Assembly (NCBI GenBank): GCA_021806295.1
Contig: JAJZXS010000012.1
Location: 1 to 61,268 of the forward strand
DNA length: 61,268 nt
Reading direction: 5' to 3'
Source of the DNA: Thermoplasmata archaeon
Lineage (GTDB): Archaea > Thermoplasmatota > Thermoplasmata > Thermoplasmatales > Thermoplasmataceae
The notes beneath the pieces are model-generated. The model did no database searches. It saw only the letters and a program-made list of their open reading frames with translations, and had not been told where the DNA came from. Shown piece after piece: positions 1 to 61,268 of this stretch. Position numbers and translations under genes: made by a program. Numbering within the stretch: position 1 is the stretch's first letter; each line of letters starts with the position of its first letter.

Positions 1-66
1 ACCAGAAAGAAAGCCACTGAATTTCTGGAACTAAATATTTATATATTGAGTACATATATGCATATA

Positions 67-201
67 ATGGGATTTGTAAATATAATAGTTCATGATGAAA
101 CCAAAGATAGATTAAGAAAATTGAAAAATAATCCGAGGGAAAGCTATAATGATGTTATAACGGAATTACTAAATGAGCATGATAGAAACAAAGAAGAATA
201 A
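67..201 (+). CDS. Small ribbon-helix-helix-like protein preceding tnpB
   Basis: This 44-residue protein begins with a short strand-like stretch (GFVNIIVHDET) followed by two basic helices and ends in NEHDRNKEE. That is the layout of small archaeal RHH/antitoxin-type DNA-binding proteins. An in-frame ATG also lies at 58. A TATA-like run at about 34-48 sits the right distance upstream for a leaderless or near-leaderless message. The 3' end overlaps the first codons of the TnpB frame (173) by 29 bases in another frame, which suggests translational coupling or co-mobilisation. No toxin gene follows; the only partner is TnpB. Function as a regulator of the element is inference. Confidence 0.55.
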   Translation: MGFVNIIVHDETKDRLRKLKNNPRESYNDVITELLNEHDRNKEE

Positions 202-1483
202 AATCAAAGATTCCTTGAACAAAACCAAAAAGAAAAGAAAATCCCAGTCAGCAGTAATTATAAAAACAAAGATAGACAGTGATAAGCTTAATAACAATAC
301 CAGAACAGCATTAAACAGAATATTTTTGGAGGCTAAATGGCTTTATAATTATATAATCAACGATTAATTCAATGATAATATATTCAAATCAGATTATAAG
401 ATAAATAAAGTACCGGTGTATGTAAAGGACCATTATGAAATAAGGGAATTAAAATATATATCATCACAGATGAAGCAGGGTATTATTGACAGGGCCATAG
501 ACAACATAAAGGGATTGCATGAATTAAAAAATAAAGGATTCCCTGTGGGCAGGTTAAAGTATAAGCATAAAGTATCATCTATACCTTTAAAGCAGTATAA
601 TATTACATACAGGATTATCGACAATAACTACATAAAAATACAGGGAATAAAACAGCATATCAGGGTTTATGGCCTAGAGAATTTAGATTCATCCTTTGAC
701 CCGGCAAGTGCTCTGTTAATTCATAAGAATAACAGCTACTATGTGAATATAACTGCATACAGGAATAAAGAGAAAACAACAGTGCCATTGGAACAGCAGT
801 CAATGATATCCTTTGACCTTGGAATCAAAAACCAGCTAACATTATCAAATGGATTAGTATTAAACTACAATATACCAAAATCCAAAAAAGAAAGAAGAAT
901 ACAGAGAAGGTTATCTAAAAAGGCTAAAAACTCAAAGAACTATTACAAATTAAAAAATAGACTAAACACAGAGCAAACAAAAACAACCAATAAGAGAAAG
1001 GACACTGTAAACAAGATAGTACATTATCTATCATCAAACTATGATATAGTAATAACACAGGATGATAACATTAGTGGATGGCAGAGATTATTCGGAAAAA
1101 GAATAGAGTCAACAGGCATAGGTGGAATAAAGGAGGCACTTAAGCATAAGGCCTCAACATTTATACTTCTTGACAGATTCATGGCCACTACAAAGGAATG
1201 CTCCAGCTGCCATAATAAATATGATATCAAACTGGAAGATAGAATATATAGATGCCCTGAATGTGGTTTTATTATAGACAGGGATTATAATTCTGCATTA
1301 AATGACATGTACTATGGAATTAAAAAAATAAATGAAAAATATAAAATAAATATACCTGTGGAGCGCCTAAGGGAATATACGCCTGTGGAGATGAATGCCA
1401 ATACCCTGGAAGGACTGAATATAGGTCCGTATGTCAGGGCAAGCTTTGTCCATGAATCAGGAAGCCTCAATGTTTTAACATGA
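173..1483 (+). pseudogene. tnpB: IS200/IS605-type TnpB, interrupted by one in-frame stop
   Basis: This is a TnpB RNA-guided nuclease gene. A basic N-terminus is followed by a TAA at 365-367. Exactly the same frame then resumes with coding-quality sequence (FNDNIFKSDYKINK) and runs to 1483, so a single nonsense change separates the halves. RuvC-I is SFDLGIKNQ. The RuvC-II region reads ITQDDNISGWQ, with QDD where related proteins have a catalytic glutamate. The zinc ribbon is CSSC...CPEC, and RuvC-III is IDRDYNSALND. No TnpA is adjacent. A downstream start near 416 would give a 355-residue product lacking the N-terminus. Either the element is dying or a shortened protein is made. The family call is firm; activity is unlikely. 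Confidence 0.88.
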
Positions 1484-1485
1484 GG
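1465..1485 (+). ncRNA. Hairpin at the end of tnpB, candidate omega-RNA segment
   Basis: CCTC (1465-1468) pairs with GAGG (1482-1485) and ATGT (1470-1473) with ACAT (1478-1481), leaving one bulged A and a TTTA loop. It overlaps the last codons and stop of tnpB, which is where TnpB guide RNAs are encoded. The pairing is seen directly; the RNA role is inferred from the family. Confidence 0.35.
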
Positions 1486-1532
1486 TAGCTCACCTTGTTA
1501 TTTCAAGATATTTCAGAAATTTTTATAACGTG

Positions 1533-1560
1533 GTGGGAATAAATTCCACCGGGTCCACCA
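1533..1560 (+). other. tRNA 3'-end-like sequence at the element border
   Basis: GTGGG, a 7-base loop and TCCAC form a 5-bp T-arm-like stem-loop. It is followed by a 7-base acceptor-like strand CGGGTCC, a discriminator-like A and CCA ending at 1560. The spacing is exactly that of a tRNA 3' half, but the loop AATAAAT does not fit the TTCRANY consensus and no 5' half exists upstream. It may be a tRNA remnant or attachment-site fragment, or simply the terminal hairpin of the insertion sequence. Confidence 0.3.
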
Positions 1561-1572
1561 ATTGATTGGCTT

Positions 1573-3261
1573 TCAGAGCCTATGCGGAATATCTGTTATA
1601 TGTTTCCATTCTGGTACTGGTGGTAAGAGTTTATCCTCTGGAAGTACAATGACCTCTATAATTGCGGGAGACGCATCTGAAAATACATCTCTCATGCAGG
1701 ACATGATTTCTGAGTCTCTTTCAATGCGTATATATTTCATCGAAAATGCATCTGCAAGTTTACTGTAATTGGTATCGTAAAAATCTGTCCCGCTGAGCAC
1801 TCTTCCATAATCGGAAACCATGGTAGCCCGTATCCATCCAAATGATTTATTGTTGAATATGAACACCTTCACACCAATATTATATCTGGCCACAGTTTCT
1901 AGTTCCCCCTGGGCAAAACCCATGCTCCCGTCAGATGTGAGGCAAACGGTTACGGATCCTCCTGCGTAATATGCCCCTATAGCCGCAGGGAGTGCGAAAC
2001 CAAGTCCACCAGCAGAGTAGTTGAAAAGAAATTTTCTTCCAGAGTGGGTGCAGCGGTAGAACGCCGAAGTGTAAATGGCTCCTATTCCGGGGTCTGCCGT
2101 GATGGCTCCAAATTTTTCACCATATTCCATTAGGCATTTTATAAATTTAGCAGGGTTTACATGGGAGTTGTCCCTTATTGATTCGATAAAGGTGGATTCC
2201 CATTTGTTCCTGGCATCCAGTATTTCATTTCCATATTTCCTTTTTTTAATAAATTCCCGAAGTAATGCATTGATTCTTGAAAGGATTTCAAGGGCGTCCC
2301 CAAGAAGCCCTACAGAAATTTCATAGTTATTGCCCAGTTGGGATACATCGCTATCCAGTTGCACAATCCTGATATGTTTTGATGGATCAGGGGATTTCCA
2401 CCATGATGTGGAAGCCGAGTCAGTATTTGTACCAATGAAAAATATCAGGTCTGCAGAGTCCACGGTGTTTCTGGATATTTCATTTCCACCCCTGCTGCCG
2501 ACTACTCCTATTGATAATGGGTGGTTCTCAGGAAAACTCCCTTTCCCTGAAATGGTTGTACCCACAGGGATAGAAAGCATCTCTGAAAGTTTCAGAAGAG
2601 GTGCCCATGCCCCGGAGTAAAGAACACCCTGCCCGCATATTATAACTGGCCTTGATGCCTTAACCAGCATTTTTGCAGCCCTGGATATTGATGCATCATC
2701 ACATGATTGCCTTATTGATGGAAATCTGGAAAATGTATCATCTGAATAGAGTTCTGATTCTTCTACCCCGTCCTTATACACATTCAGAGGAAAATTGATA
2801 AAAACAGGGCCGGATGGTGGAGTTGTTGCTATCCTGAATCCATATCTAATTATCCTGGGTATATCTCCAGGTGTCGCCACATTCAGAACTTTCTTTGTCA
2901 CACCTGAAAACATGAAGGTTTTATCATACTCTGTAAGTACGTTTTTCTTCGTGGAATTCATTGAAATATCGCTTGAAAGTTCTATCAGTGGGGTACCACT
3001 GGTATATGCCTCTACAATGGCAGGGATGGTGTAGGAGGCCCCGACTCCAGGCACTTCGCATATTCCGGGCTTTGAGGATACCCTGGCATATGCTTCTGCC
3101 ATGATTGCAACATTTCTTTCGTCCCTGCCTGATATGTGATTTATACCCTCAAAACTATCCCATTCATAATATAATGGGAATGACGTTTCTCCTATCAGGC
3201 CGAAAACATGATCAACCTGATATTTTTTGAGCATTTCTAAAATAGACCTGGCTCCGTTCAT
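1573..3261 (-). CDS. Thiamine-diphosphate-dependent enzyme (acetolactate synthase/decarboxylase family)
   Basis: This 562-residue protein has the three-domain layout of the POX/ALS superfamily. The N-terminal pyrimidine-binding domain carries the conserved glutamate region GRDERNVAIMAEAYAR. A central Rossmann-like domain includes PVIICGQGV. The C-terminal diphosphate-binding domain has the SDGSMGFAQGE...NNKSFG metal/ThDP motif. Length matches ALS large subunit, benzoylformate decarboxylase and pyruvate oxidase. No small regulatory ALS subunit is adjacent, so acetolactate synthesis is uncertain and a 2-oxoacid decarboxylase is equally possible. A TATA-like box at about 3283-3293 lies near 26 bp before the ATG, suggesting a leaderless transcript divergent from the ComB-like gene. 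Confidence 0.88.
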   Translation of the reverse strand: MNGARSILEMLKKYQVDHVFGLIGETSFPLYYEWDSFEGINHISGRDERNVAIMAEAYARVSSKPGICEVPGVGASYTIPAIVEAYTSGTPLIELSSDISMNSTKKNVLTEYDKTFMFSGVTKKVLNVATPGDIPRIIRYGFRIATTPPSGPVFINFPLNVYKDGVEESELYSDDTFSRFPSIRQSCDDASISRAAKMLVKASRPVIICGQGVLYSGAWAPLLKLSEMLSIPVGTTISGKGSFPENHPLSIGVVGSRGGNEISRNTVDSADLIFFIGTNTDSASTSWWKSPDPSKHIRIVQLDSDVSQLGNNYEISVGLLGDALEILSRINALLREFIKKRKYGNEILDARNKWESTFIESIRDNSHVNPAKFIKCLMEYGEKFGAITADPGIGAIYTSAFYRCTHSGRKFLFNYSAGGLGFALPAAIGAYYAGGSVTVCLTSDGSMGFAQGELETVARYNIGVKVFIFNNKSFGWIRATMVSDYGRVLSGTDFYDTNYSKLADAFSMKYIRIERDSEIMSCMRDVFSDASPAIIEVIVLPEDKLLPPVPEWKHITDIPHRL

Positions 3262-3400
3262 ATTAATTTAATTTCAGGTAATATATATTGTTTGCTATTT
3301 ATTGACAAACATATCAAAATATGAATTATGTGAATATATTCATTATTCTATATATTTCAAAAATAAAAAATAAGATATATAAAAAGGATATCCGTTATAG
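3262..3400. promoter_or_regulatory. Divergent promoter region, two TATA-like boxes
   Basis: This 139-bp AT-rich gap separates the divergent ThDP-enzyme and comB-like genes. TATA-like runs are visible at about 3283-3293 (reading left) and 3373-3387 (reading right). Each lies roughly 25 bp from its start codon, the geometry of leaderless archaeal promoters. No obvious operator palindrome is seen. Confidence 0.45.
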
Positions 3401-4063
3401 ATGAACGTTAATATTATCGATGGCAGAAAGGAAAAAAAATTTGATGATTCAACAAAGGTTCTCATAGATATTTTCAGGGCAACGACAACAATACCACTAA
3501 TGATTTACAGGGGTGCATCTTCCATAATACCTGTGAGAACTGTAACAGAGACCAGAAAGATGAAATCAAAAAATCCTGATTACCTCACAAGTGGGGAGAG
3601 ATATGGTATCAGAATTCCTGGATTTAATTATGGTAATTCACCCAGCGTTATAATGGGCACTGATTTATCAGGAAAAACTCTTCTGTTCACATCTACCAAT
3701 GGAATTAAGGTTCTTTTTAAAATTGTTGAATATCCGGGCGATATTTACATATCATCTTTTATAAACTTTACTGCAACATACAATGCAGTTAAGGATATGG
3801 AAAGAGTATCGATAATAGTCTCTAACAGACCAGATGGAATATCTGATGAGGATTATATATATGCAAATATGCTGAAAAGCAAACTGGAAGGCAATGATGT
3901 TAACGTACAGGACTACTGCAACCAGATCAGGGAAAGTCATGGGTCGAAGAGACTCAAGATCATGGGTGCAGGAGCTGACATAGAAAGTTCATTACAGGTT
4001 GATCTCTACAAAAACCCCGTCATATATAGCAACGGAAAGATCATGCCGCTGGTAAAGAACTAA
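3401..4063 (+). CDS. comB: ComB-like 2-phosphosulfolactate phosphatase family protein
   Basis: The sequence follows the ComB family: VLIDIFRATTTIPLMIYRGA near the N-terminus, then SGERYGIRIPGFNYGNSPS, then FTSTNGIKVL. In methanogens this Mg-dependent phosphatase converts 2-phosphosulfolactate to sulfolactate on the way to coenzyme M. The 220-residue length is near the family norm. The host looks non-methanogenic, so the physiological substrate is uncertain. The gene converges with the MptE-like gene, their stop codons overlapping by four bases. The ATG is about 25 bp from a TATA box, so a leaderless message is likely. Confidence 0.85.
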   Translation: MNVNIIDGRKEKKFDDSTKVLIDIFRATTTIPLMIYRGASSIIPVRTVTETRKMKSKNPDYLTSGERYGIRIPGFNYGNSPSVIMGTDLSGKTLLFTSTNGIKVLFKIVEYPGDIYISSFINFTATYNAVKDMERVSIIVSNRPDGISDEDYIYANMLKSKLEGNDVNVQDYCNQIRESHGSKRLKIMGAGADIESSLQVDLYKNPVIYSNGKIMPLVKN

Positions 4064-4734
4064 ATTTCGATAATACTGCCTTCTGTGAAATCACTCCCCC
4101 TGGAGTTTGCAAGGCAGTTTAGGAGGTATTTTGCCCATGCAAGCTTTATGCTCTTTCTGATCAGAGAATTATTGTCGTAATAGTTTTTTTTATTAACATG
4201 GTTGAAATCGAATCCTATTAGAGTTATCAATCCGGCATCCAGATGATCCGCAAGAAATGCGGCCCTGTCACCATCGCTGAACCCACCGAAATTATAAAGA
4301 TGTGCCATGGGAATATTCTGTGTTGTTGCCAAAGCATCAGGAAAATATTTTGCATACTGCAATATTTTTTCCCGGTTGTCTCCATGCGCATGCAGGACTA
4401 TTGAAGACCCTTTTCTGGAGGAATTTATTATCGACTCGACATTTCCATCCAGATCGGATACTATAATATCAGGTATTCCCCGCAGTTCCATATACGTGTC
4501 TATGGCTGAATCGGCAACAACAACATATCCACCAGACACCGTTGTAAGGGCATCCTCCAGATCTGGCCCATTTCCTATTATGAAGGCATTCCGTCCACGG
4601 TACCTGTCAAACAATGATTCATCATTATGAATCAATCTATGGAGCTCCAGGGATGATGTATAGTCATCTGTCCTGTTTATTCCAAGAGAATCGGTAATTC
4701 TCAAATAAAGCGGGAACCATTCGCAGAATTTCAT
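4060..4734 (-). CDS. mptE: MptE-like 6-hydroxymethyl-7,8-dihydropterin pyrophosphokinase (DUF115)
   Basis: This 224-residue protein carries the DUF115/MptE core. A glycine-rich nucleotide loop (AFIIGNGPDLEDA) is followed by VVADSAI and DIIVSDLDG, then HAHGDN, and later LITLIGFDFNH. The archaeal MptE enzyme pyrophosphorylates 6-hydroxymethyldihydropterin in tetrahydrofolate or methanopterin synthesis, replacing bacterial FolK. It overlaps the upstream DUF373 gene by four bases (ATGA-type overlap), so the two are probably cotranscribed and translationally coupled. The C-terminus (SRGSDFTEGSIIEI) is complete. Confidence 0.85.
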   Translation of the reverse strand: MKFCEWFPLYLRITDSLGINRTDDYTSSLELHRLIHNDESLFDRYRGRNAFIIGNGPDLEDALTTVSGGYVVVADSAIDTYMELRGIPDIIVSDLDGNVESIINSSRKGSSIVLHAHGDNREKILQYAKYFPDALATTQNIPMAHLYNFGGFSDGDRAAFLADHLDAGLITLIGFDFNHVNKKNYYDNNSLIRKSIKLAWAKYLLNCLANSRGSDFTEGSIIEI

Positions 4735-5858
4735 TTTATCTCCATAACATTTCCATTTTTGTTCTTTATGGACGAAAAATATTTATGCACTGCAGAGGCG
4801 GAAAGGGCAATCACAATTCCGGCTATGATATACCCAAAATACACAGTCATCACAGAGAGCGGTATAAAGCCCACAATGTACCTTATATAATTTATCATAC
4901 CATAGAATATCAGTGCCATGGAGAGTGAAAATGCAATCCCGTACCACATTCTGGACATACCGTGCCTTTCCTCTATATAAAGATCGAAGGCATCAAAGAG
5001 CTCCTTTGAAACAAAGGATGCAAATATCCACCAGACAAAAACAGTAAGAAACAGTAGGACTTTATTCATTATGGGTACCCTTCTAACCGTGGACTCATAA
5101 CTGTATGCAATCCCTATAACTATGATAAAGAAGGAAACAACATAGGATAGCATGGAAATTTTTGCCTCCTGTGAGTACTCTTTCATATTCACTGCAAGCC
5201 TGACAATAAGCTGGTTTAGCTCCACTGCCCTCCCAACAAAATACGCACCCAGAACGATAGTTACGAGCATTACTGCGCCGCTTCCCGGGTTTATTACATA
5301 TGATTTTGTAAGTATCATATAATAAAGGGTGAAAATTAACAAGGACAGACCATAGCTCAACAGAAGCAACCCGACCGGAATTGTAAATTTCCTTGCTATT
5401 TTTTTGTCCCTTATCCCCCTTATAATATAATAATAAAGAGATTCTATATTTTCATTATGCCTTACCAGTATGTGCTTTACATACCTTATTTTTATTCTTG
5501 ATGATATTATAGGAGTTATATAATCATCCTCAGCGCCATCTGAAACCAGTATCAGGTCATCATAATGATCCATGCTGAGAACGTCGTCAAGCTGTTTGCT
5601 CAGTATTTCATCTGATTTTGAACCCACATCATCGTCACCGGTAATAAGGGCAATTTCAACATTCTCATTTTTTCTCTTCAAATCCTCATAAAGCTTAATT
5701 GTGCCGAAAAGTGCATTTGCATCTGAATCCTCAGGATCCACAGAGATTAGCTTAAGAGCTGCATTATAGCAATCGCCATACCCCGTAACAGGACCTTCTA
5801 TGCCCGCCTTTATGCCGTAATCATTATCACGATCCACATTCAGTATTAGAGTTGCCAT
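4731..5858 (-). CDS. DUF373 family membrane protein
   Basis: This is the archaeal DUF373 layout. A soluble N-terminal domain of about 165 residues starts with LILNVDRDNDYG and contains the acidic segments TGDDDVGS and SDGAEDDY. About six hydrophobic helices follow between residues 175 and 360. The function of the family is not established. It is the first gene of a two-gene unit with mptE, and a TATA-like run near 5889-5899 gives a leader of about ten bases. The short hydrophilic C-terminus (KYFSSIKNKNGNVMEIK) would be cytoplasmic if the helix count is even. Confidence 0.85.
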   Translation of the reverse strand: MATLILNVDRDNDYGIKAGIEGPVTGYGDCYNAALKLISVDPEDSDANALFGTIKLYEDLKRKNENVEIALITGDDDVGSKSDEILSKQLDDVLSMDHYDDLILVSDGAEDDYITPIISSRIKIRYVKHILVRHNENIESLYYYIIRGIRDKKIARKFTIPVGLLLLSYGLSLLIFTLYYMILTKSYVINPGSGAVMLVTIVLGAYFVGRAVELNQLIVRLAVNMKEYSQEAKISMLSYVVSFFIIVIGIAYSYESTVRRVPIMNKVLLFLTVFVWWIFASFVSKELFDAFDLYIEERHGMSRMWYGIAFSLSMALIFYGMINYIRYIVGFIPLSVMTVYFGYIIAGIVIALSASAVHKYFSSIKNKNGNVMEIK

Positions 5859-5960
5859 ACCTTATAATTAATAAAGGAAATGTGACTATATAAGTTTTAT
5901 CAATTCATGGTTATAAAATAAAAGTTATATTTAGAGTGGAAGAAGCAGGGCAAAGCTTAT

Positions 5961-6176
5961 CTACTTTATTATGAAATAACCGGCACTTTTCTGCCTTGCC
6001 ACCCTTTTTACAACCTTTTTATCCATTAGTTCCTTTAGCCCTGCGTTAACAAGGCCCTTTCCAAGTGATGCCTTTTTCATTATATCATCTGCTGTTTTCA
6101 GCTTTTCCTCTGAAATAGCTCCCATAGCCTTTAAGGAATCGTATATCTTTTCTGCATTGCCTGATAGGTCTGACAT
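5961..6176 (-). CDS. Small winged-helix-like protein
   Basis: This basic protein of about 71 residues has a helix-turn-helix-like pattern (EEKLKTADDIMKKASLGKGLVNAGLKELMDKKVVKRV, described here in parts: helices at about residues 15-27, 31-45 and 48-54) and a short C-terminal strand ending AGYFIIK. It resembles small archaeal winged-helix proteins that score marginally as transcription regulators. The ATG at 6176 is favoured because GGTGG lies five bases upstream; a GTG three codons earlier is the alternative. It is transcribed divergently from the MBL-fold gene. Regulation of that gene is possible but unsupported. Confidence 0.7.
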   Translation of the reverse strand: MSDLSGNAEKIYDSLKAMGAISEEKLKTADDIMKKASLGKGLVNAGLKELMDKKVVKRVARQKSAGYFIIK

Positions 6177-6282
6177 TATTGCCACCTTATAGTATATATT
6201 ATATAAATATATAAATATAATTAAATCAATAATAAAGAATAAAATTGGATAAAAAAATATAGAAAAAACGTATGTGGAGTTT

Positions 6283-7032
6283 ATGCTTAACTTTTATATG
6301 CTTTCTTCTGGAAGCAGGGGGAACTCCACTGTAATATGGGATGAAAATGACCTGATCATAATAGACTGTGGCATTAGCCTGAAAAAATTCCTGGAGAAAA
6401 CTTCAATGCTCGGCATAGATGATCTTGAAAAATCCATATTTATAAGCCATGAGCATTCCGACCATTCCGCCGGTGCCAGGACTATATCAAGGAAATTGCA
6501 TGCAGATGTTTACTCACGGGCAAGAACCCTGGATAAAATGAGATTCGAAAAAGGTTACAGTATAAATGGTGAGGTGGCCATAGGAAATTTCACGGTTACA
6601 CCGGTTTCAGTGAACCATGATGCTGTGGACCCTGTGGTGTATATAATACGTAAAAGAGGAATAAGGATATCGGTGGTTTCCGATCTCGGAATTGTAAGCG
6701 ATGAACTCCTGTATGAAATGAATGGTTCAGATATTATGGCCATTGAGGCAAACCATGACCCTGAGATGCTGAGAACCGGCCCCTATACTGAAATGCTCAA
6801 GAGGAGAATCAGAAGCGATCATGGGCATCTTTCTAATGAGCAATCAGCCGAGGCAATATCCATGGCAGCAAAGGACAATACCAGGATTGTCCTCACACAC
6901 CTCAGTGAGAAAAATAATACTCCTGATACTGCACTGGAAACTGTCAAGGCGTATCTTTCCAACAGAAATAAAAGATATATTTCCATAGAGGCCGCATCAC
7001 AGGATTTTGGCAGTACACTTTACAGGCTATAA
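6283..7032 (+). CDS. Metallo-beta-lactamase-fold hydrolase, YycJ/WalJ-like
   Basis: The N-terminus MLNFYMLSSGSRGNS is typical of the YycJ/WalJ branch of MBL-fold hydrolases. The zinc motif HEHSDH appears near residue 55, with further metal ligands in NHDAVD and near EANHDPEM, and a histidine in GHLSNEQSAEA and in LTHLSEKNN. Length fits the family at about 250 residues. Members act on DNA or RNA ends or on unknown phosphodiesters. ATG 6283 is preferred over the GTG at 6274 because the conserved family N-terminus starts there. The C-terminal end overlaps the region just before the flavoprotein gene. Confidence 0.87.
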   Translation: MLNFYMLSSGSRGNSTVIWDENDLIIIDCGISLKKFLEKTSMLGIDDLEKSIFISHEHSDHSAGARTISRKLHADVYSRARTLDKMRFEKGYSINGEVAIGNFTVTPVSVNHDAVDPVVYIIRKRGIRISVVSDLGIVSDELLYEMNGSDIMAIEANHDPEMLRTGPYTEMLKRRIRSDHGHLSNEQSAEAISMAAKDNTRIVLTHLSEKNNTPDTALETVKAYLSNRNKRYISIEAASQDFGSTLYRL

Positions 7033-7093
7033 CTACCATAATGATAAATTAGATTATACCAAAGTTTTTGTATTGTATTTATATATTCGTGGC

Positions 7094-8089
7094 ATGGAGG
7101 ATTACGATCTTGTTATAATAGGAGCAGGTCCAACCGGACTTTTTGCCACGTTTCTTGCAGGACTCAGGGATATTAAAAGCGTAACCCTGGAAGCCCTTGA
7201 CTATACTGGTGGACAGATACCTGAACTTTACCCGGAGAAAATGGTATATGATGTTCAGGGTATACCAAGGATAAATGCTACTGAGCTCAGGGATAAAATG
7301 TATGAGCAGGCAAAATTATTCGACGGTGAAATCAGGCTGAGCAGCAAGGTAACGGATATAATACCCGGTGATGATAAGTTTACCGTGGAGGTAAATGGGG
7401 AAAAGGCATACACATGCAAGGCGGTACTTGTATGTACAGGCATAGGCGATTTCACCCCAAGAAAAATTGGATGCCCTGGAGAGGAGGAATTCAAGGGTCG
7501 CGGTGTTGAGTACACAGTCAAGGATATAAACAGGTTCAAGGATCAGGTGGTTGCCATAGTAGGTGGCGGAGATTCCGCCCTGGATTACGCAAGTGAGCTT
7601 GCAGGTACGGCAAAGAAGGTCTATGTCATTCACCATAGCGAAAAATTCAAGGCGGCTGAAAAAACTCTTGACAGCGTAATGAACAATAAGGAGATATCAT
7701 TACTTATGAATAGCTCAGTGACAGAGGTATCAGGTAAGGATAAGGTCAGCAGCATATCAATTTCAAATGCACAGGATAAGAGCGTGCAGAGATTAAACAT
7801 TGATTCCCTGATAGTTGCAATCGGGCATGTGGGTAAGGCCAATACATTCAAATCTGTAAATATAGAGATGAGCAAAAATGGCAGGAATATACTCGTAAAC
7901 GATGAATTCCAGACAAATATAGAGGGCATATTTGCAGTTGGCGATGTGGCCACAATGCCAGGCGAGCCAGTACATCCAATCATAGCAATAGATGGTGGAA
8001 ATGCCTATGTAGCCATCAACTTTATAAAGAAGTATTTAACCCCGAACGCAACCATTTTCGGTGGTCACAGCTCAAATCTTAATATTTAA
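7094..8089 (+). CDS. Ferredoxin-NADP reductase-like, thioredoxin-reductase-fold flavoprotein
   Basis: This 331-residue two-domain flavoprotein has an FAD motif GAGPTG at residues 10-15, the FNR-type GGQIPELYPEKMVYDV segment, an NAD(P) motif VGGGDSAL near residue 155, and the second FAD motif GDVATMPG near the C-terminus. The CxxC redox pair of true thioredoxin reductases is missing: the equivalent site has a single cysteine (GCPGEEEF). That places it with TrxR-like ferredoxin/flavodoxin-NADP reductases. ATG 7094 puts the FAD motif at the usual distance from the start; the longer open frame upstream overlaps the MBL gene and lacks family sequence. Confidence 0.88.
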   Translation: MEDYDLVIIGAGPTGLFATFLAGLRDIKSVTLEALDYTGGQIPELYPEKMVYDVQGIPRINATELRDKMYEQAKLFDGEIRLSSKVTDIIPGDDKFTVEVNGEKAYTCKAVLVCTGIGDFTPRKIGCPGEEEFKGRGVEYTVKDINRFKDQVVAIVGGGDSALDYASELAGTAKKVYVIHHSEKFKAAEKTLDSVMNNKEISLLMNSSVTEVSGKDKVSSISISNAQDKSVQRLNIDSLIVAIGHVGKANTFKSVNIEMSKNGRNILVNDEFQTNIEGIFAVGDVATMPGEPVHPIIAIDGGNAYVAINFIKKYLTPNATIFGGHSSNLNI

Positions 8090-8114
8090 ATAGATATAAA
8101 ACGATAAGCTGTGA

Positions 8115-9119
8115 ATGGATGTAGAAGGGGCAATAGAAGAATTAAAAAACCTTAAGGCGGAGAAAATACTGCTTCAGATTCCGGATGGGTTGAAACCGGA
8201 ATCATTCAATATATTTAATAGATTTTCAGAACAGTTCAAAGTTATTATTAGCTCGCAGTCATTTTATGGTGCATGTGATATAGGGAACATGGAAGTTTAC
8301 AGGGATGTTGACTGCATTGTCCAGTTCGGGCATTCTGAAATCCCCAATATAAAATATACAAAACCAGTTATTTTTATAGAGTACTATTACAGGACTGTGG
8401 AATTGGATGATGATGTTTTCTCAGTACTGTCTGAGGATAGGATTAAAAATATAGGCCTTCTCTCGTCCGTGCAGTATTATAAGGAAATGGAGTATGTCAG
8501 GGAAAAACTTGAGAAACTTGGATACAATGTAATTATAGGCAGTGTTGATGGAAGGCTGAAATACCCCGGCCAGGTTCTGGGCTGCAATTTCAGTTCAGCA
8601 CATTCCATAGCAAACAGGGTAGATGCTTACCTTCTCGTGAGCACCGGGCTCTTCCATGGCATCGGTGCCCAGTTATCAACAGACAGGCCTGTTTACATAC
8701 TGGACCTGAACCAGAAATCCATAAGGAACATAAAACCGGAAATTGAGAGGTTTCTCAGAAAGAGATATGCAAGGATAGAACCGGCCATGGATGCAAAAAA
8801 ATTTGCTATTATTATAGATACGAAAATAGGACAGTACAGGAAAAAACTTGCATACAGCATTTACGGCAAGGTAAAGGAAATGGGAAGGGATGCCATAATA
8901 GTGACAGCGGACAATATAAATCCGGTGGATATCGAGAATCTTATGTGTGACGCCGCTGTATTTACAGGCTGCCCTAGAGTCTCTATTGATGATGGTGAAA
9001 AGTTCAGGATACCCATACTTACACCAATAGAATTCGAGCAGATCTTTGGGTTCAAGAGCAATGACAGGTATATAATGGATGAAATAGTGGGAGTGGATTC
9101 CTATTCTCCAATAAGATAA
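8115..9119 (+). CDS. dph2: Diphthamide biosynthesis enzyme Dph2
   Basis: This is the archaeal Dph2 homodimeric non-canonical radical-SAM enzyme, which transfers a 3-amino-3-carboxypropyl group from SAM to a histidine of EF-2. The three [4Fe-4S]-binding cysteines are all present: C54 (YGACDIG), C157 (LGCNFSSA) and C286 (FTGCPRVSIDD). The C-terminal PILTPIEFEQIFG is also characteristic. Its target, EF-2, lies in the same window (21652-23850) with the modifiable histidine intact. The 3' end converges on and overlaps the methylthiotransferase gene by 19 bases. Confidence 0.93.
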   Translation: MDVEGAIEELKNLKAEKILLQIPDGLKPESFNIFNRFSEQFKVIISSQSFYGACDIGNMEVYRDVDCIVQFGHSEIPNIKYTKPVIFIEYYYRTVELDDDVFSVLSEDRIKNIGLLSSVQYYKEMEYVREKLEKLGYNVIIGSVDGRLKYPGQVLGCNFSSAHSIANRVDAYLLVSTGLFHGIGAQLSTDRPVYILDLNQKSIRNIKPEIERFLRKRYARIEPAMDAKKFAIIIDTKIGQYRKKLAYSIYGKVKEMGRDAIIVTADNINPVDIENLMCDAAVFTGCPRVSIDDGEKFRIPILTPIEFEQIFGFKSNDRYIMDEIVGVDSYSPIR

Positions 9120-10303
9120 TTATTTCCATGCCCGACAATTTTACAGTAAACATCGGTGTATTTTTTATAGTTCCCTTTCAGCACAACCGGCCTGTAATTA
9201 GAATCCCGGGCAACCATGGTACCATTCTTCCCATCTTCAGTAACCATAACTTTTTCCTCCCTGCCGAGAAAACGGTCGAGTTTTTTCTCCATCTGTGTAC
9301 TGTGCAGCTCTATGATTTCCTGTGACCACTCCTTGAGAAGATTTGAGTTCAGAGGAGTTTTACTGTAATCTTTTGTGTATGGTCTGGGTGAGAATCGGGT
9401 AACGTTGATAATATCAGGGCTGTAATTATCCAGGAATTTAAGGGTTTTTTCGAAACCTTCCCTGGAATCATTGTAGTATCCCAGTATTATATCCGTGGCC
9501 ACTGACATATCAGGAAAAGCACCTACGAATTTTTTCCACACTGTTTCCGCCTCCTCTATGGTATATTCACGGTTCATTGCCTCCAGTACAGAATTTTCTG
9601 CGCTCTGCACCGGAATATGAAGGAATTTGAATACCTTCTGAGATCCATATGCCTGAACAAGTTTCCCAAGTATATCGTAAGTATTTCTGGGTTCAAGCAT
9701 TCCAACCCTGAGGTAAAAATCACGATTTAATGAAGTTATGCTATTTACCAGTTCAGCCAGATCTGTACCTATATCCTTCCCGTAGGCTGCGGTATCAAGG
9801 GAAGAAATTCTTATCTCACGTATATTCCTTTCAAGCTCCATGTTTACCTGTTTGACTATCTTATCAACGGGCCTGGATAGAAGTTTTCCCCTTGCTATAT
9901 GGGAAATGCAGAAATTGCAACTTCCCGTACATCCCTGATTTATGGGTATTCCATCATATATATCAGAATTAATTTCTATGTCATCAAGGGCTCCCTCATA
10001 GAAGCTTCTGAACTCCCGTGGCTTAATGACTTTTACATTGTCAGATTCTATAGTATTTCCATTAACTGTGGCCAGGCAGCCCAGTACCTCAACCTTTCCG
10101 GACTTTGTTGACAGGGATGAAATACGCTTTACCATTCTGTCTTCTGTATGTTTTATTACAACGCATGTCCCTATAAGGCTTAAATCGGCATCCTCAGGAT
10201 TTTTAACCACCTGATTATTTTTATCCTGAAGCAATTTATTGAGATAGAGGGATGACTCAGATTTTTGCAATGTGCATCCATATGATTCGAAATAGATTTT
10301 CAC
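9101..10303 (-). CDS. Radical-SAM tRNA methylthiotransferase (MiaB/MtaB/CDKAL1 family)
   Basis: The 400-residue protein has the three-domain methylthiotransferase layout. The N-terminal UPF0004 domain carries cluster cysteines C10, C47 and C76. The radical-SAM core has C125-x3-C129-x2-C132 (GCTGSCNFC). A C-terminal TRAM-like domain follows (about 340-400). The archaeal branch usually makes 2-methylthio-N6-threonylcarbamoyladenosine at position 37 of ANN-decoding tRNAs, so the e-MtaB/CDKAL1-type role is the best guess. All catalytic cysteines are present. It is convergent with dph2. Confidence 0.92.
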   Translation of the reverse strand: MKIYFESYGCTLQKSESSLYLNKLLQDKNNQVVKNPEDADLSLIGTCVVIKHTEDRMVKRISSLSTKSGKVEVLGCLATVNGNTIESDNVKVIKPREFRSFYEGALDDIEINSDIYDGIPINQGCTGSCNFCISHIARGKLLSRPVDKIVKQVNMELERNIREIRISSLDTAAYGKDIGTDLAELVNSITSLNRDFYLRVGMLEPRNTYDILGKLVQAYGSQKVFKFLHIPVQSAENSVLEAMNREYTIEEAETVWKKFVGAFPDMSVATDIILGYYNDSREGFEKTLKFLDNYSPDIINVTRFSPRPYTKDYSKTPLNSNLLKEWSQEIIELHSTQMEKKLDRFLGREEKVMVTEDGKNGTMVARDSNYRPVVLKGNYKKYTDVYCKIVGHGNNYLIGE

Positions 10304-10419
10304 ATTTTTTAATTACAATTACGTTAATAACAATTTTTATCCGCTGCATTGATCCAATTTTTTAAACCATAAAGCCTAAGGCCACCTGCCATAGCTGGAA
10401 CGGAAATCGATTTTAAGAA

Positions 10420-10505
10420 CGTATTCATATACGGTCATATTAAGTGTTAATTTCGATATTCATGAATTATATATTTCACTTTGAATGTGAAAAAAGTTAT
10501 ATATT
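10420..10505 (+). promoter_or_regulatory. Lrp gene promoter with two small palindromes
   Basis: CGTAT-TCAT-ATACG occupies 10420-10433 and TTTCAC-N7-GTGAAA occupies 10474-10492, directly upstream of a TATA-like box at about 10496-10505. The start codon at 10524 is about 23-26 bp from the TATA box, so the message may be leaderless. Dyads beside a promoter are where Lrp proteins autoregulate; binding itself is inference. Confidence 0.4.
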
Positions 10506-10523
10506 GCTTTAAAATATAATTTT

Positions 10524-11063
10524 ATGACGGAAGAGAATAGTTCAAAGAAAGCAGAGGATAGCAAAAATTATGAATGTGACCTGTCAGTTAGATGGGGGCA
10601 TATAGATCCTTCAATTTTACCATTTGATGATCTTGATAAGGAAATTATGTGCTTTCTTAGATATAACGCCAGAATGTCCAATGCAGAAATAGCAAAGATG
10701 CTTAACACAAGCGAAGCAACTGTAAGGAGAAGGATAAATGAACTTGTAAGAAGAAAAATTATAACCGGATTCTCAGCACTCGTGGATTTGCATGCTATAG
10801 AAAATAGCATAAAGGTATGCATAAGGATAGATACCGAAGGAGATAAGCTTGATTCAATTGCAGAATCTCTAGCCGCCAACCCAAATATACTTTCACTTTA
10901 CAGAAGAAGGGGGCAGAACCAGCTGCTGCTCCAGGGGCTTTTCCTGAACCTTGAGACAATCCAGGAGTTTGAGGATAGCCTTGCCAGAAAGGACGGTATT
11001 GTAAAATATGATACAATGGTTGTTTCCAAGGCATTCAAGAAAGACCCATGGGTAGGGATATAA
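10524..11063 (+). CDS. Lrp/AsnC family transcriptional regulator
   Basis: This 179-residue protein carries a helix-turn-helix at about residues 45-90 (NAEIAKMLNTSEATVRRRIN) followed by an RAM/AsnC ligand-sensing domain (VCIRIDTEGDKLDSIAESL...). A hydrophilic N-terminal extension of about 30 residues precedes the DNA-binding domain. It converges with aspartase, so a role in amino-acid or aspartate control is a reasonable but untested idea. The upstream region holds two short dyads suitable for autoregulation. Confidence 0.88.
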   Translation: MTEENSSKKAEDSKNYECDLSVRWGHIDPSILPFDDLDKEIMCFLRYNARMSNAEIAKMLNTSEATVRRRINELVRRKIITGFSALVDLHAIENSIKVCIRIDTEGDKLDSIAESLAANPNILSLYRRRGQNQLLLQGLFLNLETIQEFEDSLARKDGIVKYDTMVVSKAFKKDPWVGI

Positions 11064-11138
11064 ATAAAATCAGCCTGTAATTTTAAAAGTTAGGAGACAC
11101 AATCTTTATAATTATTATAAATGTATTATAAATTTCCT

Positions 11139-12506
11139 TTAATTCAGGAAATTGAATATTTCATTATATTTCTTCTCATCTATCTTGCCGGTTTTGAGCA
11201 CAAGATCCTTTATGCTCTTTCCTGTTTCCAGTGATTCTTCAACTATTTTTGCCATGGTATCGTAGCCCAGATATGGATTTAGCAGTGCTGCAGACCCGAA
11301 GCTTTTTTCGATGTTTTCCTTTATTTTGTTGCGATCCGGAGTTGTTCCCTGTATAGCCTCCTCATCCAGCATCTTGATTCCGTTTGCAAGTCTTTCAAGA
11401 GACTTTGAGATTTCATAGTCTATATGTGGCATCATAACGTTGAGCTCCAGCTGGCCAGCTTTCACCGAAAGGTTGACGGCCTGCTGTGATCCTGTGATAG
11501 AATGGCATATCATGTTCATTGCCTCGGCTATTGATGGATTTATTTTGCCGGGCATAATGGAGGAACCCTGCTGTACCGCTGGTAGAACTATTTCATGGAG
11601 GCCTGCACCCGGTCCTGAATACAGTAGTCTGAGATCATCAGAAATCTTGCTGAGGTCCAGTGCCATATTGGACATGGAATTCATCACCCTGGAAAAATCT
11701 GTCATAAACTGCATAATACCCATGAGATTCTCCCCTGGGCGGAAGTTGAAGCCTGTTTCTTCCGATATTTTCTTAACAGCGTTTTCCTTATAATTTTCCG
11801 GTGTGTTTGCCCCGTTTCCCACCGCCGTTCCGCCGATGTTCAGCTCCAGTATGTAATCAAGTGCCGATTCAAATTCCTTTAAATCACGTGCCACGGCAAA
11901 GGCCCATGCATTGAACTCATCTCCAAGTGTTACCCTTACGGCATCCTGCAAATGCGTTCTGCCTGTCTTATAAATATTTGCAAATTCCTCATATTTAGAT
12001 TTAAGCGATTTTATCAGTGCCTCAGTGTTTTTAATTAATTTAGTTGATTTCAGCATAATGCTTACACGCATCATTGTTGGATAAATATCGTTGGTGGACT
12101 GGCTCATGTTAATTACGTCGTTGGGATGCACGTATTTATATTCCCCTTTTTTGTGGTTGAGTGATTCCAGTACAAGATTTGCCAGTATCTCATTCGTGTT
12201 CATATTAAAGGATGTCCCTGCTCCTGCCTGGAAAACATCCACAACAAACTGTTCATCAAATTCTCCAGAGATTAACCTGTCGCATGCTTTGCTTATGCTT
12301 TCATACAGCTCCCTGCTCAATTTGCCACCAGTAAAATTAGCATAGGCAGCCCCTTTCTTTACTATGGCCATAGCCTTTATGTGATCACGGTCCTTGGATT
12401 TTATTCCGGATATGTTAAAATTGTTTTTTGCCCTGAGGGTATTTATCCCATAATAAATGCTGTCATCAATCTGGACATTGCCAATTACATCGGTTTCTGT
12501 TCTCAT
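11139..12506 (-). CDS. aspA: Aspartate ammonia-lyase (aspartase/fumarase superfamily)
   Basis: Starting at MRTETDVIGNVQI the protein is about 455 residues, the normal length. It contains TGRTHLQDAVRVTLGDEF, the SS-loop signature GSSIMPGKINPS and NMSQSTNDIYPT, all typical of the aspartase/fumarase-C group. Aspartase-type features (GTSFNMNTNEI, PHIDYEISKSLE) favour reversible deamination of aspartate to fumarate over class II fumarase. The open frame extends 15 codons further upstream, but that region is not conserved and would run into the divergent promoter. A TATA-bearing gap of about 70 bp separates it from the divergent isocitrate-dehydrogenase-like gene. Confidence 0.88.
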   Translation of the reverse strand: MRTETDVIGNVQIDDSIYYGINTLRAKNNFNISGIKSKDRDHIKAMAIVKKGAAYANFTGGKLSRELYESISKACDRLISGEFDEQFVVDVFQAGAGTSFNMNTNEILANLVLESLNHKKGEYKYVHPNDVINMSQSTNDIYPTMMRVSIMLKSTKLIKNTEALIKSLKSKYEEFANIYKTGRTHLQDAVRVTLGDEFNAWAFAVARDLKEFESALDYILELNIGGTAVGNGANTPENYKENAVKKISEETGFNFRPGENLMGIMQFMTDFSRVMNSMSNMALDLSKISDDLRLLYSGPGAGLHEIVLPAVQQGSSIMPGKINPSIAEAMNMICHSITGSQQAVNLSVKAGQLELNVMMPHIDYEISKSLERLANGIKMLDEEAIQGTTPDRNKIKENIEKSFGSAALLNPYLGYDTMAKIVEESLETGKSIKDLVLKTGKIDEKKYNEIFNFLN

Positions 12507-12576
12507 GATTAATAATGTTACCTTGGTATAAAAATATTTTAATTGCGACATTGAAAAAAATTATAAGCTGTTATGC

Positions 12577-13701
12577 ATGGCTTATATAATGTATGTAGAA
12601 TTTACAGATGCTGGAATGGTTGTGCCTGACATGCTCACAGTGGGGTATATAGAAGGAGATGGCATAGGGCCTGAAATTACCGGCGCAATGATAGACGTTA
12701 TAAATAGCGCCATTGAGCTCGCATATGGTGGCGGCAAATCCATAGAATGGCGGAAGATTCTCATAGGCAATGATGCGTATGAAAAATTCGGGACGTATAT
12801 ACCTGATGAATCAGTCAATGAAATCCAGAAGATATACATAGTTATGAAATCCACATTGAACCTTATGCCGGATAACAGGGACATAAATACAATATTGAGG
12901 AAACGTTTAGGGCTTTATGCCAATTTAAGGATGGTTAAGTACATACCGGGCATGGAGATTCTTGTAAAATCTTTTGACAGGATCAACATTACTGTAATAC
13001 GTAACTCCTTTGCAAGCAACCACGTTTTCTATCATTCCTCTGAAAGCACGGATGACCTGATAAAATTCATTTCGGAGAATTACGATTTAACCATTACACC
13101 AGATTCCGGCATATACATGTTCAGTCAGAGCAAGTTCAGAACCCTGAAGGTTGTAAAACAGGCAGTAAATTACTATAAAAAATACGGCCATAAAAAGATA
13201 ACAGTTGTAGATGACAGGGAAAATCCAGAATTTGGGCAGTGGTGTTATGATGAACTGCAGAGGCACGATGGCATTGAGTTCGAAATGATCAAAACCAGGG
13301 AATTTATGAAAAAACTTGTTACAGAACCGGAAAGCATGGATATTTTACTGATGGATACCGTGCTCAGCAGGTTCGTGCTTGATTTCCTTACAGGTGCGGT
13401 TAATATTGAGTACGGGGCCAGCCTTGGAGATGAGTGTTCCCTTTTCGAGGCTGTACAATCATCCTCTCCACTTGAGGCAGGATATGACGCTGCTGATCCA
13501 CTTTCATTTATACTTTCAGGCTGTTCCATGCTCAGGCATATAGGGTGGATTGAACCTGCCGATATAATAGAGAGGGCGATTACCGCTGCCTTCCTCGACA
13601 ATAAAATCCCACGGGACCTTACAGGGAGGCAGGATGTAACGCCTGTGAAATGCTCTGAATTCTCTTCAGAGATAATAAATAGGATGGAAAAGCGGAGATA
13701 A
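12577..13701 (+). CDS. Divergent isocitrate/isopropylmalate dehydrogenase-like protein
   Basis: The fold of beta-decarboxylating dehydrogenases is clear: YIEGDGIGPEITGAMIDV near the start, LRKRLGLYANLRMVKY, a region equivalent to RxGRKKVT (KKYGHKKITVVDD), and SLGDECSLFEAVQSSSPLEAG before a C-terminal helical part. Several catalytic signatures are changed. REnTEG is replaced by RNSFASNHVF, HKaNIMK by DDRENPEF, and the metal-binding NxxGDxxSD by DTVLSRFVLD, leaving one of the two aspartates. It may be inactive, regulatory or act on a different substrate. The start sits about 25 bp from a TATA box. It is divergent from aspartase and convergent with the M50-like gene. Confidence 0.75.
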   Translation: MAYIMYVEFTDAGMVVPDMLTVGYIEGDGIGPEITGAMIDVINSAIELAYGGGKSIEWRKILIGNDAYEKFGTYIPDESVNEIQKIYIVMKSTLNLMPDNRDINTILRKRLGLYANLRMVKYIPGMEILVKSFDRINITVIRNSFASNHVFYHSSESTDDLIKFISENYDLTITPDSGIYMFSQSKFRTLKVVKQAVNYYKKYGHKKITVVDDRENPEFGQWCYDELQRHDGIEFEMIKTREFMKKLVTEPESMDILLMDTVLSRFVLDFLTGAVNIEYGASLGDECSLFEAVQSSSPLEAGYDAADPLSFILSGCSMLRHIGWIEPADIIERAITAAFLDNKIPRDLTGRQDVTPVKCSEFSSEIINRMEKRR

Positions 13702-13704
13702 TCA

Positions 13705-15516
13705 TTAGAATTCTGGATAGTTCCCCTGTATTGCTCCTGGATAATACCGTGTTAAGTTGAATTGAAATACACTGCCTGTTTCATTCGTGCCAGGCCATGT
13801 CAGGATATTTACCGGAGGAGGTAATGGCGGGGATATCTGCCTGGGAAGTATATGTATTGTTATTATCATTGCCATGTTATTTGATTCCAGTATTGCCAGT
13901 TTCCATATACCGGGAGTGGTTACCTCAAACTGTAGGGTTGTGGAATTGCCAGGGTTCATGGTAAAGGTTAATCCTTCATAGGGATGCCCCGATAGATTTA
14001 TGAATGTGTTCCTGGGAGATAACATCATATAAACACCCATGTTGCCTGAAAATGACAATAATGTGGCGCTTACTGGGGATGTGCCGTTATTATAAAGTGT
14101 CAAATTAAAGGGCTCATTCTGGTACTTTGTTAAATTCAGCGGTTCATCAGAATTATTTACACTGATGTTTCTAACCGGATTCAGAAAATATACAGCCACG
14201 GTTTTATGGAATATAAATGTCCCGGTATTTACAGTGATATTAAAATGTTTAATTCCGGAATAGTTGGCTTTATATGTAATAAGTTCCAGCGTGTATGTGA
14301 TAGCTGTTGCGTTATCTCTTTTGTGCCCTCTTATGAAAAATTTTCCAGGATGCACTGAGAATGATGGTATAATGCGGGACCCATGCTCATTTACCGTTAT
14401 ATTAACACTTACGTTATCCGGGCTCTGTTTATCTATAATATAGCATGAATCAGGTATGGCAACGCTGCTGCCATTTATATTGTGGGATGGAAGCGGTGCA
14501 AACCCCAGTAGGATTACAACGATTATAATTACGGTAAGGTATTTCGCATAATGCCCGGGTTTGACCAGGTTGTTCAATGGGAGGGCACCTTTGATTCCAA
14601 GGAGGAAAAGAAGAACAACAAGAATGATCAGATAGGGATACAGAATTGATGCAAGTATGAGCAGTATCATTGAAACATATGAAACGTACCTGAAGCGCCT
14701 TCCTGCTATCCCTGAGAATACAAGTCCGCCATCGAGGAATCCGGCAGGCATAGCGTTCAGGGCGGTTGTTACAAGGCCCGTATATCCTGCCAGTGCAAGT
14801 GGGGCCGGAGCCATTGATACAGGGATGAACCGGTCAATCAAAACTGGATAAATCACCGGAAAATTGAGATATGATATTGGAGACCTTACTATTCCACTGT
14901 ACTGTATAAATGGGGCTGTAACTGAACCCACTATTATAAGGAGAATGGACAGGGCAAAACCGGATAAAAGAGAAACTGTACCTGCCCTTATCATGGATTT
15001 TGATTCCCGGAACTGGCTTTTATTGGAATTTATGGTTCCCAGAGTCCCAATTCCGGGGGATGGAACAAAAATTGGAAATCTATACTTTATATGCCTTTTT
15101 TTCAGATACAGATATTTCGCCGCTTCCCGGGTTAAAAGTACACCTGCAACAGGCACTGCGTAGAGCAGCACACCATAAAAAATTTCTGCAGGCAATGAGA
15201 TGTGGGAATAATAATCCGATGAATATGAGTATCCTGCATACGCCAGGGTTATTATGGAGATCAGAAACATAATAGTTTTAACGCCCACTCTCTCCCTGCC
15301 AAGGTTTGAATTATTTATGACGATTATCTGGCTATCAGGAAAGTCATTTGTAAATGCAGTGACACCTATTCTATCCAGGTCCGCCAGAAGCGATTCAAAT
15401 GTCTTTTCGGTCCCGGGAGTATCTATGTGGAATATTATAGAATATTTAGTATTCTCAACATCCGAGAAGCCGTAATATTTTTTAACAATACCTTCTATGA
15501 TCTGAGAATCTCTCAT
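13705..15516 (-). CDS. M50 (site-2 protease)-like membrane protein lacking the zinc motif
   Basis: This 603-residue protein has a cytoplasmic N-terminal domain (1-80), membrane helices at about 80-100 and 112-128, then FPIFVPSPGIGTLGTINS, further helices, and NAMPAGFLDGG at 254-264. That is the order of S2P/M50B proteases such as archaeal homologues with PxF-GTxG and LDGG motifs. The HExxH motif expected at the end of the second helix reads TREAAKYL (129-136), so both zinc histidines and the arrangement are lost while the LDGG aspartate remains. About 200 C-terminal residues are beta-rich and probably extracytoplasmic. It is likely a pseudo-protease. It overlaps alaS by four bases. Confidence 0.78.
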   Translation of the reverse strand: MRDSQIIEGIVKKYYGFSDVENTKYSIIFHIDTPGTEKTFESLLADLDRIGVTAFTNDFPDSQIIVINNSNLGRERVGVKTIMFLISIITLAYAGYSYSSDYYSHISLPAEIFYGVLLYAVPVAGVLLTREAAKYLYLKKRHIKYRFPIFVPSPGIGTLGTINSNKSQFRESKSMIRAGTVSLLSGFALSILLIIVGSVTAPFIQYSGIVRSPISYLNFPVIYPVLIDRFIPVSMAPAPLALAGYTGLVTTALNAMPAGFLDGGLVFSGIAGRRFRYVSYVSMILLILASILYPYLIILVVLLFLLGIKGALPLNNLVKPGHYAKYLTVIIIVVILLGFAPLPSHNINGSSVAIPDSCYIIDKQSPDNVSVNITVNEHGSRIIPSFSVHPGKFFIRGHKRDNATAITYTLELITYKANYSGIKHFNITVNTGTFIFHKTVAVYFLNPVRNISVNNSDEPLNLTKYQNEPFNLTLYNNGTSPVSATLLSFSGNMGVYMMLSPRNTFINLSGHPYEGLTFTMNPGNSTTLQFEVTTPGIWKLAILESNNMAMIITIHILPRQISPPLPPPVNILTWPGTNETGSVFQFNLTRYYPGAIQGNYPEF

Positions 15517-18185
15517 ATTATAGCATCTACTAAAATCTCCTTTATTAACTTTTCACTTATTCCACTATCCGATATTGCACTAAATAGTTTTTTATTTCTG
15601 GTCTTTTCCTGGATGTGTATTCCGTGATCCAGGATGGACGATGAGATCTTATTAACAACCGGTTCAATTCCTATTCCTGTTATTTCATTTCCATGGTTTA
15701 TTACAATGCATTGAACGTTCTTCCTGAAAATTCCCTGTATCAGGAGATTAAGCTCATCCCTGTCCAGATCGGTGATGTACAGCCTTATATTTCCCTGCAT
15801 GACAGGATTATTGATAATGCCCTCCACCTTTTCCTTTCTGTACCTGTCTATCAATTTGATATTCTCAAGGTTTTCATGAAAAATTTCCATTGAGTGGGTG
15901 TAAACATCCCTTAAATCTACCTTCATGTACTCCTGCTCTTTTACTACTGTATCGTGGAGGATCTGCACATACCTCAATGCAGCAGGTCCGGCAGCAAATA
16001 TGATTCTCTGTATTCCCTCCTGTATGGTCTCGGTTTTTATTATTTTAATGAATCCTATTTCGCCTGTGTTTTTCAGATGTGTACCGCCACAGCCCTCTGA
16101 ATCTATGCCATCAATTGTTACAACCCGTATTTTGGATGAGACCGGTACGCCACCTTCGAAGAGCCTGAAACCATATTTCTCTATAGCAGGGTTCCAGCTT
16201 ACGTTGGCAACAGTTATTTTCCTGTTCTGTTCAATGGCCTCGAGGCACATATCTTCTATATTTCTAATATCCTCCAGTGTAATTTTTCTGTAATGGGTCA
16301 CATCGATTCTCGATTCATCAATATCTTTTTTGACACCACTCTGCCAAATATGTTCCCCAAAATATTTTCTCATTATTCCCAGGAGCAGGTGAGTTGCAGA
16401 GTGATGTATCATCAACTGTCTTCTCCGGGCATAGTCAATCACGCCCTTTATCCTTGAATTTACTGGTATATTCCCATCCAGAAAATGCACTATAGAATTA
16501 CCGTATTTCTGAACATCGGTGACATTTACTCTTTTGCCATTTGCAATAAAATAGCCCAGATCACACGGCTGGCCGCCTCCTTCCGGGTAAAATGCAGTCT
16601 GGTTCGGGATTATTCTTTTATCCTCTGAATACAGTGCAATAGCTGTAAACTCAGAAATTTCAGTATTGTCATAATAAAGTGGCCGGGTATTCACAGGGGG
16701 GTACTGTTCATGCCTTTTCTTCTTCACATTTTTCTTTTCATGCCCCGCAATAACTATTTCCTGAAAATTATCAGGCAGTTCCATGTCATTCCCAGTTATT
16801 TTTCTGTAGGTATCCTTTATGAGTTCCTCGTTTATTCCTTCTGATTCATACAGGGTGATTGCATCTTCCAGCGCTAATTTCCCTGATTTTATGTATTTTC
16901 TGACCTTTGTTTCTGCACTTCTTGTTATCTCCCCATATTTTTCTTTCTCTATGGATAAGATATCGGATATGAACTCTCTATCATAATTTTTAATTATTTT
17001 TGAAAATACATTGTACTGAAAATCCATGAGTTCCATGAAATCCTTTTTGAACCCTGTGTCCTCTATAAATTTCATGGATCTCCTTATGAGTGTCCTTGCC
17101 AGATAGCCAACCTTCACATTGGATGGTATGACATAATCGGAAAACATCAGTAGCAGAGTTTTTGTGTGGTCTGCAAGGGAGTACAGGGCCCTGATCTTTT
17201 TCAGCCTTTGGAGAAAATCTCCTCCCATTTGCAGATTATTCTCTTCCATATAGGGCCTTAACTGTTTCAGAAGAACAGATTCCCTGTAAGGATCGATTTC
17301 GGCAGATAGCTCTGATATCTTTTGAATTATCTTATCATCGATGCCACCAACAGAAGAATTCACCATTATGTAATTAATGGTTTCCGGGAAAATTGATTCG
17401 TATACTGTGGGGGTTCCGGCAGATAGCCACACCAGCCTTTCAAGGCCGTAACCGGTATCAACGATCCTCAACGGCATGGGTGAATATTTGGTTCTCTCTA
17501 TGTCGATATCACCTTCTGGATCTTCTTTCAGATCCATGAATACAAGTGTGGCAACCTCAAGACCCCTGACGAAGACCTCAACTGCATTGCCTGCATTCCC
17601 GCCACCGAACCATGGTTTTTCCTTGTATGTTATTATTCTCCCATCGATGCCAAGCCGGTCGGTCAAGAATCTGTATGAATATTCAACCGTTTCGTTTTTC
17701 CAGTAAACGTATTTATCCTCATAATTGAATGCATCATGGCATAGCATCTCGAATGATGTGAGATGTCTACCTGTTTTGCCCACAAGATCCAGGTCAAGCA
17801 TTCTTATACTGGGCTGTGACATTGCGATGGGGTTGCCAGGAGGTGGTACCATGCCCGATGTAACCTGGGGCTGAAAATCGTAAATTGAGGCGTTCACAAG
17901 CAGGACATCTTCCCGCCATCTTGGAACAACCGGGTAAAAATCCAGAATTTTATGCTTCATGCTGCTGTCCCTGAAGAAGTTGAGGAATTCATCACGCATC
18001 TCGTCCAGTGTGTACCTGCGTTTTACAGGCGAATTCCATATAAATGAGTAACTTTCACATGCAGGATCACCGCATGTAGTTTTACCGGGGTCTGAGGTCC
18101 AGAAGTATGATGAACATACTGAACATTGCTTCCTTATGAATTTATTATCCCTGAAAAAATCCAGATCAAATTCTCCTTCTGCCAT
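15513..18185 (-). CDS. alaS: Alanyl-tRNA synthetase (archaeal type)
   Basis: The 890-residue enzyme is complete. The N-terminal archaeal extension carries a zinc-knuckle-like set C21, C24, C38, C43. The class II catalytic core includes MSQPSIRMLDLDLVGKTGRH and the GGGNAGNAVEVF region. The editing domain has HHSATH and CGGTH. A C-terminal oligomerisation domain ends VDAII. It charges tRNA-Ala and clears Ser/Gly misacylation. The downstream M50-like gene starts within its last codons, so the pair is likely cotranscribed. The start codon is preceded by an AT-rich gap shared with the dCMP deaminase gene. Confidence 0.96.
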   Translation of the reverse strand: MAEGEFDLDFFRDNKFIRKQCSVCSSYFWTSDPGKTTCGDPACESYSFIWNSPVKRRYTLDEMRDEFLNFFRDSSMKHKILDFYPVVPRWREDVLLVNASIYDFQPQVTSGMVPPPGNPIAMSQPSIRMLDLDLVGKTGRHLTSFEMLCHDAFNYEDKYVYWKNETVEYSYRFLTDRLGIDGRIITYKEKPWFGGGNAGNAVEVFVRGLEVATLVFMDLKEDPEGDIDIERTKYSPMPLRIVDTGYGLERLVWLSAGTPTVYESIFPETINYIMVNSSVGGIDDKIIQKISELSAEIDPYRESVLLKQLRPYMEENNLQMGGDFLQRLKKIRALYSLADHTKTLLLMFSDYVIPSNVKVGYLARTLIRRSMKFIEDTGFKKDFMELMDFQYNVFSKIIKNYDREFISDILSIEKEKYGEITRSAETKVRKYIKSGKLALEDAITLYESEGINEELIKDTYRKITGNDMELPDNFQEIVIAGHEKKNVKKKRHEQYPPVNTRPLYYDNTEISEFTAIALYSEDKRIIPNQTAFYPEGGGQPCDLGYFIANGKRVNVTDVQKYGNSIVHFLDGNIPVNSRIKGVIDYARRRQLMIHHSATHLLLGIMRKYFGEHIWQSGVKKDIDESRIDVTHYRKITLEDIRNIEDMCLEAIEQNRKITVANVSWNPAIEKYGFRLFEGGVPVSSKIRVVTIDGIDSEGCGGTHLKNTGEIGFIKIIKTETIQEGIQRIIFAAGPAALRYVQILHDTVVKEQEYMKVDLRDVYTHSMEIFHENLENIKLIDRYRKEKVEGIINNPVMQGNIRLYITDLDRDELNLLIQGIFRKNVQCIVINHGNEITGIGIEPVVNKISSSILDHGIHIQEKTRNKKLFSAISDSGISEKLIKEILVDAII

Positions 18186-18297
18186 TTTACATATAATGCA
18201 TCTCCATAAATAAATATAATTGTCATGTTGATTATTTATATTAACTGTATTTCATAATGATAAACAATATTTATATCCTTATTATCTATTTAATAAT

Positions 18298-18816
18298 ATG
18301 GAGGAAGAATTAAAGAGACCCTCATGGGATGAATATTTCATGCGGATGGCATATCTTGCCGCTTCACGTTCCAACTGTACAAGGAGAAAGGTGGGGGCTG
18401 TTATTGTCAGGGATAATAATGTGCTGGCAACTGGATACAACGGCCCCCCGGCACATACTGTTAATTGTGATATAGTGGGCTGCATAAGGGACGAGCTGAA
18501 TGTTCCATCAGGAGAAAGGCATGAGCTCTGCAGGGGCCTGCACGCTGAACAGAACGCAATAATACAGGCGGCAGTCAATGGATCGTCAATCAAAGGTTCA
18601 AAGATATACGTTACAACCCACCCCTGCGTCGTATGCTCCAAAATGATTATGAATTCACATATTGATGAAATTATATTTGCAGAAGGTTATCCAGATGACC
18701 TTGCAGAATTAATGCTTCTAGAAAGCGATATAAAGATCAGAAAATTCAATCTTTCGGATAGGGAGGTAGAATCCATGATCGGTGTCCGGTATATACACAA
18801 AACCGGAGAAGATTGA
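18298..18816 (+). CDS. dCMP deaminase
   Basis: This zinc-dependent deoxycytidylate deaminase has H82-A-E84 (LHAEQN) and PC110-VVC113 as metal ligands and catalytic acid. It also has the family features RRKVGAVIVRDN, ATGYNGPP and the extra CDIVGC segment near residue 57. At 172 residues it matches ComEB-type dCMP deaminases, which supply dUMP for thymidylate synthesis. A TATA-like run (about 18268-18280) is near 25 bp before the ATG. It is divergent from alaS. Confidence 0.93.
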   Translation: MEEELKRPSWDEYFMRMAYLAASRSNCTRRKVGAVIVRDNNVLATGYNGPPAHTVNCDIVGCIRDELNVPSGERHELCRGLHAEQNAIIQAAVNGSSIKGSKIYVTTHPCVVCSKMIMNSHIDEIIFAEGYPDDLAELMLLESDIKIRKFNLSDREVESMIGVRYIHKTGED

Positions 18817-18865
18817 TTTTTATTATTTTTATATATCTAATTATATATTTCTTTTACATATAATA

Positions 18866-18917
18866 AATATTTAAATATAAGTTAGTGATATACAGTTGAC
18901 AACCAAAGGTTGTTAAC
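18866..18917 (+). promoter_or_regulatory. Hsp20 promoter with a 10-bp inverted repeat operator
   Basis: A TATA-like box (AATATTTAAATATA, about 18866-18880) is followed by GTTGACAACC (18895-18904), a 3-base spacer AAA and GGTTGTTAAC (18908-18917). The arms match at nine of ten positions. The dyad covers the expected transcription start near 18900, the position used by repressors that block polymerase. The ArsR-type gene just downstream is the obvious candidate binder, by inference. Confidence 0.6.
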
Positions 18918-18930
18918 TAAGGTGATAATA

Positions 18931-19470
18931 ATGAATGGAAGAAGAGATGATGACTGGGATGATATATTTAACGACATGTACGATGAGTTTGGACTGGATA
19001 TGAGAAAAATTAACAAGGAAATTGCCAGGTTCTGGGAATCCATAATGAAGGACGACTCGAACAGCAAAATAATGGGTCCGTATGTGTACGGGTTCAGCTA
19101 TAAGGTCGGGCCTGATGGGAAACCGGTATTTCAGGAATTCGGAAATGTTCCAAGAAATTCCATTGGACAGAGAAACGAAAGCCAGGAAGGCTACAGGGAA
19201 CCATTAACAGATCTCAACGAGGACAAAGAAAATGTGTACATAACCTATGAACTGCCTGGAGTGGACAAAAAAGACATAGACCTCATTGTAAATGAGAACA
19301 ACATAGAACTGAAAGTTGATAAAGGGTCCAGGAAATACTATAAAAATATAGAATTCAACACAGGCGTGGATATTGACAGTGTAATAGCAAAATTCACCAA
19401 TGGCGTCCTTGATATAACTATTAAGAAGCTAAACAGCAAAAACGGCGGAAGGGCAGTTAGAATAGACTAA
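18931..19470 (+). CDS. hsp20: Small heat-shock protein, Hsp20/alpha-crystallin family
   Basis: This protein of about 179 residues has a long acidic N-terminal arm (RDDDWDDIFNDMYDEFG) and a C-terminal alpha-crystallin domain (about 85-179) with VYITYELPGVDKKDIDLIV and the closing strand GVLDITIKKL. These ATP-independent chaperones hold unfolding proteins. The ATG at 18931 is chosen because GGTGAT lies just upstream; an earlier TTG in frame has no such support and lies inside the operator dyad. The classical IxI C-terminal motif is not evident (tail ends GGRAVRID). It is followed by a probable regulator gene 30 bases downstream. Confidence 0.92.
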   Translation: MNGRRDDDWDDIFNDMYDEFGLDMRKINKEIARFWESIMKDDSNSKIMGPYVYGFSYKVGPDGKPVFQEFGNVPRNSIGQRNESQEGYREPLTDLNEDKENVYITYELPGVDKKDIDLIVNENNIELKVDKGSRKYYKNIEFNTGVDIDSVIAKFTNGVLDITIKKLNSKNGGRAVRID

Positions 19471-19500
19471 ATATATATTTTTATTTTTTCGGGTGTTTTT

Positions 19501-20082
19501 ATGGATGACGAACTATGGAATATTTTAATGGCACTGGAAAACGGTACCAGAAGGGAGATGCTGAAAACACTCGCCAATTATGATTCATATGCCCTTGAAC
19601 TGAGTAAGATGATTGGAGTTTCCCAGCAGGCGATAAATAAACAACTTGATATTCTGGAGAAACTGGGGTTTATAAGCACCAGTGGAAGCATACCATCTAC
19701 CATAGGCCCGCCCAGGAAAGTGTACAGGTCCATGGGCTTCTCAACCATTACCATAGATTATTCCAGAAATTTCATGGAAATTAAAAAGAGGGAGATAAGC
19801 TATCCTGATCACGATACTGAAGGCAATACACTCAGCCTTATAGACAGGCTTAAATCAGTAAATGATGAAATAGAAAGCCTTGACAGAAAAAGGAGTGAAG
19901 CTGTGGGAAGGAAGGATTTAATAATTGAAAAACTGCGGGAGCGGGCATCAGAATACGATGGGTTTTACAGAAAGGTGATTTATGAATACCTTGAAAAACT
20001 CGATTTCTCGGAAGTTGCTGAAGAAACCGGGCTGCCGGAGGACATGGTAGAGAGAATCATAGGGAAATTTATTTCATCTTAA
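19501..20082 (+). CDS. ArsR-family winged-helix regulator, probable heat-shock repressor
   Basis: This 193-residue protein begins with a winged helix (residues 1-75): LENGTRREMLKTLANYDSYA, then ELSKMIGVSQQAINKQLDIL, then a wing. A coiled-coil-like helical region from about 110 to 150 (DEIESLDRKRSEAVGRKD) could dimerise it, and a small C-terminal helical bundle ends ERIIGKFISS. It lies 30 bases after hsp20 on the same strand, so the two are probably cotranscribed. That arrangement recalls archaeal heat-shock repressors such as Phr. Binding to the dyad before hsp20 is inference. Confidence 0.82.
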   Translation: MDDELWNILMALENGTRREMLKTLANYDSYALELSKMIGVSQQAINKQLDILEKLGFISTSGSIPSTIGPPRKVYRSMGFSTITIDYSRNFMEIKKREISYPDHDTEGNTLSLIDRLKSVNDEIESLDRKRSEAVGRKDLIIEKLRERASEYDGFYRKVIYEYLEKLDFSEVAEETGLPEDMVERIIGKFISS

Positions 20083-20173
20083 CTTACATTTTGTCTGTAC
20101 CTGGTTATCTGGTATATGTTATATCCAAATTTCAAAGTTAAATGTTTTATATCAATAATATATATTGTGAGAT

Positions 20174-20590
20174 ATGAAAGTATCCTTTAAATTTGATAAA
20201 GATGTGGGTTTTATATCGGATGATGGAAAATATGATGTAAAAATAAAGAATTCTATTGTTGGAAATGATCAGTACCACTCACCCACAGAGCTTTTAATGC
20301 TGGCTATGGGCGCGTGCAGCAGCGATGATGTGCTGAATATCCTTAAAAAAATGAGAAAGGATGTAAAAAATTATAGGTGTGAGGTTACAGCAGAGAAAAG
20401 GGATACTGATCCAAAAATGCTAAAATTTGGAGAGATACATTATATCTTCGATGGGGAAGTGGACCCAGATTCTGTAAAAAAAGCAATAAACCTTTCACTG
20501 GAAAAATACTGTTCTGTATCGCTTACAGTAAAGAATGCAGGAATACCGGTATCCTACTATTATACCATCAACGGAAAGGACTACCGTTAA
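20174..20590 (+). CDS. OsmC family protein
   Basis: The 138-residue protein has the OsmC/Ohr fold pattern: SPTELLMLAMGACSSDDVLNIL in the central helix with its reactive cysteine, then a second strand-helix unit ending SLEKYCSVSLTVKNAG with the second cysteine. OsmC/Ohr proteins are thiol peroxidases, or remain uncharacterised in the YhfA-like branch, which is the closest-looking branch here (DPDSVKKAINLSLEKYC). It converges with the threonine-synthase-like gene with a four-base overlap. A TATA-like run is just before 20174. Confidence 0.88.
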   Translation: MKVSFKFDKDVGFISDDGKYDVKIKNSIVGNDQYHSPTELLMLAMGACSSDDVLNILKKMRKDVKNYRCEVTAEKRDTDPKMLKFGEIHYIFDGEVDPDSVKKAINLSLEKYCSVSLTVKNAGIPVSYYYTINGKDYR

Positions 20591-21603
20591 TTTTTCAATC
20601 CATTCCCGGTTAACACCAGCATGGATTTTCCACTGTAGTGCCCCTTTCTGTATGCAGCATATACCGTGGCGGAACTGTATTCTGTGTAAAAACCTTTCAG
20701 GGCTAGATCTTTTCTTGCCTCCATGATTTCACTCTCTGACACAGAAACACAGCTGTTTTCATTATTCATTATCCTCATCATTAGCTTCATGAGTACCGGG
20801 CGCTTCGCCACAAGAGCGTCTGCAATTGAGGAGAGGCTGTTATCGGGATTATACTGCAAACCGTTTGCCAGAGAGCATAGTGGGGAAATATTTTCAGGCT
20901 GCACCCCTATAATTTTTGGGATTTTTGCAATTTCCCCTGACATGTAAAGGTGGGACAGGCCACTATAAAGCCCCGATAGCAGGGTTCCTGCAGAGACAGG
21001 TACAAATATGTTGTCTGGCATCTTCTGCGATTGGAGGAATATTTCATATGCCAGTGTTCTTATCCCATCACGGAATTCCGGATTAAGTATGTGTGATGCG
21101 TAAAAACCCGGGGATTTTTCTGCAGCTTCCTGAACCGCATCTCTGGTACCATCAATCTTTATAATGCTGGCACCATAACTGCTTATCTGCCTGATTTTGT
21201 TTTCATTTGCACTTTTGGGCACATATATGTTTACCCTGTAACCTGCCCGGGCCCCGTATGCTGCTACAGAGGCGCCGGCGTTTCCCGATGAATCCTCATT
21301 GATTGCGGTAACATGAAATTCCTTTTCATTGGTTTTTATATATGATATGAGATTTCTTGTACCCCGATCTTTATAGGAATATGTTGGGAAAAAATAATCC
21401 AGTTTAAGATCTAAATTGCTGTTCAGATCCACCACAGGGGTAAAAACTTCCCCCAGTGTTACTTTCTCTTTAATATAGTCAAAATTCAGATCCAGATTGT
21501 CAGAGAACTTTTTTTCTGGTATTATTTCAAAGGGTTCATTGCAGACAGTGCACCTTAATTCATGTTTTATTCTTGGATGCCCGTTCAGACATATTGATTT
21601 CAT
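20587..21603 (-). CDS. Threonine synthase-like PLP enzyme
   Basis: This fold-type II PLP enzyme has its Schiff-base lysine at K78 (YSYKDRGTRN), the phosphate-binding loop SSGNAGASVAAYGARAG, and a serine/threonine-type C-terminal glycine loop (LTGNGLKN). An N-terminal zinc-finger-like CxxC (C18-C21) with C5 nearby matches archaeal threonine synthases. At 338 residues it is slightly short for ThrC, so threonine synthase is likely but a related beta-replacing enzyme cannot be excluded. No other threonine pathway genes are adjacent. Confidence 0.8.
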   Translation of the reverse strand: MKSICLNGHPRIKHELRCTVCNEPFEIIPEKKFSDNLDLNFDYIKEKVTLGEVFTPVVDLNSNLDLKLDYFFPTYSYKDRGTRNLISYIKTNEKEFHVTAINEDSSGNAGASVAAYGARAGYRVNIYVPKSANENKIRQISSYGASIIKIDGTRDAVQEAAEKSPGFYASHILNPEFRDGIRTLAYEIFLQSQKMPDNIFVPVSAGTLLSGLYSGLSHLYMSGEIAKIPKIIGVQPENISPLCSLANGLQYNPDNSLSSIADALVAKRPVLMKLMMRIMNNENSCVSVSESEIMEARKDLALKGFYTEYSSATVYAAYRKGHYSGKSMLVLTGNGLKN

Positions 21604-21651
21604 AAAAAATGTAATACGTTAAAAAATAAAATACTATGCAAAAAATATGGT

Positions 21652-23850
21652 TTATAGAGAGGAATAATACGTCTCGTCGTATGGTTCAGGCTTGAGTCCT
21701 TTCCTCTCCCTTATCTTGGCTACAATTCCAGCCTGCAGCTCATAGGGCACACGCTGGTATCCTGAGTTTTCTGAGCTCCATATGGCCTTTCCACCTGTGG
21801 CGCTTCTTATTGCTGAGGCAAATCCGATCATACCGGATACAGGAGCGTTTGCTATGACTGTAATCTCATCACCGGTCTGCTGCATATCCTCCACAACTCC
21901 ACGCCTCTGCTGAAGTTCACTTGTAACAGGGCCCATTAATTCCTGTGGTACGCTGATGTAAACCTTCTGCATGGGCTCCATAAGAACCCTCCCGGCCTGG
22001 CACATTGCACCGTATATTGAATTTCTGCCAGCTGGTATTACCTGTGCCGGACCCCTGTGTATGCTATCCTCATGAAGTTTGGCATCCATAAGGCTTACCT
22101 TTAGTCCATATACCTTTTCATTTGCCAGTGGTCCCTTATCAAGGGATTCATTGAATGATTCTATTAAGAGCTCCATGGTTTCGTCAAGGTACTGTATTCC
22201 CTTTGTCATATCTAGCATTATATTGGCTCCGTGTACAGATACCAGGCTCCTTGCTTCATTATGGTCAAGACCTGCCTCTTCAAGTATTGCTGCAACTGCT
22301 TTCTTATCCTTTATTTTGGATCCATCGGGTACCTTACCATCAAGTATTGCCTGGACAACACCCTCCGGCAGTGGCTCCACCTTAAAGTAGAATCTGTTAT
22401 GTTTATTGGGGGATTTTCCCTCAAATGGGCCCCCTACCTTATCAACGGTTTCCCGGTATACAACAAGCGGTGCAGATGTAACAACGTCAACGTGATAATC
22501 GTTTTTTATCCTGTACATTGTTATTTCCAGATGCAATTCTCCCATTCCAGATATAAGATGCTCTCCGGTTTCCTGATTTATATCAACCTGTATGGACGGA
22601 TCTGCCTTGGATACTGATCTTAAAACGTCAATAAGCTTGGGAAGATCAGCGGTATGCTTTGCTTCAATGGCAAGTGTAACCACTGGATCCGAATAATGGG
22701 ACATTGGTTCAAAATCCTCCATTTCCTGAATGGATGATACTGTTGAACCTGCTATTGCACCCTTGAGCCCAACAACAGCGGCTATATTCCCTGCTGCTAT
22801 TTCATCTATGGATATCCTGTCAGGACCTACCATCATGGATAATAACTGAACCTTAGATTTTCCTGCCCCTGTAACATAGAGCTCACTGCCCTTTCTTATT
22901 ATTCCAGAGAAAACCCTGCCAACGGCTATTTCTCCTGCGTGCGGGTCTATGAGAATCTTGGTGATCATCATGCTCACAGGACCATTATCGTCGCACAATT
23001 CCATGGCCTTCCCTATCTCGCTGTTAAGATCTCCATGCCATATCTGTGGTATTCTGTATTTCTGTGCAACTGCTGGATTTGGAAGGTTCTTAATTACCAT
23101 ATCAAGAACTACTTTATGTAATGGGGCCCTTTTGGCCAGTTCCTTCTGTTTGCCAGCTGCAACCAGATCAGCTATATCTTTAAAAGTGACTTTAAACAGC
23201 CCCATGGCCGGAACTGAAAGTGCCCAGTTATGGTATGCAGAACCGAAGGCAACGGTTCCATTTTTTACATTAACAAGCCAGTCATTTGCGAATTCCTTTG
23301 GAGCGTATTTTGTTATTAGCTTATTTACATCGGTAATAACTTTTATGAAACGCTTCTGCATTTCATCGCCGTTCAGCTTCAGTTCATTGATCAGCCTGTC
23401 TACCTTGTTAATGAAAAGTACAGGCTTAACCCTCTCCCTCAGTGCCTGCCTTACAACAGTTTCTGTCTGTGGCATTACGCCCTCAACTGAATCAACTACA
23501 ATGACAGTTCCATCAACGGCTCTCATAGCCCTTGTGACATCTCCGCCAAAATCAACATGCCCTGGAGTATCTATAAGGTTGATGAGGTACTCTTTTCCAT
23601 CAACTTCATGAACCATGGAAGCATTTGCAGCGTTTATTGTTATTCCCCTTGCCTGCTCCTGTTCATCGTAGTCCAGCAGTAACTGTTTTCCGGCAAGCTC
23701 CTCGCTCATCATCCCAGCACCGGCAATAAGATTATCACTAAGTGTGGTTTTTCCGTGGTCAATATGAGCTGCTATATCAATATTCCTTATTAACTCTGGA
23801 TGTTCAACTAATTTCATTGCTTTTGCAACATTCTCTTCTTTTCGCCCCAT
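21652..23850 (-). CDS. fusA: Translation elongation factor 2
   Basis: This is the archaeal EF-2 translocase GTPase, about 732 residues. G-motifs AHIDHGKTTLSDNL, DTPGHVDF and NKVDR are all present. Domain IV has HEDSIHRGPAQVIPAGR, in which the histidine of IHRG is the diphthamide site; dph2 lies at 8115-9119. The start MGRKEENVAK at 23850 is preferred over an in-frame ATG three codons earlier by comparison with the family. It follows rpsJ and tuf on the same strand with an 84-bp gap, so it may belong to that operon or have its own promoter. Confidence 0.96.
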   Translation of the reverse strand: MGRKEENVAKAMKLVEHPELIRNIDIAAHIDHGKTTLSDNLIAGAGMMSEELAGKQLLLDYDEQEQARGITINAANASMVHEVDGKEYLINLIDTPGHVDFGGDVTRAMRAVDGTVIVVDSVEGVMPQTETVVRQALRERVKPVLFINKVDRLINELKLNGDEMQKRFIKVITDVNKLITKYAPKEFANDWLVNVKNGTVAFGSAYHNWALSVPAMGLFKVTFKDIADLVAAGKQKELAKRAPLHKVVLDMVIKNLPNPAVAQKYRIPQIWHGDLNSEIGKAMELCDDNGPVSMMITKILIDPHAGEIAVGRVFSGIIRKGSELYVTGAGKSKVQLLSMMVGPDRISIDEIAAGNIAAVVGLKGAIAGSTVSSIQEMEDFEPMSHYSDPVVTLAIEAKHTADLPKLIDVLRSVSKADPSIQVDINQETGEHLISGMGELHLEITMYRIKNDYHVDVVTSAPLVVYRETVDKVGGPFEGKSPNKHNRFYFKVEPLPEGVVQAILDGKVPDGSKIKDKKAVAAILEEAGLDHNEARSLVSVHGANIMLDMTKGIQYLDETMELLIESFNESLDKGPLANEKVYGLKVSLMDAKLHEDSIHRGPAQVIPAGRNSIYGAMCQAGRVLMEPMQKVYISVPQELMGPVTSELQQRRGVVEDMQQTGDEITVIANAPVSGMIGFASAIRSATGGKAIWSSENSGYQRVPYELQAGIVAKIRERKGLKPEPYDETYYSSL

Positions 23851-23934
23851 TAATAACACCGTTTAAATTCTATAATCCTGTATGAAAAATCATTATTTAA
23901 TTATTGTTAAAATTTATTTAAAAGCTAAAATAAT

Positions 23935-24246
23935 TTAACTTTTGATCTGTATTTCGATTCTAACCCCATCAGGTATGGATATCCTCATTAACTGCCTCAA
24001 TGTTCTTTCATCAGCATCCACATCCATCAGGCGTTTATGCACTCTCATTTCCCAGCGGTCCCATGTTGGAGAACCTTCTCCATCAGGACTCTTCCTCACA
24101 GGGACTTTAAGTTTTTTTGTAGGCAGTGGAACAGGTCCATGTATTTCTACTCCTGTTCTTTTTGCTATTGATTTGATTTCATCGCAAACAACGTCAACTA
24201 TTTTGTTTTCTGTGCCACTCAGTGAAATCCTTGCTTTGTATGCCAT
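23935..24246 (-). CDS. rpsJ: 30S ribosomal protein S10
   Basis: The 103-residue protein is full length for archaeal S10. It has [10 protein letters not shown] at the start, the central [18 protein letters not shown] loop, [19 protein letters not shown], and a C-terminal RIEIQIKS strand. It lies six bases after the tuf stop codon on the same strand, the classic archaeal tuf-rpsJ pairing, so the two are surely cotranscribed. Confidence 0.96.
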
Positions 24247-24252
24247 ATATCA

Positions 24253-25533
24253 TCACGCTACAGTTGACTTTTCAAGGTCTATGCACTGACCGGCTGCAAC
24301 GGTCATGCCCATATCCCTGATTGCGAACCTTCCCAGCTGTGGGAATTCAGATACTTTCTCTATTACAAGAGGCTTGTCTGGTATAACCTTTACCACAGCT
24401 ATGTCCCCTGCCTTGATGAAATCTGGTTTGTCCTTCAAAGTGGTTCCATCCTTGGGATTTATGGTTCTTATGATTTCATCAAATCTGCATGCTATCTGTG
24501 CTGTATGAACATGGAATACTGGTTTGTATCCCGCAGCGATAACACTGGGATGCTGGAGAACTACTATCTGCGCTGTAAATGATTTTACAACTGTAGGTGG
24601 TGCGGATGCTGGCCCACAGACATCTCCCCTCTTCAGGTCGTTCTTTGCTATTCCCCTTACGTTGAATCCTATGTTATCTCCTGGTTCTGCCTTCGGCATT
24701 GTTGTGTGGTGCTCCTCTATTGATTTAACCTCACCGGATTTGTTAGCAGGCATGAAAGTTACCTTGTCATTTATTTTTATGACTCCAGTTTCAACTCTTC
24801 CTACAGGAACTGTTCCTATTCCGGTAATGGAGTACACATCTTCAACCGGTATTCTAAGTGCTTTGTCTGTGGGTTTCGGAGGAACTTTGAGGTTGTTCAG
24901 TGCTTCCATAATTGTTGGGCCCTTCCACCATGAAAGGTTTGCACTTGCCTTCATTATGTTATCTCCCTTGTAACCACTCATTGGTATGATCGGGACATCC
25001 TTGTAACCTATAGGTGCGAGAAGTTTTGTGACCTGCTCCTTTACCTCATTGAATCTCTTTTCGCTGTACGGTGGCTGTGTTGAATCCATCTTGTTTATTG
25101 CAACAATCAACTGTGGTACACCAAGTGTCCTTGCAAGGAAAGCATGCTCCCTTGTCTGTGCCATAACTCCTTCTCCCTCTCTGGATGAAACTACAAGAAC
25201 TGCGGCATCTGCCTGGCTGGTTCCTGTTATCATATTTTTAACGAAGTCCCTGTGACCTGGAGCATCAATGATTGTAAAGTAGTACTTGTCAGTCTCGAAT
25301 TTCCTGTGTGTAAGATCGATTGTAACTCCTCTTTCCCTCTCTTCCTTGAACCGGTCCATAACCCAGGCAAACTCGAATGTTGCCTTGCCCTTCTCCTCAG
25401 ATTCCTTCTTGTACTCATCAATTATATGCTGCGGGATTTCTCCGTGCTCAAACAATAGTCTGCCTACGAAGGTAGATTTTCCATGATCGACATGCCCTAT
25501 TATAACTAAATTCAGATGTGGTAATTCTGCCAT
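24253..25533 (-). CDS. tuf: Translation elongation factor 1-alpha
   Basis: The 426-residue GTPase delivers aminoacyl-tRNA to the ribosome. It has the G1 motif [31 protein letters not shown] and the three-domain EF-1A layout ending [12 protein letters not shown]. Its length is normal. A 'CTTTAACC' type ribosome-binding sequence in the complement (AAAGGTGA-like) precedes the ATG. It heads an operon with rpsJ and probably fusA. The promoter region is the AT-rich gap to 25727, shared with the divergent rpoL gene. Confidence 0.97.
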
Positions 25534-25727
25534 TTTCTTTCACCTTTAACCAGGATTAAATATCCTTTCTTTACCATATAATACTTTAATATTTAAATAT
25601 CTTTCTTTATGGATTACATACATAAAGATACAGCAACGTGATATAGCGTAACATTGACAGAGGTCTTAACCTTCACATAAAGGCACATTGATAATAATAA
25701 ATATATACTAATTTAAAATAGGGCTGT

Positions 25728-26042
25728 ATGGATACCAAATTTAATATTATTTCAAAGGACAAAGATTCAATTAAACTGGAAATGATAAATTATGATAATA
25801 CCCTCCTTAGACCACTGGCAGAGGAAATATTGAAAGATGACAAAGTTGTAGATTCTTATTATTACATAAAACACCCCGAGATCGACAATCCCCAGCTATA
25901 TGTGAAGGTAAGTACTGGGAAACCACAGGCTGCCATAAAGAGGACAATAAAAAGGATGAACAAGATTTATGAATCACTTTACTCGGACCTTGAAAAGGAA
26001 CTGGAAAAATCAAACCTAAAAAAAGAAAAAAATGAGCAGTAA
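25728..26042 (+). CDS. rpoL: RNA polymerase subunit Rpo11 (RpoL)
   Basis: The 104-residue protein matches archaeal Rpo11/L, the small subunit that pairs with Rpo3 in the polymerase assembly platform. Its signature is NYDNTLLRPLAEEILKD, then YYIKHPEIDNPQLYVKV, then a C-terminal dimerisation helix. The lysine/glutamate tail (LEKSNLKKEKNEQ) is slightly longer than usual. The last 11 bases overlap the start of the THUMP methyltransferase, so the two are translationally coupled. Confidence 0.93.
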   Translation: MDTKFNIISKDKDSIKLEMINYDNTLLRPLAEEILKDDKVVDSYYYIKHPEIDNPQLYVKVSTGKPQAAIKRTIKRMNKIYESLYSDLEKELEKSNLKKEKNEQ

Positions 26043-27003
26043 GTACGTTCTTGAGGTATCTGGAGAGAACAGTGAAATTGCCTGCACAGAAATAAAATAT
26101 ATAGAGCAGACGTATCGTAGTTTTGATATAATTGAACGCAGGCAGAAATATGTGCTAATTGAAGGAGACCCTGATAAATTAAAGAATTCTGCCTTTGTGA
26201 ATTTTATTTCACTGGTTATTGATGAAAACATAGATTATCGAAAACTTTCAGGGACAGGACTACCTGCTGGATCATTCTATGTGAGGGTTTCTGGAGCCGT
26301 GAAAGAACAGGCTGAAAACCTGGAATCGGAAATAGGAAAACTTATTGGCGGCACAGGAAGGGTATCTTTCAAAAATCCTGATTTCAGGATAAGAGCAGTA
26401 TTAATTGATAAATGGTACCTCTCCATTGTAGTTTACGAAAGGAATAAAAAAGCATTTGAGGATAGACGCGCACCCATGAGACCTTTTTTCTCACCTGTAT
26501 CCCTTCACCCAAAATATGCCAGATATCTTGTGAATACCTCAGTTACAGTTGCGGGAGAATCGGTACTGGACCCTTTCTGTGGAACAGGAGGAATACTCAT
26601 TGAAGCAGCCCTGCTTGGCAGGAAAATAATAGGCAACGATTCCTCACTTAACATGGTGATGGGTACAAAACTCAATTTCAAATATTTTAAAATTGAAGAT
26701 TATACTGTTTACAACAAGGATATATCAGAGCTTGACACGGGGTACCCTGTGGATGCAATAGTAACAGACATGCCGTACGGGAGAAGCTCTGGTATAGATA
26801 ATCATGATATCATTGAACTGTACAGGGAATCGTTTAAAAAATTCTATGAACTTTTGAAGAGTGGACGAAGGTGTTCCATTATAATAAATAACACCGAATT
26901 TCTTGAATATGCAAGGGATTATTTTTCAATAGAAAATGTTGTGCCTGTGTACCAGCACAAATCACTGGTAAGGCAGTTTGTTGTTTTAAAAAGAATCAAC
27001 TGA
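26032..27003 (+). CDS. tRNA (guanine-10-N2) methyltransferase, TrmG10/Trm11 type with THUMP domain
   Basis: This 323-residue protein has an N-terminal ferredoxin-like/THUMP RNA-binding region (about 1-150) followed by a Rossmann methyltransferase. SAM motif I is VLDPFCGTGGILIEA, and the catalytic motif IV is TDMPYGRSS, a DxPYG form of the N-methylase DPPY motif. These are the marks of archaeal Trm-G10 enzymes, which make m2G/m2,2G at position 10 of tRNA. It overlaps rpoL at its start by 11 bases and converges with ileS at its end, overlapping by eight bases. Confidence 0.9.
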   Translation: MSSKYVLEVSGENSEIACTEIKYIEQTYRSFDIIERRQKYVLIEGDPDKLKNSAFVNFISLVIDENIDYRKLSGTGLPAGSFYVRVSGAVKEQAENLESEIGKLIGGTGRVSFKNPDFRIRAVLIDKWYLSIVVYERNKKAFEDRRAPMRPFFSPVSLHPKYARYLVNTSVTVAGESVLDPFCGTGGILIEAALLGRKIIGNDSSLNMVMGTKLNFKYFKIEDYTVYNKDISELDTGYPVDAIVTDMPYGRSSGIDNHDIIELYRESFKKFYELLKSGRRCSIIINNTEFLEYARDYFSIENVVPVYQHKSLVRQFVVLKRIN

Positions 27004-30000
27004 CAGGTTTTACATAAATTCCAACATTTTCACCGGAAATATCCCAAATTTTTCCCTGAGGATTACTTGAAATTTTTATTTCTGTGCTGAGAGTTTCGTT
27101 CTTTATCAGATCCGCGAACCTTTCAACAGATTTCCTGATATCCCCCTCTGCATTTATCTCTGTAACAATGTTCTGTGAGTATTCAAGGTCCAGGTCCTTT
27201 CTCATTATCTGGATTCTTCTTATAATTTCCCTTGCATATCCAGCCAGCATAAGATTTTCGTCTATTTGCCTGTTAACATAAACAGATATGCCTGTTTTTT
27301 CATCGTCTGCATATGCATAAGTTTCCAGTGGTTCTTCATGGACATCCAGATATTCCTGTGTGAATTCATGGCCTTCGTAGGATATTTTGCCCTTTGTTTT
27401 GAGTTCACCGTATAAATTGGTTTTTGCCAGGTATTCTGTAAAATTATTGGTATCTCCCCTTAATAAAGGTGCAACCTTTGAGAATACTGGTTTTATTGTT
27501 ACTTTTACAGGTTTTTGGTCCTCTTTTATAAATTTGATGCTCTGTGAATTGAGTTCTGGGGATATTATATCAAGTATGGATTCTTTGATGTTCATGTCAC
27601 TGTAAATGAGAACCTCACTGACAACCTGCCTCCCCTTTATATTAGATTCCTGCCTGGCCCTTCTGGAAAGCTCCATCACAGATATTGCATATTTGAACTC
27701 ATTTTCCAGTTCTGTGTCTATATAATAGCCATCAGGTTCAGGATATTGTTCTGAATGCACTGATCTTTGTGGCCCGGAGAGCTTCAGGTACATATATTCT
27801 GTGTAAAAAGGTGCCAGAGGCGCAAGCATTTTTATAATATTTATCAGTGTATAATAAAGGGTTTCGTATGCCTTTCTTTTGCTGTCATCCAGATCTCCCT
27901 CCCAGAATCTTTTTCTGGAGAGCCTCAAATAGTAATTAGAAAAATCGTTGATAAGATCCATAAGATTCCTGAGGGCTATATGCATATCGAATTCATCCAT
28001 GTTTTTTCTAACATTCTCAATGGTAGAATTCAACCTTGAAAGAATCCATTTATCAAGTAGGTTGTCCGGAGCCTCAAGCTTTTCAAATATGAACCCATCA
28101 AGATTTGCATTGGATGCAAAAAACGAGTAAACATTGGACAGGGTGCCGAATACCTTCCTGCTGGTATCATTTATAAGTTTTTTATCTATGGATTTTGAAT
28201 TCCATGGTGCCCCCGTGTAGAAGAACAACCTGGCAGGATCAGCGCCGTACATGGCTATAAAATCATTTGCAGTTACAAAGTTTCCCTTGCTCTTGCTCAT
28301 CTTCTGCCCATGCTCGTCCAGTATAAAGCTCATGGACATCACATTTTTATATGCATTCCTGCCAAAGAGCAATGAGGCGATTACATGAAGCGTGTAGAAC
28401 CAGCCCCTTGTCTGGTCTATAGCCTCTGTTATAAAATCAACCGGTATGCCATCTGTACTGAATTTTTTGTTGAACGGATAATGCATGGCTGCGTATGTTG
28501 CACTTCCGGAGTCAAACCACGTATCTATAACATATGGTTCCCTGGCCATAGATTCTGAACATTCTGGGCATTTAAGCTTCACTGCATCTATGAAAGGCCT
28601 GTGCAGGTCGTCCGGGATGCTTCCCCCATATTTCTCCAGATCGTCCCTGCTTCCTATTGCAAGGTAATGCCCATTGCTACATTTCCATACAGGTAGTGGG
28701 GTTCCCCAGTAACGGTTCCTGCTCAGAGCCCAATCCTTGGCATCCTCAAGAAAGTTTCCGAACCGCCCATACTTTAGATATTCTGGATACCAGTTTACAC
28801 GATCATTATTTTTCTTGAGCAAATCCCTTATGGTTGATACCCTTATGAACCAAGCATCCAGGGGGTAATACAGAAGCTTTGTTGAGCACCTGTAGCAGAA
28901 TGGATATGTATGCTTTATTTTCTGGCTTTTGAATAGAAGCTTGTTTTCCTTTAGATATCCTATGATTTCCGGATTTGCGTCCATAACAAATTTTCCCTTC
29001 CATGGAACGCTGGAATCAAATTTTCCTTCAGTATCCACAGGGTTTACAAGATCAATGCCGTACTTTTTTGCTATGTCAAAGTCATCAGCACCGAATGCAG
29101 GGGCTGCGTGCACTATTCCTGTTCCGTCCTCTGCAGTTACAAAATCTCCTGTAACGACTTTAAGCGCGTTTTTGCCCACATCCAGAAATGGCATGAGCTG
29201 CTCATATTCCAATCCATCAAGATCTGCCCCCTTCACGGTTTTAATTACTGTAGGATTTTTGAATAGTGAGTTGACCATGTCTGAAAGGAGGTAATATTCG
29301 TTTCCCTCTAATGATACCAGTGAATACTGGAAATCTTTGTTAACAACCAGAAGTTCATTTGATGGGAGTGTCCAGGGTGTTGTGGTCCATGCCAGCAGAT
29401 ACCTGTTTGTGCTCCCCTTTATGCGAAATTTTACATAAACTGAAGTGTCATCTGTATTTTTATATCCCTGTGCCACTTCATGAGAACTCAATGAGGTTCC
29501 ACAACGTGGGCAGTACGGAACAATTTTATAGTCCTTTACAAGCATGCCCCCGTCGAACATTTTCTTGAGGGCATACCATTCACTTTCCATATAATCATTT
29601 CTCAGGGTAACATAGGAATCCTTTTCATCTATCCAGTACCCGATTTCACTGTCAATTCTGTTCCATTCATCTATATATGTGAAAACACTGTTGCGGCAGT
29701 ATTCATTGAACTTCTCGATGCCAAAACTCTCTATTTCCTTCTTTGTATTGAACCCGAAATGCTTTTCTGCCTCCAGTTCCACTGGCAAACCGTGGCAGTC
29801 CCATCCACCGGTTCTCCTGCCTATGTCATAACCGGACATATATTTGTACCTCATTACTGTATCTTTCACAGTTCTGGTCATGAGGTGCCCAACATGTGGC
29901 CGCCCATTGGCGGTGGGTGGGCCCTCCAAGAATGTATATTGTTTAAGCCCACGATCTTTATGTAGTATATTTTCAATTATTTTATTATCCTGCCAGTACT

Positions 30001-30070
30001 TCCTGATTTCATTCTCGATATCAATTGATCCTTTATTTACATCTATGTTCTGGTAAAAATCTTCAGTCAT
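26996..30070 (-). CDS. ileS: Isoleucyl-tRNA synthetase
   Basis: The 1024-residue class I synthetase has the HIGH motif as HVGH (GPPTANGRPHVGHLMTR), CP1 editing domain landmarks (TTPWTLPSNE, GTGIVHAAPAFGADD), the zinc-type CPRCGTS and CPEC segments, and KMSKSKGN. The anticodon-binding and C-terminal domains are complete. Length is typical of the archaeal/eukaryal IleRS type. It charges tRNA-Ile and hydrolyses Val-tRNA-Ile. It appears monocistronic, with an AT-rich gap to the preceding small gene. Confidence 0.97.
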   Translation of the reverse strand: MTEDFYQNIDVNKGSIDIENEIRKYWQDNKIIENILHKDRGLKQYTFLEGPPTANGRPHVGHLMTRTVKDTVMRYKYMSGYDIGRRTGGWDCHGLPVELEAEKHFGFNTKKEIESFGIEKFNEYCRNSVFTYIDEWNRIDSEIGYWIDEKDSYVTLRNDYMESEWYALKKMFDGGMLVKDYKIVPYCPRCGTSLSSHEVAQGYKNTDDTSVYVKFRIKGSTNRYLLAWTTTPWTLPSNELLVVNKDFQYSLVSLEGNEYYLLSDMVNSLFKNPTVIKTVKGADLDGLEYEQLMPFLDVGKNALKVVTGDFVTAEDGTGIVHAAPAFGADDFDIAKKYGIDLVNPVDTEGKFDSSVPWKGKFVMDANPEIIGYLKENKLLFKSQKIKHTYPFCYRCSTKLLYYPLDAWFIRVSTIRDLLKKNNDRVNWYPEYLKYGRFGNFLEDAKDWALSRNRYWGTPLPVWKCSNGHYLAIGSRDDLEKYGGSIPDDLHRPFIDAVKLKCPECSESMAREPYVIDTWFDSGSATYAAMHYPFNKKFSTDGIPVDFITEAIDQTRGWFYTLHVIASLLFGRNAYKNVMSMSFILDEHGQKMSKSKGNFVTANDFIAMYGADPARLFFYTGAPWNSKSIDKKLINDTSRKVFGTLSNVYSFFASNANLDGFIFEKLEAPDNLLDKWILSRLNSTIENVRKNMDEFDMHIALRNLMDLINDFSNYYLRLSRKRFWEGDLDDSKRKAYETLYYTLINIIKMLAPLAPFYTEYMYLKLSGPQRSVHSEQYPEPDGYYIDTELENEFKYAISVMELSRRARQESNIKGRQVVSEVLIYSDMNIKESILDIISPELNSQSIKFIKEDQKPVKVTIKPVFSKVAPLLRGDTNNFTEYLAKTNLYGELKTKGKISYEGHEFTQEYLDVHEEPLETYAYADDEKTGISVYVNRQIDENLMLAGYAREIIRRIQIMRKDLDLEYSQNIVTEINAEGDIRKSVERFADLIKNETLSTEIKISSNPQGKIWDISGENVGIYVKPVS

Positions 30071-30141
30071 TATCAGATTAGTAATAAAATGTATTTATTA
30101 TTTTTTATAAATGCCACAATATTAACTGAAAAAGTTCTGTT

Positions 30142-30459
30142 TCAATTTCTGTATTTACTGTAAGAATATATAAGATCAATTAGGTTTTTTTCCATTTTTT
30201 CATTTATTGTACCATCATTTTTCTTTTTAATTATGTAATCCTTTGCATCCTTTATCCCCTTCTTGGATGTTATTGAGTATATACTTCCCCTTACGGCTCC
30301 TCTAACGCTATCGGGCAGTTCTTTCAGGATAGTCCCTAACATATAGTTGAACTCATCTTCCCTACGCATGTCAAGTTTTTTGACGGCCTTCTCACCATTA
30401 TTTTCCTTGTAATTCTTATTTACCCTGGTACCATACCTTTTGTATCTGTAATTGGACAT
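30142..30459 (-). CDS. Conserved-looking basic hypothetical protein
   Basis: I do not recognise this 105-residue protein. It is strongly basic. An N-terminal stretch rich in Tyr, Arg and Lys (YRYKRYGTRVNKNYK) is followed by predicted helices (EDEFNYMLGTILKEL; KDAKDYIIKKKNDG; EKNLIDLIYSYSKY). The composition suits an RNA or ribosome-associated protein, and the gene is divergent from the ribosomal operon beginning with rpl44e. That link is only contextual. The ATG sits just after an AT-rich promoter gap of about 110 bp. Confidence 0.65.
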   Translation of the reverse strand: MSNYRYKRYGTRVNKNYKENNGEKAVKKLDMRREDEFNYMLGTILKELPDSVRGAVRGSIYSITSKKGIKDAKDYIIKKKNDGTINEKMEKNLIDLIYSYSKYRN

Positions 30460-30568
30460 TCAATTTTATAGGTTAAATTTATATTTAAGATTTGTTAATT
30501 TTTCTTTTGTCTGCTGAATTGTATAAACATTATATATCAGGAAAAAATATAGTTTAAGGTTTGATATT

Positions 30569-30850
30569 ATGAAAATGCCAAAGCAGATAAAAACTTACTG
30601 TCCATATTGCAAAACACATACGGTACATGATGTTGAAAGAGTACGTAAAAGAAAGGCCAGTGAATTAAGGGCCGGGCAGAGGAGATTCAGGAGGGTTACC
30701 TCTGGATATGGAGGTTTCCCGAGACCCAGATACGAAGGAAGGGAAAAACCAACCAAAAGAATTGCACTGAGATTGAAATGCACAGTATGCAAGAAATCTA
30801 TAACACCGCCGACACAGAGGGCAAAGAAATTTGAAATAGTGGAGGCATAA
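30569..30850 (+). CDS. rpl44e: 50S ribosomal protein L44e
   Basis: The 93-residue zinc-ribbon protein has [19 protein letters not shown] at the start and the second cysteine pair in LKCTVCKKS, with the basic centre [10 protein letters not shown]. It is full length for archaeal L44e. It is the first gene of a tight unit with rps27e (two bases apart), eif2a, nop10 and PAC2, an order widely conserved in archaea. Confidence 0.96.
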
Positions 30851-30852
30851 AT

Positions 30853-31053
30853 ATGGCAGATGAATTCAAAAAATTAAAGGATACTGGAAATAATTTCCTG
30901 AAAATAAAATGCAAGAGTTGCGGGAATGAACAGATTGTTTATTCCAAGATATCATCAGTTGTCGTTTGCAATATATGTGGCGCCACTATAGCTAAACCCA
31001 CAGGGTCCACCCTTGCAACATCAGGGGAACTTGTGGAGAAGGTAAAATTATAG
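30853..31053 (+). CDS. rps27e: 30S ribosomal protein S27e
   Basis: The 66-residue protein has the C4 zinc finger CKSCGNEQIVYSK...CNICGATIAKPTG of archaeal S27e and ends SGELVEKVKL. A GGAGG ribosome-binding site lies in the last codons of rpl44e, right before its ATG. Its length is normal. It is cotranscribed with eif2a eight bases downstream. Confidence 0.96.
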   Translation: MADEFKKLKDTGNNFLKIKCKSCGNEQIVYSKISSVVVCNICGATIAKPTGSTLATSGELVEKVKL

Positions 31054-31060
31054 GTATATT

Positions 31061-31822
31061 ATGACCAAAGAAATGCCTGAGGTAGGGGACCTTGTAGTCG
31101 TTACCGTAAAGGAGGTCCAGAACTACGGAGCTATTGCACAGCTTGATGAATACCCTGGAGTTTCAGGGTTTATTCATATAGCCGAGGTTGCAACAGGCTG
31201 GATAAAGCATATAAAGGACTTTGTAAGAGTTAACCAGCGTACTGTGTGCAAGGTATTAAACGTAGATCCGAACAGAAGGCATGTTGACTTATCCCTGAAA
31301 AGGGTTAATGAACACCAGAAAAGGGAAAAGATAGAGGAGTGGAAAAACGACCAGAAATCATATAAATTACTGGAAATAGTTGCAAAAGAGGCAAATATCA
31401 GTGATGACAGTAAGGTAAAGAACATAGAAAGTTACCTTATATCTGAATATGGAAGTGTCTATGATGCTTTTTTTGAGGCTGCGTCTTCAAAAGATTTTAT
31501 GAAAAACAGGGATGAGCCCTGGAAGGATGTTTTCATTAAAGTTTCAAGGGAGAATATTTCTATACCCATGGTTAAAATAGGCGGTGAGATTGACATGTAT
31601 TCACTGGCCCCAAATGGAATAGAGCTTATTAAAAATGCCCTTGATATAGAGGATGATAGCAATATAGAAATTACATATGCAGGTTCTCCGAGATATAGAA
31701 TTTCTGTAATAGATGAGGATTACAAATCCGCGGAAGAGAAACTTAAGAACGTTCTCGATACGGTTTCCACAAGATGCAAGAAAAATAACATATCTTATGG
31801 TTTTACCAGGGATGAACAATGA
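31061..31822 (+). CDS. eif2a: Translation initiation factor aIF2 subunit alpha
   Basis: The 253-residue protein begins with an S1 RNA-binding domain (GDLVVVTVKEVQNYGAIAQL...VSGFIHIAEVATGWIKHIKDFV). The helical domain (about 90-175) and the alpha-beta domain III that contacts aIF2-gamma follow. It is full length. The conserved position between S27e and Nop10 supports the call. The nop10 start codon overlaps its stop codon by four bases. Confidence 0.95.
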   Translation: MTKEMPEVGDLVVVTVKEVQNYGAIAQLDEYPGVSGFIHIAEVATGWIKHIKDFVRVNQRTVCKVLNVDPNRRHVDLSLKRVNEHQKREKIEEWKNDQKSYKLLEIVAKEANISDDSKVKNIESYLISEYGSVYDAFFEAASSKDFMKNRDEPWKDVFIKVSRENISIPMVKIGGEIDMYSLAPNGIELIKNALDIEDDSNIEITYAGSPRYRISVIDEDYKSAEEKLKNVLDTVSTRCKKNNISYGFTRDEQ

Positions 31823-31998
31823 AGACGCTTATAAGAAAATGCCCACATTGTGGATTGTATACAATGAAGGATTTATGCCCGGCGTGTGGCGTTAAAACAG
31901 TGATGGCAATTCCAATGAAATATTCACCATCAGATAAATTCCAGAAGTACAGGATAAAATTGATAGAGGAGGATAACAGTGCAAAAAATAATGATTAA
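31819..31998 (+). CDS. nop10: H/ACA RNP protein Nop10
   Basis: This 59-residue protein starts at the ATG overlapping the eif2a stop. It has KCPHCGLYTMKDLCPACG, giving the four zinc cysteines, followed by the hallmark PMKYSPSDKFQKYR segment that wraps Cbf5. Nop10 is an essential part of archaeal H/ACA pseudouridylation complexes. The tail (EEDNSAKNND) overlaps the start of the PAC2 gene. Gene order eif2a-nop10-PAC2 is conserved in archaea, which strengthens the call despite the small size. Confidence 0.95.
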   Translation: MKTLIRKCPHCGLYTMKDLCPACGVKTVMAIPMKYSPSDKFQKYRIKLIEEDNSAKNND

Positions 31999-32731
31999 AA
32001 CCTATGAAGAACCAGAGTTAAATTCCCCGGTATTCGTAGGAGGACTTCCAGGCATCGGAAATGTGGGAAAAATTACAGCAGATTATTTTATAGATAAATT
32101 GAAAATGAAAAAGATGGTGGATATATACTCAGAATTTCTGCCACCGCAGGTATTCATTTTTGATAATGTGATACACCTGGTAAGAGTGTCTCTTTATTAT
32201 AAAAAGACAGGCAAAAAAAATGATCTGATATTCCTGACAGGGGATTTCCAGGGAACAACACAGGAAGGGCAGTATGAACTGTCATATGCCATACTGGAAT
32301 TACTCAAAAAATACGATGTTTCCAGAGTTTACACACTGGGGGGATACAGTGTTGGAAAAATAGTAGAAAAACCCAGGGTGCTGGGGGCAGTAAGCGACAA
32401 GAAGCTCATAAAGCCTCTTGAGAAGAATGGTGTTGTCTTCCCTTCAGGAGAACCCAGTGGCGGGATAGTAGGATCAGCGGGGCTTATACTTGGGCTTGGG
32501 ACTGAAATGTTTTCAATTCCCGGTGCATGTTTTATGGGTGAAACCTCAGGATATTTTGCCGATCCAAAAAGCGCCAGGGAAATAATAATGGTTCTGTCCA
32601 AGGTTTTAAAAACAAGGATTAACCTCAGCGACATTGACGAAAAAACTAAACAGCTTGAGGATATAACAGAGAAGATGAAACAGGAAGCCCAGAACAAAAA
32701 CTCAAAAGAGGACCTCGGGTATTTCGGATAA
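31979..32731 (+). CDS. PAC2-family proteasome assembly chaperone-like protein
   Basis: This PAC2-family protein, 250 residues, has the N-terminal GLPGIGNVGKITADY motif, then LTGDFQGTTQEGQYEL, TLGGYSVGKI and GIVGSAGLILGLG, ending in a helical tail. Archaeal homologues (PbaB-like) assist or gate proteasome assembly. A GAGGAGG sequence at 31966-31972 lies six bases before the GTG at 31979, which makes that GTG the probable start over the ATG at 31991. It is the last gene of the rpl44e operon and the last core gene before the accessory island. Confidence 0.88.
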   Translation: MQKIMIKTYEEPELNSPVFVGGLPGIGNVGKITADYFIDKLKMKKMVDIYSEFLPPQVFIFDNVIHLVRVSLYYKKTGKKNDLIFLTGDFQGTTQEGQYELSYAILELLKKYDVSRVYTLGGYSVGKIVEKPRVLGAVSDKKLIKPLEKNGVVFPSGEPSGGIVGSAGLILGLGTEMFSIPGACFMGETSGYFADPKSAREIIMVLSKVLKTRINLSDIDEKTKQLEDITEKMKQEAQNKNSKEDLGYFG

Positions 32732-32791
32732 GTGTAATTTTTTGTAATGTAAAATCATAACAATATAAAATAGAATGTTTAAAGAGATACA

Positions 32792-32920
32792 TTACCTCTT
32801 TTTATATAATGGTATTTTGTAAACTTCTGGGACAATAATAGGTACATCTGCCGCATTTATCTTATTCATATCGATATTAGAATCAATAAAGGAGAATATA
32901 CAATGGTTATGGATGGTTTA
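32792..32920 (-). pseudogene. Orphan C-terminal gene fragment at the island's left edge
   Basis: Reading leftward there is an open stretch of about 40 codons with natural-looking protein sequence (SNIDMNKINAADVPIIVPEV, then YKIPLYKKR and stop at 32792-32794) but no start codon at a sensible place and stops just upstream. It looks like the tail of a gene cut off by the IS3-like element. I cannot name the family. It could also be chance. Confidence 0.25.
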
Positions 32921-32988
32921 AACTTATACACATTTAAAGAGATATTTATAACGAATAATTTATATAAATATATAAGGAGGTAATCTAA

Positions 32989-33256
32989 ATGCCTGGAAGA
33001 ATATGGACCGGCAACGTGGAGTACGGCATTATTATGGAATCATTTAATAATCCTAATATTACAATAGCAGAGATATGCAGGAACCATGGAATAGCAGCAT
33101 CAATGTTATATAAATGGAAGGAGCATTTCCCGTGGATGGAAGAAAGGGCCTGGAAGGAAAGGACCCTGATAAAGCATTAATAAGGGAGAATGAGAATCTG
33201 AAGGCAATAATAGGTGAAATGACCATAGCAAATGAGATTTTAAAAAAAATTACATG
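32989..33256 (+). pseudogene. IS3-type OrfA, frameshifted
   Basis: Residues 1-47 read in the first frame (MPGRIWTGNVEYG, IAEICRNHGIAASMLYKWKE), giving a helix-turn-helix of the Tnp_1/IS911 OrfA type. After TTTCCCG near 33128 the coding frame shifts: the new frame carries the leucine-zipper-like part (ALIRENENLKAIIGEMTI, ANEILKKIT) typical of OrfA C-termini. In the original frame translation ends at 33180. AAGGAGG lies just before the start, in a strong ribosome-binding position. The ATA-rich run at about 32938-32975 provides TATA-like sequence. Confidence 0.65.
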
Positions 33257-33267
33257 AGGAGGAAAAG

Positions 33268-33748
33268 GTGAGTTCAGTGGATGAAATGTATAATAATGGA
33301 ATAAAAATAAACAATGCATGTTATTATTCTGGAGTTAATAGGGTAACATACTATTACAGGAAGAAGCATGAAATCATTGAGGGCAGGAGGTACATAACAA
33401 GGATTGACAGCAGCATAGTGGATAAAATAATAGAGTTATGCAGTGTAAACACCGGAGGAGAATGGTGACATATAAAGTTTTCATAATTCAATTAAGACAG
33501 GTTATATCTGGATCAATGAAATCAATAATTTCAATGAAGGCAAGGAAATAATAGAGAATGCATTCTACGATTATAACAATATAAGGCCACATTCCACATT
33601 GGATTACTACTCACCATTGCAGTTCTTAGACAAATGGAACAATGACAGCAGCTTCAGGGAAAAATACAGGGCATTCTTAAAGAATTTAAAGGATGGCTAC
33701 AGAAGGAAACACAATTATTATAAGAGGTCGATGATAAATGTCTCATGA
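33268..33748 (+). pseudogene. IS3-type OrfB, internal deletion
   Basis: The start (GTG 33268) and N-terminal domain (NACYYSGVNRVTYYYRKKHE, IDSSIVDKIIELC) resemble the helical N-terminus of IS3 OrfB. The frame stops at 33468. After a junction near 33469-33490 a different frame carries the family C-terminus (FYDYNNIRPHSTLDYYSP) through to TGA 33746-33748. The roughly 150 residues with the first two catalytic acids are absent, so this is a deletion derivative. Confidence 0.6.
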
Positions 33749-33769
33749 AATAGAAACATTTTTGTTTAA
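33737..33769 (+). repeat. 33-bp repeat, copy 1 (right end of IS3-like element)
   Basis: AATGTCTCATGAAAT-A-GAAACATTTTTGTTTAA matches 37805-37837 at 32 of 33 positions; flanks beyond both copies differ. It overlaps the OrfB stop and therefore looks like the right terminus of the element. Confidence 0.75.
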
Positions 33770-33850
33770 GAATCACTATCCAACATCAAAATCGAGTCGA
33801 AGAGTGGTTATTCTTACTAACGGCCTCAAGGGTCAAGTTGCATAACAGCC

Positions 33851-33890
33851 GCCTCCGATTCTCACAGCTATATCGTCATATAGCTGAGGC
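33851..33890. terminator. Strong hairpin between IS3 remnant and fusion gene
   Basis: CAGCTATAT (33865-33873) pairs perfectly with ATATAGCTG (33878-33886) around a CGTC loop, and GCCTC (33851-33855) can pair with GAGGC (33886-33890). It lies about 50 bp beyond the stop of the leftward fusion gene, so it may act as a 3'-end structure; it could also be part of a mobile-element terminus. Confidence 0.4.
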
Positions 33891-33941
33891 TAAATAAGGT
33901 TTTTCATGATTTCTAACTTTAATAATTGGAAAATTATTTAA

Positions 33942-35567
33942 CTATAAAAGGAATAATAATATTATAACAAATGATAATAATAAAGGTATTAATCTTGTAT
34001 AAATAAAACTATTTTTACTTTTAACAAAATTGTTTTTAAATAGATTATTAATATCATTATTATTAATAGAATTTATATATTTATCATCGAATACTTCAAA
34101 TGAATGACTGTCTTGATCATATTTCTCAATAACCACACCGTATATTTGGTATGGTTTTACCGATGGGTCTGCAATTTTATTATTATCACCTTTTGTGATT
34201 ATCTTACCATTCTTAAACCCAATTATTCTATGACACACAAACCTTGCTTTAGGTATAGCATTGTAAATAAACGATGGTTCATATAATATAATGTCCCCAA
34301 TTTTATAATCATAATAGTTTTTTATCGGTTTAACAATTAGGTAATCATTTGAATTTATTTCAGGATACATACTTCTACCAAGTGCATTATATATAGTTAA
34401 ATTATTATATTTAAGATACTTATATAACTGTTTTTGTTTGAAATTTTCAATATAAAATGATCTAAGGTTATTCATTATGATAATAATAGGATAAAGTAAA
34501 GAGATTAATAACAAAATGCCCAGATATAATATTTCCATATTTCTTATACCTGAATTCTGTGCAATTAGTACAAATAATACTATTCCATTAGCCAATGAAG
34601 AGAACACCAATTCGTCAAATTGAAAAATTTTTTTATATATAGCATTATAAAAAAATGCAATGTATATTATTATAGTAACTATATCAAATAAATAAGTAAA
34701 ATGATACCAGATTAGACTATGTTTTTCCAATAAACTCGATTCTATAGTAAATGCAACCAAAAATGCATAGATGGATAATATAAAACCACTTATTATTAAC
34801 TTTAATGAATAAAATTTTTCATTAAAATAATTAAGTTTTCTATCTTTATCAAACAATGAATTCAACAGGGTATAAAAGATTAGAAAAGAAGTGCCAGATG
34901 CTATTGAAGTGCCAAGCATCTCCAGTAAAAGTTGTGGTAATATTATATTTATATTACCCATCTCTATTAGATGGACTAAAATTGGAGTGGTTATAAGACT
35001 ATCACTAATGATAATACCAATAGTTGGAATTAGAAATAAAAAAGAACCTATATACATCTCTGTGAGGAATATCATATTTCTTATTATTATGAGTGAGGGA
35101 ATATTCTTTAAATGAACGTTTATAGATAAATTTTTATTAGTTTTTAATATTTCATTTAGTAGATGTGGATAGTGAAATATTATTAAGCTAAATAAAGAAT
35201 ATATAATAAAAAACAATAGGAAGATGAAAACTCCGAATAAAAATGTGTTATCTGCGTCTGATTTGTTTAATTCATCACGTTCTTTCTCTTTAAAGAGGGT
35301 AATCATTCTCGCTACAAAAGTTAAATCTACTATAGACCCTAATAAGAGCTGTGTTTTATTGCCTGAAGATTTTTTAAAACATAAGAAACTATTTATCATT
35401 ATCAGTAAACCAAGAAATATGACTCCCGTTACAGAATATCTTACTATTCCATTTAAATAAACTAATGGAAAAATAGATAAATACTCTAAAATTATAATAA
35501 CCATAAAAAATATAGAAAAATACTTAGTTAAAAACAATATGATTTTATATGATTTATGATGAAACAT
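33942..35567 (-). CDS. SpoIIM/DUF95-like membrane domain fused to S26 signal peptidase
   Basis: The 541-residue polytopic protein has two N-terminal helices (about 8-60), then a SpoIIM/DUF95-like block (about 108-235) with IIRNMIFLTEMYIGSFLFLI and the P-x4-E element LPQLLLEMLGTSIASG. More helices follow (about 255-365). The soluble S26 type I signal-peptidase domain has S399 in GRSMYP, IGDIILYEP, H446 in CHRIIGF, and D461/D467 in TKGDNNKIADPS, and a last helix anchors the C-terminus (525-541). All catalytic residues are present. It is downstream of the hydrophobic peptide gene on the same strand, 54 bp away, without its own clear TATA box, so probably one operon. SpoIIM/DUF95 proteins are hallmark partners of bacterial circular bacteriocins. 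A role in leader removal, cyclisation/export or immunity is inference. Confidence 0.8.
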   Translation of the reverse strand: MFHHKSYKIILFLTKYFSIFFMVIIILEYLSIFPLVYLNGIVRYSVTGVIFLGLLIMINSFLCFKKSSGNKTQLLLGSIVDLTFVARMITLFKEKERDELNKSDADNTFLFGVFIFLLFFIIYSLFSLIIFHYPHLLNEILKTNKNLSINVHLKNIPSLIIIRNMIFLTEMYIGSFLFLIPTIGIIISDSLITTPILVHLIEMGNINIILPQLLLEMLGTSIASGTSFLIFYTLLNSLFDKDRKLNYFNEKFYSLKLIISGFILSIYAFLVAFTIESSLLEKHSLIWYHFTYLFDIVTIIIYIAFFYNAIYKKIFQFDELVFSSLANGIVLFVLIAQNSGIRNMEILYLGILLLISLLYPIIIIMNNLRSFYIENFKQKQLYKYLKYNNLTIYNALGRSMYPEINSNDYLIVKPIKNYYDYKIGDIILYEPSFIYNAIPKARFVCHRIIGFKNGKIITKGDNNKIADPSVKPYQIYGVVIEKYDQDSHSFEVFDDKYINSINNNDINNLFKNNFVKSKNSFIYTRLIPLLLSFVIILLFLL

Positions 35568-35621
35568 ATTAATAGCACTCTACATTTTTAATTAAAAACT
35601 AAAAATGAAAACTTAAGCATG

Positions 35622-35975
35622 TCATAACGAAGCTACGATCACCCCAGCAAGAATAACTAATCCCCACGGACCCAACCAAGCGAGTATAGTTTCATCTGCT
35701 ATAGTTTCCGCAGCCATTTTACCCAAAACATCCCCCACCGTTATGCGACTTAATATCGCAGCTGCTAGACCAGAGTTCCCAAATAATGCTGTCAATCCAA
35801 GAGCTGTAGATTGAAAACTTATTAGTCCTTTAGAGTATGCTATTATAATGGTACCACTATTAAGACTAACCCCAAAATTGGTAGTCACAAACAATAACAA
35901 AAAACCAGCCACGGACAAAGTTAATATAAAATATATCAACTTTTTGTCTATATTAATTTTCCTTTCAACATACAT
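35622..35975 (-). CDS. Hydrophobic peptide precursor, circular-bacteriocin-like
   Basis: From the ATG at 35975 this is 117 residues. The basic start (MYVERKINIDKK) is followed by one membrane helix (12-32). The remainder is hydrophobic and rich in Gly/Ala/Ser, with helices at about 43-60, 63-78, 80-95 and 97-117 and the tail AWLGPWGLVILAGVIVASL. A leader followed by a helical core of about 57-80 residues, with no cysteines, resembles circular bacteriocin precursors (gassericin/AS-48-like). The TATA box at 35991-36008 is centred about 26 bp before 35975, favouring that start over the ATG at 35990. It is followed by the SpoIIM-S26 fusion. Alternatives are a holin-like or substrate-pilin-like membrane peptide. 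No sequence family is certain. Confidence 0.6.
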   Translation of the reverse strand: MYVERKINIDKKLIYFILTLSVAGFLLLFVTTNFGVSLNSGTIIIAYSKGLISFQSTALGLTALFGNSGLAAAILSRITVGDVLGKMAAETIADETILAWLGPWGLVILAGVIVASL

Positions 35976-35990
35976 AATACTATATAACAT

Positions 35991-36008
35991 TTATATATAT
36001 ATATAAAT
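35991..36008 (-). promoter_or_regulatory. TATA box of the peptide/fusion operon
   Basis: An uninterrupted TTTATATATATATAAAT-type run, reading leftward, lies about 26 bp before the ATG at 35975. It predicts a leaderless transcript covering the peptide and, downstream, the fusion gene. Confidence 0.5.
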
Positions 36009-36037
36009 GTTTTGGTTATGGTGGCTTTGGGGCAATA

Positions 36038-36183
36038 TTATTCTAGGTACAGTTCCCCGGAATCCTTGATCATCCCAGGGCCTGTGTGCCTAATGTAGCT
36101 GTACTGCCTGAGGTTGTGCATGTTGATTTTCAGTATCTCTTTCGTCTTATTTCTCAGAGCAGACTCTCCATATGCCTGACTAA
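36038..36183 (-). pseudogene. DDE transposase C-terminal fragment
   Basis: A leftward open stretch without a start reads GESALRNKTKEILKINMHN then RQYSYIRHTGPG and ends at 36038-36040. The pattern (basic helices, Asn/His near the end) is that of the C-terminal tail of IS4/IS5-type transposases. The rest of the gene is missing. This marks an old insertion beside the peptide gene's promoter. The family call is tentative. Confidence 0.35.
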
Positions 36184-36278
36184 TAGCAGTAACTATAATT
36201 GTTAAATCCTGCAACAATTAGGACTAATAAAATTATAGTGTCAGCCAGAGTTAAAATCGTGGGAATTAATTCTGAGTT

Positions 36279-36525
36279 ATGAGAAACAAAACAATCCCCC
36301 AGATAAATAATGTTATTGCAGATAAAAAGTTTTTCTCCTCCTCACTGAAGAGTATATTCCCTGTTACGCCACAGTCCAGCTATTCATCAGGGGATATTAT
36401 TCATGTAATAAGGAATGCAATATCCTCAAGGGAGTATATTGAAACATATGTCATGAACAGTAATCATAATCATATTCCCTCAGCAGACACAGTATTCAGG
36501 AGGATAAAGAACATTGCATCAGGGT
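36279..36525 (+). pseudogene. Transposase N-terminal fragment interrupted by the IS256-like element
   Basis: About 82 residues (MRNKTIPQINNVIADKKFF ... HIPSADTVFRRIKNIASG) look like the N-terminal helical region of an archaeal DDE transposase. The frame runs into the left terminal repeat of the IS256-like element at about 36527, where the protein pattern stops; the apparent continuation to 36575 is repeat sequence. No remainder is found on the other side. It is therefore a target gene fragment, not an independent gene. Confidence 0.5.
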
Positions 36526-36526
36526 T

Positions 36527-37790
36527 ATGTATCATATTTTGTGTAAATATAAACCCCCTGTTAATAATGAATTGATCATTAAATAACAGGGAGAAATACC
36601 TCTTCTGAACTCAAGGAGGCAATAAAATATGGACTATGACAATATAAACATATCAAATGTAGAGGATATAATAGAAAAGACAGTTAAAGAGAAGCTGGAA
36701 GCACTTACTTATGAAAATAGAGCATGACCAGTATTTAGAGGAGAATCCGGGAATAAAGAATGGGTATTATAAAAGAAACTTAAAGACCAAACACGGTGAA
36801 TTAAAGGAATTATCAGTTCCCAGGAACAGGGATAATACATTCCACAGTGCTATAATAGAATCAAATAAGGCAGCAGGCATTGAGGAGCTGATAACATCAC
36901 TGTACTCAAATGGAGTATCCACAAGGAGAATATCTGCCATATCAAAGGATATATTCAATAACAGGTATTCCCCATCATCAATATCCAGGATAACAGATTT
37001 AGCATTGGAGGAGGTAAACAGATTTATCAACAGGAAGCTTGACAAAAGATACATAGCTGTAATGTTAGATGGACTGTTCTTCTACCTTAGGAGGGAAACT
37101 GTTGGCAGGGATCCTGTAATATTTGCATTAGGAATAAAGGAATCAGGAGAGTATGAGATATTAGGATTTTATCTTACAATTAAGGAATCACATAATAACT
37201 ACAAGGACGTTTTAGAGGATCTGTACAGAAGGGGATTGAAGGAATCATTGTTATTCATAGTAGATGGAATTACAGATTTAGATGAGGAGGTAATGAAGAT
37301 ATACCCAGGTAGTGGCTCCCAGCTGTGCACTACTCCAGGGGATTGAAATCAAGGGTAAAGGAAAGGGATATGGAAATAATAGAGGATGCAAATAAAATGT
37401 TTAAATGCAGCAATAAGCAGGAGGCTATAATAAGATTCAATGAACTTAAGGATAAGTGGAATGGCAGGTATCCAAATGTAATATACAATACTAAGAGAAA
37501 GCTAGGGCAGTTATTAAGATTCTATGATTATCCCTCTAAAATAAGGAATTCACTTAAATCTACAAATGAGATAGAGAGATTGAATAGGGAAATAAGAAGA
37601 AGAATAAAAGTAATATCATCATTCCCTGATGAGGACTCTGCAATGAAGATGTTCTATTTTAAATCCATAGAGTTCGATTCCAGGCATGCATTCAGGAAGA
37701 TGAACGGATACTTTAATTAAATGCCAGGATGAGGTAAAGGAAATGTTCAACAAGAGGTACCCTTTATAAATACACATAATATGGTACACG
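36527..37790 (+). mobile_element. IS256-family-like insertion sequence, decayed
   Basis: Terminal inverted repeats are visible. The left end (about 36528-36553, TGTATCATATTTTGTGTAAA onward) and the right end (about 37764-37789) are reverse complements with a few mismatches. The same end occurs alone at 59369-59405 as GTGTACCATATTATGTGTAA onward. The transposase between them has two frameshifts. The element is about 1.26 kb. It interrupts an older transposase fragment on its left and abuts the second copy of the 33-bp repeat on its right. A target-site duplication is not clear. Confidence 0.72.
36629..37720 (+). pseudogene. IS256-family transposase with two frameshifts
   Basis: Three pieces make one protein. 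The N-terminus (MDYDNINISNVEDIIEKTV, stop at about 36727) lies behind AAGGAGG. The middle, from about 36711, has SLYSNGVSTRRISAISKDIF, then VMLDGLFFYLRRE with the first catalytic Asp and FIVDGITDLDEE with the second, ending at 37346. The C-terminal piece, from about 37325, has STNEIERLNREIRRRIKVI with the catalytic Glu in this well-known IS256 signature. Frameshifts lie at about 36715 and about 37320. The product is inactive unless frames are recoded. Confidence 0.82.
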
Positions 37791-37804
37791 ATCGTTCGAT
37801 GCAC

Positions 37805-37837
37805 AATGTCTCATGAAATGGAAACATTTTTGTTTAA
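37805..37837 (+). repeat. 33-bp repeat, copy 2
   Basis: This matches 33737-33769 at 32 of 33 positions. It lies between the right end of the IS256-like element and the point where homology to the SpoIIM-S26 fusion begins, so it is the right end of a second, otherwise deleted, IS3-like copy. Confidence 0.75.
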
Positions 37838-37849
37838 TAATATATATAA

Positions 37850-38713
37850 CATCAGACAATTTATGCATCAAAAAAATATTCAAAATACATTATTGCAGGG
37901 GTTTTTATTTCGCTCATGAGCTTTCTTTTTGCATGGGCCATAGAAGTTTTATTGATTACAAGAAATATCACACTGATATGGCTCAAGCTCTTCTACTTTA
38001 TTGGTTTATATATGCTTGTTGTTGATTTAATAATTGTTTTTAAATTGATCAAAGACCGTTTTATGTCTCCACTGGAGTATTTCAGTCTTTATTTTTATAT
38101 TTCATTGTTTCTATTTGGTGTAGTAACCACGAAAACAATATATTCTTCATTATGGTATCTTATATCATTTGGCACAATTTCCACCTATTTTCTATTATAT
38201 TCATTAGCTAACTTATTTAACATTAATAATAAAATAGGTAAAATAGACAATAACTTCTTCTATGTAATAGCGAGGGGCAAAAGCATGAAGCCAACTATAA
38301 TGCCAGGGGATATGCTTGCTATCAGGAGGGTTAATAGCATAAATGAATTGAGTGTCGGTGATATTATAACATACAGAGCATCTTCCATATATTCCCCTTT
38401 AAATAACTCAGGGATGGTAACGCATAGGATATATGAAATTAGAAGGGATAAAATATTCACCAAAGGAGATAATAATGCATCTATTGACCCTCAAACAATA
38501 TATTTAGATAATATTGTGGGCCTTGTAGTAGCAAAATTAACATACATAACAAATAAGGTAAAAACACTGGAAATTATAAAAAAGGATGAAATAATTGAAA
38601 AGGAATTGCCAGATATTAAAAATTTAAACCCGGTTATTAAGCATCATAATTTACTTCATGAATTTTCTCTGATACTAATATCATTCGTAATAATTATCAT
38701 AGTGTTAGCTTAA
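37850..38713 (+). pseudogene. 5'-truncated paralog of the SpoIIM-S26 fusion
   Basis: The frame is open from 37850 with no start until ATG 37916, which would give 265 residues. Upstream codons (YASKKYSKYIIAGVFISL) and what follows align with the other protein from about residue 250: KYSKYIIAGVFISL against FYSLKLIISGFILS, and a shared LIW after a matching helix. The S26 domain is intact: S in ARGKSMKPTIMPGD, VGDIITYR, H in VTHRIYEI, D in TKGDNNASIDPQ, and a C-terminal anchor helix. The first 245 or so residues, including the SpoIIM-like block, are missing at the mobile-element border. The remaining signal peptidase could still be made from 37916. Confidence 0.72.
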
Positions 38714-38762
38714 AATTGAGATTCGTAATATATTATATATTTTGATTGCATTACAATAACTG

Positions 38763-39380
38763 ATGAAAGCCGAAGTTTTTAAGGCGGGCAATATCAAAAA
38801 ACTCAAAAAAAATTTTAACGACATTAACGATTCTGAAAAACCTGTATATGCAATGGTAATCAACCTATTTGATGCATTTCCAGAGCGCATATCTGTTATA
38901 AAAGTTTACAGGGACAGCGACATAGACCTGAAAATAAGGATGGGAAATAAGGACTATAAATATATAAAAATTCTGACCTCCAGTGATGGTATGTTTGAAA
39001 TCATGAAACTCCCGCTTGAGGAACGAAAAATAGGCAAAACCAGCCTCTATGATCTGATTCACAGGGACATGGATGAGGGGAATCAGCTTTCACGTGGAAC
39101 AAGAAATGAAATACTGAAATACATAGATTTTAACAGAAACAGGAAAAAACTTCTTTATATACTGAATGATAAAGAGAACAACAGCCATTATATTATGAAG
39201 GAATCAACAATAAAAGATATAGTCCTTCATGATATTGAATACATGTATGCCAGGGATAGTTCCTACAGGGTTTACAACGGCACTGTGCCTGTTAAATTCA
39301 TAAACGATTACTGGACCGGCTATCTGAAAAGGCGGAAAAAAACAGAAAAGGACGTGTGGAAATCATTGATTACTGGATGA
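38763..39380 (+). CDS. Hypothetical protein, first gene right of the island
   Basis: I do not recognise this 205-residue soluble protein. It begins MKAEVFKAGNIKKLKKNF and has alternating strands and helices (YAMVINLFDAFPERISVIKV; KDYKYIKILTSSDGMFEI), a charged middle and a basic C-terminus (GYLKRRKKTEKDVWKSL). Codon use looks like that of the core genes and unlike the very AT-rich island next door. It is therefore probably a lineage-specific core gene. No membrane helix or metal motif is seen. Confidence 0.65.
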   Translation: MKAEVFKAGNIKKLKKNFNDINDSEKPVYAMVINLFDAFPERISVIKVYRDSDIDLKIRMGNKDYKYIKILTSSDGMFEIMKLPLEERKIGKTSLYDLIHRDMDEGNQLSRGTRNEILKYIDFNRNRKKLLYILNDKENNSHYIMKESTIKDIVLHDIEYMYARDSSYRVYNGTVPVKFINDYWTGYLKRRKKTEKDVWKSLITG

Positions 39381-39483
39381 TTACATGGCAGCAGGGAGCC
39401 CTGAATTTTCCAGGTCTGCAATGGTATTATAAAGGTTAACATCCAATACCAAAAATTATTAAAGTTATTGATTATACGCAATT

Positions 39484-40749
39484 ATGGATTATGATGTTGA
39501 TGTGGCAGTGATTGGTGGGGGCCTTGCCGGAATTTCAGCGGCAATTACCGCTGCAAATAAGGGCCTTTCTGTTATAGTTCTTGAACGTGGTGAGCATTCC
39601 GGGTCAAAGAACGTATCAGGCGGAAGGATGTATGTTCATTCCCTTAAGAAACTTCTGGGGCCAAAATTCAAAGATGCACCACTTGAACTACCAATAAAGA
39701 AAGAGACATTTGAGATTTACACCGGAGAAAAGAAGATAAGTTTTTCATTCGAAAATAAGGAGACTGAAAACAGTTATTCTATACTGAGATCAAAGTTTGA
39801 TGCATGGTTCGCATCAGAAGCTGAAAATCTGGGTATCCCTATATCATACTCCACGCTTGTTAGCGGTATTGATCGCGAGGATGGAGGCCTTGTATTGAGA
39901 AGCGACAGGGGAGATATAAGAACACCACTGGTAATAGAAAGTGATGGTGCTGCTGCATTTGCATCCAGGTACCTCGGACTTGTTAAGGAAAAGAAATTTC
40001 CCATGCAGCCTGTTGAAAAAATTGAGGATAACCCGGATTTCATGCCAAAGCAGTTCATGGTGGGAATTAAAGAAATAATAGACAAAAAAACACAGGGGGA
40101 TTACGGTGAGGCTAGAACTATTCTGGGTCTTTCCGATGGCATAAAGGGTGGTGGTTTCTCCTATACAAATAAAGAAACAACCTCTATCGGGCTTACACTG
40201 AAGCTGGATTCGCTGGAAAAGCATAAAGAGAAGGCTTTTAACATAATTGAGGATTTCAGGGAAAAACTTGGGATAGATGGAAAACTGCTTGAATATTCCG
40301 CTCATTTGATACCATTTTACCGCTTTGACAGCCTGCCCCCCAGATATGCGGATAATTTAATGGTTACAGGTGATGCTGCAGGATTTCTTATCAATGATGG
40401 CTTCACAATCCGTGGCATGGATAATGCCATAGAATCTGGAAGGATTGCAGGAGAGGCTGCTAAGAAAATATTCGATTCCGGAAATTTCAGTGATACCTTC
40501 ATCTATGAACAGATGCTGGAGGATAGCTTTATACTGAAGGATATGAAAGCAGCTTCAAGGATATCGACACTGTTCGGCAATGAGAGGACTTTTGATGCAT
40601 ACCCGAAAATGATGGCCGGGATCATGGAGAGAATGTTCTCTGTTACTGATAACCCCCGGGATAACATAAAAGATGTTATACGTGGTGAGGTTAAAAAGAA
40701 CGGTATTGGATACTATACACTTATAGAAGATATGCTGAAGGTGATATGA
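39484..40749 (+). CDS. fixC: FixC-like electron-transfer flavoprotein:quinone oxidoreductase
   Basis: The 421-residue flavoprotein of the FixC/ETF-QO group has the FAD motif VIGGGLAGISAAITAANKG at residues 8-26, the ERGEHSGSKNVSGGRMY segment, and VTGDAAGFLINDGFTIRGMD near residue 300. It passes electrons from ETF (FixAB) to the quinone pool at the membrane. Its ferredoxin partner FixX overlaps the stop by four bases, but fixA/fixB are not in this window. Together with the acyl-CoA dehydrogenase at 44443 it suggests acyl-CoA oxidation as the electron source. Confidence 0.9.
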   Translation: MDYDVDVAVIGGGLAGISAAITAANKGLSVIVLERGEHSGSKNVSGGRMYVHSLKKLLGPKFKDAPLELPIKKETFEIYTGEKKISFSFENKETENSYSILRSKFDAWFASEAENLGIPISYSTLVSGIDREDGGLVLRSDRGDIRTPLVIESDGAAAFASRYLGLVKEKKFPMQPVEKIEDNPDFMPKQFMVGIKEIIDKKTQGDYGEARTILGLSDGIKGGGFSYTNKETTSIGLTLKLDSLEKHKEKAFNIIEDFREKLGIDGKLLEYSAHLIPFYRFDSLPPRYADNLMVTGDAAGFLINDGFTIRGMDNAIESGRIAGEAAKKIFDSGNFSDTFIYEQMLEDSFILKDMKAASRISTLFGNERTFDAYPKMMAGIMERMFSVTDNPRDNIKDVIRGEVKKNGIGYYTLIEDMLKVI

Positions 40750-41015
40750 TGGATTTAATAAAACGTCTGGGATTAAATAAGAATGAAGTCGGCAACACCA
40801 GCCATATAACCGTAAATACGGATATATGCAAAACATGCGTGGACAAGCCATGCACAAAGGTGTGCCCAGCAGGCACCTACGAGGAAGACAAGGAAAATGG
40901 AATAACAGTCCATTACGAGAGATGCCTGGAATGCGGTGCCGCACTGTATGCGTGCCCATTCGGCGCGCTGGGATTTAAATACCCTGAGAAAGGCGTGAGT
41001 TATATATACGGATAA
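40746..41015 (+). CDS. fixX: FixX ferredoxin-like protein
   Basis: This 89-residue protein has CKTCVDKPCTKVCPAGTY and CLECGAALYACPFGALGF, the FixX/ETF-QO C-terminal ferredoxin pattern with one full cysteine set for a 4Fe-4S cluster. The ATG overlaps the fixC stop, so it is translationally coupled and makes up the iron-sulfur part of the FixC complex. It converges with the nuclease-like gene, three bases apart. Confidence 0.93.
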   Translation: MMDLIKRLGLNKNEVGNTSHITVNTDICKTCVDKPCTKVCPAGTYEEDKENGITVHYERCLECGAALYACPFGALGFKYPEKGVSYIYG

Positions 41016-41017
41016 TT

Positions 41018-42412
41018 TTATTTATTGTTCTCCCGACCTTTTATAATCTCTTTTTTACAGCTACAGGATGCAAAATCACAGGATTTTATTGCAAATTCAG
41101 GGCATAGGTCCAGTTTATCCGGATTCCTGGTTTCTATAGCCTCCCAGATTTCCCTGATAGCTTTATTGCATATGCTTATAATGCGATCTGCGTCGAAATG
41201 GATATCTCTTGCCACTACAATGTTGCCCAGCCTTGGATAAACTGTTATCAGGACTCCCTCTTTTCTGTTTCTCCTTGCACACATTATAGCGAGCTCAGAG
41301 TAGTATGTATCGGGAAATCTTCCGGAATACACAGAATTGTTAATTTTCAGAAGATATGGTATAATGGAATTTTCGTCATAAATGTTTTTTATGATGTACT
41401 TGTCATCCCCATAGAGAGGGAGGGTTGAAACCCTGTTTATCTCTGAAATTTCACTTCCGCTTGCACTGAGAACCGATCCATTAATGGAATCTATGACGAA
41501 GAACTTGATATTGTTTTTTTCATAGTATGATGATGGTATGGATGCACCACTGTCTGAATTTCTTGAATCGCCTGTTATTTTATGATAATATTTTCTGGGA
41601 TATATTAGATCATAAAACCTCAGATCAATATTTTTTGCATCCTCTGTGTACAGTGCCTCCAGAGTTGATTCCATTTCGTGATCCTCTGCAACTGTGGCCA
41701 CATTTTTTATCCACGCTGGATCCCCCGGCCTCAGGGAATGGCACATGCACACCCCGGCCTCTGAGAACTGGCATCCATACCCGAAATATGAGCATCGTGG
41801 AAAATCGCTTATATCGCCGTTTTCGATTCCTCTCTTTATCAGAGAAAAACGGAATACCATCTCATTTTCCACCGCTGCAGGGTCTCTGACAGATACACGG
41901 TAAACATGGAATTTTCCCTCAGTGAAAAAAACCAGAAAATTATCAGCTGTGAAATTCCTGTTCATGGCTGCATAGAACAGCAACTGTTCCAGATCAGACC
42001 TGTACACAGTGTATATATTCTCTATATTTACCCTGTCCACATTTTTTGTTTTGAATTCAACAATGGAATCATAAATCATGAAATCTGCCCTACCCACAAC
42101 ATTCAAACCCATATGCGTGGCTGTAAGTATTACCTCAGACCCGGAAAATCCAGGTATCTGCTCAAACCACTGCCTGGCAAGAAAATGAACCTCCTCCCCA
42201 TATTTCATTCTTGAATTGACACTTTCCGGAACTGCAATATCTGGATATTTTCTTGAAAAATAGGAATGGACAGGATTTATCAGATCCGTTACATAAAGAT
42301 AATCCGGAACTATAAAACTCTTTATCTTGATTCTATCCTCCAGTATTCGAGAGATATATGTATCGTCCTCCTCACTTATGATTGAGGATTTTATATCCTG
42401 TAAAAATGACAT
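41018..42412 (-). CDS. PD-(D/E)XK nuclease of the RecB/Cas4 type with cysteine clusters
   Basis: This 464-residue protein has the RecB-family nuclease pattern in order: H76 (GEEVHFLARQWF), D110 in VVGRADFMIY, E119-x-K121 (IVEFKTK) and YRSDLEQLLFYAA (QxxxY-like). Cysteines follow in CSYFGYGCQFSEAGVCMC (about 207-224) and again near the C-terminus (CPEF...CDFASCSCKK), as in Cas4/AddB-like iron-sulfur nucleases. About 200 residues after the nuclease core form an unrecognised domain. There is no CRISPR array or cas gene in the window, so a repair or recombination role is more likely. It converges with fixX. Confidence 0.72.
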   Translation of the reverse strand: MSFLQDIKSSIISEEDDTYISRILEDRIKIKSFIVPDYLYVTDLINPVHSYFSRKYPDIAVPESVNSRMKYGEEVHFLARQWFEQIPGFSGSEVILTATHMGLNVVGRADFMIYDSIVEFKTKNVDRVNIENIYTVYRSDLEQLLFYAAMNRNFTADNFLVFFTEGKFHVYRVSVRDPAAVENEMVFRFSLIKRGIENGDISDFPRCSYFGYGCQFSEAGVCMCHSLRPGDPAWIKNVATVAEDHEMESTLEALYTEDAKNIDLRFYDLIYPRKYYHKITGDSRNSDSGASIPSSYYEKNNIKFFVIDSINGSVLSASGSEISEINRVSTLPLYGDDKYIIKNIYDENSIIPYLLKINNSVYSGRFPDTYYSELAIMCARRNRKEGVLITVYPRLGNIVVARDIHFDADRIISICNKAIREIWEAIETRNPDKLDLCPEFAIKSCDFASCSCKKEIIKGRENNK

Positions 42413-42451
42413 ATTTATATATAGAAACCTGGTTAAATAAATTTTGTTATA

Positions 42452-43099
42452 TTATGGTAAGGAGAACTTTTCTCCATGTTTTTTCAGCATTTTCAGTGCG
42501 GCTATGTCATTAAGTACCTCTACCAGGTTCACATCCTCCACATTCAAATTATAGTTTTCACGCAATTTTTCCTTCAAAGTGTTTACATCAACGGGCGCAT
42601 CCATGAACTTCTTTGAAAGGTTGTATGTATCCTCATAAACATTCCATGGGAATACGAACCATGCCCACTCTTCCTTGGAAAGCCCTTTTCCGTAATAATC
42701 AGGTGTATAGCTCGATCCGTTCACATAGAGCATGGATGTGGTCTTCAGTTCCGAAGGATTCAGTGATTTTATATAATTATATGAAAGCCTCATGCTTTCC
42801 CCTGTGTCTGTTATATCATCAACTATGAGAACAGTCTTTCCGGATACGTCATAATTCAATTTTTCTTTGAGAACAGCTTTTCCGTCCATGGTTGCAGTTA
42901 CTCCCCAGTGCTCGGTTTTTATTGAAAGTAAGTCTTTCTTGAAGAGATAGTCTGCGACCATTCTTGCCGGAACCAGGCCTCCACGGGCAATGCCAACTAT
43001 AATGTCGGGATTATAGCCATCCTTGACGATCATTTTCATTATTCCCTTTGCCCAGTCCTCTATGTCCTTCCATGAAACATATGTAGCTTTGAATTCCAT
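42452..43099 (-). CDS. Purine-type phosphoribosyltransferase
   Basis: The 215-residue protein has IIVGIARGGLVPARMVADYL and the PRPP-binding loop VLIVDDITDTGESM. This is the PRTase type I fold, closest in look to archaeal xanthine/hypoxanthine-guanine phosphoribosyltransferases (Gpt-like). It would salvage a purine base to its nucleotide. A C-terminal helical extension (about 165-215) is beyond the minimal fold. It lies next to the MFS gene on the same strand with a 55-bp gap; a shared base-uptake role is only a guess. Confidence 0.85.
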   Translation of the reverse strand: MEFKATYVSWKDIEDWAKGIMKMIVKDGYNPDIIVGIARGGLVPARMVADYLFKKDLLSIKTEHWGVTATMDGKAVLKEKLNYDVSGKTVLIVDDITDTGESMRLSYNYIKSLNPSELKTTSMLYVNGSSYTPDYYGKGLSKEEWAWFVFPWNVYEDTYNLSKKFMDAPVDVNTLKEKLRENYNLNVEDVNLVEVLNDIAALKMLKKHGEKFSLP

Positions 43100-43153
43100 C
43101 CTTATCTATGGATAAGTGGATATTGTTATTTTAATGTTCTTTAATGCATATTA

Positions 43154-44359
43154 TTAGGACTCTGCGGCTGCTTCGCTTGAGCTCTTCCGCCTTCCTGCAA
43201 GTATTGTAGGGGAAATCGCAAAAGCAACAAGGACTATGACAACTGCTGGAATTATACCATATATGGATTTCGTTATGCTCACGAAATCTGCACTGAGAAC
43301 CACCGGTATGATGGCAACCCCTATGTTTGTGGCAACACTGTACATTGAGGTTGCAAAACCTGCCTTGGCAGGATCATCAACATAGTTTATAATAGAGTTC
43401 AGTGCCATGACCCAGAATGCATTTCCGAAAAATCCGAATATGAAGAAGGATGCCGTGATGATGGCTGCAATATCTGTATACACCAGGGTGTACAGCAGGA
43501 CAATTGCAAATATAAAGGAAACAAGGCCAGCCAGGACTGTACCGGATCTTATTAAATGGTAGCGTTCAAAAATGAATGGCAGTATGAGGGCACCAAGGGC
43601 TGATCCCAGGAATTCAACACCGCCCATGACTCCGGATAATTTCAGCAGGAATGTTCCGGTAAAATGGAATCCCAGTGCAGTGGCTGCTATATCACCGAAC
43701 AATATAGATATTGAGGCCATTGATAGTCCTATGTACCAGTTTTTGACCATGCCCGGTTTAAAGGCACCTCTCAGTGATTTGCCGCGGTATTTTTCTGGGT
43801 ACTGTGGCAGGTACACAAAGAGCCATAGAGATGCAATTATTGTCAATGCCGCAGGGAATGCCATTATTCCTGCAAGTGAAAAGGCCAGATATATGTAGGG
43901 ACCCAGAAGTGCGCCGACTGACATTCCGAGGAAAAGGAAGCCTATGCTCAATCCTGTTATTGTAGCAGACCTTTTTTTATCCATGGATTCTGCTATGCTG
44001 CCAACCGGTGCAAGTGAAAATGGATATGCACTTGCAGCAATTATGGATAAAATCAGAAATTCCATATAATCGGTTGCAAATATACGTATGAATAGCCCCG
44101 CTATGGAAAAAACCATGGCAAGATATATTGAAGATTTTACCGTAAATTTTGCAGAAAGTACTCCTGCGATAAGCCCTATAATGGCCATTGTGTAACCATA
44201 TACTGATAGTATCAGCACTATTTCTGACAGTGACGCCGAAAGATGCGCCATAAGCTCAGGAATAACCGGCGAGAGAATGAACCAACCGAAACCTATTGTA
44301 AAAACAAAGAACCAGTATGGCACAAGTTTTTTCAAATTATCCATGACAATGTATGACAT
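43154..44359 (-). CDS. Major facilitator superfamily transporter
   Basis: The 401-residue protein has 12 predicted helices in two halves and a central hydrophilic loop (VYLPQYPEKYRGKSLRGAF). The MFS motif A region after helix 2 is weak. The substrate cannot be read from sequence. Its position upstream of the phosphoribosyltransferase gene on the same strand might suggest nucleobase uptake, without direct support. A short serine/alanine-rich C-terminal tail (SSSEAAAES) follows the last helix. Confidence 0.88.
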   Translation of the reverse strand: MSYIVMDNLKKLVPYWFFVFTIGFGWFILSPVIPELMAHLSASLSEIVLILSVYGYTMAIIGLIAGVLSAKFTVKSSIYLAMVFSIAGLFIRIFATDYMEFLILSIIAASAYPFSLAPVGSIAESMDKKRSATITGLSIGFLFLGMSVGALLGPYIYLAFSLAGIMAFPAALTIIASLWLFVYLPQYPEKYRGKSLRGAFKPGMVKNWYIGLSMASISILFGDIAATALGFHFTGTFLLKLSGVMGGVEFLGSALGALILPFIFERYHLIRSGTVLAGLVSFIFAIVLLYTLVYTDIAAIITASFFIFGFFGNAFWVMALNSIINYVDDPAKAGFATSMYSVATNIGVAIIPVVLSADFVSITKSIYGIIPAVVIVLVAFAISPTILAGRRKSSSEAAAES

Positions 44360-44442
44360 TCGTATAAATAAAAGTTTATGTTCATGGTCATTTATTTTCA
44401 GCCTTTTAGATATATTTAATAGGGACTAAATAATAAAATCCC

Positions 44443-45600
44443 ATGGACTTTTCATTCAGCGATGAGCAGCAATTATTAAGAGAAAATACGGCGGAGTTTC
44501 TGGAAAAAAATCTGCAGCCCTTTGTCAGATCTATAGATGACAATGGGGAAATCCCGGAAAACTTTTTCAAAAAAGCAGGTGAAATTGGTATTATATCGCC
44601 ACTAATAAACCAAAAATACGGGGGCCCAGGACTTTCCTTCATGGACTCTGTAATAATATCAGAGGAAATTGCAAAGGTTGATACCAGTATGGCAACAGCT
44701 GTTTACTATTTACTGAACACATCATGGGCATATATATTGCAAAAATACGGAAAGGAAGAACTGAAGGGCAGGATCCTCCCAGATATTGCAAACGGAAACA
44801 AATTCATAGGAATTGCGTCCACAGAACCCTCAGGCGGAAGCGATGTTGCAAACATAACCACCACTGGGGAAATAAAAGATGGAAAGGTTATTATCAATGG
44901 CGAGAAAATGTATATAAGCGGTGCAGTGGAGGCCAGGAAAAACGGTGGAGGACATCTGACACTGGTTAAGACCGATAAAAGCAGGGGGCATAAGGGCATA
45001 ACCATGGTATATGTACCGGCAGATACCGATGGTGTGGAAATAACAAAGCTGCAGAACATGGGAAGGATGGGCATATCAACTTCTGGAATAAAATACAATG
45101 ACGTTGAGATCCCTGAGGAAAACATTATAGGTAAAATAAACGAGGGATTTTATTACTCCATGGACGGATTCAACCATGCAAGGATAATGGTAGCAGCAGC
45201 ATGCAATGGACTATCTGTCAAGATGCTTGATGAGGGCCTAAAATACATAAAGGAAAGAGGAGCATTCGGCAAGAAGCTGGCCGACTTTGAGGCAATCGCC
45301 TTCGAGGCTGCAGACATTAATACGGAAATTGAGATGGCATCATTGCTGAATTATAAGTCAGCGTATATGGCAGATATGAATGATCCCGATTTTTACATAT
45401 TCAGCTCGATGTCAAAACTCACTTCACCGCAGATTGCAATGGATACTGTAAAAAAGGTAATGATGTGGTTCGGTGCCTATGGCTATACAAAGGATTCCGG
45501 CATAGAAAGAAGTGCCAGGGGAATATTTTCATATCTGGTCGGTGCTGAGGGTGCATTGAATATAATGAAGATGATAATCTCACGTGCCATGCTTAAATAA
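44443..45600 (+). CDS. Acyl-CoA dehydrogenase
   Basis: The 385-residue FAD enzyme has the N-terminal helical domain (DEQQLLRENTAEFLEKNLQP), the substrate/FAD segment ASTEPSGGSDVANITTTGE, the KMYISGA strand, and the C-terminal bundle with GAYGYTKDSGIERSARGIF. Residues typical of the catalytic glutamate region of short-chain enzymes are not conclusive (helix around YTKDSGIERS). It would pass electrons via ETF and FixCX (39484-41015) to quinone. The chain length or branched-chain preference is unknown. Confidence 0.92.
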   Translation: MDFSFSDEQQLLRENTAEFLEKNLQPFVRSIDDNGEIPENFFKKAGEIGIISPLINQKYGGPGLSFMDSVIISEEIAKVDTSMATAVYYLLNTSWAYILQKYGKEELKGRILPDIANGNKFIGIASTEPSGGSDVANITTTGEIKDGKVIINGEKMYISGAVEARKNGGGHLTLVKTDKSRGHKGITMVYVPADTDGVEITKLQNMGRMGISTSGIKYNDVEIPEENIIGKINEGFYYSMDGFNHARIMVAAACNGLSVKMLDEGLKYIKERGAFGKKLADFEAIAFEAADINTEIEMASLLNYKSAYMADMNDPDFYIFSSMSKLTSPQIAMDTVKKVMMWFGAYGYTKDSGIERSARGIFSYLVGAEGALNIMKMIISRAMLK

Positions 45601-45624
45601 CTGCATTTTACACTCAGGGCAGGA

Positions 45625-45641
45625 GGTGTGGTAATAACACC
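45625..45641 (+). other. Short stem-loop after acyl-CoA dehydrogenase
   Basis: GGTGT (45625-45629) pairs with ACACC (45637-45641) around a seven-base loop, 25 bases past the stop codon. It may mark the transcript end. There is no U-tract, so the call is weak. Confidence 0.25.
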
Positions 45642-45702
45642 GGCAGCCTCATTGTTCATAATCTGTGGGATAAATTAAATACAGTGAAACTGATGCGTTT
45701 TT

Positions 45703-45921
45703 ATGGCTAATTATATCAATGTACATGTACATAGGGGCAAATCCGGGATTAGCCCTGGAAAAGAATGGTACGATGTTTATACCATGGAGCCATTTGAAAA
45801 TAACAGGGCAAACAGGGATATAATAAACCAGCTTTCAAAATATTTCAATATAGACTACCGTAGCATAGAAATTGCAAGAGGACCAACATCAAGAAAAAAG
45901 GTAATAAAAATAAACGATTAA
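45703..45921 (+). CDS. DUF167/YggU-family small protein
   Basis: The 72-residue protein follows the DUF167 pattern: an N-terminal strand (INVHVHRGKSG), a YTMEPFENNRANRDIINQLSKYF helix (shown here in part as NNRANRDIINQL), and a closing IARGPTSRKKVIKI strand. The family is widespread and its function unsettled. It lies between acyl-CoA dehydrogenase and the SDR gene on the same strand, with 77 bases to the latter. Confidence 0.75.
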   Translation: MANYINVHVHRGKSGISPGKEWYDVYTMEPFENNRANRDIINQLSKYFNIDYRSIEIARGPTSRKKVIKIND

Positions 45922-45998
45922 CAGGCGATATTAATGGATAAAGAGGATAATATGTGTCCATCAATAGGATTTTATACAGATAACAGGTATAGAGAATT

Positions 45999-46832
45999 AT
46001 GTTCAAAAATAATTTACTGGAGGGAAAAAATATTCTTATAACGGGCGGTGGCACTGGCCTGGGAAAACAGATGTCAGAAACCTTTCTTAAACTGGGTGCA
46101 TCGGTATCCATAATAAGCAGGAGGGAAAGCCACCTGATAGAGGCTGAGAAGTACTTCAATGAAATGGGATACAGGATAGAGGCAGAAAAATGTGATGTGA
46201 GGAATCCTGATGAACTGAAAAAAGCTATTGATGCTATAGAAGGAAAAACGGGCAGCATTAATGTACTGGTAAACAATGCCGCAGGAAATTTTATCAGCAA
46301 AACAGAAGACCTGAGCCCTAAAGCTTTTGATACAATAATCGGGATAGTTCTTAACGGCAGTTCTTATGCGTCACTGGAGATGGGGAAGAGGTGGATCAAA
46401 AATTCGGTGAAGGGTACAGTACTGAGTATTGTTGCAACATATGCATGGACAGGGTCAGGCTATGTTGTCCCCTCTGCGGTGGCCAAGGCTGGTGTACTTG
46501 CCCTGACAAGGTCACTGGCAGCTGAATGGGGGCATTATGGAATAAGAACCGTTGCAATTGCACCGGGAGCATTCAAAACCGAAGGTGCATGGTCCAGGCT
46601 TTTACCCGGGGAACAGTACGAGAATGAGATAATAGAAGGAAATCCGGAGAGAAGGCTGGGGACAAAGGAGGAAATAGCAGTTATTGCTGCATTCCTCATA
46701 TCGGATATGGCATCCTATATCAATGGAGAGGTAATCACGGCAGACGGCGGGCAATCCCTGTATGGAGCCAGCATGTTCAATATGATGGAAAGATTACCAG
46801 AAGGTGTATGGAAAATCATGCGTCAGAGATGA
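45999..46832 (+). CDS. Short-chain dehydrogenase, 2,4-dienoyl-CoA reductase-like
   Basis: This 277-residue SDR has the NADP-binding TGGGTGLGKQMSE motif (residues 13-25), NNAAGNF, and the active-site region VPSAVAKAGVLALTRSLAAEWG. The usual YxxxK tyrosine is replaced by SAVAK, as in 2,4-dienoyl-CoA reductases, while the lysine is kept. Its neighbourhood with acyl-CoA dehydrogenase and FixCX agrees with an unsaturated acyl-CoA oxidation step. Other dienoyl/peroxisomal trans-enoyl-CoA reductase-like SDRs are the alternative. Confidence 0.87.
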   Translation: MFKNNLLEGKNILITGGGTGLGKQMSETFLKLGASVSIISRRESHLIEAEKYFNEMGYRIEAEKCDVRNPDELKKAIDAIEGKTGSINVLVNNAAGNFISKTEDLSPKAFDTIIGIVLNGSSYASLEMGKRWIKNSVKGTVLSIVATYAWTGSGYVVPSAVAKAGVLALTRSLAAEWGHYGIRTVAIAPGAFKTEGAWSRLLPGEQYENEIIEGNPERRLGTKEEIAVIAAFLISDMASYINGEVITADGGQSLYGASMFNMMERLPEGVWKIMRQR

Positions 46833-46906
46833 TAAATAATAACTGAAAAATTTGTTACAGTTATATATTTACATATATTTTTATATAAAGATTATTATGT
46901 AGGAGA

Positions 46907-47272
46907 ATGGCCTCTAACGCTAGAATACGGTATCTCATAACAACGCTCGGTTCAGTTATAATAATGCTTTCAGGAATCATTGGATTGCTTGTTCTATTTA
47001 TTTCCGGGCTCGCAGGCGCTGCCCAGCTCATGTTTTTTAATCCAGCTGGATTTGCAGTAATAGGAAGTTCAGTGCTGATGGCAATTTTCCCTGTGATATG
47101 GATAATACTTGCCTATATCATATATTCCATGGCCAGGGGAACACACAGAAAGGATAAACTGGCCAATGGTGTCATAATTATAATTCTTGGATTCATAATA
47201 CTCTTTATGGGAGGTGGATTTGTGATAGGGCCGGTTCTCGATATAATCGGCGGATTCCTGCTGATATTATGA
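46907..47272 (+). CDS. Small four-helix membrane protein, unknown
   Basis: I do not recognise this 121-residue protein. Four hydrophobic helices are visible at about 10-32, 38-68 (possibly two), 82-103 and 105-121, with a short basic loop ARGTHRKDKLANG facing the cytoplasm. Glycine-rich helix faces (GGGFVIGPVLDIIGG) suggest packing or oligomerisation. It is followed by a dyad at 47302-47317. Confidence 0.6.
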   Translation: MASNARIRYLITTLGSVIIMLSGIIGLLVLFISGLAGAAQLMFFNPAGFAVIGSSVLMAIFPVIWIILAYIIYSMARGTHRKDKLANGVIIIILGFIILFMGGGFVIGPVLDIIGGFLLIL

Positions 47273-47301
47273 ATAAACATTTAATTTTTTAAATGTATCA
47301 C

Positions 47302-47317
47302 GTCTGATTGGTCAGAC
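47302..47317. promoter_or_regulatory. Perfect 6-bp dyad between membrane protein and MFS gene
   Basis: GTCTGA-TTGG-TCAGAC is a perfect inverted repeat, 30 bases past the membrane-protein stop and about 180 bases before the MFS start. It could be a terminator stem or an operator; no regulator gene is adjacent. Confidence 0.3.
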
Positions 47318-47493
47318 ATTATAAATGAATATTATTACTTAATAGATATATATTACATTATAAATAAATACTGGCATTGTATAGTTAATTTTTATTTTGA
47401 AATTAAGGTATATCCGGAAATTTTTATATTCCCATAATTTAATTTTGAATATTCCTGAGATATATTTATATAATGCTACAACTTGTCATGCTT

Positions 47494-48765
47494 ATGGATA
47501 GCATATTTAAACTTGGCTTTCAGAAAAAGGAGACTGTCAGACAGGCAGCCGGTGAAAGCCTTAAAAGATTTATTCTGATAGCTATTGTGGCAGGGCTTCC
47601 TGCATTTTTAGAGGGATTTGATGGGGAAATATACTCCTTTGGTTCAACCTATATTGTGCCTTCTCTGACCGGGCCAGTGTATCTTTCTATCGGCCTGATA
47701 TTAACCGGATACGCCATAGGTATCGCAATATTCAGCCTTGTGGGTGGATATCTTTTTGACAGGTATTCTGTTAAAAACACAGTTATACTTTCTGTTCTAA
47801 TATTTTCGGCATTTACAATTATGACCGGTTTCGTAACCACAACCCCTGAACTTTTCATAGCCAGGCTTGGCGTTGGAGTCGGTGTGGGAATATTCCAGCC
47901 TGCAGGTGTGGCCCTGCTGGGAGATATATTTTATGAGACCAGGGGGAAAGCAGTTTCCGTTTGGGCAACATTCTTTTCAGTTGGGCTCTTCGCAAGTCCA
48001 TACTTAATAGAGCCATTCCTTCCAGCATTCAGGCTGCCCTTTGAAATATCCGGGGCTCTTGCAATAATAATACTTGCACTGGTAATAATGATAATACCTG
48101 TCACATTCAAGAAGGAGAAGCCTGCTACCAAGGTAAAACTGAAAAACGTTTTTAATAGAAATATAATTCTTCTTTCTATATCTATTTTCTTCTTCGGTAT
48201 TGCACTCTTCGCAGGGTATTTAGGATATTTTTCGGATTATCTTATCAAGGGACTATCTCTATCCGATGGTAATGCTGCTGTTATAGCCTCCATGGCCGGT
48301 GCCGGTGGATTCATTATGGCATTTCCCATAGGTTTCATTGCCGACAGAATAGGAAGAAAATACATGGTAATAATAACCTCATTGCTCATTGCAGTGGGTT
48401 CAGCAGGAATGTTTTTCCTGTTCACATCATACTATGGATTAATCATTGCCACATTCATCTTCGGTTCAGGATGGGGAGTTTATGTTGACCTTCTTGTGGC
48501 CCTTGGCCAGGATTCCGTTGAGGACAGAATAGTTGGATCCATCTCAGGATTTTTGTTCTTTATATTCAATGTGGGAACAATAATAGGTGGCCCTCTTTAC
48601 GCGGCGTTCCTTTCAAAAGTGCCCACAATATCTGAATTCAAGGATGGTGCCATAATAACAGTTATAATACCAACAGTACTGGCTCTTGTTTTCGTCATAT
48701 TTACGAAACGTATGACAAAAAGTACCATAGAGGAACATCCCGAATTTGAAAAACAGGCTTCCTGA
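47494..48765 (+). CDS. MFS transporter (sugar/organic-acid type)
   Basis: The protein, about 423 residues from 47494, has 12 helices and clear MFS motifs: GFDGEIYSFG in helix 1, GYLFDRYSVKNT after helix 2, and GFIADRIGRKYMV after helix 8. The acidic residue pattern near GFDG resembles the aromatic-acid/sugar-proton symporter group. Starts at 47473 and 47488 are also in frame. The TATA-like run at about 47459-47472 places transcription start near 47490, which favours 47488 or 47494 and a leaderless message. The substrate is unknown. Confidence 0.9.
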   Translation: MDSIFKLGFQKKETVRQAAGESLKRFILIAIVAGLPAFLEGFDGEIYSFGSTYIVPSLTGPVYLSIGLILTGYAIGIAIFSLVGGYLFDRYSVKNTVILSVLIFSAFTIMTGFVTTTPELFIARLGVGVGVGIFQPAGVALLGDIFYETRGKAVSVWATFFSVGLFASPYLIEPFLPAFRLPFEISGALAIIILALVIMIIPVTFKKEKPATKVKLKNVFNRNIILLSISIFFFGIALFAGYLGYFSDYLIKGLSLSDGNAAVIASMAGAGGFIMAFPIGFIADRIGRKYMVIITSLLIAVGSAGMFFLFTSYYGLIIATFIFGSGWGVYVDLLVALGQDSVEDRIVGSISGFLFFIFNVGTIIGGPLYAAFLSKVPTISEFKDGAIITVIIPTVLALVFVIFTKRMTKSTIEEHPEFEKQAS

Positions 48766-48785
48766 ATAATTATTTTTCTAACATT

Positions 48786-48983
48786 TTAATTTGAATTTCT
48801 TAATTTGTATACATGTCTATGCAGAAAGTACAGAGGTACAAGAATTATCAGGGTGGGCAGGGCAGCGTAGTAGGTGAAATATTTGAATGAAAAGAAAATA
48901 TTTGAGATTGCACTGTAAATTACAAGTATAACGGCTACAGCACCTATAGTATAATCTGCCATGGCAAGCCTGTTCATGGTCAA
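48786..48983 (-). CDS. Small two-helix membrane protein
   Basis: A 65-residue open frame on the minus strand with two hydrophobic helices (about 10-29 and 33-54) and a basic end (FLHRHVYKLRNSN). It converges on the MFS gene. Composition is typical of a membrane peptide and the start has AT-rich upstream sequence. It is short, so it may be spurious. The 218 bases to 49201 hold no further gene that I can see; they contain a TATA-rich stretch before 49202. Confidence 0.4.
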   Translation of the reverse strand: MTMNRLAMADYTIGAVAVILVIYSAISNIFFSFKYFTYYAALPTLIILVPLYFLHRHVYKLRNSN

Positions 48984-49201
48984 CCCATTTACACACTGTA
49001 TATTAATTTTTATGCTGTTTGAGTACAGGGCTTATTTTTATTTTATGAATTGAAGAAATAAGAACTGCTTTTTCTATTATAACTTTATAATCTGGATTTA
49101 ACTGGCGTATAAACGTAATTATTACAATACTTAAATAAAACAGTTAACATATAAGGTAACGTATTAAAATATTCTTTTGTGATAATTCGTTGTGAGTTAA
49201 A

Positions 49202-50419
49202 ATGATATCAGTAACAGCATGGGAATGGATTGGTCTATTCATCGGCATGTTAATTGGTGGGTTGGCTGAGGCTTGGGGTATTTCAAATCCAGAGGTTCTG
49301 ATCAGGCTTGGTAGATGGAAAGATCGTTTATTTGTAGGGTGTATAGCAATTGCAATTGGTGCAGGTGCACTGGCATTATATGGGCTGGCAGCACTGGGTG
49401 TATCCTTCCACTGGGGAGTTAAGCCAGATTATGTATGGGGTGTTGCCCTGGGTGCAGCAATATTTGGAACAGGCATAGCCATATCTGGATACGTGCCTGG
49501 TACAGTGTGGATGGCACTGGGAGAGGGTAGAAGGGATGCAGTGTATGCTGTCCTGGGCGGATTGCTTGGTGCCGCATCCTGGACCTTAATATACCAGACT
49601 TCATTTGGCCATTGGCTTGTTACATACGATAATTTTGGACAGATATATTTTGGTGGAGCCGTTGATACCGACCTGTATGTGGGCTTCGGCATAGCAGTGG
49701 CATGGGCAATTATAATGTTTTCAGTGGCGTATTTTCTTCCAAGATATAAAGGTGGAAAAAGCTGTGCATATACATCACTGCATAAGGAGAGAGGTTTAAG
49801 CCCTCAAGAGGAAAGCAAATATGTGGAAACTGCAGGTATGCTTCTTGAAGGTTCCTCAATGCCCTTGGGCAAGCATAATTTACCTGAAAAGGTAAATTAT
49901 CACTGGACTGTTTCATCGAAGCTGTTCGGAGTTGTTATGATGTCCGTGGGCATAATAATAGGATTGACTGTTGTACTTGAAATGTTCTTGCACCAGATAT
50001 TCGGCGAATCAACAACATATTCATGGATTGTTGCAAAAATCTGGCTTCCTGCAGGTACATGGAAATACAGTACACTGGTTGTACACACTATTGGATGGGA
50101 GCCATTCAGTGATATAGGCACATTATTCGGAGCATTTCTGGCGTCCATATTCTTCACAAGGAGATTTCAGTCATTCAATAATGTAATACCTCCTTCATGG
50201 GAGAAGAGATTCGGAAACAGCCAGATAAAGAGGGCAGCGGGTGCGTTCTCCGGCGCTTTCCTTATGTTATTAGGTGCAAGAATGGCTGATGGATGTGCGT
50301 CCGGGCATATACTGAGTGGAGATTTGCAGATGGCAGTAAGCAGTCTAGAATTCTTCATAGTTGTGATGATATCACTGCTGATCGTGGCTCACATAATATA
50401 CAGAAAGGTGGTGGATTAA
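49202..50419 (+). CDS. YeeE/YedE-family (sulfur-compound) transporter
   Basis: This 405-residue membrane protein has about ten helices in two repeats. The second half has the hallmark GARMADGCASGHILSGDLQ with the conserved cysteine of the family. The first repeat has FGTGIAISGYVPGTVWM in the equivalent place, where the cysteine is missing. YeeE/YedE (TsuA-like) proteins import thiosulfate or related sulfane compounds. The gene directly precedes a two-helix partner protein, one base apart from the stop. A central hydrophilic loop (about 185-235) joins the halves. Confidence 0.85.
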   Translation: MISVTAWEWIGLFIGMLIGGLAEAWGISNPEVLIRLGRWKDRLFVGCIAIAIGAGALALYGLAALGVSFHWGVKPDYVWGVALGAAIFGTGIAISGYVPGTVWMALGEGRRDAVYAVLGGLLGAASWTLIYQTSFGHWLVTYDNFGQIYFGGAVDTDLYVGFGIAVAWAIIMFSVAYFLPRYKGGKSCAYTSLHKERGLSPQEESKYVETAGMLLEGSSMPLGKHNLPEKVNYHWTVSSKLFGVVMMSVGIIIGLTVVLEMFLHQIFGESTTYSWIVAKIWLPAGTWKYSTLVVHTIGWEPFSDIGTLFGAFLASIFFTRRFQSFNNVIPPSWEKRFGNSQIKRAAGAFSGAFLMLLGARMADGCASGHILSGDLQMAVSSLEFFIVVMISLLIVAHIIYRKVVD

Positions 50420-50420
50420 A

Positions 50421-50696
50421 ATGGAAACAATAGAAAACAATGAAAAGGAAAGGGAAGAAAAGGAGCCAAAATACAGGAGTGAGGCAGGAATAAAGGCATT
50501 TATCCTGGTAATGACAGGAATTACTATAATTACTGCAGCACTTACATCGGGAACGTACAATGGTTATGATCCACATGCATATTCTGTTGCCATAACAGGT
50601 TTTTTTGTTATAGTAACAATAATCATGACTGCTGTATGGTACCGTTCAAAATATAATAATTATGCCTACAACCCCAATAAAAAAAGCAAAAGATAA
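50421..50696 (+). CDS. Two-helix partner of YeeE/YedE protein
   Basis: The 91-residue protein starts one base after the transporter stop, so it is surely cotranscribed. A charged N-terminus (ENNEKEREEKEPKYRSE) precedes two membrane helices (about 25-45 and 53-75). A basic tail (NPNKKSKR) follows. I do not recognise the family; its position suggests an accessory subunit. Confidence 0.6.
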   Translation: METIENNEKEREEKEPKYRSEAGIKAFILVMTGITIITAALTSGTYNGYDPHAYSVAITGFFVIVTIIMTAVWYRSKYNNYAYNPNKKSKR

Positions 50697-50821
50697 TTTT
50701 TATTTTTATAATTATTAAGGCAATATAGGTATAAGGGCTGATATAATTTTATTAAACTTAATTAAGTAATTTATCGGATTCCCTGTAAAATAATTAATAT
50801 ACTGTATTGAATTGATTAAAC

Positions 50822-51964
50822 ATGGAAATAGATGAATATATAATAAAGACCAGAGAGTATTTTCATGAATATCCTGAGCTGAGCTTCAAGGAATATAAAA
50901 CAGCAGATAAGATTGAGGAAGAGCTCAGAGCAATGGGCCTTAATCCTAAAAGAATAACTGAAACCGGAATAATAGCGGATATAAAGGGGAAGGGAAACAA
51001 AACTGTGGCAATCAGGGCAGATATAGATGCCCTGCCGGTAACCGAGGAAAATAAAGTGCCATATGTATCCAGAAATGAGGGGATCATGCATGCCTGTGGG
51101 CATGATACACATATGGCAATGCTTCTCGGCGCTGCCAAAATGCTTATTGCCGACAAAGAAAAATTGAATGGAAATATAAGGCTTATTTTCCAGCCAGCTG
51201 AGGAGCTTCCGCCTGGAGGTGCTGTAGATATGATAAAACACGGTGCTCTCGACAATGTTGATTATATAATCGGGCAGCATATAATGGGATTCCTGCCTGC
51301 AGGACATGTGGCAGTATATTATAAGGAAATGATGGCAAATGCCGATGAATTTGATATCACAGTGCACGGAAAAGGTGGTCATGGTTCTGCACCGCAGGAT
51401 GCGATAGATGCGATATACATTACTGCACACCTTGTGGAAATGCTGAACACGATTGTTTCCAGGGAGATAGATCCGAGGGACCCTGCAGTAATAACGGTCG
51501 GAACTATAAATGCTGGATACAGGTACAATATAATAGCAGCACATTCAAAGCTTACAGGTACCGTGAGGACTTTCAGCCTGGAAGTGCAGGAAAAAATCAT
51601 AAAAAGAATAGGAGAAATTTTAGAGGGATTAAAATCTACATACGGGATAGAATATGAATATGAATACAAGAAGGGATATCCTGTTTTAATAAATAACGAG
51701 GAAATATCCAGAGATATAGAAGAAGTTGCTGAAAAAATTCTTGGGAAGGAAAATATAGAACATCCAAAGCCAGACATGGGTGGAGAAGATTTTGCATACT
51801 ACCTCCAGAAAATACCTGGAGCATATTATTTCTTCGGTGCCAGCAATATTACAAAAGGAATAAATTCACCAAACCATTCCCCTACATTTGATGTTGATGA
51901 GGACCAACTATATACTGGAGCAAGAATACTGAAAGAGGCAGCAATGAGTATCCTTAACAGATAG
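50822..51964 (+). CDS. M20-family amidohydrolase/carboxypeptidase
   Basis: The 380-residue enzyme has the M20D pattern: HEYPELSFKEYKTAD near the start, IRADIDALPV, HACGHDTHMAMLLGAA with metal-binding Cys/His, QPAEELPPGG with the catalytic Glu, and the GKGGHGSAPQDAIDAI dimerisation-domain segment, then DMGGEDFAYYL. These hydrolyse N-acyl or N-aminoacyl amides. It is full length and probably intracellular. A TATA-like run is present in the 125-bp upstream gap. Confidence 0.92.
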   Translation: MEIDEYIIKTREYFHEYPELSFKEYKTADKIEEELRAMGLNPKRITETGIIADIKGKGNKTVAIRADIDALPVTEENKVPYVSRNEGIMHACGHDTHMAMLLGAAKMLIADKEKLNGNIRLIFQPAEELPPGGAVDMIKHGALDNVDYIIGQHIMGFLPAGHVAVYYKEMMANADEFDITVHGKGGHGSAPQDAIDAIYITAHLVEMLNTIVSREIDPRDPAVITVGTINAGYRYNIIAAHSKLTGTVRTFSLEVQEKIIKRIGEILEGLKSTYGIEYEYEYKKGYPVLINNEEISRDIEEVAEKILGKENIEHPKPDMGGEDFAYYLQKIPGAYYFFGASNITKGINSPNHSPTFDVDEDQLYTGARILKEAAMSILNR

Positions 51965-52061
51965 TTCAACATTTATTTTTATACTTCCTGCTGAAAATTT
52001 TATTGATATGCCGGATATTTTTAATTAAATTTATTTACCTTGAAATTATAAAACATATAGA

Positions 52062-52664
52062 ATGCAGGAGGAAATGTATACATATGAAAACCGTAGAATC
52101 ACCGGGGAGAATGGGTTCTCTGCAGAAATTATACCGGAAAACCGCTGGAGGGAAATTTCTATTGAAGGCAGTATCAATATCAATCTATCACTTGAAAATG
52201 GAATTTACATTATAAGGCATAATTATCTTAAAGAGGGATATGTTAAAAAGAATTCTGTTATGGAATATGAGGGGAAGACCTTCATTATTGATCATCAGGG
52301 ACTTAAAAATTTAAAGATGAACAAAATAAATTTTTATATTTTTTCAGGAGAAACAAGGGTGGCATATGTCAATGTTTTTAGAAAGGATGTAAACATAGAT
52401 GTGGATGACCCTCAGTATATAATTCCTGTAATGATTTACATAGCCATACTTTCTAAAAAATTGAAAACTCGTGGAAATAAAATTTACCTGAAGAATAGGA
52501 ATCTAATAGCTTTCGGTTCTATGATTTATCTATTTACCGGCATCCTCTCATTTACAGGCCTGGATATAGAGAATAATTATGAGATGTTATTGGTATTAAC
52601 CCCCATAGTTATTTTAGCAGTGCAGATGCTTTATTATATTTTAATAAAGGGCCAGTTATTTTAG
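52062..52664 (+). CDS. Hypothetical protein with two C-terminal membrane helices
   Basis: I do not recognise this 200-residue protein. The first 130 residues are strand-rich and soluble (RWREISIEGSININLSLENG; FIIDHQGLKNLKMNKI), resembling a small beta-rich domain. Two hydrophobic helices follow (about 149-165 and 176-195), separated by the loop GLDIENNYEM. It could be anchored by its tail. No export signal is seen. Confidence 0.6.
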   Translation: MQEEMYTYENRRITGENGFSAEIIPENRWREISIEGSININLSLENGIYIIRHNYLKEGYVKKNSVMEYEGKTFIIDHQGLKNLKMNKINFYIFSGETRVAYVNVFRKDVNIDVDDPQYIIPVMIYIAILSKKLKTRGNKIYLKNRNLIAFGSMIYLFTGILSFTGLDIENNYEMLLVLTPIVILAVQMLYYILIKGQLF

Positions 52665-52705
52665 ATGGATACCAAACTATTTAAGAAAGCAATAATTTCA
52701 ATATC

Positions 52706-53698
52706 ATGAGCCTCAAATCTGAATTAACCCTTGATGTTATAGATACGCATACTGAGGGTGAGCCAACACGTATAATTTTCTGGAATGATATACCTAAAAA
52801 TATGCCAGACGCATTATCAGTAAGAAATTATTTTATCCAGCACTATGATTATATAAGAACAACGATATTGCAGGAACCACGGGGGCACAAAGACCAGTTC
52901 GGTGCTGTGCTTCTTCCTCCAGTAAATCCCGGTAGCAACTATACAGTGATATATCCAACAACAGACTCATATTTAGATATGTGCGGCCATGCCACAATAG
53001 GTGTGAGTACAGCACTCGTTGCCCTGGGATACGTTCAGAATAATGGCAGTGAAAAAGTAATTACGTATGACACTGTGGCAGGTACAGTAAAAGCAAGGGT
53101 AAAAATAGAGAATGGAGAACCGGTTTCTGTATCAATAGTGGACGTAAAATCATATTTTGTAAAGAAAATCAGCATAGACATAGATGGAAAAAGCATACCG
53201 GTAAACATATCATACGGCGGCAATTTTTATGCCATAGTGGAATCTAATTCTATCGGAATCGATGTGGATCCAGCAAACATAGAAAAACTTCTGGAATATG
53301 GAAAAGTTATCAGGGAAAAATCACAGCAAACCATCCGGGAGATGTACCCTGATAGTACAAAAAATCTGAAACCACTTGCTATGATTACAGATAGCAGGCA
53401 TGATTACCGTGCCGTTGTTACCTTTGCAGGAAATAGCTTTGATAGATCTCCCTGCGGGACAGGTACAGCTGCTAGGGCTGCATTGCTTGTCCATGATGGA
53501 AAACTGGATGTGAACGGGCAGTACACTAATGAGTCTATAATAGGGTCCAGATTTATATGCAAAATAATTTCATCTGAGACGGTAAATGGTAATATTATAA
53601 TTGTGCCTGAAATTACAGGAAGAGCGTGGATAACACAGCTATGTAAAATCATAGTGAGTCCAGAAGACCCCCTAAAACATGGATTTCTTGTACAGTAA
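52706..53698 (+). CDS. Proline racemase family enzyme
   Basis: The 330-residue enzyme has DTHTEGEPTRI at the start and RGHKDQFGAVL. Both catalytic cysteines are present: MCGHATIG for the first and DRSPCGTGTAAR for the second. Two cysteines indicate a racemase/epimerase (proline racemase or 4-hydroxyproline 2-epimerase) rather than a hydroxyproline dehydratase, which has Thr at one site. No hydroxyproline pathway gene is adjacent, so the substrate is uncertain. Confidence 0.9.
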   Translation: MSLKSELTLDVIDTHTEGEPTRIIFWNDIPKNMPDALSVRNYFIQHYDYIRTTILQEPRGHKDQFGAVLLPPVNPGSNYTVIYPTTDSYLDMCGHATIGVSTALVALGYVQNNGSEKVITYDTVAGTVKARVKIENGEPVSVSIVDVKSYFVKKISIDIDGKSIPVNISYGGNFYAIVESNSIGIDVDPANIEKLLEYGKVIREKSQQTIREMYPDSTKNLKPLAMITDSRHDYRAVVTFAGNSFDRSPCGTGTAARAALLVHDGKLDVNGQYTNESIIGSRFICKIISSETVNGNIIIVPEITGRAWITQLCKIIVSPEDPLKHGFLVQ

Positions 53699-53892
53699 TG
53701 ACTGACGCGGGATAGTATAATATAATTATTATAAACTAAGGCTTTACCATCCTAGCAAAATATAAGTGTCAATGCATTTAATTACCAATAATTCCTTTCA
53801 CTATCAACAGATAATCGAAATAGTTATTAAGATTTTATGACTATTATCATAAGAATTGATTAATGAAACAATTATAAAAAGGTGAATGTAAA

Positions 53893-54801
53893 GTGCTTCA
53901 GATCAGTAAAGATGAATATAAACGCAAAAAAGGTATTGCCATCGCCACAGCACAGCTGCTGTTCCATATAGACCCTGATGTAAATCCGGATCAGAGCATA
54001 AATGAGTTCCTCCGTATTCTGGAAAACAAAAAAGATTTAATTACAACAACCTATGGCTGGACCTCTGGAGACGAGGTTGCGAGGTTAATTCTTCAGGAGG
54101 GACTGGATACTGAAGAAGTAAAGCGCAGGATCTTGCACTACAAAAGTAGAAGAAATTTAACTTCCAGAAAAAAACATAACGAACTTAAAAGCACTGTAGC
54201 TGATTATTTGTCCAATTATTGCCAGAAGTCAAAAACTTATGAGGGATTGTTTGATCAGATTCAGTTTTTGCCGGAGACCAGAATCAATTATTTTGGTTCT
54301 GGGATTGAACTGGGCAAGGACAATATAATAAATATTATGAAAACATTGACGGAACAAGAAAAATCAGATGTTCTCCGGGATGTTAACGCAAGAATTGACA
54401 AGAGAGATGCCGATAACAAATTGGGAAATGAGCTGGAAAAGTATCTAAAGGACATTGGAGGAAAATACGGAATTGATTGTTATATTGATGAATTTGAGTG
54501 TGTCAATAAGCATTATTATTTAATCAAGGTTTATATTGGAAACCGCGGAATCCTCTCAGACTTCAATGGTACGTTTTTAGAGTTAAGGGATGCCATGGCA
54601 AAGGAAATAGAATTAGAGGCGGAAGATAAAGTGACCTGCCCTTACTGTGGGCGTAAGATAGTAAGATTTGTAGCCATGAATGTAATAAAAAACTGTGAAT
54701 GTGGTGCCAGAATTGTGGTAAGCAACTATAGCGTAACTAAAGGAAGCGTCATTTATATGAAGAGGAGAGTATCATTCAGAAAACCGGTGAAATCTGATTG
54801 A
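53893..54801 (+). CDS. Hypothetical protein with C-terminal zinc-ribbon-like motif
   Basis: I do not recognise this 302-residue protein. The first 150 residues are helical (HIDPDVNPDQSINEFLRILE; EVKRRILHYKSRRNL) and lysine-rich. A middle region has strands (YLIKVYIGNRGILSDFN). The C-terminal 50 residues contain CPYCGRKIVRF...CECGARIVV, four cysteines in zinc-ribbon spacing. The GTG at 53893 is used, behind AAGGTGAA. It lies at the border between the metabolic block and the decaying accessory region. Confidence 0.6.
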   Translation: MLQISKDEYKRKKGIAIATAQLLFHIDPDVNPDQSINEFLRILENKKDLITTTYGWTSGDEVARLILQEGLDTEEVKRRILHYKSRRNLTSRKKHNELKSTVADYLSNYCQKSKTYEGLFDQIQFLPETRINYFGSGIELGKDNIINIMKTLTEQEKSDVLRDVNARIDKRDADNKLGNELEKYLKDIGGKYGIDCYIDEFECVNKHYYLIKVYIGNRGILSDFNGTFLELRDAMAKEIELEAEDKVTCPYCGRKIVRFVAMNVIKNCECGARIVVSNYSVTKGSVIYMKRRVSFRKPVKSD

Positions 54802-54816
54802 TTCCTATAAATTTAT

Positions 54817-54915
54817 ATGAGTAGGATACCGTACCAATGGGAAAATTATGCATATATCATGAGGAATTATAATCCTGAATTGACCTGTGAGGACATAATT
54901 AAAGATTTAAGTTAA
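54817..54915 (+). CDS. Very small open frame, 32 residues
   Basis: MSRIPYQWENYAYIMRNYN... ends with DIIKDLS. It follows the zinc-ribbon gene by 15 bases and has natural-looking composition. It may be a small partner or a fragment of a longer gene. No ribosome-binding site is obvious. Confidence 0.25.
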   Translation: MSRIPYQWENYAYIMRNYNPELTCEDIIKDLS

Positions 54916-55083
54916 TATTGAATTAATATTTATGAATAATACAATAAATACAAGCAGCTTGCCATCCATGTGATTGAGATATAATTTGATTAATGGTTCA
55001 TTTGCAAAGTAATAGAATGAACATTTGTTTAAACATAAGCAAAACTTTACATATAGATTTGTGGTGTGGGAATTGAAGTGGGA

Positions 55084-55320
55084 ATGACTCAAGAAGCTAT
55101 AATAGATGACAAAGGCAGAATAGTGATTTTGAAAGAGATGAGGGATTCACTTGATCTTAAGCCAGGTATGAAGGTAAAACTGCATAGAGAATCGAACAGG
55201 ATAATAATTGAAAAATCGCTATCTCCAGAAGAGTTTATAGGGAAAATGGAGGGTTTCATCCGTAATGACTCCAAGATTCCTGTTGCCGATCCTATTAACC
55301 TCAAAAATATATGGAAGTGA
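55084..55320 (+). CDS. AbrB/VapB-type antitoxin
   Basis: The protein, about 78 residues from the ATG at 55084, has an AbrB swapped-hairpin domain (IDDKGRIVILKEMRDSLDLK) followed by a charged C-terminal arm (SPEEFIGKMEGFIRND...LKNIWK) that in VapB proteins threads into the toxin. A longer GTG start at 55066 is possible. The PIN gene starts eight bases after the stop, so the pair forms a VapBC-like toxin-antitoxin unit. Confidence 0.85.
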   Translation: MTQEAIIDDKGRIVILKEMRDSLDLKPGMKVKLHRESNRIIIEKSLSPEEFIGKMEGFIRNDSKIPVADPINLKNIWK

Positions 55321-55327
55321 ATTTGTC

Positions 55328-55735
55328 TTGGGATTAATTTATATAGATGCAAACTATTGGATTTATTGGTTTGACAGGAGACTACCAGAACACAATTATG
55401 TGAATGGAGCCATGCAGAATGCTATAAGAGAAGGAGTAGTAGTGAATACTGTGACTTTGATGGAAGTAGCGCACTATCTTAGAAATCTTTCAACGTCTGT
55501 ACTTAATGAAAAAATAAAGATAATAACCAGTCTTTCCACACTTACCCTGGTCGATTTTAACTCCGGCATTTTAAAGTCTTCTATCAATTTTCTTTCTACA
55601 TACTCTCAAAGCGGACTGGGTGGGAGGGATTGTGTAATCCTGGCCACTATGAAAGCCATGAATTCAAAAGAACTTCTCACTCACAATAGAGCGTTCAAGA
55701 AGGTCAATGGTATCAAGGTCATAGATGAAATTTAA
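55328..55735 (+). CDS. PIN-domain (VapC-like) toxin
   Basis: The protein of about 135 residues has PIN ribonuclease motifs: YIDANYWIYWF with the first Asp, TLMEVAHYL with Glu, and GGRDCVILATMKA with the third acid. The fourth position reads LLTHNRAF, an Asn where Asp is common. A TTG at 55328 puts the first motif near the usual residue 6. The open frame extends upstream to 55265 inside the antitoxin gene, so the start is uncertain. It would cleave RNA when released from the AbrB partner. Confidence 0.82.
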   Translation: MGLIYIDANYWIYWFDRRLPEHNYVNGAMQNAIREGVVVNTVTLMEVAHYLRNLSTSVLNEKIKIITSLSTLTLVDFNSGILKSSINFLSTYSQSGLGGRDCVILATMKAMNSKELLTHNRAFKKVNGIKVIDEI

Positions 55736-55879
55736 GTAGTAGATTTCCATGCTTGTATTTAAGGGCCGTCTGGATTTGATTAAAGTTTTAAGATAATACT
55801 ATTTTTTTATCCTTAACATAGACTCCTCTACACAATGTTACAACTGGGTAGCGTTTTATAAATATTTCTCAAAGAAAAA

Positions 55880-56066
55880 TCAATGATAAAAATCTTTCTT
55901 CTAATCCGTTTTTCTGAAAGCAGAAAGAAGCAAAAAATGCCAAGATTAGCTCTATGGCCTGAAAGATTTCCGCCATTCAGAATAATCTGCCCCTTTAAAG
56001 GCTCAATTATTCGAGCAATTGTCCTAATAAGTGTAGTCTTCCAGACCCCTTGTGGCCAGGAAACAT
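55880..56066 (-). pseudogene. ABC-transporter ATPase fragment
   Basis: On the minus strand, a degenerate Walker A (GHKGSGRLHLL, expected GPNGSGKTTLL) at about 56035-56060 is followed after a frameshift by IIEPLKGQIILNGGNLSGHR. That is the sequence of an ABC ATPase between Walker A and the Q-loop. No start, signature motif or Walker B is found nearby. The gene is dead. An open frame on the plus strand here is only its shadow. Confidence 0.5.
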
Positions 56067-56212
56067 ATATCTGAAAGATTCAGAGGCTACGAACTTAAAT
56101 CCGCATATAACGGATCTTCCATAATAACCTGATTCTATATTTTCATTCCAGTATGTGCATATTATTTCAATGATTTACGCTTATTGGAAGAATTTGTATT
56201 AAATACTCGCAG

Positions 56213-56968
56213 TTATTTTTCACTTTTTCCCTCGATCCTATTATTTTTTCTAATAGGTTCCCGCAGGTAATATATTATAGCACCGAACAGAGTCATTGCA
56301 AATGCCACGTAAAATACCTTTTTAAGTGAGTGCATGAAAGCTTGGGCAAGGACTCCTGGAAACCAGGTTGTCCTAGTAATTGTAGCAAGGGCAGAGGGCG
56401 AAATCTGCGGCCCAAGGTGAAGCAGTGTTACAATTTCAGTTACTGGATTAATCCCGAGTAATGCGCTGAAAATGGCATCGGTGGGTGGTAATGATGAAAG
56501 TGATTTTGCAACCAAGTAATTAACACCCGCACCAGTGAGTCCGGTAAATAGTGTATGGGGAAGCACCCCCGTCATTGCCACTATGAGTATCGTAAAGAAA
56601 ATCCCCATGCTTGCGGTTGATCCTACGTTTCTCAAAGTTGAAAACATTCCAGAGGCCCCCCCTATCTTCAGGGGGAACTGAAGACATTAATGCTGATGCA
56701 TTAGGAGCATTGAACATTCCATAGCCTGCACCGAAAACAAACAGCAAAACTGCCATTTCTGTATACACGAAATACGCGCTTATAGTAGTGAGCATAAATA
56801 TGGCAGATGCTGACATCACCAGTCCGATGGTTGCTATACCTTTAGAACCATGCTTATCGGATAACTTACCTCCGATAGGCCCAAATATTGCCATTCCAAC
56901 CGTCATTGGTAACATAAATATATCAGCCCAGAATGGAATGTAATGAATTAAAATGCCATCAATTAATT
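56213..56968 (-). pseudogene. MFS drug-exporter-like pseudogene
   Basis: A C-terminal part of a DHA2/EmrB-type transporter. The upper piece has TVGMAIFGPIGGKLSDKHGS (motif A) and AGYGMFNAPNASALMSSV. After a run of seven C bases (56657-56663, seven G in the reading strand) the frame shifts. It continues with MFSTLRNVGSTASMGIFF to 56213. The N-terminal half is missing, with a stop immediately upstream of the open stretch at 56968. Restoring one base in the G-run would rejoin the two frames, but the protein would still be truncated. Confidence 0.75.
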
Positions 56969-56969
56969 C

Positions 56970-58180
56970 TTATCTTTCATAATCGTAGGTTATTATTTTC
57001 CCGGACTTCGCCCAAAGATCCTTTGTAGCCTCCACAATTGCAGAGGTTTCTAGAGATCTTGTGCTTAGTAGGGGCACTTCATAAGACACCTGTATGATCT
57101 CACCATTTTTACCGCCTATAATGAAGCCCCACTTCTTTACCGAATTTAAGCTTAAGATAGTTTATGCTTTCTATAGGTTCTTTTCTCCTGGATAACTAGA
57201 TGAAAACTGCATTTTCTAGTGCCCTGACCTTATCAATGTTAGAGAAATATCTGGAAATACCAATGACTATTATATAAGTATTGGATTCTATAGAAATACT
57301 CTTTCTTACGCTCTTTTCATACTTCTAAAGTAGGCTCACAAGAAAAACTGATCTCGAGTAATCAAGGAAGTTTAGCAATGTAACTCTGCTTATCTTTCTC
57401 CCGGTACTTTTGAAATAATTAAGCAACTTTACCGAACTGAAATATGAGGCGTAGCTGCTGTATAGGATTTTGAGAAATATGTTTAAGTCTCCCACCCCCA
57501 TGATTCCATACCTTCTAACTATGCCCTTGAAGAAAATTGCATCAAAATAAGATGAAAGGGCCTCCAGTTTTCTTGATATGCTGGATGTCATTGTGATTTC
57601 TGGAAATGACCCAAATTCTAAAAAATCATTCATTGCCTTAAGAATAGCCCCCATCTCAATAGAATATTGTTTGCAATTCATTAATTTTAAGCCCTTTTGC
57701 AACAATGTATTCTCTGAAAGAGAGTGGATAAACAACGTATGTAAGGTTTCTTCCTGCTAGAGAAGTGGCTATTTCACGGCTTAGCAATTCAGAAGATGAT
57801 CCCGTTACTATTAGACGATATTTACCAGTATCGTAGATCTTCCTGACCCATTTATCCCAGTTTTCAACAATCTGGATTTCGTCAAGGAAAACATATATAA
57901 CCTCATTCGGATTGAACAGCTCCCTATGGGCTATAAGAAGATCGTCTAGATTGATAGCTGTTATTCCAACAAGTCATTCGTTCTCAAAGTTGAGATAAAG
58001 AGTATTATCTTTCTTAACGCCTTTTTTTAAAAGGTTATTCATGCATTGAAACATTACATAGGTTTTCCGGTTCGACTTGCTCCAGCAATAGCAATTATCT
58101 TATTTGATTCTAGATCAACTTTTATATCCGTTCAATAAGGCCTAGTATTTTTTGGCAGTTCCAGAGCGTTAAAACGTACT
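56970..58180 (-). pseudogene. DUF4143-type AAA ATPase pseudogene
   Basis: Fragments in order on the minus strand: a Walker A (AIAGASRTGKPM near 58080), VIYVFLDEIQIVENWDKWV (Walker B, near 57850-57890), KYRLIVTGSSSELLSREIA, then the longest piece 57325-57735 (LKAMNDFLEFGSFPEITM, DAIFFKGIVRRYGIMG), and a C-terminal tail (GEIIQVSYEVPLLSTRSLE) ending at 56970. At least four frameshifts or stops separate them. Intact homologues are archaeal AAA+ ATPases with a C-terminal DUF4143 nuclease-like domain. The gene is dead. Confidence 0.7.
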
Positions 58181-58458
58181 TGAAATCTCAATCGTTATCA
58201 TTAATGTATAGTAACTGTACATATTGTTATAACTTATGTTTAGTATGATATACAATTTGATATAGTTTTAAAGGGACTATTAGTGATGCTTCCAGTAGAG
58301 TGGGACAATGATAAAATAATTTATGGGTAGTGAGTTTACATGAGGATTTAGATATAAATGTGGTTCATATATCTGGCATGTAACTTCATTGTGGTGATAC
58401 ATTTCACATTGCCAGCCTGATGGCTTTTTCCTCAAAAAATGGTAATAACGGGAATTTA

Positions 58459-58776
58459 TCAATCATATTTCAATGCAGAAAACTTCTTTGAGAGCTCGTC
58501 AAAAACCAAATTTCTTTTTTCTCCACTCAAATGAAATACTGTTTTAATTATTGCTTCATTTGTAATGGTAAAGATATAATTCAATTTAATCACGCTATCC
58601 TGAGCAGCTCCATCACTCCGGGATATTGGTATACCGTTCATTCTTGTGTTAGTTGTGATCCCGGCTATGATAACATTACCCCATTCCTCGAACAATATAA
58701 GGGCGGGACGAATTTTAGAATCATCGGAATCGGTGAATTTCACCCTTGTTATTACAACATCGCCTGGTTCAGGCAT
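58459..58776 (-). CDS. PemK/MazF-family toxin
   Basis: The 105-residue protein has PEPGDVVITRVKF at the start, the RPALILFEEWGNVIIAGITTN core with the SH3-like barrel strands, and a C-terminal helix (FDELSKKFSALKYD). That is the MazF/PemK ribonuclease toxin pattern. Its ATG lies inside the last codons of the upstream RHH-like gene (overlap of eight bases), a standard antitoxin-toxin order. It looks intact. Confidence 0.85.
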   Translation of the reverse strand: MPEPGDVVITRVKFTDSDDSKIRPALILFEEWGNVIIAGITTNTRMNGIPISRSDGAAQDSVIKLNYIFTITNEAIIKTVFHLSGEKRNLVFDELSKKFSALKYD

Positions 58777-58993
58777 GTTCCCATCCCGAGTAATCTCCTT
58801 TTTCCCAAAGCTGTTTCATCCTCTCTTCCTGGGCCTTTTGTACAAAGGTTTCTAACTCTTTTGTTTCTTCTGCATATCTTATGAGATTGAGAATTGTTTC
58901 GCTGTAAGTTTCTCGCGGATATCTCTTAACTTTTTTAAGTGCTTCTACAACTGATTTATCCAGCTGAATTGTGGTGACTTCTGATTTTGACAC
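58769..58993 (-). CDS. RHH-type antitoxin for the MazF-like toxin
   Basis: The 74-residue protein begins with a ribbon strand (SEVTTIQLDKSVVEALKKV) and a helix (ETYSETILNLIRYAEE), followed by a charged C-terminal arm (EERMKQLWEKGDYSGWEHA) that should bind the toxin. It precedes and overlaps the toxin gene, so the pair is cotranscribed. An AT-rich stretch with TATA-like sequence lies just before its start. Confidence 0.8.
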   Translation of the reverse strand: MSKSEVTTIQLDKSVVEALKKVKRYPRETYSETILNLIRYAEETKELETFVQKAQEERMKQLWEKGDYSGWEHA

Positions 58994-59530
58994 TATTAGT
59001 TATCTATATTTGGTATATAATGATTTATATGTTAATACATATTATATCAAATAATGTCTTTAAATTGTTTGGCTTTTTGATTATTCGAAAAATATATGGT
59101 TTCGCCCAAAGTTTCTTTCCAATTCCAAAACTTTTTGTATTGCAGGATTGACATAAAATAGAGAACAGATAACGTCAGCTGGTAAGGTTGATTCCAATGT
59201 AGAGTTGCATCTATTTAACTGGGATTTTCTTCAAACATACATTAGATTCAGAGGAATAAGGGCGGGCAGAATAGCTGGTCTTGATCATATTTACAGGAAT
59301 ATTAATTGATCTGTCCTTAGAAGTAATACTTAACTCTGAATCTGTATATTCTATGAGAAATGTGGGTTGTGTACCATATTATGTGTAAATATAAACCCCC
59401 TGTTACTAATGAAATGATCATTAAATAATTATAATAATTTTTAATGTTGTGGGCAGTATTATAAAAATTAATGGGAAAATGGTTCAAAAAAATCATTAAA
59501 AGTATCCTGAAAGTTATATAGCACTAAAGA
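58994..59530. other. Non-coding stretch with gene and IS debris
   Basis: No intact gene is seen in these 537 bases. On the plus strand a start-less open stretch of about 50 codons ends at 59312 (DFLQTYIRFRGIRAGRIAG), possibly the tail of a lost gene. A solo IS256-type terminal repeat lies at 59369-59405. The rest is AT-rich and holds TATA-like runs. Confidence 0.4.
59369..59427 (+). repeat. Solo IS256-type terminal repeat
   Basis: GTGTACCATATTATGTGTAA and the following bases, with TATAAACCCCCTGTTA and TGATCATTAAATAA, match the left end of the IS256-like element (36528-36585) with a few differences. No transposase is adjacent, so this is a relic end. Confidence 0.7.
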
Positions 59531-60046
59531 CTAATTCTTGACCTTAAGTTTATCACCAAATATTTCCCGCAGGATATTTTCGTAACTTGAAAATATCTCA
59601 TCTTGCAGCTTTCCCCTCCCCTGAAAATTATTGTGGACAAGGTGAAATTTAATTTTTTCCCCCTTTGATTCCAGTAAAAGCTCTGGTAGAGAAAATGGAT
59701 TTCCATTTGTGAGTTCAACTTTATCAATACTTGAACACTGGATCACTTTGAATTTTGGAGGTACTTCTTTTAGTTTTGATTCAAGATTCGCTTCTATCTC
59801 TTTACCCCTTTCTAGATTTTCTGCAATTAGGCTTTTCACTTCATCCTTTGTTACCTTATAATTTGAAATCTCTCCTGCCACCGGGATCAGTCTGGAAGGA
59901 TTATCCGTAGATGTATAAAACAAATCTGAGCGCCTCTCTTTTTTATCCATTACCAGAAATTGGTATATTTCCTCCTGCGTAAATATAAGATGGTAGGTTG
60001 TATTCCATAGCGATGCATTATCAATTGATCCAATAACATTAACCAT
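59531..60046 (-). CDS. Hypothetical protein in accessory region
   Basis: I do not recognise this 171-residue protein. It has an N-terminal segment with aromatic residues (SLWNTTYHLIFTQEEIYQFL), a helix with many charged residues (EVKSLIAENLERGKEIEANL), and a strand pair (KFKVIQCSSIDKVEL), ending KLKVKN. No membrane helix or metal motif is seen. It lies between a solo IS end and another orphan gene, so it is likely acquired. Confidence 0.5.
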   Translation of the reverse strand: MVNVIGSIDNASLWNTTYHLIFTQEEIYQFLVMDKKERRSDLFYTSTDNPSRLIPVAGEISNYKVTKDEVKSLIAENLERGKEIEANLESKLKEVPPKFKVIQCSSIDKVELTNGNPFSLPELLLESKGEKIKFHLVHNNFQGRGKLQDEIFSSYENILREIFGDKLKVKN

Positions 60047-60233
60047 ATTTTCTTAATTTGCCATATATAATAAACTTTTTGATTTTGGGCATTGCCAAAA
60101 ATTTGGTTGATTTTTTATGATTCATAACCAGCATATACATTTATATAAACTATACGTTATATAATTTCTTTAGGTTTGTTTAACTTAAAACTGTCCATAA
60201 CCACTCTCATCTCTGGATGCAGACAATCAGATA

Positions 60234-60839
60234 TCAAATAAGAAACAATAGTTTTTTTATTAGTTCCTTTCTGTCTTTGCCAGAAATACGTTCAAAAGTT
60301 GAATTGTCCTCTATGATTCCTCCATCCAGGAAGCCCCGCAGGAAATCAAATTTAGATATTACTGAAGACAACCATTCAAATCTAGCAGAGTAAAACGTGT
60401 CACTAGAAAGTAACGCAATTATATCGCCACAATCCTTTGTGAATTTATCGTTCAAGTGATCCTTGTTTGTTGTATTTTCAAGCGACAAGTCATAGTGTCT
60501 ATCCCATGCGGCTTTTAACTTTAGCAAGAAAAGCATCGAGATCTCCTGAACTATGACAATGAATTCAGGTTCAAATGAATAAGAAATATTTTTAGTAACA
60601 GTTTCGTATTTAAGTTCCATCAAATTGAGTGATTTGGATGTTACATGGAAGTGATCGTTTTTTGGCAGAAAGTCAAGATAAATATCTCCAGAATCCAAAC
60701 TTTTCAAATATAGTGTGTTTCTTTCAGAATCCTTTTCTTTATTATATAGCGTGTCCAAACTTTCATAATTTGTTCGACAATTGCCATATTTATTAATTTG
60801 AAAATTATCAGTGGGATATGGAAGCGAACCACATCCCAT
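60234..60839 (-). CDS. Orphan protein, possibly truncated nucleotidyltransferase-like
   Basis: The 201-residue frame contains DSGDIYLDFLP and later LFLLKLKAAWDRHYDL...KDCGDIIALLSSD. That pairing of acidic strand, Lys-rich helix and Asp resembles the C-terminal half of AbiEii-like nucleotidyltransferases. The apparent start (MGCGSLPYPTDNF) lies within ten bases of the next transposase gene, so the true N-terminus may have been removed by an insertion. The family call is weak. Confidence 0.4.
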   Translation of the reverse strand: MGCGSLPYPTDNFQINKYGNCRTNYESLDTLYNKEKDSERNTLYLKSLDSGDIYLDFLPKNDHFHVTSKSLNLMELKYETVTKNISYSFEPEFIVIVQEISMLFLLKLKAAWDRHYDLSLENTTNKDHLNDKFTKDCGDIIALLSSDTFYSARFEWLSSVISKFDFLRGFLDGGIIEDNSTFERISGKDRKELIKKLLFLI

Positions 60840-60844
60840 TAATT

Positions 60845-61268
60845 ATGCAAAGGTTGGATAAAATAGTTGCGGAGGATAGAATCAGAAAGTACTCAAATAA
60901 ACTTATTGTGAAGATTATTGTAATTTTGAAAATATATGGAGTATCCTACAGATCTTTAAGGATAGACTGGCATTATATAAATTCATCAATAATAGATATG
61001 ATAAATCCTTATAATGACAGTGCTGCAGTAGATTCATCAGTTGTAAAGCCCTGTAAGGATACCACAGCACAGGGGAGAAGGAAGAATGGAAAATACAAGG
61101 TTCCTGAAAGTTCATGGGGCTACAGCACAATGGGCTATGAATATGGAAGGAAGGTGCATGCTTCAATAGATACTGATTCATTATCTGTAATGGAATGGAA
61201 GATAACCACTGCATCTGTATATGACAAGAATATGGCAGTTGAAATGATAGATTCTGTTAGGAATTATA
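60845..61268 (+). CDS. DDE transposase (IS4/IS5-type), cut by window end
   Basis: From the ATG at 60845 the frame stays open to the last base (141 codons). It has an N-terminal helical part (RIRKYSNKLIVKIIVILK), then the first catalytic Asp region AAVDSSVVKPCK, a GRRKNGKYK loop, and YEYGRKVHASIDTDSLSV, the pattern DDE_Tnp_1 proteins show around their first acid and following K/H. The gene continues beyond the window. It is the only transposase here with no break visible. Confidence 0.8.
   Translation, partial: MQRLDKIVAEDRIRKYSNKLIVKIIVILKIYGVSYRSLRIDWHYINSSIIDMINPYNDSAAVDSSVVKPCKDTTAQGRRKNGKYKVPESSWGYSTMGYEYGRKVHASIDTDSLSVMEWKITTASVYDKNMAVEMIDSVRNY

Follow-up and report, generated by a model that had tools for sequence, protein, structure and literature searches.

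A SpoIIM-signal peptidase fusion paired with a putative leader-core peptide gene in acidophilic archaea: a candidate peptide maturation cassette

The DNA analyzed here, referred to as the window, is a 61,268-nucleotide contig (JAJZXS010000012.1, assembly GCA_021806295.1) of a Thermoplasmata archaeon. Two neighboring genes on its reverse strand form the subject of this report (Table 1): one encodes a protein in which a SpoIIM (DUF95)-like membrane domain precedes an S26 signal peptidase domain, and the other, which ends 54 bp before it, encodes a small hydrophobic peptide. An earlier, sequence-only reading of the locus had proposed that these two domains are joined in one polypeptide and knew of no account of such a pairing. 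The fusion is confirmed by the profile comparisons described below, and no description of the pairing was found in the literature searched, the coverage of which was incomplete.

Table 1. Coordinates of the cassette, of its relics in the window, and loci of full-length fusions
Feature	Position	Strand	Basis
SpoIIM-S26 fusion CDS, 541 aa	33942..35567	(-)	ORF call, homologues, purifying selection
SpoIIM (DUF95)-like domain, residues ~155-284	34716..35105	(-)	hhalign vs SpoIIM alignment, negative controls
SpoIIM motif LPQLLLE, residues 210-216, P211 and E216 invariant	34920..34940	(-)	alignments
S26 signal peptidase domain, residues 385-487, S399/H446/D461/D467	34107..34415	(-)	TIGR02228, invariant residues
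C-terminal hydrophobic segment, residues 519-541, predicted membrane anchor	33945..34013	(-)	hydropathy, low-confidence AlphaFold helix 518-540
Precursor peptide CDS, 122 aa, alternative start Met6 at 35975	35622..35990	(-)	ORF call, homologues
Proposed leader, residues 1-47, hydrophobic segment then NSGT	35850..35990	(-)	alignment
Proposed core, residues 48-122, IIIAYSKG...AGVIVASL, 75 aa	35625..35849	(-)	constant core length
TATA-like sequence TTTATATATATATATAA immediately upstream of peptide CDS	35991..36007	(-)	sequence
Relic of second fusion, SpoIIM-motif region (model positions 197-239)	32769..32897	(+)	profile match E=3.6e-5, translation
Relic of same second fusion, C-terminal part with S26, ORF 37916-38713	37868..38713	(+)	TIGR02228 E=1e-16
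Insertion-sequence remnant (HTH_Tnp_1 at 32989-33180), one flank of cassette	32989..33748	(+)	Pfam
Mutator-family (IS256-like) transposase in two frames, other flank of cassette	36711..37720	(+)	Pfam
Full-length fusion loci: window; G001 (two); G009, G026, G035, G039, G219, G277, G320, G376; contig JAJZAR010000169.1 (L075)			

Standard searches were silent on the N-terminal half of the fusion: its 375 residues matched no Pfam or NCBIfam family, a PF01944 search of the host genome did not recover the fusion locus, and a PDB sequence search returned no match. Since searches with one sequence have little power on polytopic proteins, a profile was built from 12 N-terminal halves and compared by hhalign with a SpoIIM profile of 11 accepted proteins, comprising nine from archaea, the SpoIIM of enterocin AS-48, and that of a Listeria relative. 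The two profiles aligned over residues ~155-284 with a probability of 96 and an E value of 4.3e-9. Every control stayed above an E value of 0.4: the profile in reverse, 20 profiles with shuffled columns, an alignment of MFS proteins, and one of mixed membrane proteins. The homology to SpoIIM anticipated for residues 100-240 is thereby upheld at the profile-profile level, with no Pfam match, and the exact bounds are not. Residues N164, G174, L210, P211, E216, and E276 are invariant in the fusions, as are N68, G81, L117, P118, E123, and E171 in the SpoIIM set; P211-x4-E216, already picked out as a P-x4-E element, proved to be equivalent to P118/E123. Among the SpoIIM subgroups tested, archaeal RDD-SpoIIM was nearest to the fusions (E=1.8e-6), and the subgroup of two with the SpoIIM of AS-48 aligned with the fusions in register but weakly, at an E value of 0.15, which by itself is not significant. 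Altogether, the profile homology and the shared N, G, LP-x4-E, and later E support assignment of the N-terminal domain to SpoIIM (PF01944).

The C-terminal half (166 residues) matched the archaeal signal peptidase I model TIGR02228 with an E value of 1.4e-14 and 54.3 bits, above the model's cut-off of 51.85 bits, and the full-length ORF scored slightly under that cut-off (E=1e-13); a domain search of the two halves, as had been proposed, is thus positive for S26. All four residues that the sequence-only reading had found in place, S399, H446, D461, and D467, are invariant in 11 of 11 aligned fusion relatives. With the profile match and the catalytic Ser, His, and Asp, the domain is a predicted peptidase of the archaeal signal peptidase type. 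Both halves of the fusion are under purifying selection, with dN/dS values of 0.22-0.29 for the N-terminal half and 0.30-0.58 for the S26 half, and the gene is a real, selected fusion. An AlphaFold model of the fusion, based on eight sequences, was weak overall (pLDDT 56), its S26 region being better, and the best Foldseek match of the model was SpsB, with a probability of 1.00 but an E value of 0.42; the model supports the S26 fold alone and is too weak to show how the parts are arranged. The host genome also carries a separate signal peptidase gene (G000:C13), which scores better than the fusion.

Full-length fusions were found at no fewer than 12 loci, every one of them in the order of acidophilic archaea to which the window belongs; among the fusion matches, the records that carry names are Ferroplasmaceae archaeon UBA567 and bins of Thermoplasmata. 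When the N-terminal profile was run over 390 genomes of the phylum, the fusion was again confined to this order. Matches to the fusion at E≤1e-12 were obtained in 15 of 400 class genomes, some of them through the S26 part alone, and occurrence is patchy: the window's genus, to which G001 and the closed genome G009 belong, has genomes with two, one, or none. For the contigs of relatives, a single-sequence scan with the fusion gave nothing and an alignment-based scan succeeded. No fusion relatives were found in the viral contigs and plasmids searched, nor relatives of the 122-residue peptide in the viral contigs searched, so the cassette is not evidently viral or plasmid-borne.

The window also holds the remains of a second fusion, which belongs to another subgroup and resembles that of G219. 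Its surviving middle part and C-terminal end are separated by a 5-kb stretch that contains the transposase remnants and, on the opposite strand, the intact cassette. The cassette therefore moves and decays, as accessory genes would. ORF 37916-38713 was considered as an independent signal peptidase and rejected, being the C-terminal remnant of this second fusion. A 46-bp direct repeat, 89% identical (33728-33773 and 37796-37841), brackets the cassette at the ends of the two transposase remnants and is possibly a trace of cassette insertion. Decayed fusions were also seen at L018:7191-8210 (G004) and L059:5824-6252 (G254), where the S26 part is still an open frame and the peptide and N-terminal part have been lost.

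The sequence-only reading had tied the fusion to the upstream peptide and proposed a survey of archaeal genomes for the same fusion beside small hydrophobic peptides. An intact homologue of the peptide lies directly upstream at 8 of the 12 full-length fusions (window, G001 twice, G009, G039, G219, G277, and L075), and peptide-to-fusion spacing at these loci ranges from -46 to 54 bp. A truncated peptide remnant (L077:5619-5810) precedes the intact fusion of G026, the fusion of G376 begins at a contig edge, and no peptide gene was detected near the fusions of G035 and G320; in G254, a partial peptide copy remains at a contig end. A peptide profile searched over the 400 class genomes gave eight significant matches, all beside a fusion or a fusion fragment, and the next-best match had an E value of 0.0025. 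The tie to the peptide therefore holds as a recurring gene order, although the orphans G035 and G320 indicate that the coupling is not absolute. Altogether, there is good support for the fusion as such, for the identity of its two domains as SpoIIM and S26, and for its tie to a single peptide family.

As judged from alignments, the 122-residue peptide family is organized as a precursor of leader and core. Core length is 75 residues at the measured loci, or 76 in the case of L075, the part before the junction varies in length, and small residues occupy the leader/core junction of the homologues. Between the window and G001, dN is 0.43 for the leader and 0.13 for the core, and the core is strongly hydrophobic, with GRAVY values of 1.0-1.4. 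When modeled by itself with AlphaFold, the peptide gave a poor result (pLDDT 53). The leader-core layout bears on the possibility that the small protein is no substrate of the fusion but serves it as a membrane subunit or regulator, the fusion itself acting in membrane quality control or as a signal peptidase. Such a role would accommodate the orphan fusions, kept under selection without a peptide, and the C-terminal S26 parts that remain ORFs after the rest was lost (the window relic, G004, and G254), but a fast-evolving leader with a conserved core of fixed length suits a precursor, not a subunit. As a separate signal peptidase with a better score is encoded in the genome and the fusion is so patchily distributed among the class genomes, we consider this role quite improbable.

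SpoIIM proteins are present in all circular-bacteriocin clusters and define the class (PMC13289728). They are presumed to act in circularization (PMC6131525) and are tied to immunity as well (PMC5695211), and when one such protein was lost, the mature circular peptide stayed inside the cell (PMC6131525). Leader removal and ring closure of circular bacteriocins are stated to be unknown and the absence of a cluster peptidase has been called enigmatic, with host signal peptidases suggested for the leaders (PMC6131525, PMC8659200). In both the archaeal cassette and the enterocin AS-48 cluster of plasmid pPD1 (L078), a SpoIIM membrane protein comes after a small hydrophobic peptide of the leader-core type. 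Only the AS-48 cluster, however, has a separate As-48B, SpoIIM (As-48C), an ATP-binding transporter, and further genes, with no peptidase, whereas the archaeal cassette consists of two genes in an archaeal host, with SpoIIM fused to S26 and a peptide of unrelated sequence.

Searches of the peptide against Pfam (PF09221 included), NCBIfam, and AS-48 returned no match to a known circular bacteriocin, and the cassette flanks, unlike bacterial clusters, show no conserved gene for an ATP-binding transporter or for immunity. Of the features that mark a circular-bacteriocin cluster, SpoIIM beside a leader-core peptide is thus present (8/12), and a known peptide family and an ATP-binding transporter are absent. 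Since the peptide matches no known family and the transporter ATPase is missing, we do not file the cassette as a member of the circular-bacteriocin clusters; it is in layout, we reason, that it matches such a system.

The S26 half can be compared with two types of known enzyme. It has the same domain and catalytic residues as archaeal signal peptidase I (S26, TIGR02228), but unlike the housekeeping signal peptidase, encoded by a separate gene, it sits on a SpoIIM polytopic protein and is tied to one peptide gene. The second is TraF of RP4, which to our knowledge carries no SpoIIM part. TraF and its pilin TrbC resemble the cassette in that a signal peptidase-type enzyme is dedicated to one small hydrophobic peptide, and this signal peptidase homologue is proposed to cyclize TrbC, joining its ends, through its serine (PMC12037004). 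Cyclization of the archaeal peptide by the S26 domain is therefore conceivable.

On balance, we judge it probable, with modest confidence, that the two genes form a cassette in which an archaeal peptide resembling circular bacteriocins is matured, with the fusion serving as a dedicated membrane maturase. The 122-residue gene product would be a precursor with a hydrophobic leader of ~45 residues and a very hydrophobic core of 75 residues. The S26 domain, outside the membrane, would cut after a small residue at the leader/core junction, and the SpoIIM half and the surrounding helices would hold the core or move it through the membrane; they may also help to join its ends head to tail and to protect the producer, roles that have been proposed for the SpoIIM of bacterial circular bacteriocins. 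With S26 removing the leader and SpoIIM and the helices handling the core, the fusion would fit the gap left by the missing leader peptidase of bacterial clusters. The data show both domains, the intact catalytic residues, selection, the adjacency of the peptide, and the constant core; cleavage of this peptide by the fusion, its export and cyclization, antimicrobial action, and protection are inferred from them.

The fusion might also mature the peptide and leave it linear, as a linear archaeocin or a peptide signal, cut by S26 and then released or membrane-held. The sequence offers no proof of cyclization, and neither a match to AS-48 or other circular families nor a cluster ATPase is found, in keeping with a linear product; SpoIIM, however, has been called class-defining for circular bacteriocins (PMC13289728), and a constant 75-residue core with hydrophobic ends suits ring closure, so that we regard a linear product as rather unlikely. 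Very unlikely, in our estimate, is that the fusion serves mainly in immunity, by degrading or expelling a peptide that the housekeeping signal peptidase matures. SpoIIM is linked to immunity besides circularization (PMC5695211), no other immunity gene is present, and orphan fusions could provide immunity without production, but the leader/core junction has the small residues preferred by S26 enzymes, and with an S26 domain already fused in, a second enzyme is not needed for maturation. If the maturation cassette is real, it would bring SpoIIM-dependent peptide maturation to archaea, and a natural SpoIIM-serine peptidase fusion with one peptide gene would be a minimal system for studying cleavage, export, and ring closure.

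A parallel type of cassette occurs in the same archaea. RDD-SpoIIM adjoins an M48 metallopeptidase in L081, L090, L091, and L092 (Pfam M48 E values of 2.6e-21 and 8.9e-22 for two of these loci and 2.4e-5 for a third), and a gene for a hydrophobic peptide of 155-177 residues precedes or diverges from each of the four pairs. A profile of the M48-type peptide found over 20 places in 14 of the 400 class genomes. An M48-like gene follows at most of these places, and the start of an RDD-SpoIIM at several. The main subgroup of these peptides has conserved N-terminal and highly variable C-terminal parts, as is usual where a leader is attached to a product that diversifies. Like the S26 cassette, the M48 cassettes bring together a leader-core hydrophobic peptide, SpoIIM, and a membrane peptidase; they differ in having a metallopeptidase instead of S26, separate genes, and a conserved leader with a hypervariable core, and their peptides are not detectably homologous to the S26 type (E=0.04-0.23, homology not established). 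They look like a second family of putative bacteriocin clusters in archaea, and a larger one, and support the theme of SpoIIM combined with a dedicated membrane peptidase and a peptide. Tentatively, and with more doubt than conviction, we raise the idea that Archaea solved the missing leader-peptidase step twice, by the S26-SpoIIM fusion and by SpoIIM with M48, and that the S26 serine may both cut the leader and join the ends, in which case the S26 cassette would be a two-gene system for cyclic hydrophobic peptides.

M48 cassettes were recorded at L109:3339-5829, L110:1643-4071, L111:1425-3981, and L112:3093-5583, with further loci at L113-L132, and their peptide copies sometimes number two or three per genome (G002, G004, and G254). 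A short stand-alone SpoIIM protein was also observed beside a chloride-channel-like gene, a pair conserved in two genera (L001:1330-3453 and L080:271-2154).
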